From Marinilabiliaceae bacterium ANBcel2 (GTDB lineage: Bacteria; Bacteroidota; Bacteroidia; Bacteroidales; Marinilabiliaceae): a DNA stretch of 64,000 bases. Of this stretch, positions 1 to 64,000 are shown piece by piece. Under the pieces are notes generated by a model that searched no databases, had not been told where the DNA came from, and saw nothing but the letters and a program-made list of their open reading frames with translations. The translations under genes were made by a program, and so were the position numbers. Location: positions 1 to 64,000 of the forward strand of contig JARULA010000004.1 of NCBI GenBank assembly GCA_029688995.1, read 5' to 3'. Each line of letters begins with the position of its first letter. The stretch's first letter is position 1.

Positions 1-54
1 TACAGTGAGCCCAGCGAACAAGTAAGTTCGATAACGGCACGGATTTTATGTTAG
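1..54 (+). other. possible 3' end of a gene cut by the window edge
   Basis: One plus-strand frame is open from the first base to a TAG at 52-54 and would encode 17 residues. The stretch is clearly richer in G and C than the DNA that follows, and its codons (CCC, AGC, ACG, CGG) are unlike those of the neighbouring genes. A small inverted repeat, CGAAC/GTTCG, lies at 15-19 and 26-30. This may be the tail of a coding region or of a structured RNA; the fragment is too short to identify. Confidence 0.2.
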
Positions 55-72
55 AGTAATTTTTAGTAGTGC

Positions 73-1422
73 TTAATTACTGCTTAAAAGCGATTCTTCA
101 ATCAAATCTTTTTGATTAAAATCAAAATCGATTTCATTAGCCAATTCAAAAAGATCTTGTTTAGGCCATTCATTAACAGAACGAACACCTATATCCATCA
201 TCCGGCGAATATCACGCGAAAGCATTGGTCCTTTCCATGTAGAGCTATTAAAGAGAACAACATAGGAAATCCCATCTTGACGATGCAGCATAAGCGTTGA
301 AGTGCCCGATAATGTACCGGTTCTGTACCATATTCTGCTAGAAGTTGCCCTCCATCCAAAAGGCTGAAATCCAGGGCGGACAGGTGTTGTCATGGTTTCT
401 ATACTCTCTTTTGACAGAATGTTAGGATTAGAAGGATCCCCGTCAATAGCCAACATAAACTTCATTAAATCAGTTGCAGAAGCGATCCAGCCACCTGCAG
501 CTCCCAAAGTTTTAATATCATTACCACCATAAGCTCTTGATGCTTTATCATTAGTGCCCATAAAATCTTTTACAGTAGTAGCATTTAGCGGTTCATAATA
601 CTTAACCTCATTCTCTACACGCTGTTCGGGCAAACTTTCACCAAGTCGCATATCAAAAATCCCTAAAGGATAAAGAATGCTCGTCTGTATATACTCTTCA
701 TAGCTTTGATTAGTCAACTCTTCAATTACTTTTCCCAAAATAACATAACCCAAATTTGAGTAGGATGACATACCTCCAGGTGTAAAATGAAGTCGGCGTG
801 CAAGCATAAAGGAGATTATATCTTCATCACTAACAGGCAAATCAACATTTTGATGGCGCGCAATAACTCTGGGCATAAACATAGGATCTCCCCATCTGTT
901 AGTCCATCCTCCCGAATGATTTAAAAGATGTTCAACTGTAATGTTTTCAACACGCCTATCCAGATATTCGTTATATGGTTCTTTGTTTAATATGCCATCA
1001 GGCCCAAATACATTATCTTCAATATTTAAATTACCATCCTCAACGAGTTTCATGATACCTGTGGCGGTAATTAATTTTGAAATACTTGCTATGCGAAAAA
1101 GATGGTAAGGTTCAGCTTTAACATTTGACTCCTTATCGGCATATCCATATCCTTTGGAATAGACCATATTACCATCCTTGGCAATAGCAACCGAAGCTCC
1201 TGTTAAGTGCCATCTTCGTAAAAAATTTTCTATCTGAAGATCAAAATTGTTAAATTCAGAATCTTCAGATAGAAAGCCTGGTATTCTTAATGAAACAGTC
1301 TCCGGAGCCGGAGGTGTAAAATCTGTACCAAATGTTTTTATAGAGGGGCCTGTTATGTATTTAACGGCAATTCCTATAAAAATACCGATAAATAGCAACA
1401 AAACACTATTTTTAAAACTCAT
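73..1422 (-). CDS. Serine hydrolase, beta-lactamase class C / PBP4-like family
   Basis: This is a membrane-anchored or exported serine hydrolase of the beta-lactamase/transpeptidase-like fold. A hydrophobic segment at residues 6-24 should act as signal anchor or signal peptide. The catalytic set is visible: SxxK as S113-I-S-K116, the YxN triad as Y221-S-N223, and a KTG-like box as R367-T-G369. The 449-aa length fits stand-alone members. The family covers D-aminopeptidases, esterases and peptidoglycan peptidases, so the substrate cannot be named from sequence. The gene is the last of a minus-strand run after two thioredoxin-fold proteins. A TAnnTTTG-type box on the minus strand at 1476-1483 suggests its own promoter. 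Family confidence is high; nothing indicates antibiotic resistance. Confidence 0.88.
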   Translation of the reverse strand: MSFKNSVLLLFIGIFIGIAVKYITGPSIKTFGTDFTPPAPETVSLRIPGFLSEDSEFNNFDLQIENFLRRWHLTGASVAIAKDGNMVYSKGYGYADKESNVKAEPYHLFRIASISKLITATGIMKLVEDGNLNIEDNVFGPDGILNKEPYNEYLDRRVENITVEHLLNHSGGWTNRWGDPMFMPRVIARHQNVDLPVSDEDIISFMLARRLHFTPGGMSSYSNLGYVILGKVIEELTNQSYEEYIQTSILYPLGIFDMRLGESLPEQRVENEVKYYEPLNATTVKDFMGTNDKASRAYGGNDIKTLGAAGGWIASATDLMKFMLAIDGDPSNPNILSKESIETMTTPVRPGFQPFGWRATSSRIWYRTGTLSGTSTLMLHRQDGISYVVLFNSSTWKGPMLSRDIRRMMDIGVRSVNEWPKQDLFELANEIDFDFNQKDLIEESLLSSN

Positions 1423-1475
1423 ACTTTACTGTATTTCCTTCTTTTCAAATCGTTCTACACTTATTCAATCTTCTG

Positions 1476-1483
1476 CAAAAATA
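1476..1483 (-). promoter_or_regulatory. candidate -7 box (TATTTTTG) for the serine hydrolase
   Basis: The minus strand reads TATTTTTG, matching the Bacteroidota TAnnTTTG consensus, 54 bases upstream of the start codon. No clear -33 TTG was found at the usual spacing. Confidence 0.4.
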
Positions 1484-1528
1484 CAGATTTTTAATTAAAT
1501 ATTAATATTTGAAAGCTTTTGTTGCAAT

Positions 1529-2131
1529 TTATTCATGAAATTTTATTGTGCAACCAACCGCTCTTGTCTCTTTTACACTAATCTGCTCTCCTTTTAAGAG
1601 TGCATTAATTGCATTTGCCAAATATTTCTCCTCTACATCATTTACATCTTGAGCATTATCATCAATAGCGCCGATGTATGCAACAGAGAAATGTTCTCCT
1701 TCATTTTTTAAAAGATATACATGAGGTGTTCTTGTTGCACCATACTCTTTAAACAGCTCCTGATCATCTAATATATAGGGGAAATTAAACTGTTTCTCCT
1801 CTGCCCTTAAAATCATTTTTGAAAAACTATCATCCGGAACAATTGTTGAATCGTTTGGATTTATGGCTACCACAGGAAATCCTTTTGAACCAAATTTACT
1901 TTGCAAATCAATAATTCTGTCTTCATATAGAACTGCATATGGGCAATGGTTACAAGTGAAAATTACAATAACTCCTTTTTCATTATTATAATCTTCTAAT
2001 GCAACCCATTGGCGATCAATGTTTTTTAAATTAAAATTGGGTGCTTTATCTCCAGGTTGCAACTGTGCTTGTGAAACAACACTAATCAAAATAAAGATAA
2101 GAGAGACTAAATAAAACTTTGCTTTTTTCAT
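1529..2131 (-). CDS. Exported redoxin/thioredoxin-like protein (AhpC/TSA family)
   Basis: The 200-aa protein has a cleavable signal peptide (residues 1-22, ending SQAQ) followed by a redoxin domain. The motif T59-C60-N-H-C63-P supplies a CxxC pair at the start of helix 1, as in the TCNHCPYA subgroup of thioredoxin-fold proteins, and a cis-Pro region (RTPHVYLL) follows. It should act in the periplasm as a thiol-disulfide reductase or peroxiredoxin-like enzyme. It lies 34 bases downstream of a second thioredoxin-fold gene on the same strand, so the two are probably cotranscribed. The specific substrate is unknown. Confidence 0.85.
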   Translation of the reverse strand: MKKAKFYLVSLIFILISVVSQAQLQPGDKAPNFNLKNIDRQWVALEDYNNEKGVIVIFTCNHCPYAVLYEDRIIDLQSKFGSKGFPVVAINPNDSTIVPDDSFSKMILRAEEKQFNFPYILDDQELFKEYGATRTPHVYLLKNEGEHFSVAYIGAIDDNAQDVNDVEEKYLANAINALLKGEQISVKETRAVGCTIKFHE

Positions 2132-2165
2132 AAAGTTTTGCTTTTAAATAGTTTAAAAAATATAC

Positions 2166-2657
2166 TTATAATAATGAATCTATCATATCTATTAACTGTT
2201 CATAATTTCTTTCACCCTCATAAAATGTTCTGTTGTTGTTATAGAAAATGATTGTTGCCGGTATTGCACCACTCCACTCTTTTTCAGTCTCTTCAATCCA
2301 CTCTCCCCCTCTTGGGGTTATGGTGATAACAACTTCATTTTCTACTATATTATTTTCTAGAAATGGAACTACTCTGGACTCTTTTTGATTGGGGAAGTCC
2401 AGACTGGCCATTATTGTTTTTACAGGCCTGTTTTTATAGTTATCGGGTAGTTTATTAAATTCAGGTATCTCTTTTACGCATGGTTGGCACCATGTAGCCC
2501 AAAAATTTAAAACAAAGATGGTATCTGAAGGATGCGATACCCTCTTCATAATATTTTCTACTTCTATCTCAGGGATATTGTTTACGTAAGCTTTATCTGT
2601 TAGTGAGCTTAACCCTATTAGTAAGCCAGTTAAGATTAAAACAGCAGTTTTTTTCAT
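2166..2657 (-). CDS. TlpA/ResA-like periplasmic thioredoxin
   Basis: This 163-aa protein carries an N-terminal signal peptide (about residues 1-23) and a TlpA-like thioredoxin fold. The redox motif is W56-C57-Q-P-C60 inside the classic FWATWCxPC context. Such proteins reduce disulfides in the periplasm, for example during cytochrome maturation, or support oxidative folding. It sits between a DUF4105/Lnb-type membrane protein upstream and a second redoxin downstream, all on the minus strand, which suggests an envelope-focused transcription unit. The partner protein cannot be deduced from the sequence. Confidence 0.88.
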   Translation of the reverse strand: MKKTAVLILTGLLIGLSSLTDKAYVNNIPEIEVENIMKRVSHPSDTIFVLNFWATWCQPCVKEIPEFNKLPDNYKNRPVKTIMASLDFPNQKESRVVPFLENNIVENEVVITITPRGGEWIEETEKEWSGAIPATIIFYNNNRTFYEGERNYEQLIDMIDSLL

Positions 2658-2722
2658 ACCCTTCTATCTTTATTTGCAACTAACATTATAACAATAAGAT
2701 AGAAAAAGAGTTTATTAAATAG

Positions 2723-4033
2723 TTAGTTTTTAGCTGGAAAAATAACCCCTGCATTATAAAAAATAAGAGCTATTCTTATTACCATAATATACCAAACAGC
2801 TATTAATACTAAGGGAATATATTGATTAAGTATTAATACTAAAACCGGCATAAAAATTATTGGAAGAGATAAAAAAAATAAAAAATAACCGGTTGTTTTG
2901 CTCATTGTTTTGTTTTTAAATGTTTGAACTATTATGAGTATATGAGCAGGATTTGCCCATAGAATATGCCAGTTTGGACCAGTGACTGTATGTGAGGTAA
3001 AAAACCATAAAAAAACAATTAACAGTCCGACCACTGTAGTTGTTGCAAATATTAAAATATTTATAGCTTTAAAGAGACGTTTCTGTTTAAACTCATAAAA
3101 CGTGATAAAACTAATTAAAAGAGCCGCAAGCCATAACGCAATATCTGGAGTTACTGACAAGGATTTTTCTTCTCGGTCAAACTCAATAACAGTGGTTGTT
3201 TTAGAAACAATTTTTTCACTATTTTTTTTATTTACAGCATTATCAAACTGCATCATCAAAAAATCCGGTAAAAATTGTACAGTCTCTTTATCTACAACAT
3301 CATCGGTAGGAGCTCCAAGTATTAAATCGAGTCCGAGCTTAGTCCAACTACGATATTTTAGATATGTCTCAATAGCATCTCTGAAGGTCATATCCTTAAA
3401 ATAATCAGCTTCTTTAAATACAACACCCTGATATATGTTATCTGCAATTATATCACGGACTCTTGTAGCACAATTATCAAAAAAGAAGTGATATTTATAA
3501 TAGCGATTTTCGGTTTTACTATTTTCAATTAAAGCCAAAAAAAGAGTTTCAACCTCAGCATCTGTTAATGAGAGCTTTTGTTCATAAACATCGCGTTCAT
3601 CATATTTGTATTGATTCAAAAAACGATTATAAGTACTAACAGATAACATATAATTTAACTCTCCTCGCATAAATTTTAAATAGAAATTAGGAGTATTAAA
3701 ATCAAATGTACCGTAATTAAATACATAATCGAAATCATTTACAGGATCATTTACTCTAATTGCAGTATGTCCAAAAAGACTGTAAAGTTCATCTCCGGAT
3801 GAACATGTTAAAATAGAAATCGACGCTTCATCAGATATTTTTTCATGTTGTGAAAATATCTGGAATGTATTTAACAGTATAAAGAGCATTAAAAGCAAAT
3901 ATTTGAACTGGTGGTGCAATGTTGATGTCAAAGTAAAAATATTTCTAATGCCAATACAATTTAAGCTATTATTTATTATTTGTCTTAAAATCATTAGATA
4001 AAATGCGTTAAAATTTAATTTTGAAATACTCAA
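2723..4033 (-). CDS. lnb: DUF4105 membrane protein, candidate lipoprotein N-acyltransferase Lnb
   Basis: The protein has an N-terminal hydrophobic export segment, a periplasmic DUF4105 domain and a C-terminal part with several membrane segments, the architecture of Bacteroides Lnb, which N-acylates the diacylglyceryl cysteine of lipoproteins. Numbered from the longest frame, conserved His89 (FGHTAIRV) and Cys188 (DNCATR) fit the NlpC/P60-like catalytic pair of the family. The start is uncertain: the first 42 or so residues look non-coding, and ATG codons at 3994 or 3889 (or a TTG at about 3898) would place the signal segment at the N terminus. The window also encodes lgt and many lipoproteins, consistent with this role. 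Family membership is strong; the enzymatic assignment is inferred from homology. Confidence 0.8.
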   Translation of the reverse strand: MSISKLNFNAFYLMILRQIINNSLNCIGIRNIFTLTSTLHHQFKYLLLMLFILLNTFQIFSQHEKISDEASISILTCSSGDELYSLFGHTAIRVNDPVNDFDYVFNYGTFDFNTPNFYLKFMRGELNYMLSVSTYNRFLNQYKYDERDVYEQKLSLTDAEVETLFLALIENSKTENRYYKYHFFFDNCATRVRDIIADNIYQGVVFKEADYFKDMTFRDAIETYLKYRSWTKLGLDLILGAPTDDVVDKETVQFLPDFLMMQFDNAVNKKNSEKIVSKTTTVIEFDREEKSLSVTPDIALWLAALLISFITFYEFKQKRLFKAINILIFATTTVVGLLIVFLWFFTSHTVTGPNWHILWANPAHILIIVQTFKNKTMSKTTGYFLFFLSLPIIFMPVLVLILNQYIPLVLIAVWYIMVIRIALIFYNAGVIFPAKN

Positions 4034-4140
4034 TTAAAGATTAAGCGAATATAATTAAAAATGGTATAAAGAGAGACACAATTTTGAGACTGCTAATTGT
4101 AAACAAAAATTAGTTGGTGATACATAAGTGAACAAGAACA

Positions 4141-4172
4141 TTGACTACAAAACCGCCCTTCTGCTACCTTTG
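4141..4172 (+). promoter_or_regulatory. Bacteroidota promoter (TTG-N21-TACCTTTG)
   Basis: A TTG at 4141-4143 and TACCTTTG at 4165-4172 are separated by 21 bases, matching the phylum's -33/-7 arrangement. It should drive the 397-aa gene starting at 4319, leaving a leader of roughly 140 bases. The repeat CATAGGTAA occurs twice directly downstream (about 4178-4195), and TTTGTAAACA at 4169-4178 overlaps the -7 box. Confidence 0.6.
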
Positions 4173-4178
4173 TAAACA
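4169..4178. promoter_or_regulatory. TTTGTAAACA site at promoter of the 397-aa gene
   Basis: This exact decamer overlaps the -7 element of the 4141-4172 promoter. Identical or near-identical sites are found at 7247-7256 (pyrK promoter region), 7803-7812 (XRE gene promoter) and 7829-7836 (TGTTTACA). It is a candidate operator for the neighbouring XRE regulator; the assignment is inference from recurrence and position. Confidence 0.35.
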
Positions 4179-4318
4179 TAGGTAAGCATAGGTAAAACAG
4201 CATTCAGCTTATTACAAACACGAAATAAAACACTTAACTTTTTACTTAATAAATTGCTTAAGAGATAAACCTATTGTACTTTTAAGCAAAATTTTAAGTT
4301 CATTATTAAGCTTAACGG

Positions 4319-5512
4319 ATGTTTAATTCGAGTTCAGATAAGATTAATCTACCTCCCAGAGAGCAATTATTACGGGTTATACCTGAAATATTTCCGGGTA
4401 TTGATAAAGTTATATCACTTTTCAGGACCGACTCTAATATGGTTGAAGGATTGGAATTAATTAGAACTGGTAACTCTTATAAACTACGCACTCTTATTCC
4501 TGAAGGATTTGAAGATAAATTCATTCAGTATAACCGGTCAAAAGCTGGCTTTACCTGGCTGCATAAAGAGCAACTTCCTTTTGAACATCAAAATAGTAAT
4601 GAGAAGCAGCTTCAAATATTTTCGGAACAGAAACATGTTGTACTTTTTTTAAAGTTACCATCATTAAACCACGAAAAAGCTTTTAATCATAATCTCTTTT
4701 ATCTTTTTTTTCGTGAAGATCAAAGTAATTTTGGAATTAGTAATTTGTCCGGAGTACTTGATACCTCACGTAAAGCTATTATTGGTTCAATATTTTTTAA
4801 TGCATCTAAAGTTTTTATTAAATCGGTTAATTCCTCCAGAGAGTATGTTAAGGAGTTTACAAATGTAACAAGGAGAATTATTTCAGAAAAAAAAGAGGAT
4901 AATAGTTACCGATCGAAACTTAATCAATGGATTAATGAGTGGGCTCATAACTTTGCTAACAGATATGTTCAGGAGACAGGAAAAAGGGTAAAAATTAGTG
5001 TTGAGGCAATTATTAAATTGTCATCTTTACCCTCTTTTAATGATGCTGAAGCTGCTTTGGAGGACGCTGTAAAATTTGCTCTTATGTTGTATGAGCATAG
5101 TGATGGTGACCTGTTAAAAATCGAAGAGGAGTTTATTGTGATTAATCGCTCACCATCTTCAGAAAGTAGTGAGCTAACTATAGAACCTTCAGATAATCCT
5201 GTTGTTGTACAAAATAGAGACACACAATCTCGTGGAGCAGGTAAAATGTCGAAAACAGAGGCTCTTTTGGATAGATTAGAAAATGCAGCTCATACTATAA
5301 TTTCCTCAGGAGAAGATCCCACAGGGAGTTCTGTTGGCCAAATGTTAGATAAACCAGTTAGTGCACCGGCTATTACCGATGCACTGCGAAAAAACAGCAG
5401 ACGAATTATTCTTTTACTTGAGAAGTATCCACAAAAATGGCCTGTACTACGAAAAGATTTTAAGCCTTTAACCAATGTTATAGAAAAAAATAGTATTGCA
5501 GGATCAGCTTAA
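4319..5512 (+). CDS. Unrecognised 397-aa cytoplasmic protein with HTH-like C terminus
   Basis: I do not recognise this protein. It has no signal peptide and no membrane segment. The first 180 residues look like a mixed alpha/beta sensory-type domain. A helical segment at roughly 215-255 (VKISVEAIIKLSSLPSF) faintly recalls the end of sigma-54 activator AAA domains, but no Walker motifs are present. The C-terminal 85 residues are helical and include a segment (PVSAPAITDALRKNSRRI, roughly 344-361) that resembles a helix-turn-helix. A good promoter lies upstream with a TTTGTAAACA site shared with the pyrK and XRE promoters. Its stop codon abuts the stop codon of convergent pyrD with no spacer. 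A regulatory role is possible but unproven. Confidence 0.75.
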   Translation: MFNSSSDKINLPPREQLLRVIPEIFPGIDKVISLFRTDSNMVEGLELIRTGNSYKLRTLIPEGFEDKFIQYNRSKAGFTWLHKEQLPFEHQNSNEKQLQIFSEQKHVVLFLKLPSLNHEKAFNHNLFYLFFREDQSNFGISNLSGVLDTSRKAIIGSIFFNASKVFIKSVNSSREYVKEFTNVTRRIISEKKEDNSYRSKLNQWINEWAHNFANRYVQETGKRVKISVEAIIKLSSLPSFNDAEAALEDAVKFALMLYEHSDGDLLKIEEEFIVINRSPSSESSELTIEPSDNPVVVQNRDTQSRGAGKMSKTEALLDRLENAAHTIISSGEDPTGSSVGQMLDKPVSAPAITDALRKNSRRIILLLEKYPQKWPVLRKDFKPLTNVIEKNSIAGSA

Positions 5513-6427
5513 CTATATTTTCAATGCTCCGGTAATTTCACCTATCGATTTACATCCCTTTTCACATAAATAGGCCTCAATTCCGTCAATAACTTTAATT
5601 GTTATTTCGGGATCAATAAAGTTTGCAGTTCCAATTTCAATAGCTGAAGCTCCTGCAAGGATAAATTCAATTGCATCTGAAACTGAGCTTATGCCACCCA
5701 TACCAACAACAGGAATATTAATCGCATTTGCGGTCTGCCAAACCATCCTCAAAGCTACAGGCTTAATACATGGTCCGGACAAACCGCCTGTAATAGTTGA
5801 TAGCTTAGGGTTTTGTGACTCAATATCAATAGCCATTCCCATAATTGTATTAATCAATGAGACTGAATCAGCTCCAGCGCCTTCAACACCTTTAGCTATC
5901 TCTGTTATATCTGTAACATTTGGTGAAAGTTTAACCATTAGATGTTTTTTGTAAACATCTCTTACTGCTTTAGTAACTGCAATTGCAGATGGGCAGCTTG
6001 TACCAAATGCCATTCCGCCCTCTTTTACATTGGGACATGAGATATTAAGCTCGATGCCCGGAATATTATCCAGAGAATTAATTTTGCGCGCAGTTTCAAC
6101 ATACTCTTCAACTGTTGATCCGGAAACATTAACTAGCATATTGGTGTTAAAATCCTTTATTTTAGGATATATAGTTTCAATAAATGAATCAACCCCCACA
6201 TTTTGTAATCCCACAGCATTTAACATCCCTTTTGGAGTTTCTGCCATACGAGGATAAGGATTACCTTCTCGTTTGGTAAGAGTGGTACCTTTTACCACAA
6301 TACCGCCTAATTGGTTTATATCAATAAAATCAGCATATTCAGTCCCATAACCATAGGTTCCTGAAGCTGTCATTACCGGATTTTTTAAAACCAGGTTATT
6401 TCCTAAGTTTACTGAAAGATCTACCAT
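5513..6427 (-). CDS. pyrD: Dihydroorotate dehydrogenase B, catalytic subunit
   Basis: This FMN enzyme oxidises dihydroorotate to orotate in pyrimidine synthesis. At 304 aa it has the type 1B length. Features include the N-terminal NPVMTASG segment, K46 in GIVVKGTT, the catalytic C131 in [11 protein letters not shown], and the FMN phosphate site VGMGGI. It overlaps the upstream pyrK by 7 bases, so the two subunits are translated from one message and form the NAD-linked PyrD-PyrK complex. It converges with the 397-aa gene with no intergenic DNA. The assignment is secure. Confidence 0.97.
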
Positions 6428-7194
6428 TTTAAATATTTTGAATCAAAAACTGGTCCATCAATACAAGTACATTTATGTCCTTGTTGAGTTGGAGTTACAC
6501 AACAAAGACAAGCACCAAAACCACATGCCATATTATTCTCAAGAGAAACCTGACAATCAATATTATGTTTGGCAGCGTACTTTGATAAAACCCGCATCAT
6601 ACCATCGGGTCCGCATGTGTAAATTATATTAAAATCAGGTTTTTCGGTTTTTAAGACAGGATGGTGTATAATAAAACCCTTAACCCCCTCAGAACCATCT
6701 TCAGTTGTTATCATAACTTCTCCCAGGTCTCTGTATTCATCTAATCTAATTAAATCCTTAGAAGATTTAGCTCCGATTAAAAAACGGGGAGTGATATTGT
6801 TTTTAACTAAATAGCGACCTAAAAATAAGAGAGGAGCAACACCACAACCACCGCCAACTAATAATGATTTTTGATCATTTAAAGGTTTTGTAAATCCTTT
6901 TCCCAAAGGATAAACCATATTAATAGAATCGCCTTTGTTTAAATTAGAAAGCTTTTTTGTTCCTTCACCAACTTCTTGAATCAATAGTTTTAAACTATTA
7001 TTATTATAGTTCACATCATGTATGGATAAAGGACGTCTTAAAAAGGTGTTTGATGCATTATCAACCCGCACTTCGGCAAATTGTCCGGGCACAATTTCTG
7101 GAATAGTTGAATCACATTTTAGAGTTAACACAACAAATTCATGATTTTGACGAATATTATCGGTAACAGTAAAATCATGGATATATTTCATCAT
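6421..7194 (-). CDS. pyrK: Dihydroorotate dehydrogenase B, electron transfer subunit
   Basis: PyrK passes electrons from the PyrD FMN to NAD+ through FAD and a [2Fe-2S] cluster. The FAD-binding RRPLS motif and the NAD-site glycine-rich [12 protein letters not shown] are present. The cluster ligands are C224, C229, C232 and C244 (C-x4-C-x2-C-x11-C), and C242 lies close by. Its 3' end overlaps pyrD by 7 bases. The upstream region has a TATATTTG box on the minus strand (7273-7280) and a TTTGTAAACA site at 7247-7256, just downstream of the expected transcription start. Such a position would suit repression by the adjacent XRE protein, though that is inference. Confidence 0.96.
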
Positions 7195-7246
7195 AAAAAA
7201 TTTAGTAAGTTCAGATATACAATACCAATCATACAGTTATTTTACA

Positions 7247-7256
7247 TTTGTAAACA
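7247..7256. promoter_or_regulatory. TTTGTAAACA operator candidate in the pyrK leader
   Basis: TTTGTAAACA sits in the inverted repeat TTTACA-TT-TGTAAA (7241-7254), downstream of the candidate pyrK -7 box. The decamer is identical to the site at 4169-4178. Confidence 0.35.
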
Positions 7257-7272
7257 AGAGTGTATTGCTGCT

Positions 7273-7280
7273 CAAATATA
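7273..7280 (-). promoter_or_regulatory. candidate -7 box (TATATTTG) of pyrK-pyrD
   Basis: The minus strand reads TATATTTG 79 bases before the pyrK start, in the gap between the XRE gene and pyrK. No convincing -33 TTG was seen because that region lies within the XRE stop-codon region. Confidence 0.45.
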
Positions 7281-7302
7281 CGATTTTACCCTTAATTTAT
7301 TG

Positions 7303-7755
7303 TTATCGCGGTAAATATTGTTCAAACGAGTCATCATTGTAAAAAATAATAACTCGTTTTATCTCCTTTTTAGTATCAGTTTGATAATTACTTTCTTCTA
7401 CCACTGAACTGTTTACATTATCCGCAAAATTAGCATCTTTCTTATTATTCTCACTCTTATTTGCCTTAGAACTCTCTTTAATATTATCAATTGCATCTGG
7501 AATATTATTAGAAAAAAGCTCATTATTTTGCCCTTTATAACTACTTTTAATCATATCTCCTGCCCCATTAATAAGCCATTCACTACTGATATCAGGAAAT
7601 TTTAAAAGAGTTTTTTGAATAAACTCCAGTCCGGGATTATTCCTTCCCGATAAAACATGGCTAACACTGGAGCGTTGAACACCAATTATATTAGCAAATG
7701 CTGATGAAGTAAGGTGTTTTTTCTGCAGTAGTAAATTGAGCCTCTCTTTAATCAT
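7303..7755 (-). CDS. XRE-family helix-turn-helix regulator
   Basis: The 150-aa protein has an N-terminal Cro/CI-type HTH domain (about residues 3-60, with the recognition-helix segment VQRSSVSHVLSGRNNPG at about 26-42) followed by the SSEWLINGAGDM segment typical of Bacteroidota XRE proteins. The remainder is low-complexity, rich in Asn, Lys and Ser, and ends in a short basic/acidic tail. It acts in the cytoplasm as a DNA-binding repressor or activator. Its promoter (TATATTTG at 7789-7796) has a TTTGTAAACT site immediately upstream, suggesting autoregulation, and related sites lie at the pyrK promoter and at 4169. The ligand or signal is unknown. Confidence 0.85.
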   Translation of the reverse strand: MIKERLNLLLQKKHLTSSAFANIIGVQRSSVSHVLSGRNNPGLEFIQKTLLKFPDISSEWLINGAGDMIKSSYKGQNNELFSNNIPDAIDNIKESSKANKSENNKKDANFADNVNSSVVEESNYQTDTKKEIKRVIIFYNDDSFEQYLPR

Positions 7756-7788
7756 AATTATACTGTATTGATAAAAACTCTCTTTTTA

Positions 7789-7796
7789 CAAATATA
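7789..7796 (-). promoter_or_regulatory. -7 box (TATATTTG) of the XRE regulator gene
   Basis: The minus strand has a perfect TAnnTTTG match 34 bases upstream of the XRE start codon, giving a short leader. The 7803-7812 operator candidate falls between the -33 and -7 positions. Confidence 0.5.
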
Positions 7797-7802
7797 TAAA
7801 AT

Positions 7803-7812
7803 AGTTTACAAA
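7803..7812. promoter_or_regulatory. TTTGTAAACT operator candidate at the XRE promoter
   Basis: Read on the minus strand this is TTTGTAAACT, within the promoter spacer of the XRE gene. A second half-site, TGTTTACA, lies at 7829-7836. The position is ideal for autorepression, but binding is inferred only. Confidence 0.35.
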
Positions 7813-7855
7813 ATTAACACAGTTAAGTTGTTTACATTTGTTTATATTACACTCG

Positions 7856-8360
7856 TCGCACAATCCGACTTTTCTACAATTGTATACTTAACCAGGATCT
7901 TCTAAAGCATATATTTTTCTTTGTAATTATATATATATTGCAACTTTAAATTAGTTATTATAATAGACTGATTATTAAATATAAGAAATGTTCACTATCC
8001 TGTTAAAATACACTTTTGGTGTAACAATTTACTAGCTTTTACATTTAAATAGGTGTTAAAAGATCTATTTATAAAAGGTTGAATTGCAGCTATCTATATA
8101 AAAGCTATTTTCAAAGATAAATCTTTACATCAAATGCTTATCTTAAAAAACTGGTTATTAATATTTTAACGTTTTAATTTAAGGCAATAATCACATGTTT
8201 TGTATAAATATTCATCATTTTAAAAAAATGATTTAACTATAAGTTTATGTGATTGATATAAAATGCTGATAATGTGATTTTTAATTTAGTAATTAACCTC
8301 GATGTGCAGTGTTGCATTACTTAAATTTAATGGGGCACATTTGTGAAATGTTAAAATATT
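7856..8360. other. AT-rich gene-poor stretch
   Basis: I see no coding region, RNA gene or terminator here in either strand. The base composition is very AT-rich with many short stops. The stretch leads into the PIN-domain remnant and may be decayed DNA from the same lost locus. Confidence 0.5.
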
Positions 8361-8441
8361 ATGAAAACTAATATAGATGAAGTAGATTTTTGTAGAGGGC
8401 TTAAAATAAATTCAGATAAAATTGGTAAGTACTTACTATGA
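8361..8441 (+). pseudogene. short ORF preceding the PIN remnant (possible antitoxin remnant)
   Basis: An ATG at 8361 opens a 26-codon frame that ends in TGA at 8439-8441, overlapping the ATG of the next frame by four bases (ATGA). This is the layout of antitoxin-toxin pairs, but the peptide is too short for an antitoxin and I cannot match it to a family. It may be a deleted remnant or simply chance. Confidence 0.25.
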
Positions 8442-8488
8442 AGTTTTTAATAGATACAAATTCTCTAATTCCAATAGTTAGATATTAA
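8438..8488 (+). pseudogene. truncated PIN-domain protein (N-terminal remnant)
   Basis: The 16-codon frame encodes MKFLIDTNSLIPIVRY and then stops. This is the first strand and first acidic residue (D6 of LIDTN) of a PIN-domain ribonuclease, the toxin class of VapBC-type pairs. Everything after the first 13 or so residues is gone, and the sequence runs directly into the terminator of the adjacent tRNA-Lys gene. I infer a decayed toxin gene whose body was deleted. The motif match is good, but it is short. Confidence 0.4.
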
Positions 8489-8525
8489 AAAAAAAAGGAT
8501 TGCCATAATTGACAATCCTTTTTTT
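8487..8525. terminator. terminator hairpin of tRNA-Lys
   Basis: AAGGATTG (8495-8502) pairs with CAATCCTT (8513-8520) across a 10-base loop, flanked by A and T runs on the two sides. It lies directly downstream of the tRNA on the minus strand and could work in both directions. Confidence 0.8.
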
Positions 8526-8600
8526 GGTGACTCAGCTGAGGTTCGAACTCAGGACCCCATCCTTAAAAGGGATGTGCTCTACCAGCTGAGCTACTGAGTC
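8525..8600 (-). tRNA. tRNA-Lys (UUU)
   Basis: The minus strand folds as a complete cloverleaf: acceptor GACTCAG/CTGAGTC, D arm with AGCTGGTAGA, anticodon stem CATCC/GGATG with loop CTTTTAA (anticodon TTT), T arm CTGAG-TTCGAAC-CTCAG, discriminator A and an encoded CCA. Total length is 76 bases. Confidence 0.97.
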
Positions 8601-8721
8601 ATCCTTGCTTTACTTATTTCACCTGCAAAAGTACATAAATGATATCCCTACACAACTATGTTAACTGTTTTTTCATAAAAATATGAGCTATTAACCTCTT
8701 AATTAGATTACATAGATCAAT

Positions 8722-9234
8722 TTAATTTTTTTCAAACTCTTTTTTAATCTTATCGATCCACTTTTCAATACGTTCATGAGTGAGAGCAGCCTGATTTTCA
8801 ATATCTAAAGCTAACCCTGTAAATTTATCTCCTCTTTGAGCTCTGGAGTATTCAAATTTATATCCTTTAACAGAAGTAAATCCTACAACTTTTGCGCCGC
8901 GCTCTTCAAAAAATTCAGCCAAAATACCAATTCCATCCACAAAATTTTCTGGATAGTTCTTTTGATCACCACCACCAAATATGGCTACTTTTTTATCTTT
9001 CATAGATTGATCTTCAATCATTGGTAAAAACTCATCCAGATAGTTAGGTAATTCCCCGTCGAACCAGGTTGGAGCTGCAAATATATAATTATTGAATTTA
9101 TTAAAATCATCTAATGTAGCATCTTCAATATCAACCTCTTCACATAATTTTTCGCCTAAATTTTTTATTATATACTTAACTTGTTGATGAGTTTTTTTTG
9201 ATTTAAAACTGTAAAATATTCCTATTTTTTTCAT
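8722..9234 (-). CDS. fldA: Flavodoxin with an atypical phosphate loop
   Basis: At 170 aa this matches long-chain flavodoxins, soluble FMN electron carriers. The tryptophan loop (APTWFDGELPNYLDEF) and the GGGDQKNYPENFVDG loop are well preserved. The first loop is not: the usual T/S-x-T-G-x-T phosphate-binding motif is replaced by S9-F-K-S-K-K-T15, which lacks the glycine and adds lysines. FMN phosphate may be bound through lysines and Thr15, or the cofactor may differ. It is transcribed on the same strand as the bkd genes upstream (33-base gap), so it may be expressed with the 2-oxoacid dehydrogenase. The family is clear; cofactor binding is uncertain. Confidence 0.85.
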   Translation of the reverse strand: MKKIGIFYSFKSKKTHQQVKYIIKNLGEKLCEEVDIEDATLDDFNKFNNYIFAAPTWFDGELPNYLDEFLPMIEDQSMKDKKVAIFGGGDQKNYPENFVDGIGILAEFFEERGAKVVGFTSVKGYKFEYSRAQRGDKFTGLALDIENQAALTHERIEKWIDKIKKEFEKN

Positions 9235-9267
9235 AACTCTTTATCTCTACAATATTTAACTTAACTA

Positions 9268-11340
9268 TTAATAGCTTAGTAATTCTTTAGCAGCTTTATA
9301 TATCTTATTGGTGTTTGGCAATGTTGCCTGTTCCAGATTTTTATTAAACCCTACAGGAGTATACTCTGAGCCTATCCGTTTTACCGGTGCGTCAAGAAGT
9401 TCAAATCCTATCTCGGCTATTTTTGCAGCTACCTCTCCCCCAAATCCGCCAAAAACCTTATCTTCATGCACAATCATCACTTTTGAAGTTTTCTCTATTG
9501 ATTTCAAAATAGTCTCTTCATCTAATGGTGATAGTGAACGCAAATCAATAACTTCAATTTCACCTTCACCTTCATCCGCAAGTTTGCTTGCAGCTTCTAT
9601 ACTAAAATGTGTAGTATTACCATAAGTTATAATTGTCATATCCTTTCCTGTGCGCCTTACCTTAGCTTTACCAAATGGCACTTCAAAATCATCGGGGATT
9701 GGTGTGGCTGCTTTTGGAGAGTTATAGAGAGCTTTTGGCTCAAGAAACAGGGTCATTCCTTCAGATTTCATAGATGTTCTTAATAATCCTGCTGCATCAT
9801 CAGCAAATGATGGATAAACAACTCGTACACCGGGAAATGTGGTTAATGCACCTTCAATAGTTTGTGAATGATACAATCCTCCACCGATATAACCTCCTGA
9901 TGCTAAACGTACAGTTATATTGGGCGAAAATTGTCCTTTGGTTCGCCAATATTCATGAGTGGTTTCTACAAACTGTTCCATTGCCGGCCAAAAATAGTCT
10001 GCAAACTCTGCCCCTTCAACCACAATACGTATTTTCTTATTATATCTTGACATTCCGTTTGCAGTACCCATTATATAATCCTCTGCAATTGGAGCATTAA
10101 AGACCCTATGTTTACCAAACTCTTGTTGCATTCCTTTAGATACATTAAAAATACCTCCCTTATCGCGATTGGCTATATCCTGTCCCCAGAGATAAGTGTC
10201 AGGATTATTGCGAAATTCGGCTTTAAGAGTCTCATTAAGTGCTTCGATCATCTTTTTCTTATCACCATCATGATTATGTATTCCTTTAGGGTATTTTTCT
10301 GAAATATATGGTTCGGGAATTACATAATCAAAAATTGATTCAGGTTTAGGATCAGGGGCTTTTAATCCTTTTTTATGAGCTTCTTTTACCTCTTTAGCCA
10401 CATCTTCCTCAACCTTTTTAAGCTCTTGCTCGTCAGTTCTTTTATATCTTAACAACATTCGCCTGAACTTTGCTAAAGGATCATACTCCTTAACGTAATC
10501 AAGTTCATTTTTATCACGATAAAGCTCATGACGGTCACTATTACTGTGAGATCCTATGCGAACACAGTTTGCGTGAACCAATACCGGTTTTTGATTCTCT
10601 TTAGACCATTCAACTGCTTCGATCATAGTATTAACAGAGTCAAAAACATCTTTCCCATTACAATAGAGAATTTTTATATTTTTAATTCCTTCAAAATTCT
10701 TTACAACTTTACGATTGGCAGTCTGGTCCTCTTTAGGCACCGAAATTCCATAACCGTTATCCTGAACGACAAAAACTACAGGTAGCTCTTCATTAGAGGC
10801 TCCGTTAATAGCTTCATAGACATAACCTTCGGATAAGGAACTCTCTCCCTGACTACTTATTATAACTGAATCTTTCTCTTTATATGTTTTTAACGCTCTT
10901 CCCAGACCGGCAGCATGTAAAGTATGATTTCCTGTACAACTGCTTACATTATGGATATTCCATTCAGGTTTGGCAAAATGATTTGACATATGCCTGCCGC
11001 CACCTGCAACATCAATATCCTTTGATATACCATTGTATATGATCTCCTCGGCAGACATACCTGCTGCAACAGAAGTGACCAAATCCCTGTAGTAAGGAAA
11101 AAGATGATCTTTATTTTTTCTAAAAACATGACCCATAGCCAATTGTATTGCATCATGACCGGCTGCAGGAGCATGATAAGACCATCCTATTGCCTGCTTT
11201 AAATAATTAGGCGCTTTCTCATCTAACGTTCGTCCCAAATAAAGGAGTCGATACCATTCTAAAAGTGTTTTTTTATCACTTTTTTTAATTGAGTGTATTA
11301 TAGGTGATTTACTTTTCATTTTAATATAGCTTTTAAACAT
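9268..11340 (-). CDS. bkdA: Branched-chain 2-oxoacid dehydrogenase E1, fused alpha and beta subunits
   Basis: This thiamine-diphosphate enzyme decarboxylates 2-oxo acids and transfers the acyl group to the E2 lipoyl arm. Residues 1-350 are an E1-alpha domain (NEELPVVFVVQDNGYGIS cofactor region and the RIGSHSNSDRH loop); the C-terminal half is an E1-beta domain (EDYIMGTANG, RLASGGYIGGG, VEVIDLRSL-like segment). The single chain of about 690 aa is the fused form common in Bacteroidota. The frame opens at 11364, but ATG codons at 11340 or 11319 are more plausible because the frame before them lies inside the E2 gene; 11340 gives an 8-base overlap and likely translational coupling. No E3 gene is nearby. 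Confidence 0.9.
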   Translation of the reverse strand: MFKSYIKMKSKSPIIHSIKKSDKKTLLEWYRLLYLGRTLDEKAPNYLKQAIGWSYHAPAAGHDAIQLAMGHVFRKNKDHLFPYYRDLVTSVAAGMSAEEIIYNGISKDIDVAGGGRHMSNHFAKPEWNIHNVSSCTGNHTLHAAGLGRALKTYKEKDSVIISSQGESSLSEGYVYEAINGASNEELPVVFVVQDNGYGISVPKEDQTANRKVVKNFEGIKNIKILYCNGKDVFDSVNTMIEAVEWSKENQKPVLVHANCVRIGSHSNSDRHELYRDKNELDYVKEYDPLAKFRRMLLRYKRTDEQELKKVEEDVAKEVKEAHKKGLKAPDPKPESIFDYVIPEPYISEKYPKGIHNHDGDKKKMIEALNETLKAEFRNNPDTYLWGQDIANRDKGGIFNVSKGMQQEFGKHRVFNAPIAEDYIMGTANGMSRYNKKIRIVVEGAEFADYFWPAMEQFVETTHEYWRTKGQFSPNITVRLASGGYIGGGLYHSQTIEGALTTFPGVRVVYPSFADDAAGLLRTSMKSEGMTLFLEPKALYNSPKAATPIPDDFEVPFGKAKVRRTGKDMTIITYGNTTHFSIEAASKLADEGEGEIEVIDLRSLSPLDEETILKSIEKTSKVMIVHEDKVFGGFGGEVAAKIAEIGFELLDAPVKRIGSEYTPVGFNKNLEQATLPNTNKIYKAAKELLSY

Positions 11341-12685
11341 TACTATTAACATCCCACTCTTCAAGATAGTCGGCTATTTTTCTCAGAAACATTCCGCCCA
11401 AAGCACCATCCACTGCACGATGATCATATGAGAGAGACAAAAACATTTTGTGTCTTATTGCTATTACATCTCCATTTTCAGTTTCAAGTACAGCGGGCTT
11501 TTTCTCTATTGTTCCTGTTGCCAAAATGGCTACCTGCGGTTGATTGATGATAGGTGTTCCAATAGTATTACGGAAAGAACCAAAATTGGTAATTGTAAAA
11601 GTACCTCCCTGAATATCGTCAGGTGACAACTTATTTTTACGAGCCTGTTCTGCTTTAGCATTCAAATCCTCTGCCAGTCCGGCCAAACTCTTTTTATCAG
11701 CTTTTTTAATTACAGGAACTATAAGATTACCTGTTGGCAAAGCCACTGCAATACCAATATTTATATCTTTTCTCTTAATTATATTGGAATCACTTACCGA
11801 AACATTTACTCCGGGAAAATCTCTCAAAGATTGTGCTACGGCCTGAGTAAATATTGGCATAAAAGTTAATTTATCACCATATTTATTTTGAAACTCATCT
11901 TTTACTCTGCTTCTCCATTTTACAAGATTGGTAACATCGGCTTCAACCACTGATGTAACATGAGGAGAAACACGTTTTGACATTACCATATGATCGGCAA
12001 TCATTTTTCTCATACGATCCATCTCAACTATTTCATCCCCTGAGTCTGCCGTAACTTTAACTTCAGACTTACTATCTGATTCTGGTTTTGATTTTGGTTT
12101 AGACTCTGGTTTCGATTTTGAATCAGTTGATTGAGCATTGTTATTTTTAGTTTTTCCTTTGGCTTTTTCTTCAACATAGCGAAGAATATCATTTTTTGTT
12201 ACTCGACTATCTTTTCCGGTACCATCAATTTTATCGAGTTCTGCATAACTTATATTTTCTTCTTTAGCTATGCTTTTTACAAGAGGTGAGAAAAACTTTT
12301 CTCCTGTATAATCCTCCTTGCCACCATCACTCTTATCCTGTTTGACCTCTTCTTTTTTATCTTGATTCTCATCAACCTCTTTTCCTTTATCACTGCTTTT
12401 ATTATCTACACTCTTTCCCTCACCAGTATCACCATTACTTTCAGCTTCCATATCAATAATAGCAATGACTTCACCTACTGCTACAAGATCATTTACATTA
12501 TGTTTAATTTCTTTTACCACTCCTGCTACCGGAGATGGAATTTCAGAATCGACCTTATCGGTGGCAATTTCTAAAAGTATCTGATCTTCTTCAACTTGAT
12601 CGCCCTCTTTGACAAACCAGTTTGTGATCGTTGCTTCTTCAACGCTTTCGCCCATTTTGGGCATTACTATATCAAATGTTGACAT
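11333..12685 (-). CDS. bkdB: 2-oxoacid dehydrogenase E2 (dihydrolipoamide acyltransferase)
   Basis: The 450-aa chain has the E2 domain order: an N-terminal lipoyl domain with the lipoylated lysine K44 in EIATDKVDSE, an acidic/Lys-rich linker (about 85-130), an E1/E3-binding domain (about 132-173), a second Ser/Lys/Pro-rich linker, and a catalytic domain ending in SYDHRAVDG with His422. It forms the core of the branched-chain 2-oxoacid complex with the fused E1 encoded just downstream. The catalytic domain cannot by itself distinguish branched-chain from other 2-oxo substrates, but the E1 partner favours branched-chain. Confidence 0.93.
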   Translation of the reverse strand: MSTFDIVMPKMGESVEEATITNWFVKEGDQVEEDQILLEIATDKVDSEIPSPVAGVVKEIKHNVNDLVAVGEVIAIIDMEAESNGDTGEGKSVDNKSSDKGKEVDENQDKKEEVKQDKSDGGKEDYTGEKFFSPLVKSIAKEENISYAELDKIDGTGKDSRVTKNDILRYVEEKAKGKTKNNNAQSTDSKSKPESKPKSKPESDSKSEVKVTADSGDEIVEMDRMRKMIADHMVMSKRVSPHVTSVVEADVTNLVKWRSRVKDEFQNKYGDKLTFMPIFTQAVAQSLRDFPGVNVSVSDSNIIKRKDINIGIAVALPTGNLIVPVIKKADKKSLAGLAEDLNAKAEQARKNKLSPDDIQGGTFTITNFGSFRNTIGTPIINQPQVAILATGTIEKKPAVLETENGDVIAIRHKMFLSLSYDHRAVDGALGGMFLRKIADYLEEWDVNSNV

Positions 12686-12802
12686 ATCTATATGATTTTA
12701 TTATTTTGCTACTGTAATTGTTAATTAATAACAAAGATTTAGATCATTTAGTTCAAAAAAAAAGCACCATACTATGCCCCTTGATTATCAGTTATAAAAA
12801 AT

Positions 12803-12907
12803 ATGCCTGAACTTGAATGGAGGTATGGCTATTTTGGTATATGGATCATTATCATCTCGATTTTTTTAGGCATGGTAACCTTTTTTAGAAAAAAAAGATG
12901 GTTTTAA
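12803..12907 (+). pseudogene. corA: CorA magnesium transporter C-terminal remnant
   Basis: A 34-codon plus-strand frame begins MPELEWRYGYF and runs through a hydrophobic stretch to FFRKKRWF before stopping. This is the segment after the GMN motif of CorA-type Mg2+ channels: the periplasmic loop MPELxWxYGYF, the second membrane helix and the basic C-terminal tail. The in-frame codons before it (VIKN) still resemble the GMNFKN segment, but the GMN itself is lost and an in-frame TGA is at 12782-12784. The rest of the gene (about 280 codons) is absent. I infer a decayed corA, and cannot exclude that the short frame is still translated as a tiny membrane peptide. Confidence 0.65.
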
Positions 12908-12914
12908 TATAAGA

Positions 12915-12950
12915 GAGTAAAAAAGGGACTGCTTTTAAACAATCCCTTTA
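12915..12950 (-). terminator. terminator of the tryptophanase-like gene
   Basis: TCCCTTT (12943-12949) pairs with AAAGGGA (12922-12928), and the minus strand continues as a T run after the stem. The hairpin begins 43 bases beyond the stop codon of the gene at 12993. Confidence 0.7.
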
Positions 12951-12992
12951 ATTAAGTTATTTATAATCTTATACTATAATAGTTTATAGCAA

Positions 12993-14456
12993 TTAAAGAC
13001 TATCACCAAAATCTTTTTTGAACTTAGCTATAAGTTTTTGTGGCCAGTCATTAACCGGTGCAAGTCGTCCCATAAAGAATCGTAATACTCTTGGTTCATC
13101 CACAAATTTTAATCCGCCAACCAGTTCGCGATTATCGTATAACCACTTGAGGCGGTCAATTAAAAACTTGGTTTGAGATAGAGTGAATACTCTTCGGGGA
13201 AATGCTAAACGTAAAAGTTCCATATCTGAAAGTAAATCTTCTCCGTTTTCTAATCTTACACTTGAGATAGTGCCTCGCTCCATTCCACGGCATCCACTAA
13301 TAATATATAATGCTGCTGCTAATGCTCCTGCAGGATACTCTTTTTGTGGTATATGAGGGAGAAACTGCATTGCATCAACGTGTGCACCTAAAGCACCTGG
13401 AGGTGTTATAACAGGTATATTTAATTTATCAAGCTCTTCTACTGCATATTTTATAAAACCGGGGGACTGACTAATAACTGTTTCATCGGTAGTTTCATAT
13501 AGTCCAACAGCCATTGCTTCAATTTCTCGAACCGACATTCCGCCATATGTTAAAAAGCCTTCAAATAGCGGGACAAGATCGCGCATCTTATTGAATAACT
13601 CCTCACTGTTTGTGCATATGCCACCCCCTCTTGTAGAGCTCACCTTACGACTGGAGAAATATACAATTTCGCATATATCACACATTTCGTTAAGAATATC
13701 CTTTATGCTGGAATTTGCATATTCAGGTTCACGCTCTTTTATAAACCAAGCATTTTCGCCGATCAGACTAGCATCAAGAACCATGATAATACCATTTTCA
13801 TCGGCTATCTTTCTAACCTGACGCATATTTTCCATAGAAAATGGTTGCCCTCCTATTAAATTGGTAGAGGCTTCCATCCTAATAAAGGGTACATTTTCTT
13901 TACCATACTTCTCTATCAGCTCTTTAAGCTTATCTATATCAATATTACCTTTAAAAGGATAGTCACTTTTAATTTTTAAAGCTTCATCGGTGTAAATCTC
14001 ATAAATTTTACCTCCATTGAGCTCCATGTGAGCTTTAGTTGTAGTAAAATGATAATTCATAGGTATCACATCACCTTTTTTAATGAAAGTTTGTGATACT
14101 ATATTTTCGGCAGCTCTACCCTGATGAACCGGCAATACTAATTTTTTACCAAATACATCCTGAATAGCTTTTTCCATTCGAAAAAAACTGCGTGAACCTG
14201 CATAAGCATCATCTGCCTGATGCATTGAAGCGAGTTGATTATCGCTCATAGCATTAGTTCCACTATCTGTAAGCATATCAAGGAAAACATCTTCGTTATT
14301 TAATAAGAAAGTGTTAAATCCCCCCTTTTCTATAGCTTTAAGACGCTCATCTACAGGTTTAAGATTGAGCTTTTGTACAATTCTCACTTTATGCAACTCA
14401 ACTGGTAGATCCTCCCCATTGTAAAATTTGATTTGTCCCGGCTTGTTCTGACTCAT
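12993..14456 (-). CDS. PLP-dependent beta-eliminating lyase (tryptophanase/tyrosine phenol-lyase family), divergent
   Basis: The 487-aa protein has the overall layout of tryptophanase and tyrosine phenol-lyase: the N-terminal TDSGTNAMSDNQ segment, DEAYAGS-like DDAYAGSRSF, the PVHQGRAAE loop, and the PLP lysine K271 in SSRK. Two normally conserved features differ. The Arg of the D-x-[SA]-R motif that contacts the PLP phenolate is Leu231 (D228-A-S-L231), and the SxKKD lysine loop reads SSRKVSS and is one residue shorter. The enzyme should still form a PLP aldimine and eliminate from an amino acid, but the substrate may be neither tryptophan nor tyrosine. It is monocistronic, with its own terminator. 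Confidence 0.82.
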   Translation of the reverse strand: MSQNKPGQIKFYNGEDLPVELHKVRIVQKLNLKPVDERLKAIEKGGFNTFLLNNEDVFLDMLTDSGTNAMSDNQLASMHQADDAYAGSRSFFRMEKAIQDVFGKKLVLPVHQGRAAENIVSQTFIKKGDVIPMNYHFTTTKAHMELNGGKIYEIYTDEALKIKSDYPFKGNIDIDKLKELIEKYGKENVPFIRMEASTNLIGGQPFSMENMRQVRKIADENGIIMVLDASLIGENAWFIKEREPEYANSSIKDILNEMCDICEIVYFSSRKVSSTRGGGICTNSEELFNKMRDLVPLFEGFLTYGGMSVREIEAMAVGLYETTDETVISQSPGFIKYAVEELDKLNIPVITPPGALGAHVDAMQFLPHIPQKEYPAGALAAALYIISGCRGMERGTISSVRLENGEDLLSDMELLRLAFPRRVFTLSQTKFLIDRLKWLYDNRELVGGLKFVDEPRVLRFFMGRLAPVNDWPQKLIAKFKKDFGDSL

Positions 14457-14676
14457 AAATTTGTTATTTAAATAATTTTATGTTTAATAATTCTTTATAA
14501 GAAAAGATATTTTAAAAAAGCATCCCAAAATAGTTAAAAAAGATTCTTTTTTACAAAAGAAGTGACAAAATAAAGAATTATAGGGCTTTTTTGTTTTGAT
14601 TTTAAATTACTGTTTTCAAAAAGCTATAATATTAATATTTTGTATTTTTACAAATCAAACAATTTTCTATTATAAA

Positions 14677-15408
14677 ATGGTACGTACAGTAACAGGATTT
14701 ATTTTAAGTCCTTTTTTCTATATCCTTTTTGGATTACTGCTTTTAATTTTTCACCCTATACAGGTGATAGCTCGTAAAACCGGGGGGTATCATGCTCATA
14801 AAAAAAGTGTTGGAGTATTAAATTTTTTGTTGGTAAAACTTCTCTATATTTTGGGATGCACTCTCCAGTTTAATGGATTAGAAAAAATTCCTGCAGATAA
14901 GCCGCTAATAGTTGTTTCAAATCATCAAAGTATATTTGATATACAGGCATGTGTTCATGCGTTTGATAAATGGCATCCAAAATTTGTCTCCAAAATTGAG
15001 TTGGCAAAGAATATTCCAAGTATATCTTATAACCTGGTTCATGGAGGTTCAGCGTTAATAGATCGTAAAAGTGGGGCTCAATCAATAAAAGAGATTATGA
15101 AGCTTGGTAAACTGATAAATGAAAACAACTATGCTGCTATTATTTATCCTGAAGGAACCCGCAGCAGATCGGGAAAAGTAAAAAAGTTTCAGTCGGCCGG
15201 ACTAAAATCATTGTTACGTGCTGCACCACGTGCTTTAGTTGTTCCTTTTGTTATAAAAGGACACTCGGAGTTAATGAAAAACGGATATTTTCCATTAACT
15301 ACCGGTGTTAAAATTAGTTATACAGCTTTAGGTCCAATAGATCCTGCAGGTAAAGAGAGTAGTGAAATTGCTGAAACATGTGAGAAGTTAATAAAAGCTG
15401 CACTTTAA
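14677..15408 (+). CDS. plsC: 1-acyl-sn-glycerol-3-phosphate acyltransferase
   Basis: This membrane enzyme acylates lysophosphatidate to phosphatidate. The catalytic NHQSIFD (H-x4-D) motif and the YPEGTRSRSGK substrate-binding motif are both present, and one or two hydrophobic segments occupy the first 70 residues. The frame is open from 14596, but the first 27 codons contain AT-rich promoter-like DNA; ATG at 14677 (MVRTVTGF) gives the usual length of 243 aa. It converges with icd, with 3 bases between the stops. A second, separate LPLAT gene lies at 58908. Confidence 0.92.
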   Translation: MVRTVTGFILSPFFYILFGLLLLIFHPIQVIARKTGGYHAHKKSVGVLNFLLVKLLYILGCTLQFNGLEKIPADKPLIVVSNHQSIFDIQACVHAFDKWHPKFVSKIELAKNIPSISYNLVHGGSALIDRKSGAQSIKEIMKLGKLINENNYAAIIYPEGTRSRSGKVKKFQSAGLKSLLRAAPRALVVPFVIKGHSELMKNGYFPLTTGVKISYTALGPIDPAGKESSEIAETCEKLIKAAL

Positions 15409-15411
15409 TAT

Positions 15412-16638
15412 TTAAGAAATTTTTTTGTTTAGATTAACCTTTAAAGCATTCATAAACTGCTCGGTTGTAAGATAATGCTCTTCTTTAAGATCTTTACCAT
15501 GAATGGTTAATGCTAAATCTTTAGTCATGTCGCCATTTTCAACTGTTTCTATGCAAACCTGCTCCAGTTTATCGGCAAAATCTTTTAAGGCCATATTGCC
15601 ATCCTTTTTTGCTCTAAATGCCAAGCCGCGTGTCCATGCAAATATAGAGGCTATGGGGTTTGTAGATGTTGGTTTACCCTGTTGATGCATTCTATAATGT
15701 CGTGTCACTGTTCCATGAGCAGCTTCGGCCTCCATTGTTTCACCATCGGGAGTAACAAGAGTTGATGTCATTAAACCTAATGATCCAAATCCCTGTGCAA
15801 GAGTGTCGGATTGTACATCACCATCGTAATTTTTACATGCCCATACAAATGCACCACTCCATTTTAATGCAGCGGCAACCATATCGTCTATTAAACGGTG
15901 TTCATAGTTGATTCCAAGCTCTTCAAATTTCTCTTTATAATGGTTTTCATATACCCACTCAAAAATATCTTTAAAACGACCATCATATTTTTTTAATATT
16001 GTGTTTTTTGTCGAGAGATAGAGTGGCCATCTTTTATTTATTGCCTGATTAAAACAACTGTGAGCAAAACCTTCAATGCTTTTATCGGTATTATACATAG
16101 CCATAGCTATACCATCTCCTTCAAAGTCATATACATCGTACTGCTGTGGTTCACCTCCATCTTCGGGAGTAAAGGTTATAGTTAGTTTTCCTTTCCCTTT
16201 TACAAGAAAATCGGTAGCACGATACTGATCTCCAAAGGCATGACGTCCTATACATATAGGATATTCCCATCCGGGTACTAACCGGGGCACATTATTTATT
16301 ATAATCGGCTCACGAAAAACAGTTCCTCCCAAAATATTACGAATTGTTCCGTTGGGAGATTTCCACATCTTTTTTAATTTAAACTCTTCTACCCTGTTCT
16401 CATCAGGTGTAATAGTTGCACACTTTATACCAACACCATATTTGCTGATAGCTTTAGCTGCCTCAACAGTTACTTTATCATCTGTAGCGTCTCTATTCTC
16501 AATACTTAAGTCGTAGTATTTGATGTCAAGATCTACATAGGGTGTAATCAACTCATCTTTGATCATTTTCCAAATGATACGGGTCATCTCATCTCCATCA
16601 AGCTCTACAACAGGCTTATTCACCTTAATTTTACTCAT
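15412..16638 (-). CDS. icd: NADP-dependent isocitrate dehydrogenase
   Basis: The 408-aa length and sequence ([59 protein letters not shown]) match the eukaryotic-like homodimeric NADP-IDH subfamily that converts isocitrate to 2-oxoglutarate. The substrate-binding Ser/Asn/Arg and the metal-binding aspartates are within these blocks. It lies 41 bases downstream of dnaX on the same strand and could share its transcript, but the gap may hold its own start. Assignment is secure. Confidence 0.97.
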
Positions 16639-16679
16639 ATCTAATGTTTTTATTTATAAATTATTTTAAGACTTAACCA

Positions 16680-18358
16680 TTAATCAAGATCGAGATTAAA
16701 TTGCTCTTTTAGCTTTTTTAATGCAGGATTTTGTTTAATCATATCATTATATTTATCAGCTGAGGTATATATTTTTTCACTTTTATTGCTCCTTTCCTCT
16801 ACTGTGATAGTCAATGATATATTATCATTTGTCAAGCTATTTTTCAAATAATGTGATATAGACTCTCTCTCTTTTAACAACTCCTCTTTTTGAAATCTGT
16901 TTTGCACAGAAATAACAATTTTGTTATCATCTGAAATATTAGGTGTTATGTTATCTAAAATACTGAAAATCCTGGGACGAGAAGATTTTAATTTATTTGC
17001 ATAGCTATTCCAAACCGATATTAAACTACTCTTTGTTACAGGTTCATTTCTATTACTATGATTATTATCTACCTGTAAGTGATCATGATCAGAACTTTCG
17101 TTATCTTTTTTATTACCGGCACTCTTTTTTTGAATAAGCTTTTTTATAGAAACAGAGGTGATCTCCTCTTTCTCTTTTTTGGGGCTATCCAGAGTATTAA
17201 CACTGTTGCTTGACTTGCTTTTTTTCTCCTTTTTACGCTTAGCGTTTAATTCAGCTGCTTTTTTTTTTCGATAAAAATTCGAGATAAGCTAATAAGTGCA
17301 AACTCTACATGTAAACGCTTATTTCTTGCTGTTTTATAATTAAGTTCACACTGAGTTGTTATTTTTAGAGCTTCATAGAGAAACTCTTCATCGCAATGTT
17401 TTGACTGTTCAACATATCTATTTCTAATTGATTCACCAACTTCAAGCAGATTGGCAGTTTGTGAATCACGACACATTAACAGATCGCGAAAATGGCAACT
17501 CATGCCATATATAAAATGACTTCCGTCGAAGCCGTTATTTAAAATCTCATTATAAATTAGAAGCGCACCGGTTGTATCTTCTTTCAAAAACAGTTCGGTA
17601 AGCTTAAAATAGTAATCATAATCGAGAACATTTAAATTCTCAATCACCTGTTGATAGGTTATTGTTTTACCTGAAAAAGCAACTATCTGGTCAAAAATAG
17701 AGAGTGCATCACGCATAGCACCGTCAGCTTTTGAAGCAATTACAGTTAAAGCCTCTTCTTCTGCTTCTACCCCTTCTTTACCGGCAACATACTTTAAATA
17801 TTCAAGAGCAACATCTGTTGATATGCGGTTAAAATCAAATGTTTGACACCTTGATAGAATAGTTGGCAATATTTTATGTTTTTCGGTTGTTGCCAAAATG
17901 AAGATTGCATGTGCCGGTGGCTCTTCAAGGGTTTTAAGAAATGCATTAAAAGCTGAAGGTGATAACATGTGAACCTCGTCAATAATATAGACACTGTATT
18001 TACCCATTGAGGGAGGAACTCTTACCTGATCGATAAGTTGTCGTATATCATCTACCGAATTATTACTGGCAGCATCTAACTCATGGATGTTATATGAACG
18101 ATTTTCATTAAATGATCTGCATGATTCACACTCATTACAAGCTTCATAATCTTCGGAAATATTATTACAGTTTATTGTTTTAGCAAAAATTCTCGCACAT
18201 GTTGTTTTACCTACACCACGCGGACCGCAAAACAGATATGCATGAGCAAGTTGTCTGTTTTTTATCGCATTCTTTAAGGTAGATGTTATATTCTCCTGAC
18301 CTTCTACTGAATCGAAAGTTCCCGGACGATATTTTCTTGCTGAAACAATGTATTCCAT
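16680..18358 (-). CDS. dnaX: DNA polymerase III tau (dnaX, -1 frameshift product)
   Basis: Full-length tau needs a -1 shift. The upstream frame ends at 17246, but the -1 frame is open without a stop from the A10 run at 17259-17268 to 16680, giving a product of about 559 aa. The extension contains a Lys/Ser-rich linker, then a conserved segment (SLISVWNSYANKLKSSRPRI) and a C-terminal end (NPALKKLKEQFNLDLD) typical of Bacteroidota DnaX tails. The shift site reads GAA AAA AAA AAG in frame, containing the A AAA AAG heptamer used by Escherichia coli dnaX. Tau would tether the polymerase and helicase. A homopolymer sequencing error is the main alternative. Confidence 0.7.
17246..18358 (-). CDS. dnaX: DNA polymerase III gamma (clamp-loader ATPase), zero-frame product of dnaX
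   Basis: In the zero frame, translation ends 4 codons after the slippery A10 run, giving 370 aa. This has the clamp-loader ATPase: Walker A GPRGVGKTTCARIF, the zinc module C-x8-C-x2-C-x2-C in the NCNN...ESC segment, Walker B IIDEVHMLS, sensor 1 LATTEKHKI and the SRCQTFDF motif, then domain III. This corresponds to the gamma form made by frameshifting in some bacteria. The same reading without a shift would leave the cell without tau unless slippage occurs. It precedes icd and follows the nptA-like gene after a gap of 74 bases. Confidence 0.85.
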   Translation of the reverse strand: MEYIVSARKYRPGTFDSVEGQENITSTLKNAIKNRQLAHAYLFCGPRGVGKTTCARIFAKTINCNNISEDYEACNECESCRSFNENRSYNIHELDAASNNSVDDIRQLIDQVRVPPSMGKYSVYIIDEVHMLSPSAFNAFLKTLEEPPAHAIFILATTEKHKILPTILSRCQTFDFNRISTDVALEYLKYVAGKEGVEAEEEALTVIASKADGAMRDALSIFDQIVAFSGKTITYQQVIENLNVLDYDYYFKLTELFLKEDTTGALLIYNEILNNGFDGSHFIYGMSCHFRDLLMCRDSQTANLLEVGESIRNRYVEQSKHCDEEFLYEALKITTQCELNYKTARNKRLHVEFALISLSRIFIEKKKQLN

Positions 18359-18432
18359 AATCTTTTAAGGCTATTTTAAAGCACTACAAATATAAACAAA
18401 AAGCTGTCTGAAGCAAATAGAAAATATCAAGA

Positions 18433-20055
18433 TTAGTTCTGCTCAGACATAAAAACCAAACGGCCAAAATTAGTTGCTCTACTATTTATGACCCTTAAAA
18501 GGTTTAACAGTTCCATATGGGTTTTAGCCGATTCAAAAGAGTTTGAGTCGGGAGAAAGTAAACGTTTATAGTGCTGACGTTCAAGCTCAAAGGCCATGAG
18601 AGCATACTTTCGATATTTGTTTTTTATTTTAAGAGCTTCTGATTGATCCCAGTCGTTCATTAAATCGAGTGCTCTGCTTAGCTGTTTAATGCATCTTTGA
18701 TGATAATCTTCTAACTCTATTTTTCCTTCACTTGAAAAATCAACATTTGAATTCAGCCACTTTTCGGCCTGGCGGGATATATTAACTGAGACAATATCTG
18801 CAATTTGTTCCAACTCATTAACTACATGGAGTAATCTGAAAATATCCTCGGACCACTCTGACATAGGATTTTTTTCGTTAAGCTTAATTATATAGCGATT
18901 AATCTCTTCTCTATAAAAATCGGTTTTTTCCTCCCCCTGTTTAATAATATCAAGAGCTTTGGCATCACGTTTAAAGAATGGATTCATGCATACCCTTAAC
19001 ATTTCGGAGACAACCGACCCCATATCCTGTATCTCCTTTTGTAAAAAGAGAATAGACATATCGGGTGATTTTAAAAGTTCTTTATTTAAATGTTGTAGTG
19101 AAAATGCTTTTTTGGCTATTGGTTTTTTTACCAATTTTAAAGTTAATGTTTCAATAGATTTTGTAAATGGCAAGAGCATCAACACCATAGCTACATTAAA
19201 TAAAGTATGGGCATTGGCTAACAAACGGGCATTTGAAGCTTCTGCTCCTGTGAAATAAAGTGTAAGGCTACTCCAAAAAGATAATAGCCATAAAAAAATG
19301 AAGGCTCCAATAATTCTGAAAAGAGCATTGGCTACGGCCAATTTTTTTCCTTGCCATGAAGAATTTATGGCAGCAAGTAATGCAGTGATAGTAGTTCCAA
19401 TATTAGTACCCAATATTAAAGGTAAAGATGCGTCAAATGTTAATAATCCACTATTGGTTAATGTTATAAGAATTCCTATAAAAGCAGCACTGCTTTGAAT
19501 TAGTGCAGTAAAAATCATCCCGGCAACTATTCCGGTAAGAGGATTTTCAAGATACAATAATGTTTTAATAAACCTTTCACTCTCTTTAAGTGGTTCCATT
19601 CCTCCCGACATTAAATCCATACCAAAAAAGAGAACTCCAAATCCAAGTATTACCTGTCCGCCATAACTCCAATTAAGTGATGCATAGCTTTTAAGAAAAA
19701 AGCCTGCACCAACAAATAACAGGGAAATACTCCCAATGTTAAATGAGATGAGTTGTGTTGTTATAGTTGTTCCAATTCCTGTTCCTAATAGAACCGGCAG
19801 AGTACGGGTAAATGTTATCAAAGAGGCATCAACAAAGCCAACAAGAACTACGCTAGCTGCACTACTACTTTGAAAAAGAAGAGTAAGAATTATACCAAAT
19901 CCTACGCCGCCTGTTTTGTTGCGTAGAAAGTAATCGAGCATTCTTTTAAGGTTCGGACCGGCAATTTTTTTTGTTCCACTGCTTAAAATATCCATTCCAA
20001 GCAGAAATAATCCTAACCCTCCTAAAACAGTAATAATTATAAAAAACAGATCCAT
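18433..20055 (-). CDS. Na/Pi cotransporter family protein with PhoU-like domain
   Basis: The 540-aa membrane protein has two inverted Na/Pi-cotransporter repeats, marked by LFQSSSAASVV and ALIQSSAAFIGIL (QSS motifs), spread over about ten hydrophobic segments in residues 1-310. The C-terminal half (about 340-535) is a helical PhoU-like cytoplasmic domain. Family members import phosphate with sodium (NptA/YjbB type). It follows rimO by 30 bases and ftsY upstream of that, probably as one transcript. Phosphate specificity is inferred from the family. Confidence 0.9.
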   Translation of the reverse strand: MDLFFIIITVLGGLGLFLLGMDILSSGTKKIAGPNLKRMLDYFLRNKTGGVGFGIILTLLFQSSSAASVVLVGFVDASLITFTRTLPVLLGTGIGTTITTQLISFNIGSISLLFVGAGFFLKSYASLNWSYGGQVILGFGVLFFGMDLMSGGMEPLKESERFIKTLLYLENPLTGIVAGMIFTALIQSSAAFIGILITLTNSGLLTFDASLPLILGTNIGTTITALLAAINSSWQGKKLAVANALFRIIGAFIFLWLLSFWSSLTLYFTGAEASNARLLANAHTLFNVAMVLMLLPFTKSIETLTLKLVKKPIAKKAFSLQHLNKELLKSPDMSILFLQKEIQDMGSVVSEMLRVCMNPFFKRDAKALDIIKQGEEKTDFYREEINRYIIKLNEKNPMSEWSEDIFRLLHVVNELEQIADIVSVNISRQAEKWLNSNVDFSSEGKIELEDYHQRCIKQLSRALDLMNDWDQSEALKIKNKYRKYALMAFELERQHYKRLLSPDSNSFESAKTHMELLNLLRVINSRATNFGRLVFMSEQN

Positions 20056-20085
20056 CGGCTATTTCTTATAATAAGATTAAAAAAA

Positions 20086-21384
20086 TTAAATATGAGCCTT
20101 TAAATCATAATCTTCAGCCCCGGTAACTGTGACATTGTAAAAAGAACCAATCTCAAGCTTTTTATCGGTTTCTACGACAACTTCAGGGTCAACTTCCGGA
20201 CTGTCAAATTCGGTACGGCCTATAAAAAAATCTCCCTCTTTTCTGTCCATTATAACCTTTAACAGTTTCCCTGATTTTTTCTCATTAAGCTCCCGGCTTA
20301 TTCTATTTTGACTCTCCATTATTATGTTGGCTCTCTCTTGTTTCAATTCCTGAGGAATATCATCTTTATAGTTATTATAAGCATATGTATCCTCTTCATG
20401 TGAATATGTAAAAACTCCTAAGCGCTCAAATTTTACCTGCTCAACAAAATTCAATAACTCTTTAAAGTCTTGCTCACTCTCTCCGGGATGACCTGTAATT
20501 AAAGTAGTACGTAAATGTAATCCAGGAACAGTGCTTCTCAGGTCATCTATCAATTTATAAGTTTGTTTTTTACTAAAATTACGACGCATACGATTTAACA
20601 TTGGATCAGATATGTGTTGTAATGCTAAATCAAGATATCGACAAACTTTAGGATTTTGGGCCATTAATTGAGGTAAATCTTTTGGAAAACCTGCCGGATA
20701 TGCATAATGTAAACGAATCCACTCTATCCCATCAATTTTAGACAGTTCATCGGTTAATTGAGCCAGCAAAGGTTTTTTATAGAGATCGATGCCATAATAG
20801 GTCAAATCCTGAGCTATTAACTGCAACTCTTTAACACCTTGTGATGCAAGTATATGAGCTTGATCAACTAAACTATTTATTGAATGCGACTTATATTTGC
20901 CTGTTATAATAGGAATGGCACAGTATGAACAGGTTCTATTACAACCTTCGGCAATTTTTAAATAAGCATAGTGACCGGGTGTTGTTAGGGTTCGCTCATT
21001 GGCCAAATCAACCCGGTACTGCATTCCAAGCTCTTCAGTTAAATTGTGCCAGTCAAATTTTCCATAAAATTTATCCACTTCTGGAATTTCAGCTCCAAGC
21101 TGCTCAAAATAGCGTTGGGATAAACAACCCATTACATAAAGCTTTTCAATATCACCACGTTTACGAGCTTCAGCAAATTCTAATATAAGATTTACCGACT
21201 CCTCTTTAGCATCTCCAATAAAACCACATGTATTAATTATTGCAATATTGCCCGATGGAGTTTCAGGGTCATGTTTTACTGAAAAACCTCCTGCATTAAA
21301 CTGTTTTATTAAAAACTCAGAATCAACAAGATTTTTAGAGCATCCAAGAGTTATAACATCTACATTTTTTCTTTTGGTTTTCAT
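20086..21384 (-). CDS. rimO: Ribosomal protein S12 methylthiotransferase RimO
   Basis: RimO adds a methylthio group to an aspartate of ribosomal protein S12 using two iron-sulfur clusters. All six cysteine ligands are visible: C15, C53 and C87 for the auxiliary cluster, and C148-x3-C152-x2-C155 for the radical-SAM cluster, with a C-terminal TRAM domain (about 370-432). The 432-aa length is typical. The N-terminal VDVITLGCSKNLVDSE distinguishes RimO from MiaB. Its start is 6 bases past the ftsY stop, so they are cotranscribed. Confidence 0.96.
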   Translation of the reverse strand: MKTKRKNVDVITLGCSKNLVDSEFLIKQFNAGGFSVKHDPETPSGNIAIINTCGFIGDAKEESVNLILEFAEARKRGDIEKLYVMGCLSQRYFEQLGAEIPEVDKFYGKFDWHNLTEELGMQYRVDLANERTLTTPGHYAYLKIAEGCNRTCSYCAIPIITGKYKSHSINSLVDQAHILASQGVKELQLIAQDLTYYGIDLYKKPLLAQLTDELSKIDGIEWIRLHYAYPAGFPKDLPQLMAQNPKVCRYLDLALQHISDPMLNRMRRNFSKKQTYKLIDDLRSTVPGLHLRTTLITGHPGESEQDFKELLNFVEQVKFERLGVFTYSHEEDTYAYNNYKDDIPQELKQERANIIMESQNRISRELNEKKSGKLLKVIMDRKEGDFFIGRTEFDSPEVDPEVVVETDKKLEIGSFYNVTVTGAEDYDLKAHI

Positions 21385-21390
21385 AAAATA

Positions 21391-22347
21391 TTACCGTTTC
21401 CCAAACAGTGAAGAGACAAATGCCTTTCGATCAAAAAGTTGTAAATCCTCTACTCCTTCTCCTATTCCAATATATTTTACAGGTATTTTAAATTGATCGG
21501 AAACTCCGATAACAACCCCTCCCTTAGCTGTACCATCAAGCTTGGTAATAGCCATTGCATTAACCTCTGTAGCATTGGTAAACTGTTTTGCCTGTTCAAA
21601 AGCATTTTGGCCTGTAGATCCATCCAGAATTAAAAGAACTTCATGAGGGGTATCGGGAACAACTTTTTGCATCACCTTTTTTATTTTTGAAAGCTCATTC
21701 ATAAGGTTAACTTTATTATGAAGTCTTCCGGCAGTATCAATGATAACAACATCACTATTGTTACTTTTAGCTGAAGCCAATGTATCATATGCAACCGAAG
21801 CAGGATCTGAACCCATCTTTTGTTTAACCAGAGGTACATCTACTCTGTTAGCCCAAATTTCTAACTGTTCAATTGCGGCAGCTCTAAAAGTATCAGCAGC
21901 CCCTAAAGTGACAGCTTTACCTGCATTTTTAAATTTTGCAGCAAGTTTTCCTATTGTAGTAGTCTTGCCTACACCATTTACCCCTACTACCATAATAACA
22001 TAAGGTTTAGCAGGGAGATCTCCTTCAAAACCGTTAACCGACTCGTTTTCACTTTCGGATAAAAGGGATGTTATCTCCTCTTGTAATATAACATCCAGTT
22101 CAGAAGCGTTAATATATTTATCTTTAGCGACACGTTCTTCAATTCTATCGATAATCTTAATTGTTGTATTTACACCAACATCAGAGGTAATTAAAATCTC
22201 CTCGAGATCGTCCAGAACATTTTCATCAACTTTTGTTTTACCAACGACAGCTCTGGTAAGCTTTTTTAATACATTCTCTTTTGTTTTAGACAATCCCTCA
22301 TCGAGTTTATCTTTTTTTGAACTACTAAATTTATTAAATAATCCCAT
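21391..22347 (-). CDS. ftsY: Signal recognition particle receptor FtsY
   Basis: This GTPase docks SRP-ribosome complexes at the inner membrane. The 318-aa protein has a short charged N-terminus, an N domain, and a G domain with GVNGVGKTTTIGKLA (G1), DTFRAAA (G2), DTAGR (G3) and TKLDG (G4). The long acidic A domain of proteobacterial FtsY is absent, which is usual in Bacteroidota. Its SRP partner ffh is in the same window at 48140. A terminator for the ribosomal block lies upstream (22444-22473), so ftsY starts a new transcript with rimO and the Na/Pi gene. Confidence 0.97.
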   Translation of the reverse strand: MGLFNKFSSSKKDKLDEGLSKTKENVLKKLTRAVVGKTKVDENVLDDLEEILITSDVGVNTTIKIIDRIEERVAKDKYINASELDVILQEEITSLLSESENESVNGFEGDLPAKPYVIMVVGVNGVGKTTTIGKLAAKFKNAGKAVTLGAADTFRAAAIEQLEIWANRVDVPLVKQKMGSDPASVAYDTLASAKSNNSDVVIIDTAGRLHNKVNLMNELSKIKKVMQKVVPDTPHEVLLILDGSTGQNAFEQAKQFTNATEVNAMAITKLDGTAKGGVVIGVSDQFKIPVKYIGIGEGVEDLQLFDRKAFVSSLFGKR

Positions 22348-22410
22348 GATAAATTAACTCTTTAAAAAGTAACTGTAAATATAATCATAATTAAAGAAAA
22401 GGAAGTTGTA

Positions 22411-22432
22411 AAATATGTTTTAAATATGTTTT
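22411..22432. repeat. tandem 11-bp repeat upstream of ftsY
   Basis: AAATATGTTTT occurs twice, end to end, at 22411-22421 and 22422-22432, between the DUF4295 terminator and the ftsY start. It may be a promoter or a regulatory element; no function can be assigned. Confidence 0.6.
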
Positions 22433-22443
22433 ACATAAAATAG

Positions 22444-22473
22444 AAAAAGGCCTCCTTAAAAAAAGAGACCTTT
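22444..22473 (-). terminator. terminator after the L28-L33-DUF4295 block
   Basis: AAAGG-C-CTC pairs with GAG-A-CCTTT with one internal mismatch around a short A-rich loop, and the minus strand continues with a T run. It lies 29 bases after the DUF4295 stop codon. Confidence 0.65.
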
Positions 22474-22501
22474 ACTTAATATCATATACGAAATGAATTA
22501 C

Positions 22502-22654
22502 TTACTTTTTAAAGTAATCTTTAACCATTTCATTAGGAACCATTTCACTTTTAAATGAATAAGATCCGGTTTTTGGAGACTTAACCATTTTTATAACACG
22601 AGCATGTCCTTTACCTGATCCTTTTTGTAATGATGCAACTGATTTTTTAGCCAT
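22502..22654 (-). CDS. DUF4295 family small basic protein
   Basis: A 50-codon gene encodes a lysine-rich basic peptide beginning MAKKSVASLQKGSGKGHARV and ending in MVKDYFKK. It is the DUF4295 protein that follows rpmB and rpmG in most Bacteroidota. It starts 11 bases after the rpmG stop and is followed by a terminator. The genomic position and charge suggest a ribosome-associated role, but the function is not established. Confidence 0.9.
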   Translation of the reverse strand: MAKKSVASLQKGSGKGHARVIKMVKSPKTGSYSFKSEMVPNEMVKDYFKK

Positions 22655-22665
22655 GATTCAACTTT

Positions 22666-22854
22666 TTACTTGATTTCACGATGTACAGTCATCCTTCTTA
22701 GAATTGGATTATATTTTTTTAATTCCATTCTGTCAGGAGTATTCTTTCTGTTTTTAACGGTAATATATCTTGAGGTACCGGGCTCACCACTTTTTTTATG
22801 CTCGGTGCATTCAAGTATTACCTGAATACGATTACCTTTACTTTTTTTAGCCAT
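22666..22854 (-). CDS. rpmG: Ribosomal protein L33
   Basis: The 62-aa product matches bL33 in length and sequence ([34 protein letters not shown]). Only the first of the paired zinc cysteines seems kept (C16), so this is a zinc-free type. It lies between rpmB and DUF4295 in the usual Bacteroidota order. Confidence 0.97.
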
Positions 22855-22872
22855 TTGTTCTACCCTCCCTTA

Positions 22873-23118
22873 TTATATTTTTGTTTTTAAAAAACCTTTC
22901 TCTTGTGCATTTTTTAAAGCAGCATGCACTCCAAGTTTATTAACCATTTTTAGTCCTGCTGCTGAAATTCTTAATTTCACCCAGCGATCCTCTTCAGGTA
23001 AATAAAATCTTTTATAAAAAAGGTTAGGATTGAACCTTCTTTTGGTACGCCTTTTCGAGTGAGAAACATTGTTTCCTACTAAAAAGCGTTTTCCTGTTAT
23101 TTCACAAACTTTTGACAT
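22873..23118 (-). CDS. rpmB: Ribosomal protein L28
   Basis: The 81-aa product matches bL28 with [21 protein letters not shown] at the N terminus and the conserved [10 protein letters not shown] segment. It is the first gene of the L28-L33-DUF4295 transcript, with spacings of 18 and 11 bases. Confidence 0.98.
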
Positions 23119-23245
23119 TTCTCAAACCGTTTTATATCTACGTTTTTCAAACAGTGTGCAAAATACGTGATTTTATTTTAAAAAAACAAATAACTATTGC
23201 TATAATTTTGTTGAAATCAATAGATAGAGATAAAAAATAGTAACA

Positions 23246-24496
23246 TTACAGTTTATTGTTCTCAATAAACTGTTTTAAAAGAATTAAAGCCGCATCAGCT
23301 GTGCGCAAAATTACTCTGTCTCGTTGGGCTCCAAACAAAAACTTTTTTGATATAACCCTTTTTTTCGATGCCCATGCAATCCAGACAGTTCCAACAGGTT
23401 TTTCTTCTGTTCCGCCCGAAGGTCCAGCTATACCAGAAACAGCTATTGATAAATCGCTATTTAATTTTTCAATACAGCTTGTAGCCATTAATTCAACCAC
23501 CTCTTTACTCACTGCCCCGTTAGCTTCTAATATCTCTTTGGTTACGTTTAATAAATTTATCTTAAGTGAGTCGCTATATGCAACTATACCTCCTTTAAAT
23601 ACTGACGAGGCACCTGGAATAGATGTAATCTTATGAGAGATATATCCTCCTGAACAACTTTCTGCACAAGAGAGTGTAACATTATTGTTAATTAAAAGAT
23701 TTAATAGAGATTGGGTAAAATCCTCATCATCAAAACCATATATATAATCTCCTATTATTGGATAGAGACCATTTAACGCCTTTTCAATAGCATTTGTAAT
23801 AGTTGCTTTATTACTGCCAACTCCCGTAAGGCGCAATCGTAATTTGCCGGCTGAGGGCAAATATGCCACTTTTATTATTTCCGGAATGTTATCCTCCCAT
23901 TGAGAAAGCATTTCAGCAAGCTCTGCTTCGGGGATATTAAAAATATGAACAGTTTTATGTATAACGTGATTTCCCCTGTATCGCTTTTTAAGAAGTGGGA
24001 TAACCTCACTACTCATAGCATGTTTCATCTCATCAGGCACTCCGGGCATTGAGACTATAACTTTATTGTTGGATGTTAACCAAAGCATTGATGGAGCAGT
24101 ACCTACAGGATTCCGAATTATCTTTGCATTTTCTGGAACAAGCGCCTGATCACGATTTAACTGATTAATAGGGCGATTACGTCGGGTAAAATATTTTTCA
24201 ATGTCACAAAAAACAGTTTTATCAAAAACCAACTTGGAATTGAAATAGTGAGTGAGACACTTTTTAGTAATATCATCTCTGGTAGGGCCCAATCCACCGG
24301 TTATTAATAGAATATCTGATCTTTTAAGAGCTGTTTTTGTGCTATCTAAAATATCCTTCTCTGAATCGGAAATAGTATTGATATATTTAACAGAAAGACC
24401 GATATTATTCAGCTCTTTAGCAATCCATGATGAATTGGTATCAACAACCTGCCCAATTAAGATTTCATCTCCTATAGTAATAATTTCAACAATCAT
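23246..24496 (-). CDS. cinA: CinA family nicotinamide-nucleotide amidase / competence-damage protein
   Basis: The 416-aa protein joins an N-terminal MoaB-like COG1058 domain (ITIGDEILIGQVVDTNS, ITGGLGPTRDDIT) to a C-terminal deamidase (PncC) domain (CAESCSGGYISHKITSIPGAS, GIAGPSGGTEEKPVGTVW). The pair recycles pyridine nucleotides by removing ADP-ribose and deamidating NMN. Domain order and length are typical. It is the last gene of the secA-lgt-protease-cinA run, though a 95-base gap with no clear promoter separates it. Confidence 0.96.
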   Translation of the reverse strand: MIVEIITIGDEILIGQVVDTNSSWIAKELNNIGLSVKYINTISDSEKDILDSTKTALKRSDILLITGGLGPTRDDITKKCLTHYFNSKLVFDKTVFCDIEKYFTRRNRPINQLNRDQALVPENAKIIRNPVGTAPSMLWLTSNNKVIVSMPGVPDEMKHAMSSEVIPLLKKRYRGNHVIHKTVHIFNIPEAELAEMLSQWEDNIPEIIKVAYLPSAGKLRLRLTGVGSNKATITNAIEKALNGLYPIIGDYIYGFDDEDFTQSLLNLLINNNVTLSCAESCSGGYISHKITSIPGASSVFKGGIVAYSDSLKINLLNVTKEILEANGAVSKEVVELMATSCIEKLNSDLSIAVSGIAGPSGGTEEKPVGTVWIAWASKKRVISKKFLFGAQRDRVILRTADAALILLKQFIENNKL

Positions 24497-24591
24497 TTAT
24501 ATAGCATTGATTATTAATCTATAAAACAACCTCTATTTTTATTCTGCTGGTTATTAAGTTTATTTAAATAATCATAGTCTATAGGCTTATT

Positions 24592-25827
24592 TCAATTATG
24601 ACGTATAGCCTTTATTCTATCAATTAATGGTGGATGTGAATAGTTAAAAAATACATACCACTTGTTTGGTGTTGGATTTACCAATGATTTTGCAGAGATC
24701 TTTTTTAACGCTGAAACTAAGTTCTCTTTATTATAATATTTGGCTGCAAAACGATCAGCTTTATATTCATTATACCTTGACAACAGCGTCATTGCCAATC
24801 CGGTAACTGCACTAACAGGTGAATAAAGAAGAGCAAAACCTGTTAATCCAATATGAAATACCGGCTTGTCCACTCCCAAAGCTGATGAAATGGCTGGATG
24901 ATTAACAAACCATCCAAGAAGAAAGAGTGTTACACCCATTTGCACAACAGCTGTTATTGTACCGGCTAAAATATGTTTCAATTTAAAATGTCCAATCTCA
25001 TGTGCTAATACAGCAACAATCTCTTCATTTGATAAATCATTGATAAGAGTGTCGAACAAAACTATTTTTTTATTTTTCCCAAATCCGCTAAAAAAAGCAT
25101 TTGCTTTTGTAGATCGCTTAGATCCATCCATCACATATACATTATCTAGAGGAAATCCTGTTTTATTGCTTAGCTCTTCAATTGAACTGCGCAACTCGCC
25201 ATCATCTAATGGTTTAAGTTTATTAAACAGAGGTAAAATAAACGTCGTGTAAAACTTACTAAAGAATATCATAAAAAGAGACATTCCAATCCAGGCATAT
25301 AACCAAAAATTTGAGCCGGCACTTTCATAAAACCAAATAATTAGTGATAGTAATGCACCTCCTAATAAAGAGCTTATCATTATAGATTTAAAAATATCAC
25401 CAACAAATATTTTTGGAGTGGTTTTGTTAAATCCAAATCGATCTTCTATCACAAAAGTCTGGTAGACCGAAAAAGGTAATGAGAGAAGCAGGGATAAAAA
25501 ACCTATACTCGCAAAAAAGAGCAGCGAATGTAAAAGCCAATGCTCATTGGTGATTTCACCTGTAACCCTGTTTAAATGAGCAAATCCCTCGAAAAAAAGG
25601 AATGCAACTATTATAATAAGAGATATAAATGAGGATAGATTATTAAAGTTGTAATTTGCTAGTCGATATTGCTTCTGTTTTATAAATTTTTCCTGAGGAT
25701 AAACATCCGACAGTTCGTCAGGAACTACCGATGCCCAACTTTTACGATTAAGCTCTCCTAAAATAAAATCCCATATAAATTCTATAATTATAATAGCAAT
25801 TATAATATAGAAAATGGTTGTGTACAT
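24592..25827 (-). CDS. M48 metalloprotease, Ste24 (CAAX protease)-like
   Basis: An integral membrane zinc protease of 411 aa with at least six hydrophobic segments. The zinc site is H276-E277-x2-H280 in VLAHEIGHFKLKH, and the third ligand is the Glu of NEYKADRFA about 70 residues later. The N-terminal region has the Ste24-type EDRFGFNKTTP segment. Bacterial members act on membrane proteins or peptides; prenylation is not expected here. It starts 7 bases after the lgt stop and is probably cotranscribed. Confidence 0.92.
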   Translation of the reverse strand: MYTTIFYIIIAIIIIEFIWDFILGELNRKSWASVVPDELSDVYPQEKFIKQKQYRLANYNFNNLSSFISLIIIVAFLFFEGFAHLNRVTGEITNEHWLLHSLLFFASIGFLSLLLSLPFSVYQTFVIEDRFGFNKTTPKIFVGDIFKSIMISSLLGGALLSLIIWFYESAGSNFWLYAWIGMSLFMIFFSKFYTTFILPLFNKLKPLDDGELRSSIEELSNKTGFPLDNVYVMDGSKRSTKANAFFSGFGKNKKIVLFDTLINDLSNEEIVAVLAHEIGHFKLKHILAGTITAVVQMGVTLFLLGWFVNHPAISSALGVDKPVFHIGLTGFALLYSPVSAVTGLAMTLLSRYNEYKADRFAAKYYNKENLVSALKKISAKSLVNPTPNKWYVFFNYSHPPLIDRIKAIRHN

Positions 25828-25834
25828 AATAAGT

Positions 25835-26644
25835 TTATATTTTAATTCGTGGTTTATTCAATGCCCTAATTATTAAATAAATTGCCAGAATGACAAAAGG
25901 GATGCTCAATATTTGCCCCATATTTAGAAACATTTGCTCTTCAAAACCACTTTGAATCTCTTTAAAAAACTCTACAAAAATACGGGTAGCAAAAATACCT
26001 ATAAGAAAAACTCCAAAAATCAACCCTTCTCTTTCTGCAGCTGCTTTTTTCCAATACATATACATTAAAACAATAAAAGTAATTAGATAGAAAATTGCTT
26101 CATAAATTTGTGACGGGTGTCGTGGAATTTCAGGATTATCAATATGGGCTTTCAAAAAAATAAACCCCCATGATAAAGAGGTTTCACTTCCTATAATTTC
26201 ACTATTCATAAGGTTACCCATTCGAATAAATACAGCAACCAAAGCTACAGGTATAACTAGTCTGTCGAGAGTCCATAGCATAGAGCGTTTTGTAACTTTT
26301 TTAGAGTAGATCCATATAGCTATAAGAATTCCCAATGCTCCACCATGACTTGCCAGTCCGCCTCTCCAAACCATTAATATCTCGTTGAGATTTTGTGAAT
26401 AGTAATCCCATGCATAAAAAAAGACATGACCTAATCTTGCGCCTACAACTGTAGCAATCATAACATACATAAAGAGCTTATCAACCCATTCAACCGGAGC
26501 ATTTTCCCTGCGAAACATCTTATCAACAAGGTAATATCCAATTAAAAATCCCAAAGCAAAAAAGAGGCCGTAATATCTTACTGTTAAGGGGCCAATTGAA
26601 AAAAACTCAGGATCGGGGGCCCATGTTATATAATTTAATATCAT
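25835..26644 (-). CDS. lgt: Prolipoprotein diacylglyceryl transferase
   Basis: Lgt attaches diacylglycerol to the lipobox cysteine of prolipoproteins in the inner membrane. The 269-aa protein has seven hydrophobic segments, the signature RMGNLMNSEIIGSE, and the RHPSQIYEA segment near the active site. It follows secA by 32 bases and precedes the Ste24-like protease. Its clients include the many lipoproteins in this window, and the next maturation step may be done by the Lnb-like protein at 2723. Confidence 0.96.
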   Translation of the reverse strand: MILNYITWAPDPEFFSIGPLTVRYYGLFFALGFLIGYYLVDKMFRRENAPVEWVDKLFMYVMIATVVGARLGHVFFYAWDYYSQNLNEILMVWRGGLASHGGALGILIAIWIYSKKVTKRSMLWTLDRLVIPVALVAVFIRMGNLMNSEIIGSETSLSWGFIFLKAHIDNPEIPRHPSQIYEAIFYLITFIVLMYMYWKKAAAEREGLIFGVFLIGIFATRIFVEFFKEIQSGFEEQMFLNMGQILSIPFVILAIYLIIRALNKPRIKI

Positions 26645-26676
26645 AATAGAGATTTTATCAATTTGCTATTGTTGAA

Positions 26677-29600
26677 CTACTTTTTTCCATGACACTGCTT
26701 ATACTTTTTACCGCTACCGCAAGGACAAGGTTCATTGCGCCCTACCTTCTTCTCGGTACGAACAGGCTGAGTTACTTTTTGCTTTTCAGGTGATTTACCT
26801 TTTGAGCCTGTTACTCCTGCACCGGGGTCATCTTTTTGCATTCTTAATCTGCTCATATCGCTTTTACGCTGCTTTTCAGCCTCTTTAACCTGACTTGCAT
26901 CTCTAATTGGAATATGAGCTTTAGATAAAGAGGAGACAACTGTACGATTATTCTTATCTATCATCCCTTTAAAGAGATTGAAAGATTCAAACTTATAGAT
27001 TAGCAAAGGATCTTTTTGCTCATATGAGGCGTTTTGAACAGCTTGTTTAAGATCATCCAATTCTCGCAGGTGATCTTTCCAGGCTTCATCAATTGTAATA
27101 AGCATTATCGCTTTTTCAAAAGATTTAGCCAAATCTGCTCCCTCAGATTGATAGGCCTCTTTAAGATTAGTGGTTATCTGAAATACACGCTGTCCATCTG
27201 AAATTGGAACAACTATATTTTCATATAACTCTGCCTTTGTTTCATAAACATTTTTAATAACAGGATATGCTTGACGAGCCATTGCTTCAACTCTTCTTCT
27301 ATAGCTTTTCCATACTTTATCATGAATTTTGTCTGTCAGCTCCTCTGGTTTATCCTTCATAAAATCCTCTTCTGTAACAGGAGAATCAACAGAGAAGGTA
27401 CGAATAAGATCGGTTTTGAAATTCTCAAAATCACGAGCTTCCTGGTTTTCGGCAATAATGTTTTCAAGAGTATCAAAAATCATATTTGATACTTCAACCT
27501 GCATTCTCTCCCCAAAAAGAGCATTTTTTCTTTTTGTATAGATAACCTCTCTTTGAGAATTCATTACATCATCATATTCAAGCAGACGTTTACGAATGCC
27601 AAAGTTGTTCTCCTCAACTTTCTTTTGGGCTCTCTCTATGGAGTTTGTAATCATGCGGTGCTGAATCACCTCTCCCTCTTCAACACCCATGCGATCCATG
27701 TATTTAACCAGGCGATCCGACCCAAAAAGTCTCATCAAATCATCTTCAAGAGATACAAAAAACTGAGAAGAACCGGGATCACCCTGACGTCCGGCGCGAC
27801 CTCGTAACTGACGGTCAACGCGGCGAGACTCATGACGTTCTGTACCAATTATTGCTAAACCACCGGCCTCTTTAACTTTTTTAGTTAATTTAATATCGGT
27901 TCCTCGTCCGGCCATATTAGTAGCAATGGTTACAACCCCCTCTTTACCGGCATCAGCAACAATATCAGCCTCACGCTGATGCAGTTTTGCATTAAGTACA
28001 TTATGCTTAATTCCTCTGATTTTAAGCATCCTGCTTAATAACTCTGATACCTCTACCGATGTTGTTCCTACAAGAACAGGGCGTTGATTGTTTACAAGCC
28101 TTTGAATATCCTCTGCAACAGCATTATATTTTTCACGTTTGGTTTTATAAACTTTATCATTCATATCCAAACGTTGAGTAGGCCGGTTTGTTGGAATTAC
28201 AACAACATCAAGTTTATATATATTCCAAAACTCTCCTGCTTCAGTTTCTGCTGTACCAGTCATACCTGACAGCTTATTATACATTCTGAAATAGTTCTGA
28301 AGAGTCACTGTAGCATATGTTTGTGTTGCAGCCTCCACTTTTACACGCTCTTTGGCCTCAATAGCCTGATGCAAACCATCTGAATATCTACGCCCTTCCA
28401 TTATCCTTCCTGTTTGGGCGTCAACTATTTTAACCTTATTGTCCATTACAACATACTCCACATCCTTTTCAAACATAGCGTATGCCTTTAAAAGCTGACT
28501 AATGGTATGTACACGTTCAGATTTTACTGAAAATGATTGCATCAACTTATCTTTTTCCTGAACTTTTTGCTCTTCGGGCAGCTCACTTTTCTCTATATTC
28601 GCCACTTCTGAACCTATGTCGGGTAGAACAAAAAATTGTGGATCTTCACTATCTCCTGTTATTATATCGATACCCTTATCTGTCAATTCCACAGAGTTGG
28701 TCTTTTCATCGATAATAAAAAATAGAGGATCGGTTACTATATGCATATGTTTACTATTCTCCTGCATATAGAAATTTTCTGTTTTAAGCATTGTAGCTTT
28801 AACACCCGGCTCACTTAAAAATTTAATTAAAGGTTTATGCTTAGGCATTCCTTTAAATGCTCTAAGAAGAAAAAGAGCCCCGTCTTCCTGTTCTTTCTGT
28901 ACTTCAGATTTTAGTTTTTGTTTAGCCTCAGAGAGATATCCCGATACTAAATTACGCTGAAAATTAACAAGTCGTTCAACCTTTGGACGTAGCTCACCAA
29001 ATAGCTGATCGTCACCTTTTGCGACAGGACCTGATATGATAAGAGGAGTACGGGCATCATCAATTAATACTGAATCGACCTCATCAACAATAGCGTAGTT
29101 ATGTTTGCGTTGCACCAAATCTGATGGTGATACTGCCATGTTATCTCTAAGGTAGTCAAAACCAAACTCATTATTGGTACCATATGTAATATCAGCTCGA
29201 TAAGCTTTTCTACGTTCGGGAGAGTTGGGTTGATATTTATCTATACAATCAACACTTAAGCCGTGAAACATATAGATAGGACCCATCCATTCTGAATCCC
29301 TCTTGGCAAGATAGTCGTTAACAGTTACAAGATGAACTCCACGGCCCGAAAGAGCATTTAAAAAGAGAGGAAGGGTTGCTGCTAAAGTTTTTCCTTCTCC
29401 GGTTGCCATCTCAGAAATTTTACCCTGATGCAGTACTACACCTCCAATCAGCTGAACATCATAATGAACCATATCCCAGGTTATCTCATTACCTCCTGCC
29501 TGCCATGAATTAAAAAATCTTGCTTTATCACCATTTATCTCAACAAAATCATTATCGGCTGCCAAATCTCTGTCAAAATCTGTTGCAGTAACTTCAACAG

Positions 29601-29985
29601 TAGTATTTTCTTTAAATCTTCGTGCAGTATCTTTTACAATAGCAAAAGCCTCGGGCAGGCTTTTTTCAAGGGCACTATCAATTTTTCCTGTTATCTCTTT
29701 TTCAAGAAGATCAATCTCATCATAAATATCTTCTCTTTCATGAATATCAGGATCTTCTTTTTCAATTCGGTTTTTAAGCTCATCAATACGATTTTGTTGA
29801 GTTGCGTAGGTTGACTTTATCTCATCTTTAAGCTCAATAGAGCGATTACGCAATTCATCATTAGATAATTTTTCAATTTGAGGATAAACAGTCTTAATTT
29901 TATCAATATACGGTTTAATAATTTTCATATCCCGTTTAGACTTATCCCCTAGAAATAATCCCAATATATTATTTACAATACTCAT
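26677..29985 (-). CDS. secA: Preprotein translocase ATPase SecA
   Basis: The 1102-aa motor drives proteins through SecYEG. Walker A is in [11 protein letters not shown] (K199), Walker B in [12 protein letters not shown], and the C-terminal helicase motifs are in [10 protein letters not shown] and [10 protein letters not shown]. The C terminus carries a SEC-C zinc motif (C1087-P-C1089 and C1098-H1099). It is longer than the 840-900 residues of proteobacterial SecA, as is common in Bacteroidota, with inserted segments around residues 60-110 and 330-440. A promoter (TAAATTTG) lies 124 bases upstream. lgt follows in the same transcript. Confidence 0.98.
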
Positions 29986-30108
29986 AAAACTTTTTTTCCT
30001 TTTAATGTTTAAATAAACAATGCTATAAAACTAATTATCAACATATTAATACAATAATTAGTTGTTTGCTTTTGATTCTGATTTATCAATAACAAACTAT
30101 TTTAACCT

Positions 30109-30141
30109 CAAATTTACAGTTTAAAAATGTAAAGATGACAA
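30109..30141 (-). promoter_or_regulatory. secA promoter (TTG-N22-TAAATTTG)
   Basis: On the minus strand, TTG (30139-30141) and TAAATTTG (30109-30116) have the spacing expected of Bacteroidota promoters. The leader before secA would be about 115 bases. Confidence 0.55.
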
Positions 30142-30190
30142 AAGATTTTTAATTGTCTGTAAAATTAATTCTTAAAACTTAATAACTCAC

Positions 30191-30841
30191 TCAATTTTCC
30201 TTTCTCTCTTCTTGATCATCTTCCACATCCTCTTCATCTTCAAAATAACGTGGTTTTTGCGGACCTTCATGACGAAACACAATTGCAGCAGTAAATCCAG
30301 CTAAGAAGCCCCATAAATGGCCTTCCCATGAATGTGGAAGCTCTTTTGCAAGAGGCATCATTCCCCAAATAAAATTTCCATATAAAAAGACTACAAAAAG
30401 AGTGACTGCTATAAGTTGAATATGTTTACGTACAATACCACTTATCAATAAAAAACCAATCATCCCATAAACCAGTCCGCTTGCCCCTACATGCCATGAG
30501 TCACGACCTCCAAACCAGAGCCATGTTCCTGCCAGGATATAGATAGTAAAAAAAACTTTATACGATATTTTTCGGTAAAAGTAGAACAGTGTTACACCCA
30601 AAATAATAAATGATAAGACGTTATTATAAAAGTGCCCCCATGAGGAGTGAATAAAAGGTGAAAGAAATATGCCCGGAATTCCCTCAATTTTAAGTGGCTT
30701 AACCCCTAAAAAATAGAGATTCACCTCTTCTAAATGCTCTATTAAACGTACAGAAAACATTAAAAAAGCAAAAAAGCAGGGAAATATAAGACTATGAATA
30801 AAAGCTTTTTTGGCCGGTGATTGATCTCTTGAAAATATCAT
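30191..30841 (-). CDS. Rhomboid family intramembrane serine protease
   Basis: The 216-aa protein has six or more membrane segments and the catalytic dyad of rhomboids: Ser in GASGLVYG and His in HLWGFLAGF. The helix-2 motif SWGHFYNNV supports the family. The C-terminal tail is acidic and cytoplasmic (EDEEDVEDDQEER). The gene is divergent from the Usp gene and upstream of secA on the same strand, but secA has its own promoter. The substrate is unknown. Confidence 0.93.
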   Translation of the reverse strand: MIFSRDQSPAKKAFIHSLIFPCFFAFLMFSVRLIEHLEEVNLYFLGVKPLKIEGIPGIFLSPFIHSSWGHFYNNVLSFIILGVTLFYFYRKISYKVFFTIYILAGTWLWFGGRDSWHVGASGLVYGMIGFLLISGIVRKHIQLIAVTLFVVFLYGNFIWGMMPLAKELPHSWEGHLWGFLAGFTAAIVFRHEGPQKPRYFEDEEDVEDDQEERKEN

Positions 30842-30939
30842 AATTCTTAAATATAATAAAGCATATAATAATATTTGCGCTATTAAATGATTTTTTATAA
30901 ATTAACAATTAAAACAAGAGCATCATAAACACTTAAAAG

Positions 30940-32070
30940 ATGTCAGCCATGAATAATGATAAAATTATTACTCTAGCAACCAAAACTTATCAACATGCAC
31001 AGATTTTGAAAAGCATTTTGGAGGATAGTAATATAGAGTGTTTTCTTCAAAATGCAAATGTTATAGAAGGATCTGTCAATGCAAGTGTGAAGATAAGAAT
31101 AAGAGAGAAAGATTTAGAAGAGGCAATCTCTATAATGGAAAGCATTGAAGAGCCCGGACTGGAAAAAATAACTGCAAAAAAAGCAGGACGACCCACCAAG
31201 CCCAGAATATTATTTCCTGTTGATTTTAGTGATTATTCTGATAAAGCCACTGATATGGTTATTGATTGGGCAAATATTTTAGGAGCAGAGGTAACCATAA
31301 TACATGTCTACTTTAATCCGGTTATTAATACATTACCTTTCTCCGAAGCATACGTCTATGATACCAGTCTGGACGAAATGATGGTAGATATGGAAGAGCA
31401 GGCAGAGTCGGATATGAAAATATTTATGCAAACATTTAAAGACAAGGTTGATAAGAAAGGTGCTAATAATTTGAAAATCAAAAAACATCTATTACGCGGT
31501 GTTGCCGAGGAAGAGATATTAAGATTCAGTGATGAGTATAACCCAACAGTTATTATAATGGGAACTCGCGGTAAAGATCGTAAAGCTTCAGATTTAGTTG
31601 GTAGTGTAACTGCTGAAATTATTGAAATGGCAAAAGTTCCTGTATTGGCTGTACCTGAAGACTTTATTTATGAAGGAATTGGTAAAATTAATAATATTTT
31701 ATACGCTACAAACTTTGAAGAGTCCGACTTTATTGCTCTTGAGAAACTTGAACGAATAGTAAAACCCTTGGGAGTAAAAATCTTTTTTGTTCATGTTGGG
31801 CCACATATCGAAAGTAAATGGGACAGAATGAAGCTTGATGGGTTAAAAAAACATGTAGAGGGTAAATTTGAAAACACCGAAGTAAAGTGTGATATTATTG
31901 AGAGTGAAGATTTTTGGGTAGGATTGGAAAAATATATTCATAAAAACAAAATTGATGTTATCAGTTTAACTACACGCAGGAGAAATTTGATTGCCAGACT
32001 AATAAATCCCTCGAAAAGTAAAAAGATGCTGTTTCATACAACTACACCTTTACTTGTATTTCATCAATAA
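30940..32070 (+). CDS. DUF2007 plus tandem universal stress domains
   Basis: The 376-aa protein has three parts. Residues 1-70 resemble the DUF2007 signal-transducing domain (IITLATKTYQHAQILKSILEDS). Residues 85-245 form a universal stress (UspA) domain with the ATP-binding-type GTRGKDRKASDLVGSVTAEII. Residues 250-376 are a degenerate second Usp domain without the glycine signature. UspA domains often bind ATP and respond to starvation. It is transcribed divergently from the rhomboid and converges with the RSH gene. Fusion of DUF2007 to Usp is unusual; function is inferred from domains only. Confidence 0.88.
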   Translation: MSAMNNDKIITLATKTYQHAQILKSILEDSNIECFLQNANVIEGSVNASVKIRIREKDLEEAISIMESIEEPGLEKITAKKAGRPTKPRILFPVDFSDYSDKATDMVIDWANILGAEVTIIHVYFNPVINTLPFSEAYVYDTSLDEMMVDMEEQAESDMKIFMQTFKDKVDKKGANNLKIKKHLLRGVAEEEILRFSDEYNPTVIIMGTRGKDRKASDLVGSVTAEIIEMAKVPVLAVPEDFIYEGIGKINNILYATNFEESDFIALEKLERIVKPLGVKIFFVHVGPHIESKWDRMKLDGLKKHVEGKFENTEVKCDIIESEDFWVGLEKYIHKNKIDVISLTTRRRNLIARLINPSKSKKMLFHTTTPLLVFHQ

Positions 32071-32093
32071 AACAGCTTTTTAATAAGCCACAT

Positions 32094-34328
32094 TTATGTG
32101 ATAGCATCAATACGTGAAACGGATAAAACTCCTTTTATCCCTTTCACTTTTTTTATTAATGAATTAAGACTACTGTTATCATTAACAAATACAGTAATAG
32201 TACCTTCAAACAGTCCTTCATTACTGTCAATATTTATTGATCGTGTCTTTAATTTAAGATCTTTAGATATAATTTGAGAAATATTACTTACTATACCAAT
32301 ATCATCTTCTCCTACAACTTTAATAGAAGCAAGATAGTTAGAGCCGGCTTCACCTGTCCATTGAGCCTTGATAAAGCGATAACTATACCTGTTACGCATA
32401 TCATTGGCATTAGGACAGTTAGCACGATGAATTTTAATTCCTCCTGAAACAGATACAAAGCCAAAAATATCATCACCAAAAATAGGATTACAACATTTAG
32501 CCAATTTGTAATCAACATTAGTAAGATTTTTATCAATAAGGAGTACATCGTCTCCTTTAATCTCCTCCTCTTCGGTGACAGTATGAACAAAGTTCCCCGC
32601 GCTGCGAACTTCCGGACTGTTTTCAGTGATTTCTCTCTCCTGCTCTTTTTGTCTCTGTTGAATTATAAAATCTTTTATATCAACAACATCGAGCTTTTCA
32701 ATTGCAATATCTCTAAAAAAGTCATTACGGCTTTTATATTTAAACTGTTTAGTTAAAACTCCGGTTAACTGATCGGTAAGATTTAACTTCCAGTTTTTTA
32801 ATCGTCGAACCAGGGTCTCTCGACCAATTTCGGCCTCTTTATACTGAATCTCTTTTAATGATTGTTTTAGCTTTGTTCGGGCCTTAGAGGTAACCACTAC
32901 ATTAAGCCAATCCTGCTTGGGAGCCTGTACCGATGATGTAAGTATCTCAACATGGTCTCCGTTATCAAGCTTATGGCGTATAGAGACATTTTTATCATTA
33001 ATTTTTGCCCCAACACATTTTTTACCAATATCAGAGTGAATATTAAATGCAAAATCCAGTACAGTGGAATCTTGTGGCAACCTTACCAAATCTCCTTTAG
33101 GAGTAAAAACAAACACCTCTTCATCATATAGGTTAAGCTTAAAGTCATCAATAAAATCAACAGCATTAACCTCAGGATTTTCAAGCACTTCCCGAATATT
33201 TGTTAGCCATTGATCAAGCCCTCTGTCTCCTTTTACTCCTTTATATTTCCAGTGAGCTGCCAATCCCTTTTCGGCAACTTCATCCATCCGTTTAGATCGT
33301 ATTTGCACTTCAACCCATTTATTACCTGGCCCCAATACTGTAGTATGAAGTGACTCATATCCGTTAGATTTGGGAATCGATAACCAGTCACGTAATCTTC
33401 CGGGATTGGGTTGATATTTATCTGTAACAATGGAGTAAACCTTCCAGCAATCAGCTTTTTCATCTTTAATTTCACTATCGAGAATTATTCGAATAGCAAA
33501 CAGGTCATAAACCTGCTCAAACTCCACATTCTGTTTTTTCATTTTATTAAATATGGAGTTTATTGTTTTTGTTCTCCCCTTAATATCAAACTTTAAATTA
33601 TTATCTTTTAACTCTTTATTTAAAGGTTCTATAAACTCCTTTATATACTTTTCTCTGGCTCTTTTTGTCTCATTTAATTTAAGAGCTATATATTTATACA
33701 TCTTGTTATCTGTATATTTCATAACAAGATCTTCCATCTCAGATTTTATAGAATAGAGCCCCAAACGATGAGCCATTGGAGCATACAGATAGGAAACTTC
33801 GGATGATATAGAGAGTTGCTCATCCCTGTTATAGAGATCAAGAGAACGCATTGTTTGCAGTCTGTCTGCAATAATTATCAATATAACTCTAACATCCTGA
33901 GCAAAAGTTAAAAGCAGTTTACGAAAATTGTCCGATTCAATAGAGACATTACGCTGATACAGATCAAACACCTTTACGAGTCCGTCCATAATATTAGCCA
34001 CTTCGGGACCAAAAGATTTTTCTATGTGATCAAAAGATGTTCCCGAACGACGAACAACTTCATATAAAAGTGCACATATTAACGATACACGTCCTAATCC
34101 TACCTCTTCAACGGTAATGCGACCAACCTCAAGTGAGTGGACAATAGTAAGTTTTCCCGATGCTCTTCTTTCCAATCCGTTCTCTCTTAATGAAAACTCT
34201 ATTGCCTTACGAATCTGTTTTATATCATTCCACTCAAGTACCTTTGAAGTTACTCTTAATAACTTCCTATATGCTGAGACTATTTGATCGCGGTCTTTTT
34301 TGCTAATATCTATCTCTTTGGTCTCCAT
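32094..34328 (-). CDS. relA: RelA/SpoT homologue (ppGpp synthetase) with degenerate HD hydrolase site
   Basis: The 744-aa RSH has the order pseudo-hydrolase (about 55-195), synthetase (about 250-365, with VYDLFAIRII and PKSNGYESLHT), TGS (about 400-460), a helical/zinc region (LAKCCNPIFGDDI) and a C-terminal ACT domain. In the hydrolase, H64 is kept, but the HD pair is Y89-E90 and the following EDT-like segment is changed, while the later Asp (AQDVRV) remains. Hydrolase activity is therefore probably lost and the protein is likely a synthetase only, as in RelA. It converges with the Usp gene. A separate hydrolase would be needed elsewhere in the genome. Confidence 0.92.
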   Translation of the reverse strand: METKEIDISKKDRDQIVSAYRKLLRVTSKVLEWNDIKQIRKAIEFSLRENGLERRASGKLTIVHSLEVGRITVEEVGLGRVSLICALLYEVVRRSGTSFDHIEKSFGPEVANIMDGLVKVFDLYQRNVSIESDNFRKLLLTFAQDVRVILIIIADRLQTMRSLDLYNRDEQLSISSEVSYLYAPMAHRLGLYSIKSEMEDLVMKYTDNKMYKYIALKLNETKRAREKYIKEFIEPLNKELKDNNLKFDIKGRTKTINSIFNKMKKQNVEFEQVYDLFAIRIILDSEIKDEKADCWKVYSIVTDKYQPNPGRLRDWLSIPKSNGYESLHTTVLGPGNKWVEVQIRSKRMDEVAEKGLAAHWKYKGVKGDRGLDQWLTNIREVLENPEVNAVDFIDDFKLNLYDEEVFVFTPKGDLVRLPQDSTVLDFAFNIHSDIGKKCVGAKINDKNVSIRHKLDNGDHVEILTSSVQAPKQDWLNVVVTSKARTKLKQSLKEIQYKEAEIGRETLVRRLKNWKLNLTDQLTGVLTKQFKYKSRNDFFRDIAIEKLDVVDIKDFIIQQRQKEQEREITENSPEVRSAGNFVHTVTEEEEIKGDDVLLIDKNLTNVDYKLAKCCNPIFGDDIFGFVSVSGGIKIHRANCPNANDMRNRYSYRFIKAQWTGEAGSNYLASIKVVGEDDIGIVSNISQIISKDLKLKTRSINIDSNEGLFEGTITVFVNDNSSLNSLIKKVKGIKGVLSVSRIDAIT

Positions 34329-34565
34329 AAATTATGTTGTTGTGATAATTTAACTGTAAAGATAGAAAAACAAAAAATAAACCATTATTTATTTTACTGA
34401 AACGACATATTGTTTGACTTTACATTTTTTTTTATTAAATTGAAGTTAATTAGAAAAAGATTAAACTAATTTCTATTTTATCAGTTATAATCTATAGTAG
34501 AAGTAATTGATAATAGCAGATTGAATTTTTAGATAATATATTGTTGAATTAAAAAAATAACATTT

Positions 34566-34850
34566 ATGAAATCAGCAGGATCATTTATTGGAGGATTATT
34601 GGCCGGAGCTGCTCTTGGAGCAACAATTGCATTACTTTATACACCTCAAACAGGTGATGATACACGTAAGCAATTAAAGAAAAAGATTAATGAGCTGGAA
34701 GATGAGCTTGACCTGTTAAGCGGTAAGCTTAAAACTAAAGGCGGTGAGCTACGCGAGGATGTAAAAAAGAGAATGACCGAGATTGAAAATCGCATAGAAG
34801 AGCTCGTTGCTGAGTATAAAAAAGAACCAGCCAAACCAAAAGCTAAATAG
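34566..34850 (+). CDS. YtxH-like small membrane protein
   Basis: The 94-aa protein has a glycine-rich membrane helix (residues 4-27, FIGGLLAGAALGATIALL), followed by the YTPQTGDDTRKQLKKK segment of the YtxH family, then a charged coiled coil that ends in a Lys/Pro tail. It is the first of three small genes on the plus strand before ligA. YtxH proteins are linked to envelope or general stress, but the mechanism is unknown. A terminator-like hairpin follows it. Confidence 0.85.
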   Translation: MKSAGSFIGGLLAGAALGATIALLYTPQTGDDTRKQLKKKINELEDELDLLSGKLKTKGGELREDVKKRMTEIENRIEELVAEYKKEPAKPKAK

Positions 34851-34883
34851 CAGTAAAAGGTTCTCTAAATAGTATTAATTAAA

Positions 34884-34924
34884 TTTACCTCTGTAATAAT
34901 TTATTTGCAGAGGTATTTTATTCT
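34884..34924 (+). terminator. terminator or attenuator after the YtxH gene
   Basis: TACCTCTG (34886-34893) pairs with CAGAGGTA (34908-34915) across a 14-base AT-rich loop and is followed by TTTTATTCTT. It lies between the YtxH and holin-X genes. Confidence 0.55.
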
Positions 34925-34978
34925 TATGTAATTAATAGGTAAATTCGCTTACAATAACCCCTCTTTAATAAATACTAT

Positions 34979-35350
34979 ATGTTTGAAGAAAATATTAAAG
35001 AACATCTGGAAGATGTAAAAGATGGATTTGAGAAATATGTGGATAAACGTATTGACTTAACAAAACTTCATTTAGTTGAGCAACTATCTCGTTTAACATC
35101 AAGATTTATATTAAAATCGGGGATTTTATATCTTCTCTTTTTTGGATTGCTCTTTTTATCACTTGCATTTGCCCTTTATATTGGAAAAATGGTGAACTGT
35201 TATGTTACCGGATTTGCTGTTACCGGGCTATTTTACATACTGCTTTCACTTATTTTTTTCGCCTGTCGCAAGCAATTGATAGAGAAACCGGTTATAAAAT
35301 CATTTATAAAACTGTTTTTTACTGACTTTGATGAGACAGAGCATAATTGA
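34979..35350 (+). CDS. Phage-holin-X-like small membrane protein
   Basis: The 123-aa protein has an amphipathic charged N-terminus (residues 1-45, EHLEDVKDGFEKYVDKRIDL), then two hydrophobic segments (about 48-70 and 80-100) separated by a short polar turn. This is the layout of the putative Holin-X/DUF-type membrane proteins. The neighbours (YtxH and an 84-aa protein) form a standard Bacteroidota envelope stress cluster, so it is not evidence of a prophage. Confidence 0.75.
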   Translation: MFEENIKEHLEDVKDGFEKYVDKRIDLTKLHLVEQLSRLTSRFILKSGILYLLFFGLLFLSLAFALYIGKMVNCYVTGFAVTGLFYILLSLIFFACRKQLIEKPVIKSFIKLFFTDFDETEHN

Positions 35351-35399
35351 AAAAACTATTTGGTATAACCCAATGAATTAATAAAAATTTATGATAATT

Positions 35400-35654
35400 A
35401 TGGCAAAGAATAAATATCTAAAATATTCTCATATAGAGTCATTTAAAGATCTTCAAATAGAAAAAATGCAGCTCAACTATGAAGTTAAGAATGCAAAAAG
35501 ACGCTTTAATGTTTCGGTTATGGAATTAAGCGCTGCTCTTAGTCCGATCAGAATTATATCAACAATGGTTGCAGAATGGGTAAAACCTGTATCAAACCTT
35601 ATAAAAGAGCGTATAGAGGAATTTTTATTGGGTAAAAATCGCCGCAACAGTTAA
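35400..35654 (+). CDS. Small hypothetical protein in the YtxH/holin-X cluster
   Basis: An 84-aa basic, soluble protein with a predominantly helical N-terminus (YSHIESFKDLQIEKMQLNYEVKNAKRRF) and a hydrophobic amphipathic region (about 43-66). The open frame begins at 35391 (ATG), but ATG at 35400 (MAKNKYL) is the better start. It ends 6 bases before ligA, so it may be cotranscribed with it. I recognise it only as the third member of this conserved cluster. Confidence 0.7.
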   Translation: MAKNKYLKYSHIESFKDLQIEKMQLNYEVKNAKRRFNVSVMELSAALSPIRIISTMVAEWVKPVSNLIKERIEEFLLGKNRRNS

Positions 35655-37667
<2,013 letters not shown>

Positions 37668-37700
37668 TATTTAACACAGTAAACTAATTTACCCCATTAT

Positions 37701-38237
37701 ATGATACCTTTTAAAAACAGTAGAATCAAAATTGGAAATTTTATTTTAAATAGCCGCACTAAAAAGAGAATGCGTGAAATAAAAGCAGTTAATTTAAAAG
37801 ATATTAGTTCAGCTTTAATAACATATAGTGTAAAATGCAAAGAGAGTGAAGATATTATTAAAGAACTGAAAAATGAATTGGTCGAGAGCGGAATAAAAAC
37901 AAAAATTGTTGGCTTTATACCCGATAAAAACAAGGAAGATTTATATATCACAGATAAAAATCATATCTACTTTTCCATAAAAGATTGCAGCTTCTTTTTA
38001 TATCCTAAACAAGAAGATATTAAATCGATTATTGATACACAATTTAATCTATTAATAAACTTAAGCTTTGAATATCACTTTCCGCTACATTGGATAATAA
38101 AGATGTCAAAAGCAAAATTTAAATCGGGACCTGCCGGAGAGTATAAAGATGACACAGACTTTATGATAGAGCTCAATAGCAAATCGGAAAAAGAGTTGAA
38201 AAATGAACTATTAAGATATCTTAAGTCGATTAATTAA
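37701..38237 (+). CDS. DUF6913-like protein
   Basis: The 178-aa cytoplasmic protein has a basic N-terminal segment, a strand-helix core, and the conserved-looking YHFPLHWIIKMSKAKFKSGPAG segment (about 128-149) characteristic of a Bacteroidota family (DUF6913). It follows ligA by 33 bases on the same strand. No catalytic motif is visible and the function is unknown. Confidence 0.65.
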   Translation: MIPFKNSRIKIGNFILNSRTKKRMREIKAVNLKDISSALITYSVKCKESEDIIKELKNELVESGIKTKIVGFIPDKNKEDLYITDKNHIYFSIKDCSFFLYPKQEDIKSIIDTQFNLLINLSFEYHFPLHWIIKMSKAKFKSGPAGEYKDDTDFMIELNSKSEKELKNELLRYLKSIN

Positions 38238-38238
38238 A

Positions 38239-38246
38239 TATTTTTG
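38239..38246 (+). promoter_or_regulatory. candidate -7 box (TATTTTTG) of the lpoB gene
   Basis: TATTTTTG matches TAnnTTTG and lies 39 bases upstream of the LpoB-like start codon, just after the previous stop. A -33 TTG at the usual distance was not found. Confidence 0.4.
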
Positions 38247-38285
38247 TACCCAAATTAAAAAAGTAATAACCAAAATTGAAACAAT

Positions 38286-38870
38286 ATGAAATATTTGGCA
38301 CTTTGTTCACTTCTGATTTTTAGTCTGTTAATTCAGGGCTGTTTTACTCGTAAAGTAGAACGTGTTGGAACCCAGGAAAATATAGACCTGAGTGGTCGCT
38401 GGAATGACTCTGACTCACGAATGACTGCCGAGGCTATGGTAGATCAAATTTTAGGTGGCAGATGGATTGACAACCATGTAAACAATAGAGGTGATCGCCC
38501 TGTAGTAATTGTAGGATTGGTTTATAACAAATCGCATGAGCATATAAGTGCTGAAACATTTATACGCGATGTTGAAAGATCATTTATAAACAGCGGCAGG
38601 GTAAGATTGGTTCAAGCCGGTGATAAAAGAGAAGAGTTGCGACAGGAAAGAGCTTCACAACAAGATTTCGCATCAATTGAGACCGCAAAAGCATGGGGAG
38701 AAGAGTTGGGAGCAGACTACATGTTAAATGGAGATATCAATTCTATTGTTGATACTCATGGAAGAGAGCGCGTTAATTATTATCAGGTAAATCTGGAATT
38801 AACTGATATTCAAACAAGTGAAGTTGTATGGATAGGCGATAAAAGTATAAGAAAGTATATCAGAAATTAA
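38286..38870 (+). CDS. lpoB: LpoB-like penicillin-binding-protein activator lipoprotein
   Basis: The 194-aa protein is a lipoprotein with the lipobox LIQG-C19, a short linker and an LpoB fold (MVDQILGGRWIDNH, RPVVIVGLVYNKSHEHIS). LpoB proteins are outer-membrane lipoproteins that stimulate a class A PBP in peptidoglycan synthesis. It is followed within 36 bases by the COG3014 lipoprotein on the same strand. LpoB plus COG3014 are neighbours in many Gram-negative genomes, so they probably work together in the envelope. The PBP partner is not in this window. Confidence 0.88.
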   Translation: MKYLALCSLLIFSLLIQGCFTRKVERVGTQENIDLSGRWNDSDSRMTAEAMVDQILGGRWIDNHVNNRGDRPVVIVGLVYNKSHEHISAETFIRDVERSFINSGRVRLVQAGDKREELRQERASQQDFASIETAKAWGEELGADYMLNGDINSIVDTHGRERVNYYQVNLELTDIQTSEVVWIGDKSIRKYIRN

Positions 38871-38909
38871 ACCGGATACCTGCGGGCCTCAATAAGAATT
38901 AATGAATTG

Positions 38910-40337
38910 ATGCTAAAATTTATATTGCTACACAATTTATGCAGTTATAAATTATTGCGAGCTACACTTTTGATCACAGTGTCGCTTGCAATAAGTAGTT
39001 GCGCCTCATTTTACACTCGAACACAAGCTGTTCAAAATGAAATTGCCAAAGGAAATTTTGAAAAAGCAGATGAACAGCTTGCTAAAAATAAAAAGTGGAA
39101 AGAAGGAAACCATCGTGTATTGTGGTATATGAATCGTGGAGTAGTCTCTTTTATGCTGGGACATCACCAGGAGAGCATCAACTATTTTAATAAAGCTGAC
39201 TATTATATTGAAGATTACAGTAAAAGTGTTGGCAGCGAAGCCCTTGTTCTGGTCTCCAATCCGATGGCACGTCCATATAAACCCGAAGATTTTGAGGCGA
39301 TAATGGTGCATTACTATAAAGCTCTTAACTTTATAGCAATGGGAAATTTTGAAGGTGCTTTAATTGAATGTCGCAGAGTAAATATTAAACTTCAGGAATT
39401 TAATGAGCAATATAACGAAAAGAAAAACAGATATGCACGTGATGCATTTGCACATAATTTAATAGGTATAATATATCAGGCAGCAGGTGACTTCAATAAT
39501 GCCTTTATTGCATATCGTAATGCTCTGGAGATATACCAAAATGATTACACAAATCTATTTGGGGTGGAAGCTCCCCTGCAACTGAAGAAAGATTTATTAT
39601 ATTCAGCTTATAGAACAGGCTTTCATGATGAAGTAAATAAATATGAGGAGGAATTTGGCATAACAGTTCCTGATATTGATGAAAAGAAAGGAGATGTAGT
39701 TCTCTTGTGGATGAACGGACTTGGTCCGGTAAAGTCAGAATGGAGCATCAATTTAACCAATGCAGGAACAAGAGATAATTATCTGATATTTCATAATGAA
39801 GAGATGGGGTTTACTTTTCCCTTATATATTGGGAACCGTTCTCGGCAAGAGAGATCATCTTTTTCTGATCTCTCGGTATTAAGAGTTGCATTTCCAAAAT
39901 ATGTAGCACGCAATCCCATCTACTTTAATGCAAAAATTATAGCTAACGAAAAAGAAAAGCCCTTAGAAAAAGCGCAAGATATTAATCAAATTGCATTTCA
40001 AACTCTTGAAGACAGAATGCTTAGAGAGATTGGAAATAATTTATTGCGACTTGTTACTAAACAGACTATGGAGAGGGCGGCACAAAGCCAAAATGAATAC
40101 TTAGGAACAATTGTTAGTCTGTTTAACGCATTCACAGAAAAAGCAGATACTCGTAACTGGCAATCACTGCCACACTCCCTATACTATACTCGTATTCATC
40201 TACCTGAAGGTGCCCATCAGGTAGATCTGATTCAGCAAGGAGCAAGAGGAGAGTCGAGAGAAAAAATAGATGTGGATATAAAGAGAGGTAAAACAACTTT
40301 TAAAGTTCATCACCAACTTGAAGTTCAATCCCGATAA
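38910..40337 (+). CDS. COG3014 family tetratricopeptide-like lipoprotein
   Basis: The frame begins with TTG at 38907, but the ATG at 38910 is the likely start. The lipobox (AISS-C) comes at residue 31 of the shorter form. The mature protein has a helical, TPR-like N-terminal half (residues 40-240) followed by a beta-rich C-terminal half (FPLYIGNRSRQ, PHSLYYTRIHLPEGAHQVDL). It is the usual partner of LpoB. Its 3' end overlaps the convergent yigZ gene by 38 bases. The role is unknown, but peptidoglycan-related export seems likely. Confidence 0.85.
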   Translation: MLKFILLHNLCSYKLLRATLLITVSLAISSCASFYTRTQAVQNEIAKGNFEKADEQLAKNKKWKEGNHRVLWYMNRGVVSFMLGHHQESINYFNKADYYIEDYSKSVGSEALVLVSNPMARPYKPEDFEAIMVHYYKALNFIAMGNFEGALIECRRVNIKLQEFNEQYNEKKNRYARDAFAHNLIGIIYQAAGDFNNAFIAYRNALEIYQNDYTNLFGVEAPLQLKKDLLYSAYRTGFHDEVNKYEEEFGITVPDIDEKKGDVVLLWMNGLGPVKSEWSINLTNAGTRDNYLIFHNEEMGFTFPLYIGNRSRQERSSFSDLSVLRVAFPKYVARNPIYFNAKIIANEKEKPLEKAQDINQIAFQTLEDRMLREIGNNLLRLVTKQTMERAAQSQNEYLGTIVSLFNAFTEKADTRNWQSLPHSLYYTRIHLPEGAHQVDLIQQGARGESREKIDVDIKRGKTTFKVHHQLEVQSR

Positions 40338-40914
40338 TATTTTTAAATCGTTTTTTTACTCTTTCGCTATCACTGTACCTAACACATACCGCTATTGAAC
40401 AACTCATACCAAAAGATTGATCTGTTATTTTGAGATTCTCCTCCTTTATAATACGCATTATACTATTCATAATTTCATATTTAAAAGATAGGGTAATAAC
40501 CTCCTGAACAAACTTTTCGATAATTTCTCCATTTATAAGAGCATCTTCGGCAGCACTCTTATAAGCACGTATTAAGCCGCCGGTGCCCAATTTTATTCCA
40601 CCAAAATATCTAATAACGATTATTAATACGTTGGTTAAATTAAAAGAGCGAATTTGACCCAAAATAGGCTTTCCTGCAGTACCCGATGGCTCTCCATCAT
40701 CATTAATCCTAAACCGGTTATCATCCATGCCTAGCTTCCATGCAAAACAGTGATGACGAGCATCATGATATCGTTTTTTAAGTGAAGAGATTATGTCTTC
40801 AACCTCCTGCTCCGATTCAACAGGATAGGCATAAGAGATAAATTTACTCCCTTTCTCTTTATATAAACCTTTAGATTCAACCTTTAAGGTGTAATAGTTA
40901 TCACTAAACTCCAT
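40300..40914 (-). CDS. yigZ: YigZ/IMPACT family protein
   Basis: The 204-aa protein (from ATG at 40914; the open frame begins at 40956) belongs to the UPF0029/IMPACT family: the N-terminal half has KEKGSKFISYAYPVESEQEVEDII and DNRFRINDDGEPSGTAGKPI, followed by the conserved RYFGGIKLGTGGLIRAY, and the C-terminal half is the DUF1949-like fold. Such proteins bind nucleic acids or nucleotides and affect translation or stress. Its 3' end overlaps the COG3014 gene in the opposite strand by 38 bases. The precise function is not established. Confidence 0.92.
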   Translation of the reverse strand: MEFSDNYYTLKVESKGLYKEKGSKFISYAYPVESEQEVEDIISSLKKRYHDARHHCFAWKLGMDDNRFRINDDGEPSGTAGKPILGQIRSFNLTNVLIIVIRYFGGIKLGTGGLIRAYKSAAEDALINGEIIEKFVQEVITLSFKYEIMNSIMRIIKEENLKITDQSFGMSCSIAVCVRYSDSERVKKRFKNIIGIELQVGDEL

Positions 40915-40963
40915 AGGTATAATATTAAAGATAAACAGTGACGAATATACAAACATATAATAT

Positions 40964-41002
40964 AAAAAATCGCCTGCCGATATAATCAGCAGGCGATTTT
41001 TT
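40964..41002 (-). terminator. terminator of the DUF4168 gene
   Basis: A perfect 14-bp stem (AAAAAATCGCCTGC with GCAGGCGATTTTTT) closes an 11-base loop. It lies 26 bases beyond the DUF4168 stop codon on the minus strand and has T runs on both sides, so it could act bidirectionally. Confidence 0.88.
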
Positions 41003-41028
41003 AGTACAAGTTAAACTAACATTTAAAT

Positions 41029-41520
41029 TTACTGCATAGCCGCCATTTTTTCATCAACTGCTTGACGTAACTCTGGATTAGTTTGATATGCAGCCATCAT
41101 TTGCTGATATGCTCCCGGAGTTAGTCCAGCCTCTTCAATAGCTTCATTAACATCTTGTTGAATCTCCATCTGAATCATCTGGATACCTTCAGAAATCTCC
41201 TGGAATGTCTCAACATCATCAGCATCTAATCCGTCCATACTACCGGTTTGCTGAATTTGAGTTGCGATTTGATTGAATTCATCCAACTCCATACCTTCCT
41301 CTTCAATTTTTTCAACCATTTTTTGTTCAGCTTCTTGCTGGATAGGCATAGCATTAACAACAGCCTCTACAAATTGAGTAACCTCTTCATCAGAATAACT
41401 CTCTTGTTGTTGTTGCTCAGGAGCCATGTCAAACTGTTGTGCCATAGCAGGAAAAACAACAAAGGCCATAGTTAACATGATTGTAAAAATCTTTTTTCCT
41501 CTTGCTTCTAGTGAAATCAT
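41029..41520 (-). CDS. DUF4168 exported protein
   Basis: The 163-aa protein has a signal peptide (residues 1-27, ending AMAQ), then a Gln- and Glu-rich acidic domain with the DUF4168 segments YSDEEVTQFVEAV and AGLTPGAYQQMMAAYQTNPELRQAV. It is a small secreted or periplasmic protein of unknown function, found in Bacteroidota and cyanobacteria. A strong terminator follows, and a TATGTTTG box at 41678-41685 lies 158 bases upstream, leaving a long leader. Confidence 0.88.
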   Translation of the reverse strand: MISLEARGKKIFTIMLTMAFVVFPAMAQQFDMAPEQQQQESYSDEEVTQFVEAVVNAMPIQQEAEQKMVEKIEEEGMELDEFNQIATQIQQTGSMDGLDADDVETFQEISEGIQMIQMEIQQDVNEAIEEAGLTPGAYQQMMAAYQTNPELRQAVDEKMAAMQ

Positions 41521-41868
41521 ACTATTAATTTTTTTGATTTATAAAACCCTGTTTTTCTAAATTATACCGGATGGGTATTATAAATCTGGTTTGTAATTCA
41601 AAATCCGGCTTTTGAAATAAATTATCTTATTTTTCTTATCTCTTAAAATCAAATTTGAGGATATGGAGATAGAAATGCAAACATAGAACAAATTTATTAT
41701 TACATTTAACATTTATTTTAACACAATCACCTACTTTTACAACCTGCTCTTTTTCTTTTTATAAAGGGGATATATAACACTATATTACCATCTGTTTTAT
41801 CAATAGAATTGAATAAGCATGTTAATATTTGTAATCATATAAATTTGTCACCTCATCTCTTTTTATAT
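41521..41868. other. gap holding a candidate promoter
   Basis: This 348-base gap has no gene. On the minus strand TATGTTTG at 41678-41685 may serve as the DUF4168 -7 box, which would give it a leader of about 150 bases. I see no riboswitch or clear structure in it. Confidence 0.45.
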
Positions 41869-43185
41869 CTATAATGGATCTAACTCTGAAGTCTCCTTAA
41901 TAAAAAGAATCGCATCATATCTGTATGGCAATATTGAGGGAACATAATTACCCTCTTCCTGTGCAGGGTTGTATGTAACACCAACAGCACGATGACCTAT
42001 AGGATTTTGAAAAATTGGGTTTTCACGATCTTCAACATCAAAAGTTAGAAACAGTTTGTCATTATTAAGGCGACCCATATAATGTCCTAAACTTCCTTCC
42101 TGTGCATCAGGCAAATCCATAATTTGCATTGCACTCCCCCATTCACTGCCAGCATTTACTCGTCCTTTTGTAGTGGCAAAACCTAAAATAAAGACATTAT
42201 CCTCTCCCAGTTCATCCCGACTTAATCGACCTGCGTTATATTGACCCTGCATGGCCATATATGTAGCACGAGAATCTCCAACATGAGTGTTATGAGCCCA
42301 CAATATCCCCTTGCTGTTTTCTCCGTAATATTCGCGAAGACGCTGTACTGTTAGCCACATATGATCAACACGACTGTTCCATGCAGTAACATTGTTTTGA
42401 ACTGCCAATCTATAGTAGCTTTCAGCATTTTTCACAACATAAGCATTCTGCTTTGCCCTAAAATAGCTTTTAGGGCAGTCTGCAATTAGCCTATCACTAT
42501 AATTACGTAATATTTCGGCAACCTCAGTTAACTCATCAGTGCATGGAGACCCGCCCTGTGCAACAAATCGGGCATAATCCCACTCATCCTCACCATGTTT
42601 GGTGAAGCAGTTAAGGTTCGATTTAATTACATCATGATAATTGGGAAGATTTACCTCGGTATAAACAAGCAGATCATCCAAAGCTTGCCACTGACCATAT
42701 ACATCCATTCCGTAAAAGCCAACCTTATCTTCATCATTAAGATTTTTATTATACTCTCGCAACCATTCTGCCAAAGATAAAATATCACTGTTCGACCACA
42801 TCCATTGAGGCCATCTGTCAAACTCCCTAAGTACCTCTTTGGCAGAGCTTGCACTGCTATTCCAATCCTTAACATACTTATTTAAACGATAAATACTGGC
42901 CCAGTCTCCTTCCACAACAATAAAGTTAAACTGTTTTTGTGAAATTAAATATTTAGAGAGCTTGGCTCTCCATTTATAATATTCATGTGTGCCGTGAGAA
43001 GCTTCTCCTAAAAGCACCATACTTCTATTTGAAGCCCGGGACGTTATCTCAGATAAATCTTCAACTGTTTCAAATGGAGTTGAATTCGCTTTAAACCAAC
43101 TGTTTAAATCCTGCCCCTTATTTTGTGAATCACCGGAACATGATACTAAAAAAATAATAACTGCAGTGATAATAAAATTTTTCAT
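41869..43185 (-). CDS. Erythromycin esterase-like lipoprotein
   Basis: The 438-aa protein has a lipobox (FLVS-C16) and an erythromycin-esterase (Ere) domain, with LGEASHGTHEYYKWR near the N-terminus and the HNTHVGD segment later. Ere enzymes open the macrolide lactone, but chromosomal lipoprotein members in Bacteroidota are more likely unspecific hydrolases, and I do not infer resistance. It is divergent from the SNF2 gene. The 215-base gap contains the structured-RNA candidate at 43209-43282. Confidence 0.9.
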   Translation of the reverse strand: MKNFIITAVIIFLVSCSGDSQNKGQDLNSWFKANSTPFETVEDLSEITSRASNRSMVLLGEASHGTHEYYKWRAKLSKYLISQKQFNFIVVEGDWASIYRLNKYVKDWNSSASSAKEVLREFDRWPQWMWSNSDILSLAEWLREYNKNLNDEDKVGFYGMDVYGQWQALDDLLVYTEVNLPNYHDVIKSNLNCFTKHGEDEWDYARFVAQGGSPCTDELTEVAEILRNYSDRLIADCPKSYFRAKQNAYVVKNAESYYRLAVQNNVTAWNSRVDHMWLTVQRLREYYGENSKGILWAHNTHVGDSRATYMAMQGQYNAGRLSRDELGEDNVFILGFATTKGRVNAGSEWGSAMQIMDLPDAQEGSLGHYMGRLNNDKLFLTFDVEDRENPIFQNPIGHRAVGVTYNPAQEEGNYVPSILPYRYDAILFIKETSELDPL

Positions 43186-43208
43186 GTGTATAAAATTAGT
43201 TTTTTAAT

Positions 43209-43282
43209 GGTCACATGGAACTCGCCTATCTTATCATGCTACTGTGTGAGAAGTGCTTACCCATGGCTCGTTTCATGTGGCT
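43209..43282 (+). ncRNA. candidate structured RNA element
   Basis: On the plus strand 43209-43226 pairs with 43265-43282: 16 of 18 positions pair, with G-U wobble at three and a 2x2 internal loop. An inner hairpin GC(U)ACU/AGUGC lies at 238-243 and 252-256. The stretch is visibly more GC-rich than its surroundings. The wobble positions favour RNA on the plus strand. It is upstream of the SNF2 promoter box (43355), so it is not in that leader. It could be an orphan RNA, a terminator or a remnant of a mobile element. Confidence 0.3.
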
Positions 43283-43354
43283 TTTATTTTAAATTTAATA
43301 TTTAAATTTAATAATAAAGCGAAAATAATAAAAACCTATTTGATCTTAATATTA

Positions 43355-43362
43355 TATATTTG
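43355..43362 (+). promoter_or_regulatory. -7 box (TATATTTG) of the SNF2 gene
   Basis: A perfect TAnnTTTG match lies 38 bases before the SNF2 start codon. No -33 TTG at good distance was identified. Confidence 0.45.
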
Positions 43363-43400
43363 CAGGTTTGAAAAGGGTAAAAATTTACACTTAGCAGAAG

Positions 43401-46400
43401 ATGGAAGAGTTCATTGTAGTGATAAGCAAAAAACGTAATTTGGGAATTACAGCAATTCCTTATCATGCTATAATATATGAGGATAAGCCTATTAAATTGC
43501 AGGAGCAGGTAACCAAAAAACATCTTTTATCATATCCAGAGCATTTTAATAAAAAAGAAGAGGCTGTTATTAAATTATTATATAGTATAAATGAAAAAGA
43601 GCTTAAAAGAGTTTATGCACCCAAAGAGTCGTTAAAAGATTTTATTACTAATTTGCCTGATAATGCAAGATATAACTCTCAAATAAAACCAAAAATTGAC
43701 CAAAAACTATATGATACCATAAAAATAGTTGCTAACTCTAGTATAAAAGTATATTACAAGGAGTCGTTTTATAACTCAATTTATAAAAGCGACCGTCTCT
43801 ATATTTCACCACTACCATTAGAGCCTGAATTTCACTTTTCCATGCTGTTTTCAACCGAACAGAAACTCTTATACACATTAAAGTTAAAGGAGATTCAAAA
43901 GAAGAGCCAAACCCATCAAAAGAGCATAAACCTAACCGGAAAAAAGGTGCAATTTATAAGCAATAAAACAGCTGCCTTTATAATTGAGAATACTCTTTAT
44001 TGGCTTAACAAAGGGGAATCGGCAAAGCTGAAACCATTTATAGAAAAATCTGAAATTATTATTCCGGGTGACAAAATTCCTCAATATATGGAGGGATTTG
44101 TAAAAAAAATCATTCAAAATTTTAATACTAAAGCTGAAGGATTTTCTATTGTTGAACAATTTGAAACACCCTCTCCCCTTTTATCGCTGCAAAAAGATTT
44201 AACAGGTAACTATGTTTTGAATCTCTCTTTTAAGTATTCAAACGGAACCTTTTTAGCAGATAGCTGCTCAAACACTTTTGTCTCTTTTCATACAGATAAA
44301 CAAGAATATCTGTTTAAGGTAGTTAAAAGAGATTTTGAATATGAAGCCAACATAAGAAAAGTTTTGGTTGATAATGGCTTAAAAAACAGTGATAACAAAA
44401 TTGATAATGCCTCTTTTATAGTAGCAGAGAATCAAGAGCACGATATTAAAGACAAATATGTGCCTCAATTGATTTTAGAATGGATTAAAAAAAAGAGGAG
44501 TTTAATAGAAAAGTATAATATATTAACAGAGCTAGAGCTTAACAACAGAAAAGTTTATACCGGAAATTTTAAAATAGATATAGATCAAGAAGAGGTAAAC
44601 GATTGGTTTGATATAAAAGTTACTATTAAAACTGATAACTATACTATTCCATTTAAAAAATTAAGAAAAAATATAAAAGAGAATAATCCTGAGTATATTC
44701 TACCCAATGGCACTATTTTTTTAATACCTGCTGAATGGTTTGCTCAGCTAAATGAAATAGATAACTATGCTAAATATAAAAATGATTCAATAATAATTTC
44801 AAGAGTTCATTATCGATTGGTTGAAGATCTACATAAAAATATTGGCAATAAAAAAAACAGTAAAGAAATTAGCAATATTGTTTTTCCCGAAACTTCAATC
44901 CCAGGTAATATTAATGCAACCTTAAGACCCTATCAGGTTGAAGGATATAAATGGCTTAACTTTTTAAATGAAAACAGTTTTGGCGGGATTCTTGCCGATG
45001 ATATGGGATTAGGAAAAACATTACAAACTATAACTCTTTTACAAAAAATATATAACCAAAAAAATAGCAGTGAATTAAGCAGCAATAACTTTAATAAGAG
45101 TTGCAATAACAGCAGTGAAGAGAATTTAAAACAACCTATTCAACAAGCTTTATTTGATTACACTCCAACATCATCGCTAAATAGCACAAACATACCTGCA
45201 TCATTAATTGTAATGCCAACATCGCTGATTCATAATTGGGAAGATGAAATAAAAAAATTTGCACCTCTACTTAGAGTCTATAATTACACAGGAAGTGATC
45301 GTTTAAGATCGCAGGATATTGTAAAGATTTTTAGACATTATCATATTATACTAACTACCTATGGAACTGTTCGTAATGATTTAAGTTTTTTAGAACATTA
45401 TAATTTTTACTATCTCATTTTAGATGAGAGTCAATATGTTAAAAACCCCTCTTCAAAAACATACTCGGCAGTTAAAAGCATAAATGCCCATAAAAGGGTT
45501 ACTTTAACAGGTACACCAATTGAAAATTCATTAACCGATTTATGGACACAGATGAATTTTGTTAATCAGGGATTATTAGGCTCCCTGGCTTTTTTTAAAA
45601 GACATTTTATAATTCCTGTAACAAAAAAGAGAGATGAAAGTAAACAACAAAAACTGCAGGAACTTATAAAACCTTTTATTTTAAGAAGGAGAAAAGAGGA
45701 TGTAGCACAAGATTTACCTCCAATAATGGAACAAGTTTTGTACTGTGATATGACAACAGAGCAACAAAATTATTATGAGAGAGAAAAGTCAGGTATTCGC
45801 AACCAGATATATAAAGCGATTGAAGATGGAAGATTTGAAAAATCACAAATTTTCGCACTTGAATCACTTGTAAAATTACGACAGATCGCAAATCATCCGG
45901 TAATGGTAGATAAAAGTTATAAAGGATCATCCGGAAAATTTGAACAGATACTTGATAGTATGGAAGAGATTATTTCAGAAAATCATAATATTCTTCTCTT
46001 TTCATCATTTGTAAAAGATCTGGAGTTAATTGAAAAGGAGTTAATAAAAAAAGGTATAAAATATTCAAAATTAACCGGATCAACACGTAATCGCAGTGAG
46101 GTAATAGAAAAATTTAAAAAGGAGTCATCAGTTTTTTTAATATCATTAAAAGCCGGCGGAACCGGATTAAATTTAACCAAAGCTGATTATGTTTTTATGC
46201 TAAACCCATGGTGGAACCCTGCAGCCGAGTCACAAGCTGTAAGTCGGGCACACCGAATTGGTCAGACTAAAAATGTATTTGTTTATAAATTTTTGTCAGT
46301 AAATACAATTGAAGAGAAAATTGCAAAGCTGCAACAAAGAAAGAATAAATTAGCAGACACATTTATTAATAATAACAATCCGTTTAAAGATTTAACGCAT

Positions 46401-46427
46401 AAAGAGATCATCGAACTTTTTAAGTAA
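43401..46427 (+). CDS. SNF2-family DEAD/DEAH ATPase (helicase-like)
   Basis: This 1008-aa protein is a Swi2/Snf2 ATPase. Residues 1-500 are a Lys/Asn-rich N-terminal region of unknown structure. The ATPase core begins around residue 505: motif I GGILADDMGLGKT (about 528-540), motif Ia-like VMPTSLIHNWEDE, motif II DESQ (about 675), TGTPIENSLTDLW, and the C-terminal helicase with SFVKDLELIEKEL and RAHRIGQ (about 949). A Ser/Asn-rich insertion lies between motifs I and Ia. Such bacterial proteins act on DNA-protein complexes or RNA polymerase recycling. The following gene's promoter overlaps its stop codon. Confidence 0.92.
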   Translation: MEEFIVVISKKRNLGITAIPYHAIIYEDKPIKLQEQVTKKHLLSYPEHFNKKEEAVIKLLYSINEKELKRVYAPKESLKDFITNLPDNARYNSQIKPKIDQKLYDTIKIVANSSIKVYYKESFYNSIYKSDRLYISPLPLEPEFHFSMLFSTEQKLLYTLKLKEIQKKSQTHQKSINLTGKKVQFISNKTAAFIIENTLYWLNKGESAKLKPFIEKSEIIIPGDKIPQYMEGFVKKIIQNFNTKAEGFSIVEQFETPSPLLSLQKDLTGNYVLNLSFKYSNGTFLADSCSNTFVSFHTDKQEYLFKVVKRDFEYEANIRKVLVDNGLKNSDNKIDNASFIVAENQEHDIKDKYVPQLILEWIKKKRSLIEKYNILTELELNNRKVYTGNFKIDIDQEEVNDWFDIKVTIKTDNYTIPFKKLRKNIKENNPEYILPNGTIFLIPAEWFAQLNEIDNYAKYKNDSIIISRVHYRLVEDLHKNIGNKKNSKEISNIVFPETSIPGNINATLRPYQVEGYKWLNFLNENSFGGILADDMGLGKTLQTITLLQKIYNQKNSSELSSNNFNKSCNNSSEENLKQPIQQALFDYTPTSSLNSTNIPASLIVMPTSLIHNWEDEIKKFAPLLRVYNYTGSDRLRSQDIVKIFRHYHIILTTYGTVRNDLSFLEHYNFYYLILDESQYVKNPSSKTYSAVKSINAHKRVTLTGTPIENSLTDLWTQMNFVNQGLLGSLAFFKRHFIIPVTKKRDESKQQKLQELIKPFILRRRKEDVAQDLPPIMEQVLYCDMTTEQQNYYEREKSGIRNQIYKAIEDGRFEKSQIFALESLVKLRQIANHPVMVDKSYKGSSGKFEQILDSMEEIISENHNILLFSSFVKDLELIEKELIKKGIKYSKLTGSTRNRSEVIEKFKKESSVFLISLKAGGTGLNLTKADYVFMLNPWWNPAAESQAVSRAHRIGQTKNVFVYKFLSVNTIEEKIAKLQQRKNKLADTFINNNNPFKDLTHKEIIELFK

Positions 46428-46432
46428 ATTTG
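46425..46432 (+). promoter_or_regulatory. -7 box (TAAATTTG) overlapping the SNF2 stop codon
   Basis: TAAATTTG begins with the SNF2 TAA stop and matches TAnnTTTG. It is 39 bases before the head-GIN start and likely drives it. Confidence 0.45.
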
Positions 46433-46470
46433 CAATTAAAATAAAAATAAGTATAACAAACTATTTACAC

Positions 46471-47184
46471 ATGAAAACACTATTCTTAATTGGAGTATTA
46501 TTATCTTCTACCATGACTATGTTTGCACAGTTATTTGATGGGCAGGATGATGGGCCAGAACCAGGTGTAACAGTAGAAGTGAGGGAGGTTAAACCATTTA
46601 ATACATTAAGGGTTAGCAGGGGAATTAATGTAACTTTGGTTGAGAGAGATAATAATGAAGCTGAAATACATATTAAAAATACCGATCCCGAAGATGTTAT
46701 TATTGAACAGGAAGATAATCATATTCATGTAAGGATGAAATCAAGGTTTAACAGAGACATTGCTGTAAATGTATATCTTAGTTATCAACAAATTAAGGAG
46801 ATTTCGGTAGGTTCTGGAGCTTCTGTTTACAGTGAAGACTTAATTTTGGCCAACCATTTAACTCTTGTAGCAGGAGCTGATGCATCAATAAATTTATCGC
46901 TTGAAGTTAACACCCTTGAAGCTTCAACCTCGGCATCCAGAATAAAAGTTGATGGCACCGCAAAAAATATAGATATTAATGCAACCACCGGAGGCACTTT
47001 CGCAGGCTTTGTGTTAGAATCAAAAAATGCAAAAGTAAGAGCCAATACAGGAGCTAATGTAGAGATTTGGGTTACAGATAAATTAGAGGCCTCAGCAGGA
47101 TCAGGAGCAAGTGTTAAGTACAGAGGAAATCCCGGTCAAACAGATGGTCGTACAAGTTTGGGGGGAAATATCGAAAAAATGTAA
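46471..47184 (+). CDS. Head-GIN domain exported protein (DUF2807)
   Basis: The 237-aa protein has a signal peptide (residues 1-19, ending MFAQ) and then a DUF2807/head-GIN beta-helix-like repeat domain (EVKPFNTLRVSRGINVTLVERD, VGSGASVYSEDL, ASAGSGASVKYRGNP). Such domains are predicted auto-transporter-like adhesins or envelope scaffolds in Bacteroidota. It is followed by a strong bidirectional terminator shared with folD. The function is not proven. Confidence 0.9.
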   Translation: MKTLFLIGVLLSSTMTMFAQLFDGQDDGPEPGVTVEVREVKPFNTLRVSRGINVTLVERDNNEAEIHIKNTDPEDVIIEQEDNHIHVRMKSRFNRDIAVNVYLSYQQIKEISVGSGASVYSEDLILANHLTLVAGADASINLSLEVNTLEASTSASRIKVDGTAKNIDINATTGGTFAGFVLESKNAKVRANTGANVEIWVTDKLEASAGSGASVKYRGNPGQTDGRTSLGGNIEKM

Positions 47185-47198
47185 TCTTTTGACTGACT

Positions 47199-47241
47199 AA
47201 AAAAAGAGCGGTATGTTATATTACATATCGCTCTTTTTTTT
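47199..47241. terminator. bidirectional terminator between head-GIN and folD genes
   Basis: A stem of 16 or more bp (AAAAAGAGCG-GTATGT with ACATAT-CGCTCTTTTT, one G-U) is flanked by A and T runs. It lies 15 bases after the head-GIN stop and 13 bases from the folD stop. Confidence 0.9.
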
Positions 47242-47253
47242 ATGAATAAATCT

Positions 47254-48135
47254 TTATGAATATATCTCTTTTTTTGCAGCTTTTAAAGTATTAAGCAAAA
47301 GGGATACTATTGTCATTGGTCCTACTCCCCCGGGAACAGGTGTAATATAGCTACATTTTGAAGAGACATTTTCAAAATCTACATCCCCTTTTAAACGCCA
47401 TCCACTTTTGGTCTTTTCTGAAGGAACCCTGGTTGTTCCCACATCAATTACAACAGCACCATCTTTAACCATATCTGCCTTTAAAAATTCAGGTATTCCC
47501 AGTGCTGCAATGATAATATCACCCTGCTTACAAATTGAGGCTAAATCGGCTGTTCTGCTATGGCACACAGTTACAGTTGCATTTCCCGGTTTTCCTTTTA
47601 GCGAAAGCAGAATACTCATAGGACGACCTACAATATTACTGCGACCTATAACTACAACATGTTTTCCTTCGGTATCAATATTGTAGCGACTTAACAGTTC
47701 CATTATACCTTGGGGAGTGGCTGAAATAAAAGCAGGAGCACCAGTTATCATTCTTCCCAGATTTTGAGGATGAAAACCATCAACATCTTTTTTAGGATCG
47801 ATAGCCTCGGTTATCTTTTCTTCATTAATATGATCGGGAAGTGGAAGCTGAACAATAAAACCATCAATATCAACATCTTGATTTAGGTTATTAACACATT
47901 CAAGGAGCTCTTCCTCGGTTACAGTCTCATCAAATCTTTTCAAGGAAGATTTAAAACCAACCTCTTTGCAAAACTTCATTTTTGCTGCAACATAAGTTTC
48001 ACTACCCCCATCATTTCCTACCAACACCGCAGCCAAATGAGGCTGTTTTTCTCCTTTTGATATTAACTCTTTAACCTCCTGAGCTATCTCCTGTCGTACA
48101 GCAGCAGCAGTCTGTTTTCCGTCAATCAGTTGCAT
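47254..48135 (-). CDS. folD: Bifunctional methylenetetrahydrofolate dehydrogenase / cyclohydrolase
   Basis: FolD interconverts one-carbon folates. The 293-aa protein has the [14 protein letters not shown] active-site Tyr/Lys segment, [16 protein letters not shown] for NADP binding and [10 protein letters not shown] near the C-terminus. It follows ffh by 4 bases on the same strand. Assignment is secure. Confidence 0.97.
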
Positions 48136-48139
48136 AGTT

Positions 48140-49480
48140 TTATTTTTTACCCATTTGTAGATTAGACATCATTTGAGAAAGATTTTTTCCTTTCCCTTTA
48201 CCCATCATTTTCATCACTTTTCTGGTATCTTCAAACTGCTTAATTAAACGATTAACTTCCTGAATTGAGCTGCCACTACCCCTTGCTATTCTTTTTCGTC
48301 TGCTACCATTTAATAAAGCCGGATTATCGCGCTCTTCGGGAGTCATGGAAAAAATAATAGCTTCAACCTCTTTAAAAGCATCATCATCAAAATCCATATT
48401 TTTAATTGCCTTACCCATACCAGGAATCATTCCCGCCAGATCTTTAAGGCTTCCCATCTTTTTTATCTGCTGGATTTGACTCAAAAAATCATCAAAGCTA
48501 AACTGGTTTTTTGCTATCTTCTTTTGAAGAGTACGGGCCTGATTCTCGTCAAACTGTTCCTGAGCTTTTTCAACAAGTGAAACAATATCACCCATTCCTA
48601 ATATACGATCAGCCATTCTTGAAGGATGAAACTGATCAAGAGCATCCATCTTTTCGCCTGTTCCAACAAATTTTATAGGTTTATCAACAACACTGCGAAT
48701 AGATATTGCTGCACCACCTCTGGTATCACCATCAAGTTTTGTTAAAACAACTCCATCAAAATTTAATTTATCATTAAACTCTTTGGCAGTATTGACGGCA
48801 TCCTGACCTGTCATTGAATCCACTACAAATAAAATTTCGTGAGGATTAACAGCTTTTTTAATTGAAGAGATTTCATTCATCATCTCCTGATCAACTGCCA
48901 ATCGACCTGCTGTATCAATAATTACAAGATCATGACCTTTTTGTTTTGCCGATTTAATAGCATCTTTTGCAATTTTAACAGGATCGGTATTACCCTCTTC
49001 GGTATATACTGGTACTTCAAGTTGTTCACCTAAAATTTGAAGCTGATTTATTGCCGCAGGACGATATACGTCACCGGCTACCAATAATGGATTTTTTGAT
49101 TTCTTACTTTTTAAATAATTGGCAAGTTTACCTGTGAATGTAGTTTTACCAGATCCCTGTAAACCGGCTATTAAAATGACGGACGGACTACCATCAAGAG
49201 TTAGCTCAGAGGCGCTGCCACCCATCAGTTTTGTTAGCTCATCATGGACAATTTTCACCATCATCTGCTCGGGCTTAACAGCTGCCAACACGTCTTGCCC
49301 CAACGCTTTCTCCTTTACCCTATTGGTAAAGTTTTTGGCAGTTTTAAAATTAACATCGGCATCAAGCAGAGCACGACGAATATCCTTAAGTGTTTCAGCT
49401 ACATTAATTTCAGTAATTTGTCCCTGTCCTTTTAATAACTTAAAGGACTTTTCAAGCTTTTCCGAGAGATTTTCAAACAT
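48140..49480 (-). CDS. ffh: Signal recognition particle protein Ffh
   Basis: Ffh binds signal peptides and the SRP RNA. The 446-aa protein has the N domain, a G domain ([32 protein letters not shown]) and a C-terminal methionine-rich M domain including [19 protein letters not shown], which binds SRP RNA. It is the first gene of an operon with folD; minus-strand TATTTTTG at 49506-49513 is the candidate promoter. Its receptor, ftsY, is at 21391. No SRP RNA gene was seen in the window. Confidence 0.98.
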
Positions 49481-49504
49481 CGTATATTTTGCTTTTAATT
49501 TGGC

Positions 49505-49527
49505 GCAAAAATAGCAAATATTTTTGC
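49505..49527. promoter_or_regulatory. palindrome with back-to-back -7 boxes for ffh and the phosphoesterase
   Basis: GCAAAAATA (49505-49513) and TATTTTTGC (49519-49527) form a perfect 9-bp inverted repeat around GCAAA. Read on the minus strand it contains TATTTTTG (49506-49513) for ffh, and on the plus strand TATTTTTG (49519-49526) for the gene at 49564. A plus-strand TTG is at 49500-49502. The two promoters would overlap and compete. Confidence 0.45.
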
Positions 49528-49563
49528 ATTTTTATACTCATTATAATTGATAATAAATAAACA

Positions 49564-50481
49564 GTGATATTAAATAGAATATTAGCTCTAAAAAAGAGCC
49601 GTGAAAGTGGTGTGGCAACAAAAAATAACTTTGATATAATTGGAGATGTTCATGGTTATAACAAAGAACTTAAACTATTATTGAAAAAGCTTGGCTACAA
49701 AAAGGTTAATGGGATTTGGCAGCATTCTAATTATAAAGCTGTTTTTGTAGGGGACTTTATAAGTCGGGGTCCAAATTCTAGAAAAGTTTTAAATATTGTT
49801 GAAAAGATGGTTAAGAATGGTACCGGCTATGCAATAATGGGTAACCATGAATTAAATGCAATAGGTTATTTTACTAAAATTAAAGGCAAAAGATTAAATA
49901 AAAACCTCTCTCATTCAAATAAAAAACAGTTTGCTATAATTGAAAAGGAGTTTAAAGATGACCCTGCCGGGTTAAAGAGAAAGATAAAATGGCTAAGATC
50001 ACTTCCACCTTTTTTTATTAGAGATAATTTTAGAGTAGTTCATGCATACTGGGACGATGAATGCTTTTCAATTATAAAAAAAAGATTAAATGGTAATAAC
50101 AAATTATTAAAAAGTGATTATAGGGAGATATTTCTAGATAAAACCCTTTTTGCCAAAGCCTATTGGCAGATAGTAAAAGGTGCCGATTTTGCCTTAAATA
50201 AAAATCTGATAATCAACAAGTCGAACAAACACAACGGAAAGGTAAAATGGTGGGAATTAAAAAACAGACAGTTGCAAAAACTCTATAACAATAAAGCTCC
50301 TATTATATTTTTTGGACACTACTGCTTAACAAGTCAATCATTAATTGCAGATAAAAATATTTGCTGTATAGATCGCTGTATTGCAGGAAATGGATATTTA
50401 GCATCCTATAGAATCTCTAATAGCGATAGAATATTAAAAAGTGACAATTTTACTTTTCAAAAAAAGATTAACCAACCTTAA
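49564..50481 (+). CDS. Metallophosphoesterase (calcineurin-like, ApaH/PrpE type)
   Basis: The 305-aa protein has the dinuclear metallophosphatase motifs GDVHG (residues 28-32), GDFISRG and GNHE, followed later by FFGHYC. The start is GTG at 49564; a second GTG at 49612 is an alternative and there is no ATG in the first 30 codons. The ApaH/PrpE-type enzymes hydrolyse dinucleotides or phosphoproteins, but the substrate is unknown. The gene is divergent from ffh and does not continue into an obvious operon. Confidence 0.88.
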   Translation: MILNRILALKKSRESGVATKNNFDIIGDVHGYNKELKLLLKKLGYKKVNGIWQHSNYKAVFVGDFISRGPNSRKVLNIVEKMVKNGTGYAIMGNHELNAIGYFTKIKGKRLNKNLSHSNKKQFAIIEKEFKDDPAGLKRKIKWLRSLPPFFIRDNFRVVHAYWDDECFSIIKKRLNGNNKLLKSDYREIFLDKTLFAKAYWQIVKGADFALNKNLIINKSNKHNGKVKWWELKNRQLQKLYNNKAPIIFFGHYCLTSQSLIADKNICCIDRCIAGNGYLASYRISNSDRILKSDNFTFQKKINQP

Positions 50482-50535
50482 CATAAATTTTATACAATCA
50501 AAGAGATAGCAAAGAGTCTGTTCTTATAAAATCGC

Positions 50536-50543
50536 TAAATTTG
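50536..50543 (+). promoter_or_regulatory. -7 box (TAAATTTG) upstream of the C69-like gene
   Basis: TAAATTTG matches TAnnTTTG 31 bases before the start codon. Confidence 0.45.
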
Positions 50544-50573
50544 TAACAAATTAATAATCAGTTGAAGTAAAAA

Positions 50574-51815
50574 ATGAAACATCTTATTAAAGTTATATTT
50601 TATATAATAATAGTTACGCTTTTCACAATAGAGTTAAAAGCTCAATATATTGTAGTTAATCAAAGAGAAGGCTCTATATTTTTAGCTGAATATGAAAATA
50701 ACAGAGTAAAAATGCAAAAAAATAATGAGCCATCCAGCGAAAATGAAAACTGTAGCAACATATTTAGCAATAAAGAGCAATTAACCATAGCATATACTAC
50801 ATTTAATGGTAAGAATGAACTAATAAACAGAGAAGGGAGCCTTGATAATGAGACTTTGGCTAAAAGAGCAATAAATAAACAATCAACATCTATAGAAGCA
50901 AGAGACTTTATTATTGAACAAGCTAAAGAGTATGGTTATAAAGATAGAGGCGGCTCTTTTATGATAGCGGACTCTAAAGAGGTGCATATTTTGGAAATAA
51001 TTGGTAAAGGAGAGGCAAATGATGGTATAATATGGATTTCGGTTCCGTTACCTTCAAATCATATCTATGTAAATACAGGTACTGCAACAATAACAAAATT
51101 TATTGAAAATAATAATAATAACGGCATGGAACATTGCCGGGATATAATATCTTTTGCTGTTGAGAGCGGTTATTTTCTTGGAAAAAATGTTGACTTTAAT
51201 TTTGCTGAAAACTACACCTCTCCCGATAGCACCAAAAAAAAGTATCACAATGAGTTATATAAAGAGATAAAAAGTGTGATTTTAAAAGAGCTAGGTCTTA
51301 TAGAATCACCTAACAACTATTCTGCTGTTAATACACCTGTAAGAAGTATTGGTATAGGACGAAAAGAGGTTAAAATCGATCAAATAAGAGTGGTTTTAGA
51401 GAACTTATCTCCAAAAGAGAACAATCAATATGGTGCCTTTATAGTTGAGAAAAGAGACCATTTACCCAAAGTTTTAAAAACAGTTCAGTGGCATGGTATA
51501 GGTTTTAACGATATTATTCTTTTCTCCCCTATTTATCTTAACATATCAGATTATAAAATCTATTTAAATAGAGAAAGCCCATCTTTAAATTATATTAACC
51601 AGTCAGGTTTTAAAGAGGCAGCAGATAATAAAGAAGAAAAATATAAAACTTTAATTCCGGTAATAGACAAAAGTGCTAAACTTTTAATTAAAGATGATAA
51701 CCATTTTGAAGCGAAATTATTATTATCTGAATTTACAAAAGGACAACTTTTAATTGTTGCTGACCTAATTGAAAGGTTAAAAGAAGAGGAGAAGTCTTAT
51801 AATAAAGATAATTAA
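50574..51815 (+). CDS. Peptidase C69-like exported protein lacking the N-terminal nucleophile
   Basis: The 413-aa protein has a signal peptide (residues 1-23, ending LKAQ). The middle resembles C69-family dipeptidases: AYGY-like EYGYKDRGGSFMIADSKEVHILEIIGKGEANDGIIWISV and the later PLPSNHIYVNTGTATI. In active C69 peptidases the mature chain begins with a catalytic Cys in a CTSxxVGK context. That segment is missing here, and the mature N-terminus reads QYIVVNQREGSIF. I infer a non-peptidase relative, perhaps a binding protein. It is followed closely by thiL on the same strand. Confidence 0.7.
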   Translation: MKHLIKVIFYIIIVTLFTIELKAQYIVVNQREGSIFLAEYENNRVKMQKNNEPSSENENCSNIFSNKEQLTIAYTTFNGKNELINREGSLDNETLAKRAINKQSTSIEARDFIIEQAKEYGYKDRGGSFMIADSKEVHILEIIGKGEANDGIIWISVPLPSNHIYVNTGTATITKFIENNNNNGMEHCRDIISFAVESGYFLGKNVDFNFAENYTSPDSTKKKYHNELYKEIKSVILKELGLIESPNNYSAVNTPVRSIGIGRKEVKIDQIRVVLENLSPKENNQYGAFIVEKRDHLPKVLKTVQWHGIGFNDIILFSPIYLNISDYKIYLNRESPSLNYINQSGFKEAADNKEEKYKTLIPVIDKSAKLLIKDDNHFEAKLLLSEFTKGQLLIVADLIERLKEEEKSYNKDN

Positions 51816-51826
51816 ATTAATTACCG

Positions 51827-52837
51827 ATGCAGTTAGAGGAGATTGGAGAATTTGGATTTATAAAAAGTTTTGCAAAAAAATTTGACAAATTAATTCCTCC
51901 CGGAGGACATGGAATTGGTGATGATTGTGCAATTATTCCAATTTCTGAAAATAGAGATATGGTAATCTCCTCTGATATGTTAGTTGAAGATGTTCACTTT
52001 ATTAAAGAGAAAAGCTCTCCCGAAGATTTAGGATATAAATCGTTAGCTGTAAATTTAAGTGATATTGCAGCTATGGGGGCTAAACCAACATCTTCATTTT
52101 TATCATTTGCTATACCCAGGACGTTTACAACAGAGTACCTGGATAAATTTATTGAAGGATATTATAATTTAAGTGAAAAGTTCAATATTCCTTTAATGGG
52201 CGGAGATACAACATCATCACCCGACAAGTTTGTTATTAATATAACCGTTACAGGTGTTATAGATAAAGGTAAGGCTAAACTTAGATCAATGGCACAAGAG
52301 GGTGATATCATTGCTGTAACCGATTTTCTTGGTGATTCTGCGGCCGGATTACATGCTATTTTACACTCTAATGATAAAAACTCTAAACACCTTATTAATA
52401 GACATAACAGGCCAGAGCCTTATCTAATGCAGTCTCAATGGCTTTGTGAGCAACCGGGTGTTAATGCAATGATGGATATTTCTGATGGTATAGGTTCTGA
52501 TATTAATCATATTTTAAACAGTTCAAATAAAGGGGCTGTTATTAAAACAGAGCAGATACCAATATCATCACACTTAAAGGAGTATTGCAAACAATATAAA
52601 ACAGATCCTTTAGAATTTGCTATATCAGGAGGTGAAGATTACTCTCTTCTATTAACTGCAAATGAAAATAGCTTTAAACAGATTGCCAAAGAGTATAATA
52701 GAAATTTTAAAACCACTCTTTTTCCAATTGGTAAAATCACCTCGAAAAATGAGCCTGTATGGACTTTAAACAATAAAGCCATAAAAAAAGAGTCTGGTGG
52801 ATTTAATCACTTTTTCGATTCAAAAATTTGCCGGTAA
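51827..52837 (+). CDS. thiL: Thiamine-monophosphate kinase
   Basis: ThiL phosphorylates thiamine monophosphate to the diphosphate cofactor. The 336-aa protein has the GIGDDCAII N-terminal segment, SSDMLVEDVHF, GGDTTSS and MDISDGIGSDI motifs of the family. It starts 11 bases after the C69-like gene. Its end overlaps the convergent antiporter gene by 35 bases. Thiamine diphosphate is the cofactor of the E1 enzyme at 9268, but they are not linked in an operon. Confidence 0.96.
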   Translation: MQLEEIGEFGFIKSFAKKFDKLIPPGGHGIGDDCAIIPISENRDMVISSDMLVEDVHFIKEKSSPEDLGYKSLAVNLSDIAAMGAKPTSSFLSFAIPRTFTTEYLDKFIEGYYNLSEKFNIPLMGGDTTSSPDKFVINITVTGVIDKGKAKLRSMAQEGDIIAVTDFLGDSAAGLHAILHSNDKNSKHLINRHNRPEPYLMQSQWLCEQPGVNAMMDISDGIGSDINHILNSSNKGAVIKTEQIPISSHLKEYCKQYKTDPLEFAISGGEDYSLLLTANENSFKQIAKEYNRNFKTTLFPIGKITSKNEPVWTLNNKAIKKESGGFNHFFDSKICR

Positions 52838-53987
52838 TATCAATTGAAATTGCACCAATAGGGGCAGTTACAACAATAGATAAGACTGCAAAAGCCAAAA
52901 TAATATCTCCCGCAGGAACTCCCAAAGCAAGAGGTACTGCTCCAATTGCTGCCTGTACAGTTGCTTTAGGCCAGTATGATGTTACACAAAAAAGCTTCTC
53001 TTTTAAATTGAGTGTCGATCCTGCCAGGGATAAAGCAACACCTAAGCTACGGGCAGCTAAACCTATTATAATAATCAAAAGACCTGTTAAGCCGGCATCT
53101 TTAATTAAAAATATATTCACCTCAGCTCCAATTAAAAAAAAGAGCATTATCTCGGCAAAAACCCATATTTTATTATATTTTGAAGAGAGCTCTTTAGCCA
53201 GTTGTTTGTTTTTTTCAAGAATAACAATTCCAATCACCATTACTCCAAGCAGCGACGCAAAATGAAATTTATCTTTAAATATATCCTCTAAATAGGTTAG
53301 TAAAATGGAAAAACTCAATATTAATAAAACCTTTTTTGTGTGACGTATAAAGAAATATTTAAAAATTAGTAATAAGATAATAGCCGATAATATACCTGCA
53401 ATAACACCAGAAAAAACAGCAATGGGAATAGAGGCTGCCTGCATAAACAGATTAACACTTTGACCTGCATATATACCTGTAAATGTAGAAAATATTGTAA
53501 TTGCAATTATATCATCGAGAGATGCTGCAGCAAGAATCATAGTAGGAATCTCTTTGCTTTTACCTATACCCCGTTCAATAAACCATAACATTTTAGGCAC
53601 AACTACTGCAGGTGAAACCGCTGCTATTATAAATCCCAGCATTCCGGCTTCCAAAACCGAAAAATTTAACATCAAAACCGCCACTGCCAATATTATAACC
53701 CCTTCGAACAGTGCAGGAACAACTCCAAGTTTTAATGCCGGTACTCCTATAAATTTAAGAGTCTCACGCTGAATACCCAGTCCGGCTCTTAACAATATAA
53801 TTATTAAAGCAAATGTTCTTAACTCTTCTGAAATATCAGAAATACTTTTATGTATAATATCAAGGCCATACGGGCCAAACAAAACACCTAATAGCAATAC
53901 TCCTAAAAACCCCGGTAATTTAAGTTTAGAAAAAACAAAATATAAAGATAGTCCGGCAATTATAATCAATGCAAGATTAACTAACAT
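52803..53987 (-). CDS. Cation:proton antiporter (CPA family)
   Basis: The 394-aa membrane protein has about twelve hydrophobic segments of the CPA/NhaP-type exchanger fold. The ion-binding DD pair is in ASLDDIIAI. It has no C-terminal TrkA domain, so it is the short form. It is the last gene of a four-gene minus-strand run (LPLAT, PD40-OmpA, propeller-HTH, antiporter) with gaps of 1-20 bases. Which ion (Na+ or K+) is exchanged is unknown. Confidence 0.9.
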   Translation of the reverse strand: MLVNLALIIIAGLSLYFVFSKLKLPGFLGVLLLGVLFGPYGLDIIHKSISDISEELRTFALIIILLRAGLGIQRETLKFIGVPALKLGVVPALFEGVIILAVAVLMLNFSVLEAGMLGFIIAAVSPAVVVPKMLWFIERGIGKSKEIPTMILAAASLDDIIAITIFSTFTGIYAGQSVNLFMQAASIPIAVFSGVIAGILSAIILLLIFKYFFIRHTKKVLLILSFSILLTYLEDIFKDKFHFASLLGVMVIGIVILEKNKQLAKELSSKYNKIWVFAEIMLFFLIGAEVNIFLIKDAGLTGLLIIIIGLAARSLGVALSLAGSTLNLKEKLFCVTSYWPKATVQAAIGAVPLALGVPAGDIILAFAVLSIVVTAPIGAISIDITGKFLNRKSD

Positions 53988-53999
53988 AAAGTAATAGTA

Positions 54000-56921
54000 T
54001 CAAATATTCATTATAAACTCCTGTAAATTTTCTTTACTATCTAATGCCAATTTTTTTCGCAATTTATATCTATTATTTTCAACAGCTCTAACACTAATAT
54101 TCATTAAAGAAGAGATCTCCTTAGAACTCATCTCCATTCTCAAGTAGGCCGAAAGTTTTAACTCTTTTGATGTTAAATAGGGAAAACGGCTTTTAAGTCG
54201 ATTCAAAAATTCAGCATGCACCTGTTCAAGATAAAGCTCAAAAACCTCCCATTGCGAATCGTTATCAATATCCTTGTCTATTTTAGTTATTAAAGAGTTT
54301 ATCTTTTTTATAATTTTTGATTGATCGTATATGTTAGTTGATTTTTGAAGCTCATCCTTTATTTTCAACAAGAATTCATTTTTTTGTATAATATTCATTG
54401 TAGAGTTGGCAAGCTCTTTCTCTTTAAATTTCATCTCATTTTGCAACTTATCATTGCGCAGTCGAATCATCTCTTTTTCACGCTCAAGTGCAACTTTTAA
54501 CTTCTCCTCTTTAGCCTGAAACTTCTTTCGCTGTCGTTTCTTTTCAACAAGCTTACTTCGATCCATAAGCCAGTTTAAAATAAGCCAGGCCCCTACTAAC
54601 AAAAATATAATAATAATGGCATAAACAATTTTTGCATATAATGTTCTATACCAGGGTGGGTCAATAATAAAATCAAAAGAGACAATACTGCTTTCAACAC
54701 CTAAATCATTTTTTGCTCGAACATAAAAAGTGTACTCGCCTTCTCTTAAATTAGTAAATTGACGCACATCAGTAGTTGAATAGGTAGTCCAATCATCATC
54801 AAAACCATCTAAATAAGAAGAGTATAAAATTTCATCACTATTAAAACAGGTAGCAGAAAACCTTACCTGTAAAGAGTTTTGAGAATAGGACCATTCGGGG
54901 ACTTCTTTCTGATTATCATCGGATTGATAATAAACCGCACTTTCATCATATAAATTGCTAAAATCACGTATATGAACATTAAACTCTTGATGAAAATCGA
55001 TATTCTCATCAACCCGATAGTGTGCAAATCCATTTTCAACACCAATAAAAGAGTTAAATTCATCCAGTACATAAACAAATTCAAACCCATTTATAAGGCG
55101 CCCGCTTACAGGTAAAAAAGGATTTATTACTTTAGAAAACCTGCCATCTTCAAGTCTTCGCAACACACCAACATTATCAACAGTAAAATACCACACATTT
55201 CCTCTCTCATCATCTCTTAACAACACCGGAAATTGGTCTTGAAAAAAATGCTCATTAATTGAATGGCGAAAAAAACTGTCCGATTTTTTATTATAACCAT
55301 AAACACCATTATCAGAGCTGAAAACTACTTCATCATTTACTTTAGTAACATTAAATCCCAAATTACTTTCTAATCCGCGATGCCCTTTCTCAAAAGACTC
55401 CACCTCAATTATATGTTTAAAATCATCTGAAAAAGTTAATCGAAAAAGTCCTCTATATCCATGAGTAATCCATAATCTTCCCTTCTCATCCCATTCCATA
55501 AAGCGCGAGGACTCATCAAAACCCTCATACTCTTTTTTATAAATCCACTCTCCATTTTTATTTTCAAATAGCGATAATCCGTTATAAGTTCCAACAATTA
55601 ACAAGTCATCTCTTTCTGGCGGATAACGAAAAATCCAGGCTCCGTTAACTTCTGCTGGAGAGATTAAATTTGCACTTATCCCATCAATAACAAACACCCC
55701 TGAATTATGTCCACATAATAGATTGTTATTTTTATCAATAAATAGAGACCATACCTGTCCTTCGGTATAAGGTATGCGTATAAAATCATCACGACTCTTC
55801 ATTGGTTTTTGTAAATCTTCTTCCTCAATTTTATACAATCCCTGATTAGTTCCAAAATAGACATTATCTTTAAATATCTCCATTGTATAACCGGCACCTA
55901 TGTCATAAAATCCATGAATAAAACTGATATTAGAAGCATAATCAATTTTAGCTATACCATTATCTAATCCTCCCCATATATTACCAAAATCATCTACAGT
56001 TAAACTTAGAACAGTATTATTTTCAAGTCCGCGATCCTTATTAATAATACTTTTAATATTACCTTGATTATCTGATACAACCACCCCGGATTGTATTGTT
56101 CCAAAAATTATCTCCCGATTATTATGATTGGCAACACAAAAAACATTAACATCTTTTAAAAGGTAGGACAATGGGATATCCCAAAATTGAACTTCTTGAT
56201 TATTCCATAAATATAATCCGTTGGACATAGTACTAATAACATATTCATCATTTGATATGTTAACTATTCCGGTTATAGTTGATTCAGATATATCTTGCAG
56301 GACTTTTAACTCTTCTAGCACACCATTTTTCAGTTCATATATCCCTTTTGTCTCAATATGAACAAAAACCCGATTATCACATTTAAATGCGTTTGAAATA
56401 TTACTTGAAACTGAAATAAAGGTAGAGCTACCATCACTCCTATATAGAACCAACCCTTTATCACTTTGAAATATAACATTATCATCGATAATAAAAATAT
56501 TCCATATATCACCTATATTATCATGATCAACCTCATCTGTTAATGAAATATATTCATAATCGTTTCTTTTATTTAATTTATAATACCCATACTCGTTGTA
56601 TGAACCTACATAAAGAGTATCATCATGTGCCTTAACCGAACGAATAACGAAATTGCCAAATTCATCTAAAAACCGCCATGTTGTGCCATCATATTCAAGT
56701 ACCCCGTCATTATTGGCAAAATATATTAAACCATTATCCATTTGAGAAACTGACCAGTTTTGCGTTCCTCCGTTATAATCTCTTCGACTAAAATATTCAA
56801 CCTCGGGGATACCATAAAAAGGGGTATTTGATCCATATAGCTCAAAGCTGATCAAAGAATATAAAATAATCGAAAATAATACTATTGTACAATACCTATT
56901 TCTATAAAAATGGTTTCTCAT
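54000..56921 (-). CDS. Two-component-type propeller / Y_Y_Y / LuxR-HTH transmembrane regulator
   Basis: The 973-aa protein has an N-terminal signal peptide or anchor (residues 10-29), a seven-bladed-type propeller (to about 640), a Y_Y_Y domain (about 690-755, REGEYTFYVRAKND), a membrane segment (about 768-790), a coiled coil (about 790-870) and a C-terminal LuxR-type HTH (about 910-973, LTSKELKLSAYLRM, MNISVRAVENNRYKLRKKL). It has no histidine kinase or receiver domain. It should sense an outer-membrane or periplasmic signal and bind DNA directly. It is cotranscribed with an LPLAT, a PD40-OmpA protein and an antiporter. Confidence 0.92.
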   Translation of the reverse strand: MRNHFYRNRYCTIVLFSIILYSLISFELYGSNTPFYGIPEVEYFSRRDYNGGTQNWSVSQMDNGLIYFANNDGVLEYDGTTWRFLDEFGNFVIRSVKAHDDTLYVGSYNEYGYYKLNKRNDYEYISLTDEVDHDNIGDIWNIFIIDDNVIFQSDKGLVLYRSDGSSTFISVSSNISNAFKCDNRVFVHIETKGIYELKNGVLEELKVLQDISESTITGIVNISNDEYVISTMSNGLYLWNNQEVQFWDIPLSYLLKDVNVFCVANHNNREIIFGTIQSGVVVSDNQGNIKSIINKDRGLENNTVLSLTVDDFGNIWGGLDNGIAKIDYASNISFIHGFYDIGAGYTMEIFKDNVYFGTNQGLYKIEEEDLQKPMKSRDDFIRIPYTEGQVWSLFIDKNNNLLCGHNSGVFVIDGISANLISPAEVNGAWIFRYPPERDDLLIVGTYNGLSLFENKNGEWIYKKEYEGFDESSRFMEWDEKGRLWITHGYRGLFRLTFSDDFKHIIEVESFEKGHRGLESNLGFNVTKVNDEVVFSSDNGVYGYNKKSDSFFRHSINEHFFQDQFPVLLRDDERGNVWYFTVDNVGVLRRLEDGRFSKVINPFLPVSGRLINGFEFVYVLDEFNSFIGVENGFAHYRVDENIDFHQEFNVHIRDFSNLYDESAVYYQSDDNQKEVPEWSYSQNSLQVRFSATCFNSDEILYSSYLDGFDDDWTTYSTTDVRQFTNLREGEYTFYVRAKNDLGVESSIVSFDFIIDPPWYRTLYAKIVYAIIIIFLLVGAWLILNWLMDRSKLVEKKRQRKKFQAKEEKLKVALEREKEMIRLRNDKLQNEMKFKEKELANSTMNIIQKNEFLLKIKDELQKSTNIYDQSKIIKKINSLITKIDKDIDNDSQWEVFELYLEQVHAEFLNRLKSRFPYLTSKELKLSAYLRMEMSSKEISSLMNISVRAVENNRYKLRKKLALDSKENLQEFIMNI

Positions 56922-56941
56922 AACCTCATTCTCATTTATTA

Positions 56942-58906
56942 CTATAAAATAGTTATCTCGGTACGTCTGTTCTTAGCACGACCTTCATCAGTATCATTAT
57001 CGGCAATTGGTTTATTCATTCCATACCCTTCATATTCTAGTCTGTCCGAGTCAATACCTTCTGATATAAGATAATCATATACAGCTTTAGCTCTGTTTTC
57101 AGAAAGCTTTTGATTATATGCAGCATCACCTAAATTATCTGTATGACCACCTATCTTAATTCTTACATCATCATTCTCAACCATAAAAGTAATTAAGCCA
57201 TCAAGCTCAACTTTAGACTCGGCTTGAATTTGATAGGAATCAACATCAAAAAAGATATTTTCAAGGGTTATGTTAACACCTTCTTTAATAGGTTGCAATC
57301 CAATATCAAGCTCATAGGGCTCATCAATTGTATATCCCTCTTCAAGATCAAAATGTCCCGAATAAAACATATAGCCAGGATGATCAGCTCTAAAAGCATA
57401 CCTTCCTCCAACAGGCAGGCATACTAAAAACTCTCCTGAATATCTGTTAGCATTTGTAGAGACAACCATTTCACCGGTATTAACATCTTTAAGCTCAAAA
57501 ACAGCTGGAACCGGATCATTGGTTTCCACATCATAAACCTCTCCTTGTACATATAACACCGGTTCGGGCTGAAAAGGAGAAGGAAGATCAAACATATATA
57601 TGTTTTTACTTGTTTGCTCCTCTTCCCTACCATCACTGGAAAAATATGCACGAGTACCACGGGCATTAATAAATAAGCCTATCTCATCTCCCATCGTATT
57701 TATAGGATATCCCAAATTAACCGGTTTACGCCATTTACCATCTTCGCCTTTTCTGCTAAAAAAAATATCCATACCCCCCATACCGGGTAATCCATTACTT
57801 GAAAAATATAGTGTGCGGTTATCATGATGTAAAAAAGGAGATGTTTCGTCACCTGAAGTATTTATTGGAGATCCAAGATTAACCACATCTCCAAAATGAG
57901 GAACTCCATCATCATCAATATATTGCAAAGTAGCTTTCCAAATATCTTTACCACCACGTCCACCCGGACGGTTACTCACAAACATAAGAGTTTTACCATC
58001 TGCTCCAAAAGTGGGTTGACTCTCCCAATAGGGAGTATTTATGGGTCGGCCCAAATTAACAGCTTCACTCCATCCACCACCGGTTCTTTGTGAAAAATAG
58101 ATATCACAACTGCCCTGTCCATCTTCTCTTCCACAGGCTGTAAAAAACATCCAGTGACCATCGGCCGACAATGTTTGAGCACCTTCATTCCCCGATGTAT
58201 TAATATCTCCCGGCAAAAGCACTCTTTTTTGCCACTCTCCCCCTTCTCCTTTTTGTGATATATAAAAATCCTCTCTAAAATAGAGAGATGTTTTAGGTAG
58301 TTGACGCTCTTGATAAAGCTCAGGGTTACGTGGAACTAAAACAGTAAATACCATAGTGTGCTCATCAGCGGTAACACTGGGCCAATACTCATCATATTCA
58401 CTATTTATTCCATAACCTACAGTTCTTAAATTTATTTCATAAGGATTATTAACAGCATACATAGCAAATCTTGCTCTAGAGATCCATCTCTCAACCTTAT
58501 CAATATCGGCATCGTCACTGTGATTCCATTTATAGTGTTCGAGCCAGTCAATAGACTCTTCATATTCACCCTGTTTATAAAGCGCAACACCAATATTGTA
58601 ATGAGTTCTGGGAAAGAAGAGGGAGTCAATAGAAACGGCTTTTTTTAAAACCTCAGCCTCCTGTTTATATAAATTATCGCTATTATAAATATCTCCTAAA
58701 ACAAGATAGGCTTCGATAAATTCAGGGTCACGGTCAATAGCTTCATAAAGCGATTCTATTGCCTTAGCCGACTCACCATTTGTATAATACCGAGTTGCTT
58801 CATTATATAAATTAACAGCCCGTCGATTATCAGATGTTAATTGATTTTGACCATTTAATGAAACAGTTAAAGCTAACAACCAAATTAAAAACAATTTTTT
58901 TTGCAT
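56942..58906 (-). CDS. PD40-OmpA family outer membrane protein
   Basis: The 654-aa protein has a signal peptide (residues 1-19), a TPR region (about 25-155), a PD40/WD40-like propeller (about 170-440), a carboxypeptidase-regulatory-like beta sandwich (about 455-540) and a C-terminal OmpA domain (about 550-654) with IKIGGHTDNLGDAAYNQKLSENRA. The OmpA domain binds peptidoglycan. It starts 1 base after the LPLAT stop. The architecture is common in Bacteroidota and typical of the PorE-like/type 9 secretion-linked family, but no other type 9 genes are nearby. Confidence 0.93.
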   Translation of the reverse strand: MQKKLFLIWLLALTVSLNGQNQLTSDNRRAVNLYNEATRYYTNGESAKAIESLYEAIDRDPEFIEAYLVLGDIYNSDNLYKQEAEVLKKAVSIDSLFFPRTHYNIGVALYKQGEYEESIDWLEHYKWNHSDDADIDKVERWISRARFAMYAVNNPYEINLRTVGYGINSEYDEYWPSVTADEHTMVFTVLVPRNPELYQERQLPKTSLYFREDFYISQKGEGGEWQKRVLLPGDINTSGNEGAQTLSADGHWMFFTACGREDGQGSCDIYFSQRTGGGWSEAVNLGRPINTPYWESQPTFGADGKTLMFVSNRPGGRGGKDIWKATLQYIDDDGVPHFGDVVNLGSPINTSGDETSPFLHHDNRTLYFSSNGLPGMGGMDIFFSRKGEDGKWRKPVNLGYPINTMGDEIGLFINARGTRAYFSSDGREEEQTSKNIYMFDLPSPFQPEPVLYVQGEVYDVETNDPVPAVFELKDVNTGEMVVSTNANRYSGEFLVCLPVGGRYAFRADHPGYMFYSGHFDLEEGYTIDEPYELDIGLQPIKEGVNITLENIFFDVDSYQIQAESKVELDGLITFMVENDDVRIKIGGHTDNLGDAAYNQKLSENRAKAVYDYLISEGIDSDRLEYEGYGMNKPIADNDTDEGRAKNRRTEITIL

Positions 58907-58907
58907 A

Positions 58908-59657
58908 TTAATCTATTCTATTCACAATTTCGCCTGAAATAACATCACGAGTATAATGCATCAGTTCATCAATATTATTTTTATATTTAGAGGTTTTAAT
59001 CTCGGGATGAATTATTAATCCTGCACTTCCCGGAACAATATTAAATGAGCCTCGTCTTTTTATTTTATAACTATCTACAATTGTTACAGGAAGTATATCC
59101 AATTCAAGATCTAAAGCAAGTCTGAAAGCCCCCTTTTTAAATGATTTCATACGATAATCCCAGGTTCTGCTTCCTTCAGGAAAGATAAAAACCGATGTAC
59201 CATTAACCAGCTTATCTTTTGCATGATTCAAAGAATTTATTGCTGTAAGTGCAGATCTTTTATCAATAAAAATATGGCCCACTTTTTCACTGGCAAATCC
59301 GATAAAGGGAATATTTCTTAGCTCCTTTTTCATTAACCATCTAAAATCTATTGGCAAATAAGCATAAAGCATAAAAATGTCAAAGCCGGTTTGATGGTTG
59401 GCAACAATAACATATGATTTACTTTTTTTAATATTTTCAACTCCTTTAACCCCCACTTTAACAGGAGTTATCCAACATGTTACACGTGCCCATAAAGCAC
59501 CAACACTATTTCCGCAACGAGAAGATACAAATATAGCACACAATGCAGCCAGAACAGCAAAGACTATAGAATTAACAACCATTAAAGGAATAAAAACCAA
59601 CCATTTATACGGCTGATAAAGCCAATAATACCATGGCAAAACAGATGCTTTAGACAT
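58908..59657 (-). CDS. Lysophospholipid acyltransferase family protein
   Basis: The 249-aa protein has an N-terminal hydrophobic segment (about 14-40), the catalytic NHQTGFD motif (H-x4-D), and FPEGSRTWDYRMK. It acylates a lysophospholipid or related substrate in the inner membrane. It heads the four-gene run with PD40-OmpA, propeller-HTH and antiporter. A TATATTTG box on the minus strand at 59689-59696 is 32 bases upstream. A second family member (plsC) is at 14677. Confidence 0.9.
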   Translation of the reverse strand: MSKASVLPWYYWLYQPYKWLVFIPLMVVNSIVFAVLAALCAIFVSSRCGNSVGALWARVTCWITPVKVGVKGVENIKKSKSYVIVANHQTGFDIFMLYAYLPIDFRWLMKKELRNIPFIGFASEKVGHIFIDKRSALTAINSLNHAKDKLVNGTSVFIFPEGSRTWDYRMKSFKKGAFRLALDLELDILPVTIVDSYKIKRRGSFNIVPGSAGLIIHPEIKTSKYKNNIDELMHYTRDVISGEIVNRID

Positions 59658-59688
59658 GAAAAAATATTAATTTCAACAACTAATATTA

Positions 59689-59696
59689 CAAATATA
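59689..59696 (-). promoter_or_regulatory. -7 box (TATATTTG) of the LPLAT-OmpA-propeller-antiporter operon
   Basis: A perfect TAnnTTTG match on the minus strand lies 32 bases before the LPLAT start codon. No good -33 TTG was seen. Confidence 0.45.
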
Positions 59697-59823
59697 ATAT
59701 TTAGCTTTAGTTTTAAGCCCTTTTGACAACTCAAAACTACAAGCTAATAAAAACTTTTTTCAACAAAGTTTACATTTTTTATATTTTACGTCTAAAACTT
59801 TTAAGTATATGTAGGATTAAATC

Positions 59824-59864
59824 AAAAATGGTGTATTAGCGTTGAACGCTAATACACCATTTTT
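59824..59864 (-). terminator. terminator of the NigD-like gene
   Basis: A perfect 18-bp stem (59824-59841 with 59847-59864) closes a 5-base loop, ending in T and A runs. It is 27 bases after the NigD-like stop codon on the minus strand. Confidence 0.92.
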
Positions 59865-59890
59865 AATTTATTTTAATTACAATTCAACTG

Positions 59891-60565
59891 CTAATTATCT
59901 GTAAAATCAACATAGTATTGAATCTGTTTATTAATAACACTACCATATCTATCAGTGGCATAAACGATAATAGAAACATAATCTTCTTCCGTATCAAGAA
60001 ATTCATCTATAGGAAAAGATTTAATTGTATATACCTGATCTTTGCCTTCTCCCTCCGATTTATGTCTTAAATCTAAACGAATGTTACCATCATCTTTCTG
60101 TTCATCAGGATTATATATTAAAGCAAACTCATTTTTATCAGCCTTAATGTAGGTAAATTCAAGATTCAAAAACGATTGTCCGCCCGATAACTGCAAATCA
60201 AAAATATTATCCTCTCCAAAATGTTCTATACTATCTCCTTCATTAAGATGATAAATATTATCAACATCTATTTTAGCAAGATACTGTAAATCAATCATGT
60301 AATCAACAATATCACTACTTAGTTCTTTTTCATCATTTACATAATATTGCAACAAAACTCGATCTCCATGAGTAGGGGTATAATTTTCGGAATGGATATC
60401 ACCAGGATCAAGAACATTGCCCTGATCGGTCTTTATTGTAAAACCAAAAACATGTCCTTCAACTACTCCAAGTTCACGATATAAAGGATCAGAATCGTTA
60501 TCATCCAGGCATGATGAGAAAAGAATTAGAAATCCAATAATTGAAATTAACTTCAATGTTTTCAT
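59891..60565 (-). CDS. NigD-like lipoprotein
   Basis: The 224-aa protein has the lipobox FSS-C19 followed by LDDNDSD, an acidic start typical of the Bacteroidota lipoprotein export signal for surface display. The remainder is beta-rich and resembles the NigD N and C domains (VYTIKSFPIDEFLD, YVSIIVYATDRYG). NigD was first linked to bacteriocin-type gene clusters in Prevotella, but most members are orphan lipoproteins. It has a strong terminator and no operon neighbours. Function is unknown. Confidence 0.78.
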   Translation of the reverse strand: MKTLKLISIIGFLILFSSCLDDNDSDPLYRELGVVEGHVFGFTIKTDQGNVLDPGDIHSENYTPTHGDRVLLQYYVNDEKELSSDIVDYMIDLQYLAKIDVDNIYHLNEGDSIEHFGEDNIFDLQLSGGQSFLNLEFTYIKADKNEFALIYNPDEQKDDGNIRLDLRHKSEGEGKDQVYTIKSFPIDEFLDTEEDYVSIIVYATDRYGSVINKQIQYYVDFTDN

Positions 60566-60665
60566 TGTTCAAAAATTTTAAATTTTATAAGCTTTCAATT
60601 ATAGAGACGAACAAAACCATTTTGGTTGCATAAAAGTTTCCAATACTCTTTTAAAATATTAGTTA

Positions 60666-61223
60666 CTAATCATAATAATCCAACTCCACAGCAGTAACCT
60701 CAACCTCTGCAAATAGTGTGTTAAAATCTCCTGTCCCTATAAAAGATGGAATTACCATTTTAGCTTTTCCATTAAGTCTCATATTTCTTATCCCCTGATC
60801 AAGACCTTCATAAATGCCATCTCCAGTATTACCGGTTGTATAGGTAACGGGATAATCACTATCATAATTTGACCATCCACCATCATATAAAACTGCCTCT
60901 CCGGTCTCCTCATCCATTTCAAGTTGATAATATTTATATCGAAAACTCACTTCAACACCTGAACCTATAATTTCTCCATCACCTTTTTCAATTTCAAAAA
61001 ACATTAAACCTGTTGTTTCACGAAAATCAAGAGTATCTTTTGACTGACTAACCAATGTGTCCATTGCTGATGCATAAAATTCTCCAAGCAATGTTTTTTC
61101 ATCCTCTTCAAGCTGGCGATAATCAACACCAGAATATCCATCATCACAGCCCCATGTAAAAAGTGCCGATAACAAGAATCCAACTAGTATAAAACTGTGA
61201 TAAAAGTTTGATTTATTTAACAT
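60666..61223 (-). CDS. FKBP-type peptidyl-prolyl isomerase lipoprotein (third in the operon)
   Basis: The 185-aa protein has an N-terminal hydrophobic segment and a weak lipobox (FTWG-C26), then a FKBP domain with GSGVEVSFRYKYYQL and GIYEGLDQGIRNMRLNGKAKMVIPSFIGTG. The ring of active-site aromatic residues appears incompletely kept, so activity is uncertain. It follows another FKBP gene by 43 bases in the nrnA-FKBP-FKBP-FKBP run. Confidence 0.8.
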   Translation of the reverse strand: MLNKSNFYHSFILVGFLLSALFTWGCDDGYSGVDYRQLEEDEKTLLGEFYASAMDTLVSQSKDTLDFRETTGLMFFEIEKGDGEIIGSGVEVSFRYKYYQLEMDEETGEAVLYDGGWSNYDSDYPVTYTTGNTGDGIYEGLDQGIRNMRLNGKAKMVIPSFIGTGDFNTLFAEVEVTAVELDYYD

Positions 61224-61266
61224 ACTATCTATTTTAAACTTTTGTATTTACTTTATAATAAAAATT

Positions 61267-61776
61267 TTAACGCAAATTGAGCAGTTCAACTTCAAACAAA
61301 AGCGGAGCTCCTCCCGGAATAGAACCACGGGGTGTATCACCATAACCCAATTCAGCAGGTATTATAAAAATAGCTTTTGTTCCATAATTAAGTCCGTCAA
61401 AACCAATATCCCATCCTTCAATAACTTCACCTTTCCCTAATGTAAATTTAAATATATTAACCTCCTTCTCCTCCTCCTCATCTTCATCCTTTTCAGGTCT
61501 TTTATGGCTGGAATCAAAAACAGTACCATCAAGTAACTCTCCCGAATAAAAAACTGATAATTGATCACCTTCTTCAGCTTTATCTCCTGACCCTTCTCTG
61601 GTCACAATAACATACAATCCATTCTCATCAGGCTCTTCACCGGGATAATTTTCTGCCACAAACTCTGTAATAGTAATTCCATCCCAAACATTGGGTTCAA
61701 TATCATTATCATCATCATCACTACTGCATGATGCAAGAATCACACCTAAAATCAAAAACTTAAAAAATAATTTCAT
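61267..61776 (-). CDS. FKBP-type peptidyl-prolyl isomerase lipoprotein, likely surface-exposed
   Basis: The 169-aa protein has the lipobox ILAS-C17 followed by SSDDDDND, which matches the Ser/Asp-rich lipoprotein export signal of Bacteroides. The FKBP domain (SVFYSGELLDGTVFDSS, GWDIGFDGLNYGTKAIFIIPAELGYGD) retains the family's usual catalytic residues. A Glu/Asp-rich insertion (DEDEEEEKE) lies at about 106-114. It is in the nrnA-FKBP operon, 9 bases after the previous FKBP gene. Confidence 0.9.
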   Translation of the reverse strand: MKLFFKFLILGVILASCSSDDDDNDIEPNVWDGITITEFVAENYPGEEPDENGLYVIVTREGSGDKAEEGDQLSVFYSGELLDGTVFDSSHKRPEKDEDEEEEKEVNIFKFTLGKGEVIEGWDIGFDGLNYGTKAIFIIPAELGYGDTPRGSIPGGAPLLFEVELLNLR

Positions 61777-61785
61777 AATACAATA

Positions 61786-62325
61786 CTATTTATCGGTAAC
61801 ATCAACAACTTTAATAAAATATTTTAACGAAGATCTAAACGGTATTCTGTCACTATCTCCAATTAATCCATGAGCTAGATGAGAAGGAAGAATAAAAGTT
61901 GCTTTACTACCTTTTTTAAGCATTAAAATCCCTTCTTCTAAACCGCTCTCAACACCACCCTGTCCTACAAGAAAAACTTTTTCACCAAACTCCTCTGAAC
62001 TATATACAAGGGTACCATCCAAAAGCCACAATTCATATTCCAGATGTACAACCTTATCTTTTACAATCAAATCACCTTCACCCTCCTTTTCAATGGAGTA
62101 CCATAAACCGGTATCGGTTCTTTCCAAATCAAGATCATTCTTTTCGATATACTCTTTTATTTTTTCCTGTTCTTTATTTACAAGTTGACGATTAACATTA
62201 ATAAACGCCTCTCTATTAAAAGAACGATCTGAGCTTTCTTGAGTTTGTGACTGTGAGCAGCTGCACAAAAGAGAAAACAGTATTAAACTGAAAAATTTTA
62301 TTTTAAAAAATCTATCTAACATCAT
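61786..62325 (-). CDS. FKBP-type peptidyl-prolyl isomerase lipoprotein (GldI-like)
   Basis: The 179-aa protein has the lipobox LLCS-C23 followed by SQSQTQES, with no acidic export signal, so it is probably on the periplasmic face. The FKBP domain has LEYELWLLDGTLVYSSEE and GLEEGILMLKKGSKATFILPSHLAHG. The sequence resembles GldI-type FKBPs of gliding Bacteroidota, but there are no other gliding genes in the window. It is 10 bases after nrnA on the same strand. Confidence 0.88.
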   Translation of the reverse strand: MMLDRFFKIKFFSLILFSLLCSCSQSQTQESSDRSFNREAFINVNRQLVNKEQEKIKEYIEKNDLDLERTDTGLWYSIEKEGEGDLIVKDKVVHLEYELWLLDGTLVYSSEEFGEKVFLVGQGGVESGLEEGILMLKKGSKATFILPSHLAHGLIGDSDRIPFRSSLKYFIKVVDVTDK

Positions 62326-62335
62326 AATATGAAAA

Positions 62336-63361
62336 TTAGTTTGAGTTATTTATAAACTCTTCAACTGTTTTATTAAAAACATCTACGACTTTGTTCAAAT
62401 CACCCTTCATTTCACCTCCGGCAGCATTTCTATGTCCACCACCCGAAAAATTAATTTCGGAATATTTATTAACATGAATATCACCTCGTGAACGAAATGA
62501 GAGCTTCATAATATTTTTCTCTTTTTCGGTTATCAAAGCCGAAACCAGCACCTTGTCAATTGATAAAGGATAATTAACCAACCCCTCGGTATCTCCTGTT
62601 TTATAATTAAACTTTTTTAAATCGTTATACGACAAAACTATAAATGCAGCTCTACCATTAGCTGTCAATTCCATTTTATTGCATAAAGCATGCCCAAGTA
62701 ACTTCATCCTGTCAAAAGAGTGACTATGAAAAACTAACTTATGCACTTTTTCTTTATCAACTCCATGTTTAACAAGCTCTCCAACAATATTATAAATTTC
62801 GAAACGTGATGAATTGTGATTAAGCATACCGGTATCAGTCATAATACCAGCATAAAGAGATTCTGCAATTTCTCTATTCACACCTATCTGCAACTCTTTT
62901 AAAATATTAAAAATTAATTCACACGTAGAAGATACTGTAGTGTCAGAAAAAAAGAGATTAGCCATTTGAAAATCGGGATATGGATGATGATCAATACATA
63001 CAGAATCTATCCTCTCTTTATGTCTATTAAGTTTTGCTGATAATTTATCTCCGGTTCGGGTAATTGTATTAAAATCGAGAAAAATAAGTAACTCGGTCTC
63101 ATCTACTCTTTTTTCTGCTTCAATACAACTTTTTTCATAGTTTAAGGCATCATCTGCACCATACATCCAGCATAAGTTAGGAGGAATTTCATCAGGAACA
63201 ATTAACTTAACATCATACCCCTTCAATTTAAGAGCTGTGACCAAAGCGGTACCCGAACCTATAGCATCTCCGTCAGGACTTTTATGTGGAATTACTGAAA
63301 TTATATTTACCCGGTTAAGTAGTGACTTAAAGGTCTCAATTTTTTCCTTAAACAACGTCAT
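62336..63361 (-). CDS. nrnA: DHH-DHHA1 phosphoesterase (oligoribonuclease / pAp phosphatase NrnA)
   Basis: The 341-aa protein has the DHH domain (PHKSPDGDAIGSG, DFNTITRTG, CIDHHPYPDF) and the C-terminal DHHA1 domain with FSGGGHRNAAGG. NrnA degrades short RNAs and dephosphorylates 3'-phosphoadenosine 5'-phosphate. It is the first gene of an operon with three FKBP lipoproteins, 10 bases before the first. The promoter region contains a TATATTTG box (63384-63391) and an 8-bp inverted repeat. It is divergent from ndk. Confidence 0.95.
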   Translation of the reverse strand: MTLFKEKIETFKSLLNRVNIISVIPHKSPDGDAIGSGTALVTALKLKGYDVKLIVPDEIPPNLCWMYGADDALNYEKSCIEAEKRVDETELLIFLDFNTITRTGDKLSAKLNRHKERIDSVCIDHHPYPDFQMANLFFSDTTVSSTCELIFNILKELQIGVNREIAESLYAGIMTDTGMLNHNSSRFEIYNIVGELVKHGVDKEKVHKLVFHSHSFDRMKLLGHALCNKMELTANGRAAFIVLSYNDLKKFNYKTGDTEGLVNYPLSIDKVLVSALITEKEKNIMKLSFRSRGDIHVNKYSEINFSGGGHRNAAGGEMKGDLNKVVDVFNKTVEEFINNSN

Positions 63362-63407
63362 AACACATTACATTAAATCACCACAAATATAGTAAAATCA
63401 ATGTGTT
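63362..63407. promoter_or_regulatory. nrnA promoter with flanking inverted repeat
   Basis: On the minus strand TATATTTG (63384-63391) is a good -7 box, 22 bases before the nrnA start codon. AACACATT (63362-63369) and AATGTGTT (63400-63407) form a perfect 8-bp inverted repeat around the promoter, separated by 30 bases. It may be a regulatory dyad. Confidence 0.35.
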
Positions 63408-63468
63408 TTATGAGAAATAAGAAAAAAAGGTTATATTAGAAATAAAATCGATTAAACTTAAATATAAT

Positions 63469-63894
63469 ATGAAAAAAGAGGTGACATTAACTATGATTAA
63501 ACCATTTGCTGTAAAAGAGCATAACATTGGGGAAATTTTATCCTATATTGAGCGGACAGGATTTCATATAAGAGCGTTAAAAATGACTCAGCTTGCAAAA
63601 GAGAAAGCTGCAATATTTTATGATGAGCATAAAGACAAGCCATTTTTTAATGAGTTAATTAACTTTATGTCATCAGGTCCTGTAGTAACAGCAATATTAG
63701 AAAAAGAAAATGCAGTTGAAGACTTTCGCAAACTTATAGGTTCAACCGATCCTGATAAAGCTGCTAAAGGTACTATAAGAAGAGTGTTCGCCAAAGATAA
63801 AACACGAAATGCCATTCACGGATCTGACAGTATCGAAAGTGCAAAAAAAGAGTGTCGATTTTTCTTTAGCGAAATAGAAGAGTTTATGTATTAA
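63469..63894 (+). CDS. ndk: Nucleoside diphosphate kinase
   Basis: Ndk equilibrates nucleoside di- and triphosphates by a phospho-histidine. The 141-aa protein has the N-terminal MIKPFAV, the catalytic H117 in RNAIHGSDS, and the C-terminal ECRFFFSE. It is divergent from the nrnA operon. Its stop lies 5 bases before the stop codon of the partial gene on the opposite strand. Confidence 0.97.
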   Translation: MKKEVTLTMIKPFAVKEHNIGEILSYIERTGFHIRALKMTQLAKEKAAIFYDEHKDKPFFNELINFMSSGPVVTAILEKENAVEDFRKLIGSTDPDKAAKGTIRRVFAKDKTRNAIHGSDSIESAKKECRFFFSEIEEFMY

Positions 63895-63899
63895 ATCGT

Positions 63900-64000
63900 T
63901 TAACGAATAACAATATCATTAATTACTCTACCCCCTACTTTTTCGTTTAAAGATTCTATTATTTTATTCTTATGCATTAATAGTTCATTTCGTATTACAC
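63900..64000 (-). CDS. DUF721/DciA-like protein, C-terminal part (cut by window edge)
   Basis: The minus strand encodes a C-terminal peptide (VIRNELLMHKNKIIESLNE then KVGGRVINDIVIR) that runs off the right edge of the window. It matches the end of DUF721 (DciA-like) proteins, which load the replicative helicase in many bacteria. Only 32 codons are visible, so the assignment is moderate. It converges with ndk. Confidence 0.65.
   Translation of the reverse strand, partial: VIRNELLMHKNKIIESLNEKVGGRVINDIVIR

Follow-up and report, generated by a model that had tools for sequence, protein, structure and literature searches.

The dnaX locus

The window analysed here covers the opening 64 kb of contig C30 in a 2.98 Mb genome of 35 contigs (G000) and contains a dnaX gene whose reading frame is broken at a run of ten A residues (A10; Table 1). 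Read across this site the gene is GAA AAA AAA AAG CAG CTG AAT TAA; the zero frame closes after three codons, the +1 frame closes one codon past the run and the -1 frame stays open. Translation without slippage would give gamma, and a -1 transition at the run is predicted to give a tau of 367 + 192 = 559 aa. The initial annotation had described this arrangement, with a zero frame of 370 codons ending just past A10, an in-frame A AAA AAG heptamer within the run and a -1 frame open for about 190 codons, and the sequence bears out each of these points, the exact count from the slip site to the end of the -1 frame being 192 codons.

Table 1. Positions of the dnaX features in the window and of a second A10-containing gene of the same genome
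Feature	Position	Strand	Description and basis
dnaX zero-frame ORF, 370 aa	17246..18358 (start 18358)	-	gamma-like: clamp-loader ATPase, lid, domain III; TIGR02397, Pfam
A10 run GAA AAA AAA AAG, proposed slip site	17259..17268	-	sequence; A10/A11 common in family
Zero-frame heptamer A_AAA_AAG	17264-17258	-	in-frame; sequence
Zero-frame stop TAA, ends gamma	17246..17248	-	three codons past AAG
-1 frame, 192 codons of tau-specific C-terminal part + TAA	16680..17258 (TAA 16682-16680)	-	tail profile; predicted fold
coaBC (putative; L366, L393)	G000:C31:64215-65438	-	A10 in CoaC-CoaB linker

The N-terminal part of the gene scores 449.5 bits against TIGR02397, above the cut-off and as expected of a full clamp-loader subunit, and Pfam finds PF13177, PF22608 and PF12169 (ATPase, lid and domain III) in the zero-frame product, with the slip site at the end of domain III. 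No second dnaX match above the cut-off was found in the genome. The three remaining A or T runs of at least nine bases in the window (8487, 12755 and 34425) lie outside the surrounding listed ORFs of at least 60 aa.

A profile built from the -1 tails of the window's family (threshold E<1e-3) matched 118 of 132 tails from genes with a continuous tau frame and, of the other out-of-frame tails, 50 of 60; none of the 384 wrong-frame translations was matched. By sequence similarity, then, the -1 tail is the C-terminal part of tau, which agrees with the earlier description of it as a conserved DnaX C-terminal end. AlphaFold predicted a confident fold, with pLDDT block means of 82-98, for approximately residues 71-190 of the tail. 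Compared by sequence with solved structures the tail gave no match up to E 10; a Foldseek search of the predicted fold against the PDB returned DnaA domain I and DciA as its best hits, none of them at E<=0.001, and Pfam run on the tail alone gave a single match, below its cut-off. Tau domain V has a KH-like fold, with which the Foldseek hits agree weakly, and we do not rely on them.

Conservation of the break in the family

A first search gave some match in 61 of 61 genomes, a few of them having weak matches only, and the search of the family matched 65 of 71 genomes at E<=1e-60. All usable family loci were retained, 64 in total, of which 63 are distinct and one (L179) is identical to L092; a gene split in two (G072) was omitted. 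Tau lies in the -1 frame in 57 of the 64, two are continuous, four are cut by contig ends and one (L020) has the zero-frame stop together with a second break in the tail. Both continuous loci belong to genus g10 and both have A10, so that the search among close relatives found the same A run and frame break and no continuous gene that had lost its homopolymer. Among the 56 distinct family loci with tau in -1, 47 have A10 (46) or A11 (1), and in 29 of these 47 the zero-frame stop directly follows the run codon. Identity to the N-terminal part of the window dnaX ranges from 60 to 84% across the family, and the break is therefore an old inheritance.

Phase of tau across the Bacteroidota

For a wider survey, 80 of 593 relatives from a DnaX search were kept as named loci, all with names that read as Bacteroidota; altogether 276 loci were entered and removal of five exact duplicates left 271. 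A run was counted when it comprised at least nine A's, lay no more than 50 codons from where the N-terminal match ends and was followed by a single clear long frame. By these rules 198 of the 271 distinct loci qualify, with lengths of A9-A13 common; in the same 198 genes only three such A runs occur in 326,937 bases before or after the site. The base following the run is G in 109 loci, C in 49 and T in 40. Tau continues in the zero frame in 91 of the run-bearing loci, in the -1 frame in 99 (hereafter rev-1) and in the +1 frame in eight (rev+1), a ratio that is no estimate of frequency because rows outside the family were fetched in part and with a preference for broken loci. Lacking a run of nine are nine further rev-1 loci, all of genus g3, and 41 loci with tau in the zero frame.

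The frames that do not encode tau tend to close immediately after the run. Where tau is in the zero frame behind a run of at least nine (n=91), the -1 frame is closed within five codons in 88 loci and the +1 frame in 71, as against 13 and 4 of the 40 tau-zero-frame loci whose longest run is seven or less; one A8 locus falls outside both groups. Background closure within tails is about 0.36 for -1 and about 0.29 for +1. A stop follows within five codons in the zero frame of 96, and in the third frame of 85, of the 99 run-bearing rev-1 loci, and in all eight rev+1 loci both other frames are closed within that distance. Because the loci are related, these counts cannot be treated as independent.

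On a FastTree phylogeny of 248 loci, built from up to 358 N-terminal residues, the run-bearing loci require at least 36 changes of phase, of which 25 rest on single tips, some of them possibly homopolymer errors; 11 changes are left once these 25 tips are dropped. The 23 loci outside the tree comprise nine cut by contig ends, seven that are ambiguous, four without a long frame, one without data and two scored as rev+1 without a run. Changes of phase are seen at close range as well. In genus g235, which belongs to family f25, tau is in +1 in G366 and G367 (both A11) and in -1 in G368 and G370 (A11) and in G369 (A10). In genus g45, five genomes (four A11, one A10) read tau in the zero frame, and G060, which has A12, one A more than two neighbours with A11 and identical flanks, has it in +1; in G060 a single extra A may have flipped the phase, or the run length may be in error. 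Family f25 is represented in the tree only by G060 and G354; the rest were added afterwards, and 23 of its 27 genomes were matched and all 23 were read. Tau in +1 after A10-A12 was recorded in L383 (G367), L385 (G366), L110, L155, L193, L211, L228, L234, L235 and L185 (G060), the last of these being the call that may reflect a run-length error. Runs of at least 11 are found in 5 of 8 rev+1 loci vs 8 of 99 rev-1 loci (Fisher p 0.0006, uncorrected for kinship and with the possible error in G060 among the five). The dnaX break in the window is no one-off: it represents one phase of a device, based on an A run, that is common in the Bacteroidota.

We also noted that the zero frame of L210 and L229, the dnaX genes of G247 and G269, is shut 39-44 codons past the run and no other long frame follows, possibly because of a second break or an assembly error.

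A probable dual-competent slip site

By its sequence the window site is suited to slippage by the polymerase and by the ribosome alike. We favor, as the probable explanation, a dual-competent site that gives both gamma and tau, mainly through slippage of RNA polymerase and with a share contributed by the ribosome. From one start, two clamp-loader subunits would be made. The DNA read as written would yield gamma; copying of A10 into mRNA with one extra A (or any length of 2 modulo 3) would place ribosomes in the -1 frame, and ribosomes could alternatively reach this frame by slipping -1 on the embedded A_AAA_AAG, with the 192-codon tail and tau as the outcome in either case. The initial annotation likewise proposed that gamma is read in the zero frame and that tau arises from a -1 shift or polymerase slippage, the reverse of the E. 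coli roles, and the break and A run shared by relatives support it. More widely, the arrangement would be a recurring Bacteroidota device, an A run followed by one open and two closed frames, in which the in-phase frame drifts among loci, a drift to be expected if the frames are interchangeable through slippage, and in which lineages would be free to lose one of the two mechanisms.

Our reasoning for giving polymerase slippage the larger part is that: (i) other taxa have a comparable run with tau continuing behind it in the zero frame; (ii) run length is conserved beyond what the heptamer comprises; (iii) the usual closure of both non-tau frames within five codons is as expected of RNA polymerase slippage; and (iv) a -1 ribosomal shift provides no explanation for those relatives that have tau in +1, whose runs also tend to be longer. 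Three further observations favor a ribosomal share, namely enrichment of the heptamer, the sites of genus g3 and a tRNA-Lys(UUU) that is the sole tRNA-Lys among the tRNAs typed, and these are considered below.

An extension of this scheme is that A9-A13 runs at domain boundaries are phase-agnostic switches in the Bacteroidota, used in dnaX and in coaBC. The polymerase would slip so freely that the written frame hardly matters, and free slippage of this kind would let dnaX move repeatedly among tau in 0, -1 and +1; in coaBC the run would provide a free CoaC half besides full CoaBC. We regard this broader proposal as tentative, its chances falling a little short of even.

A rival explanation is that the shift is purely ribosomal, a -1 event at A_AAA_AAG as in E. 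coli in which the two frames have exchanged roles and the length of the A run is incidental. We think this unlikely for the window, although several observations speak for it. The window has the exact heptamer in frame, and A_AAA_AAG is found in 66 of 99 rev-1 loci vs 13 of 91 loci with tau in the zero frame and 1 of 8 rev+1 loci, an enrichment that comes largely from one family and is to be read against the frequency with which codons of these tails begin with G (0.30); it persists when counted by family (where the base completes AAN, it is G in 15.5 of 19 vs 10.3 of 23). In genus g3 the heptamer is kept in 9 of 9 genomes in which the long run is absent, the runs being A6G or A7G only: the sites (L032, L035, L038, L160 and L162-L166) read CAA AGA AAA AAG (eight) or GAA AAA AAG (one) and then a stop. 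Their third frame closes after 13, 1, 13, 4, 1, 11, 1, 4 and 4 codons, less tightly than the 1-5 in the 47 A10/A11 family loci. Loss of the long run with the heptamer kept suggests a switch to ribosomal frameshifting in g3. Finally, the typed tRNAs include no tRNA-Lys other than Lys(UUU) in the two genomes scanned. In G000 there are two Lys(UUU) and zero Lys(CUU) among the 41 of 46 matches that were typed (150 of 240 candidates scored), the others being two at contig ends that have no gene call and three unscanned matches of 82-85 bases; in G031 only Lys(UUU) was seen among 49 typed of 53 (150 candidates scored).

Against an exclusively ribosomal mechanism stand the relatives with tau in +1 and the closed third frame of most rev-1 loci, together with 7 of the 47 long-run rev-1 family loci that have A10 or A11 and no heptamer (L024, L027, L031, L036, L037, L126 and L158). 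Stimulatory elements were likewise not seen at the window site: inspection by eye of the 25 bases upstream of the run revealed no Shine-Dalgarno-like GGAG or AGGA, and no stem-loop is predicted downstream (z +1.03, with 174 of 200 shuffles folding at least as well). Across the family the picture is less uniform. The mean z of the 50-60 bases that follow the site was -0.93 and -0.94 for long-run rev-1 loci of the family (45 of 47 folded), compared with -0.41 to -0.10 further downstream, and the corresponding means past the site were 0.01 and -0.17 for the nine g3 loci, -0.19 and -0.30 for 45 of the 52 other rev-1 loci and -0.40 and -0.51 for 45 of the 91 tau-zero-frame loci. The weak signal in the family could reflect a stimulator in some of its members. 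Inspection of the g3 sites by eye for a shared hairpin at the usual spacing gave nothing convincing. As a signal across loci was unclear, a downstream stimulatory stem-loop was dropped as a candidate component of the site.

Rejected explanations: decay and sequencing error

Two further explanations are both very unlikely given that the break and the A run are common to relatives; we rejected them on conservation. According to the first, the gene is a decaying pseudogene, or the organism makes only gamma and carries the tail as a relic. The poor conservation of the linker of the tail would fit decay, but the tail is conserved towards its C-terminal end across families and there is the absence of a second dnaX match, as noted above. 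Furthermore, codon position 3 is the most variable in all seven tail pairs compared, the contrast between positions being clear in two close pairs (7, 3, 24 and 8, 5, 26) and weak in five distant ones. We therefore give decay or a relic tail very little probability.

The least probable explanation is an error of sequencing or assembly in a gene that is really one frame, to which homopolymers are prone and of which G060 may be an instance, for the same break, with stops right after the run, recurs in 57 of the 64 family loci and its carriers include assemblies of few contigs (G036, one; G071, one; G007, five).

Relation to known dnaX systems

There is precedent for genes of this type. Antonov et al. 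2013 (PMC3711429) described 17 two-ORF dnaX genes from 12 genera in which a -1 transition is required for tau, and presented the type as new; all 17 are -1, nine have ten A's and three Chlorobi are named among them. For the genes with ten A's they inferred transcriptional realignment, and they regarded variation of direction among orthologues as a sign of that mechanism (PMC3711429). The window dnaX resembles this set, as it appears in the sections of the paper available to us, in that the zero frame terminates shortly behind a poly-A run where domain III ends, the C-terminal part of tau is in the -1 frame and the transition is conserved in orthologues. It thus joins a described kind, and the reversal of roles is, as an idea, already in print. 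What differs from the Antonov set is that a whole family is covered here and that there are +1 relatives and lineages with the heptamer only. Those same sections contain no mention of a +1 direction for dnaX, and in the open-licence literature, searched mostly by listing, we found no publication on a +1 dnaX phase, on repeated flips across the phylum or on the coaBC case.

The comparison with the two classical systems, drawn from the available portions of the papers cited, is mixed. In Thermus thermophilus, dnaX is subject to transcriptional slippage on A9 (PMC1088944, PMC5009743); the window gene is similar in having a run of at least nine A's with both non-tau frames closed soon after, and unlike it in that the zero frame encodes tau in Thermus and gamma in the window. 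In E. coli a -1 ribosomal frameshift takes place at A_AAA_AAG (PMC5009743, PMC3711429). The window shares the in-frame heptamer, and its genome showed only tRNA-Lys(UUU) among the tRNAs typed, but the roles of the frames are reversed, the zero frame giving the short product, the run has ten A's and neither stimulatory element was seen. A 2016 review by Atkins associates ribosomal shifting in E. coli with a sole tRNA-Lys, and slippage in Thermus with two, and refers to stimulatory signals resembling those of E. coli, unpublished at that point, in one two-ORF gene from a Chlorobium (PMC5009743).

Genes of this kind are likely to be called by a gene finder as a short dnaX with its tail lost. Yet in E. 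coli it is tau that couples polymerase to helicase. The family also offers natural experiments, in the form of members with a long run and no heptamer and members with the heptamer and no long run, and other families add tau in +1; as these separate polymerase slippage from ribosomal slippage, the circumstances in which one mechanism gives way to the other become directly testable. If the drift of phase and the coaBC case both hold, transcriptional slippage would be a general route to two proteins per gene in a very large phylum.

coaBC and other A10 runs

Ten exact A10 runs were found in the genome, five of them in stop-to-stop frames of at least 199 codons, dnaX included. Since four other such ORFs contain A10, one of them (L368) before its first ATG, A10 alone is no proof of programmed slippage. 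Of the remaining three, the gene that we take to be coaBC, named by eye from its two halves, has the -1 frame closed after three codons and the +1 frame after 0 past the run. Our sample of this gene consists of 56 loci, that of G000 and 55 from relatives (L394-L448), 56 of 61 genomes having been matched. A run of at least nine with the ligase half in frame is present in 16 of the 56, and within five codons of the run the -1 frame is closed in 15 of these, the +1 frame in 14 and both in 13; with shorter runs (n=37) the corresponding numbers are 6, 19 and 1. The ligase half is out of frame in three loci, twice in -1 (A13 and A11) and once in +1 where there is no run. The coaBC run thus looks like the same slippage design as that of dnaX, and we offer it as a lead, not a finding, because a conserved stretch after the run may favor some stops.

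Two other frames with A10 were noted. L369 (1111-1707, + strand) is a 199-codon frame in which the -1 and +1 stops lie five and two codons past the run, and L367 (2-1630, + strand) is a helicase-like open frame, presumably Cas3-like as judged by eye, that contains the run.
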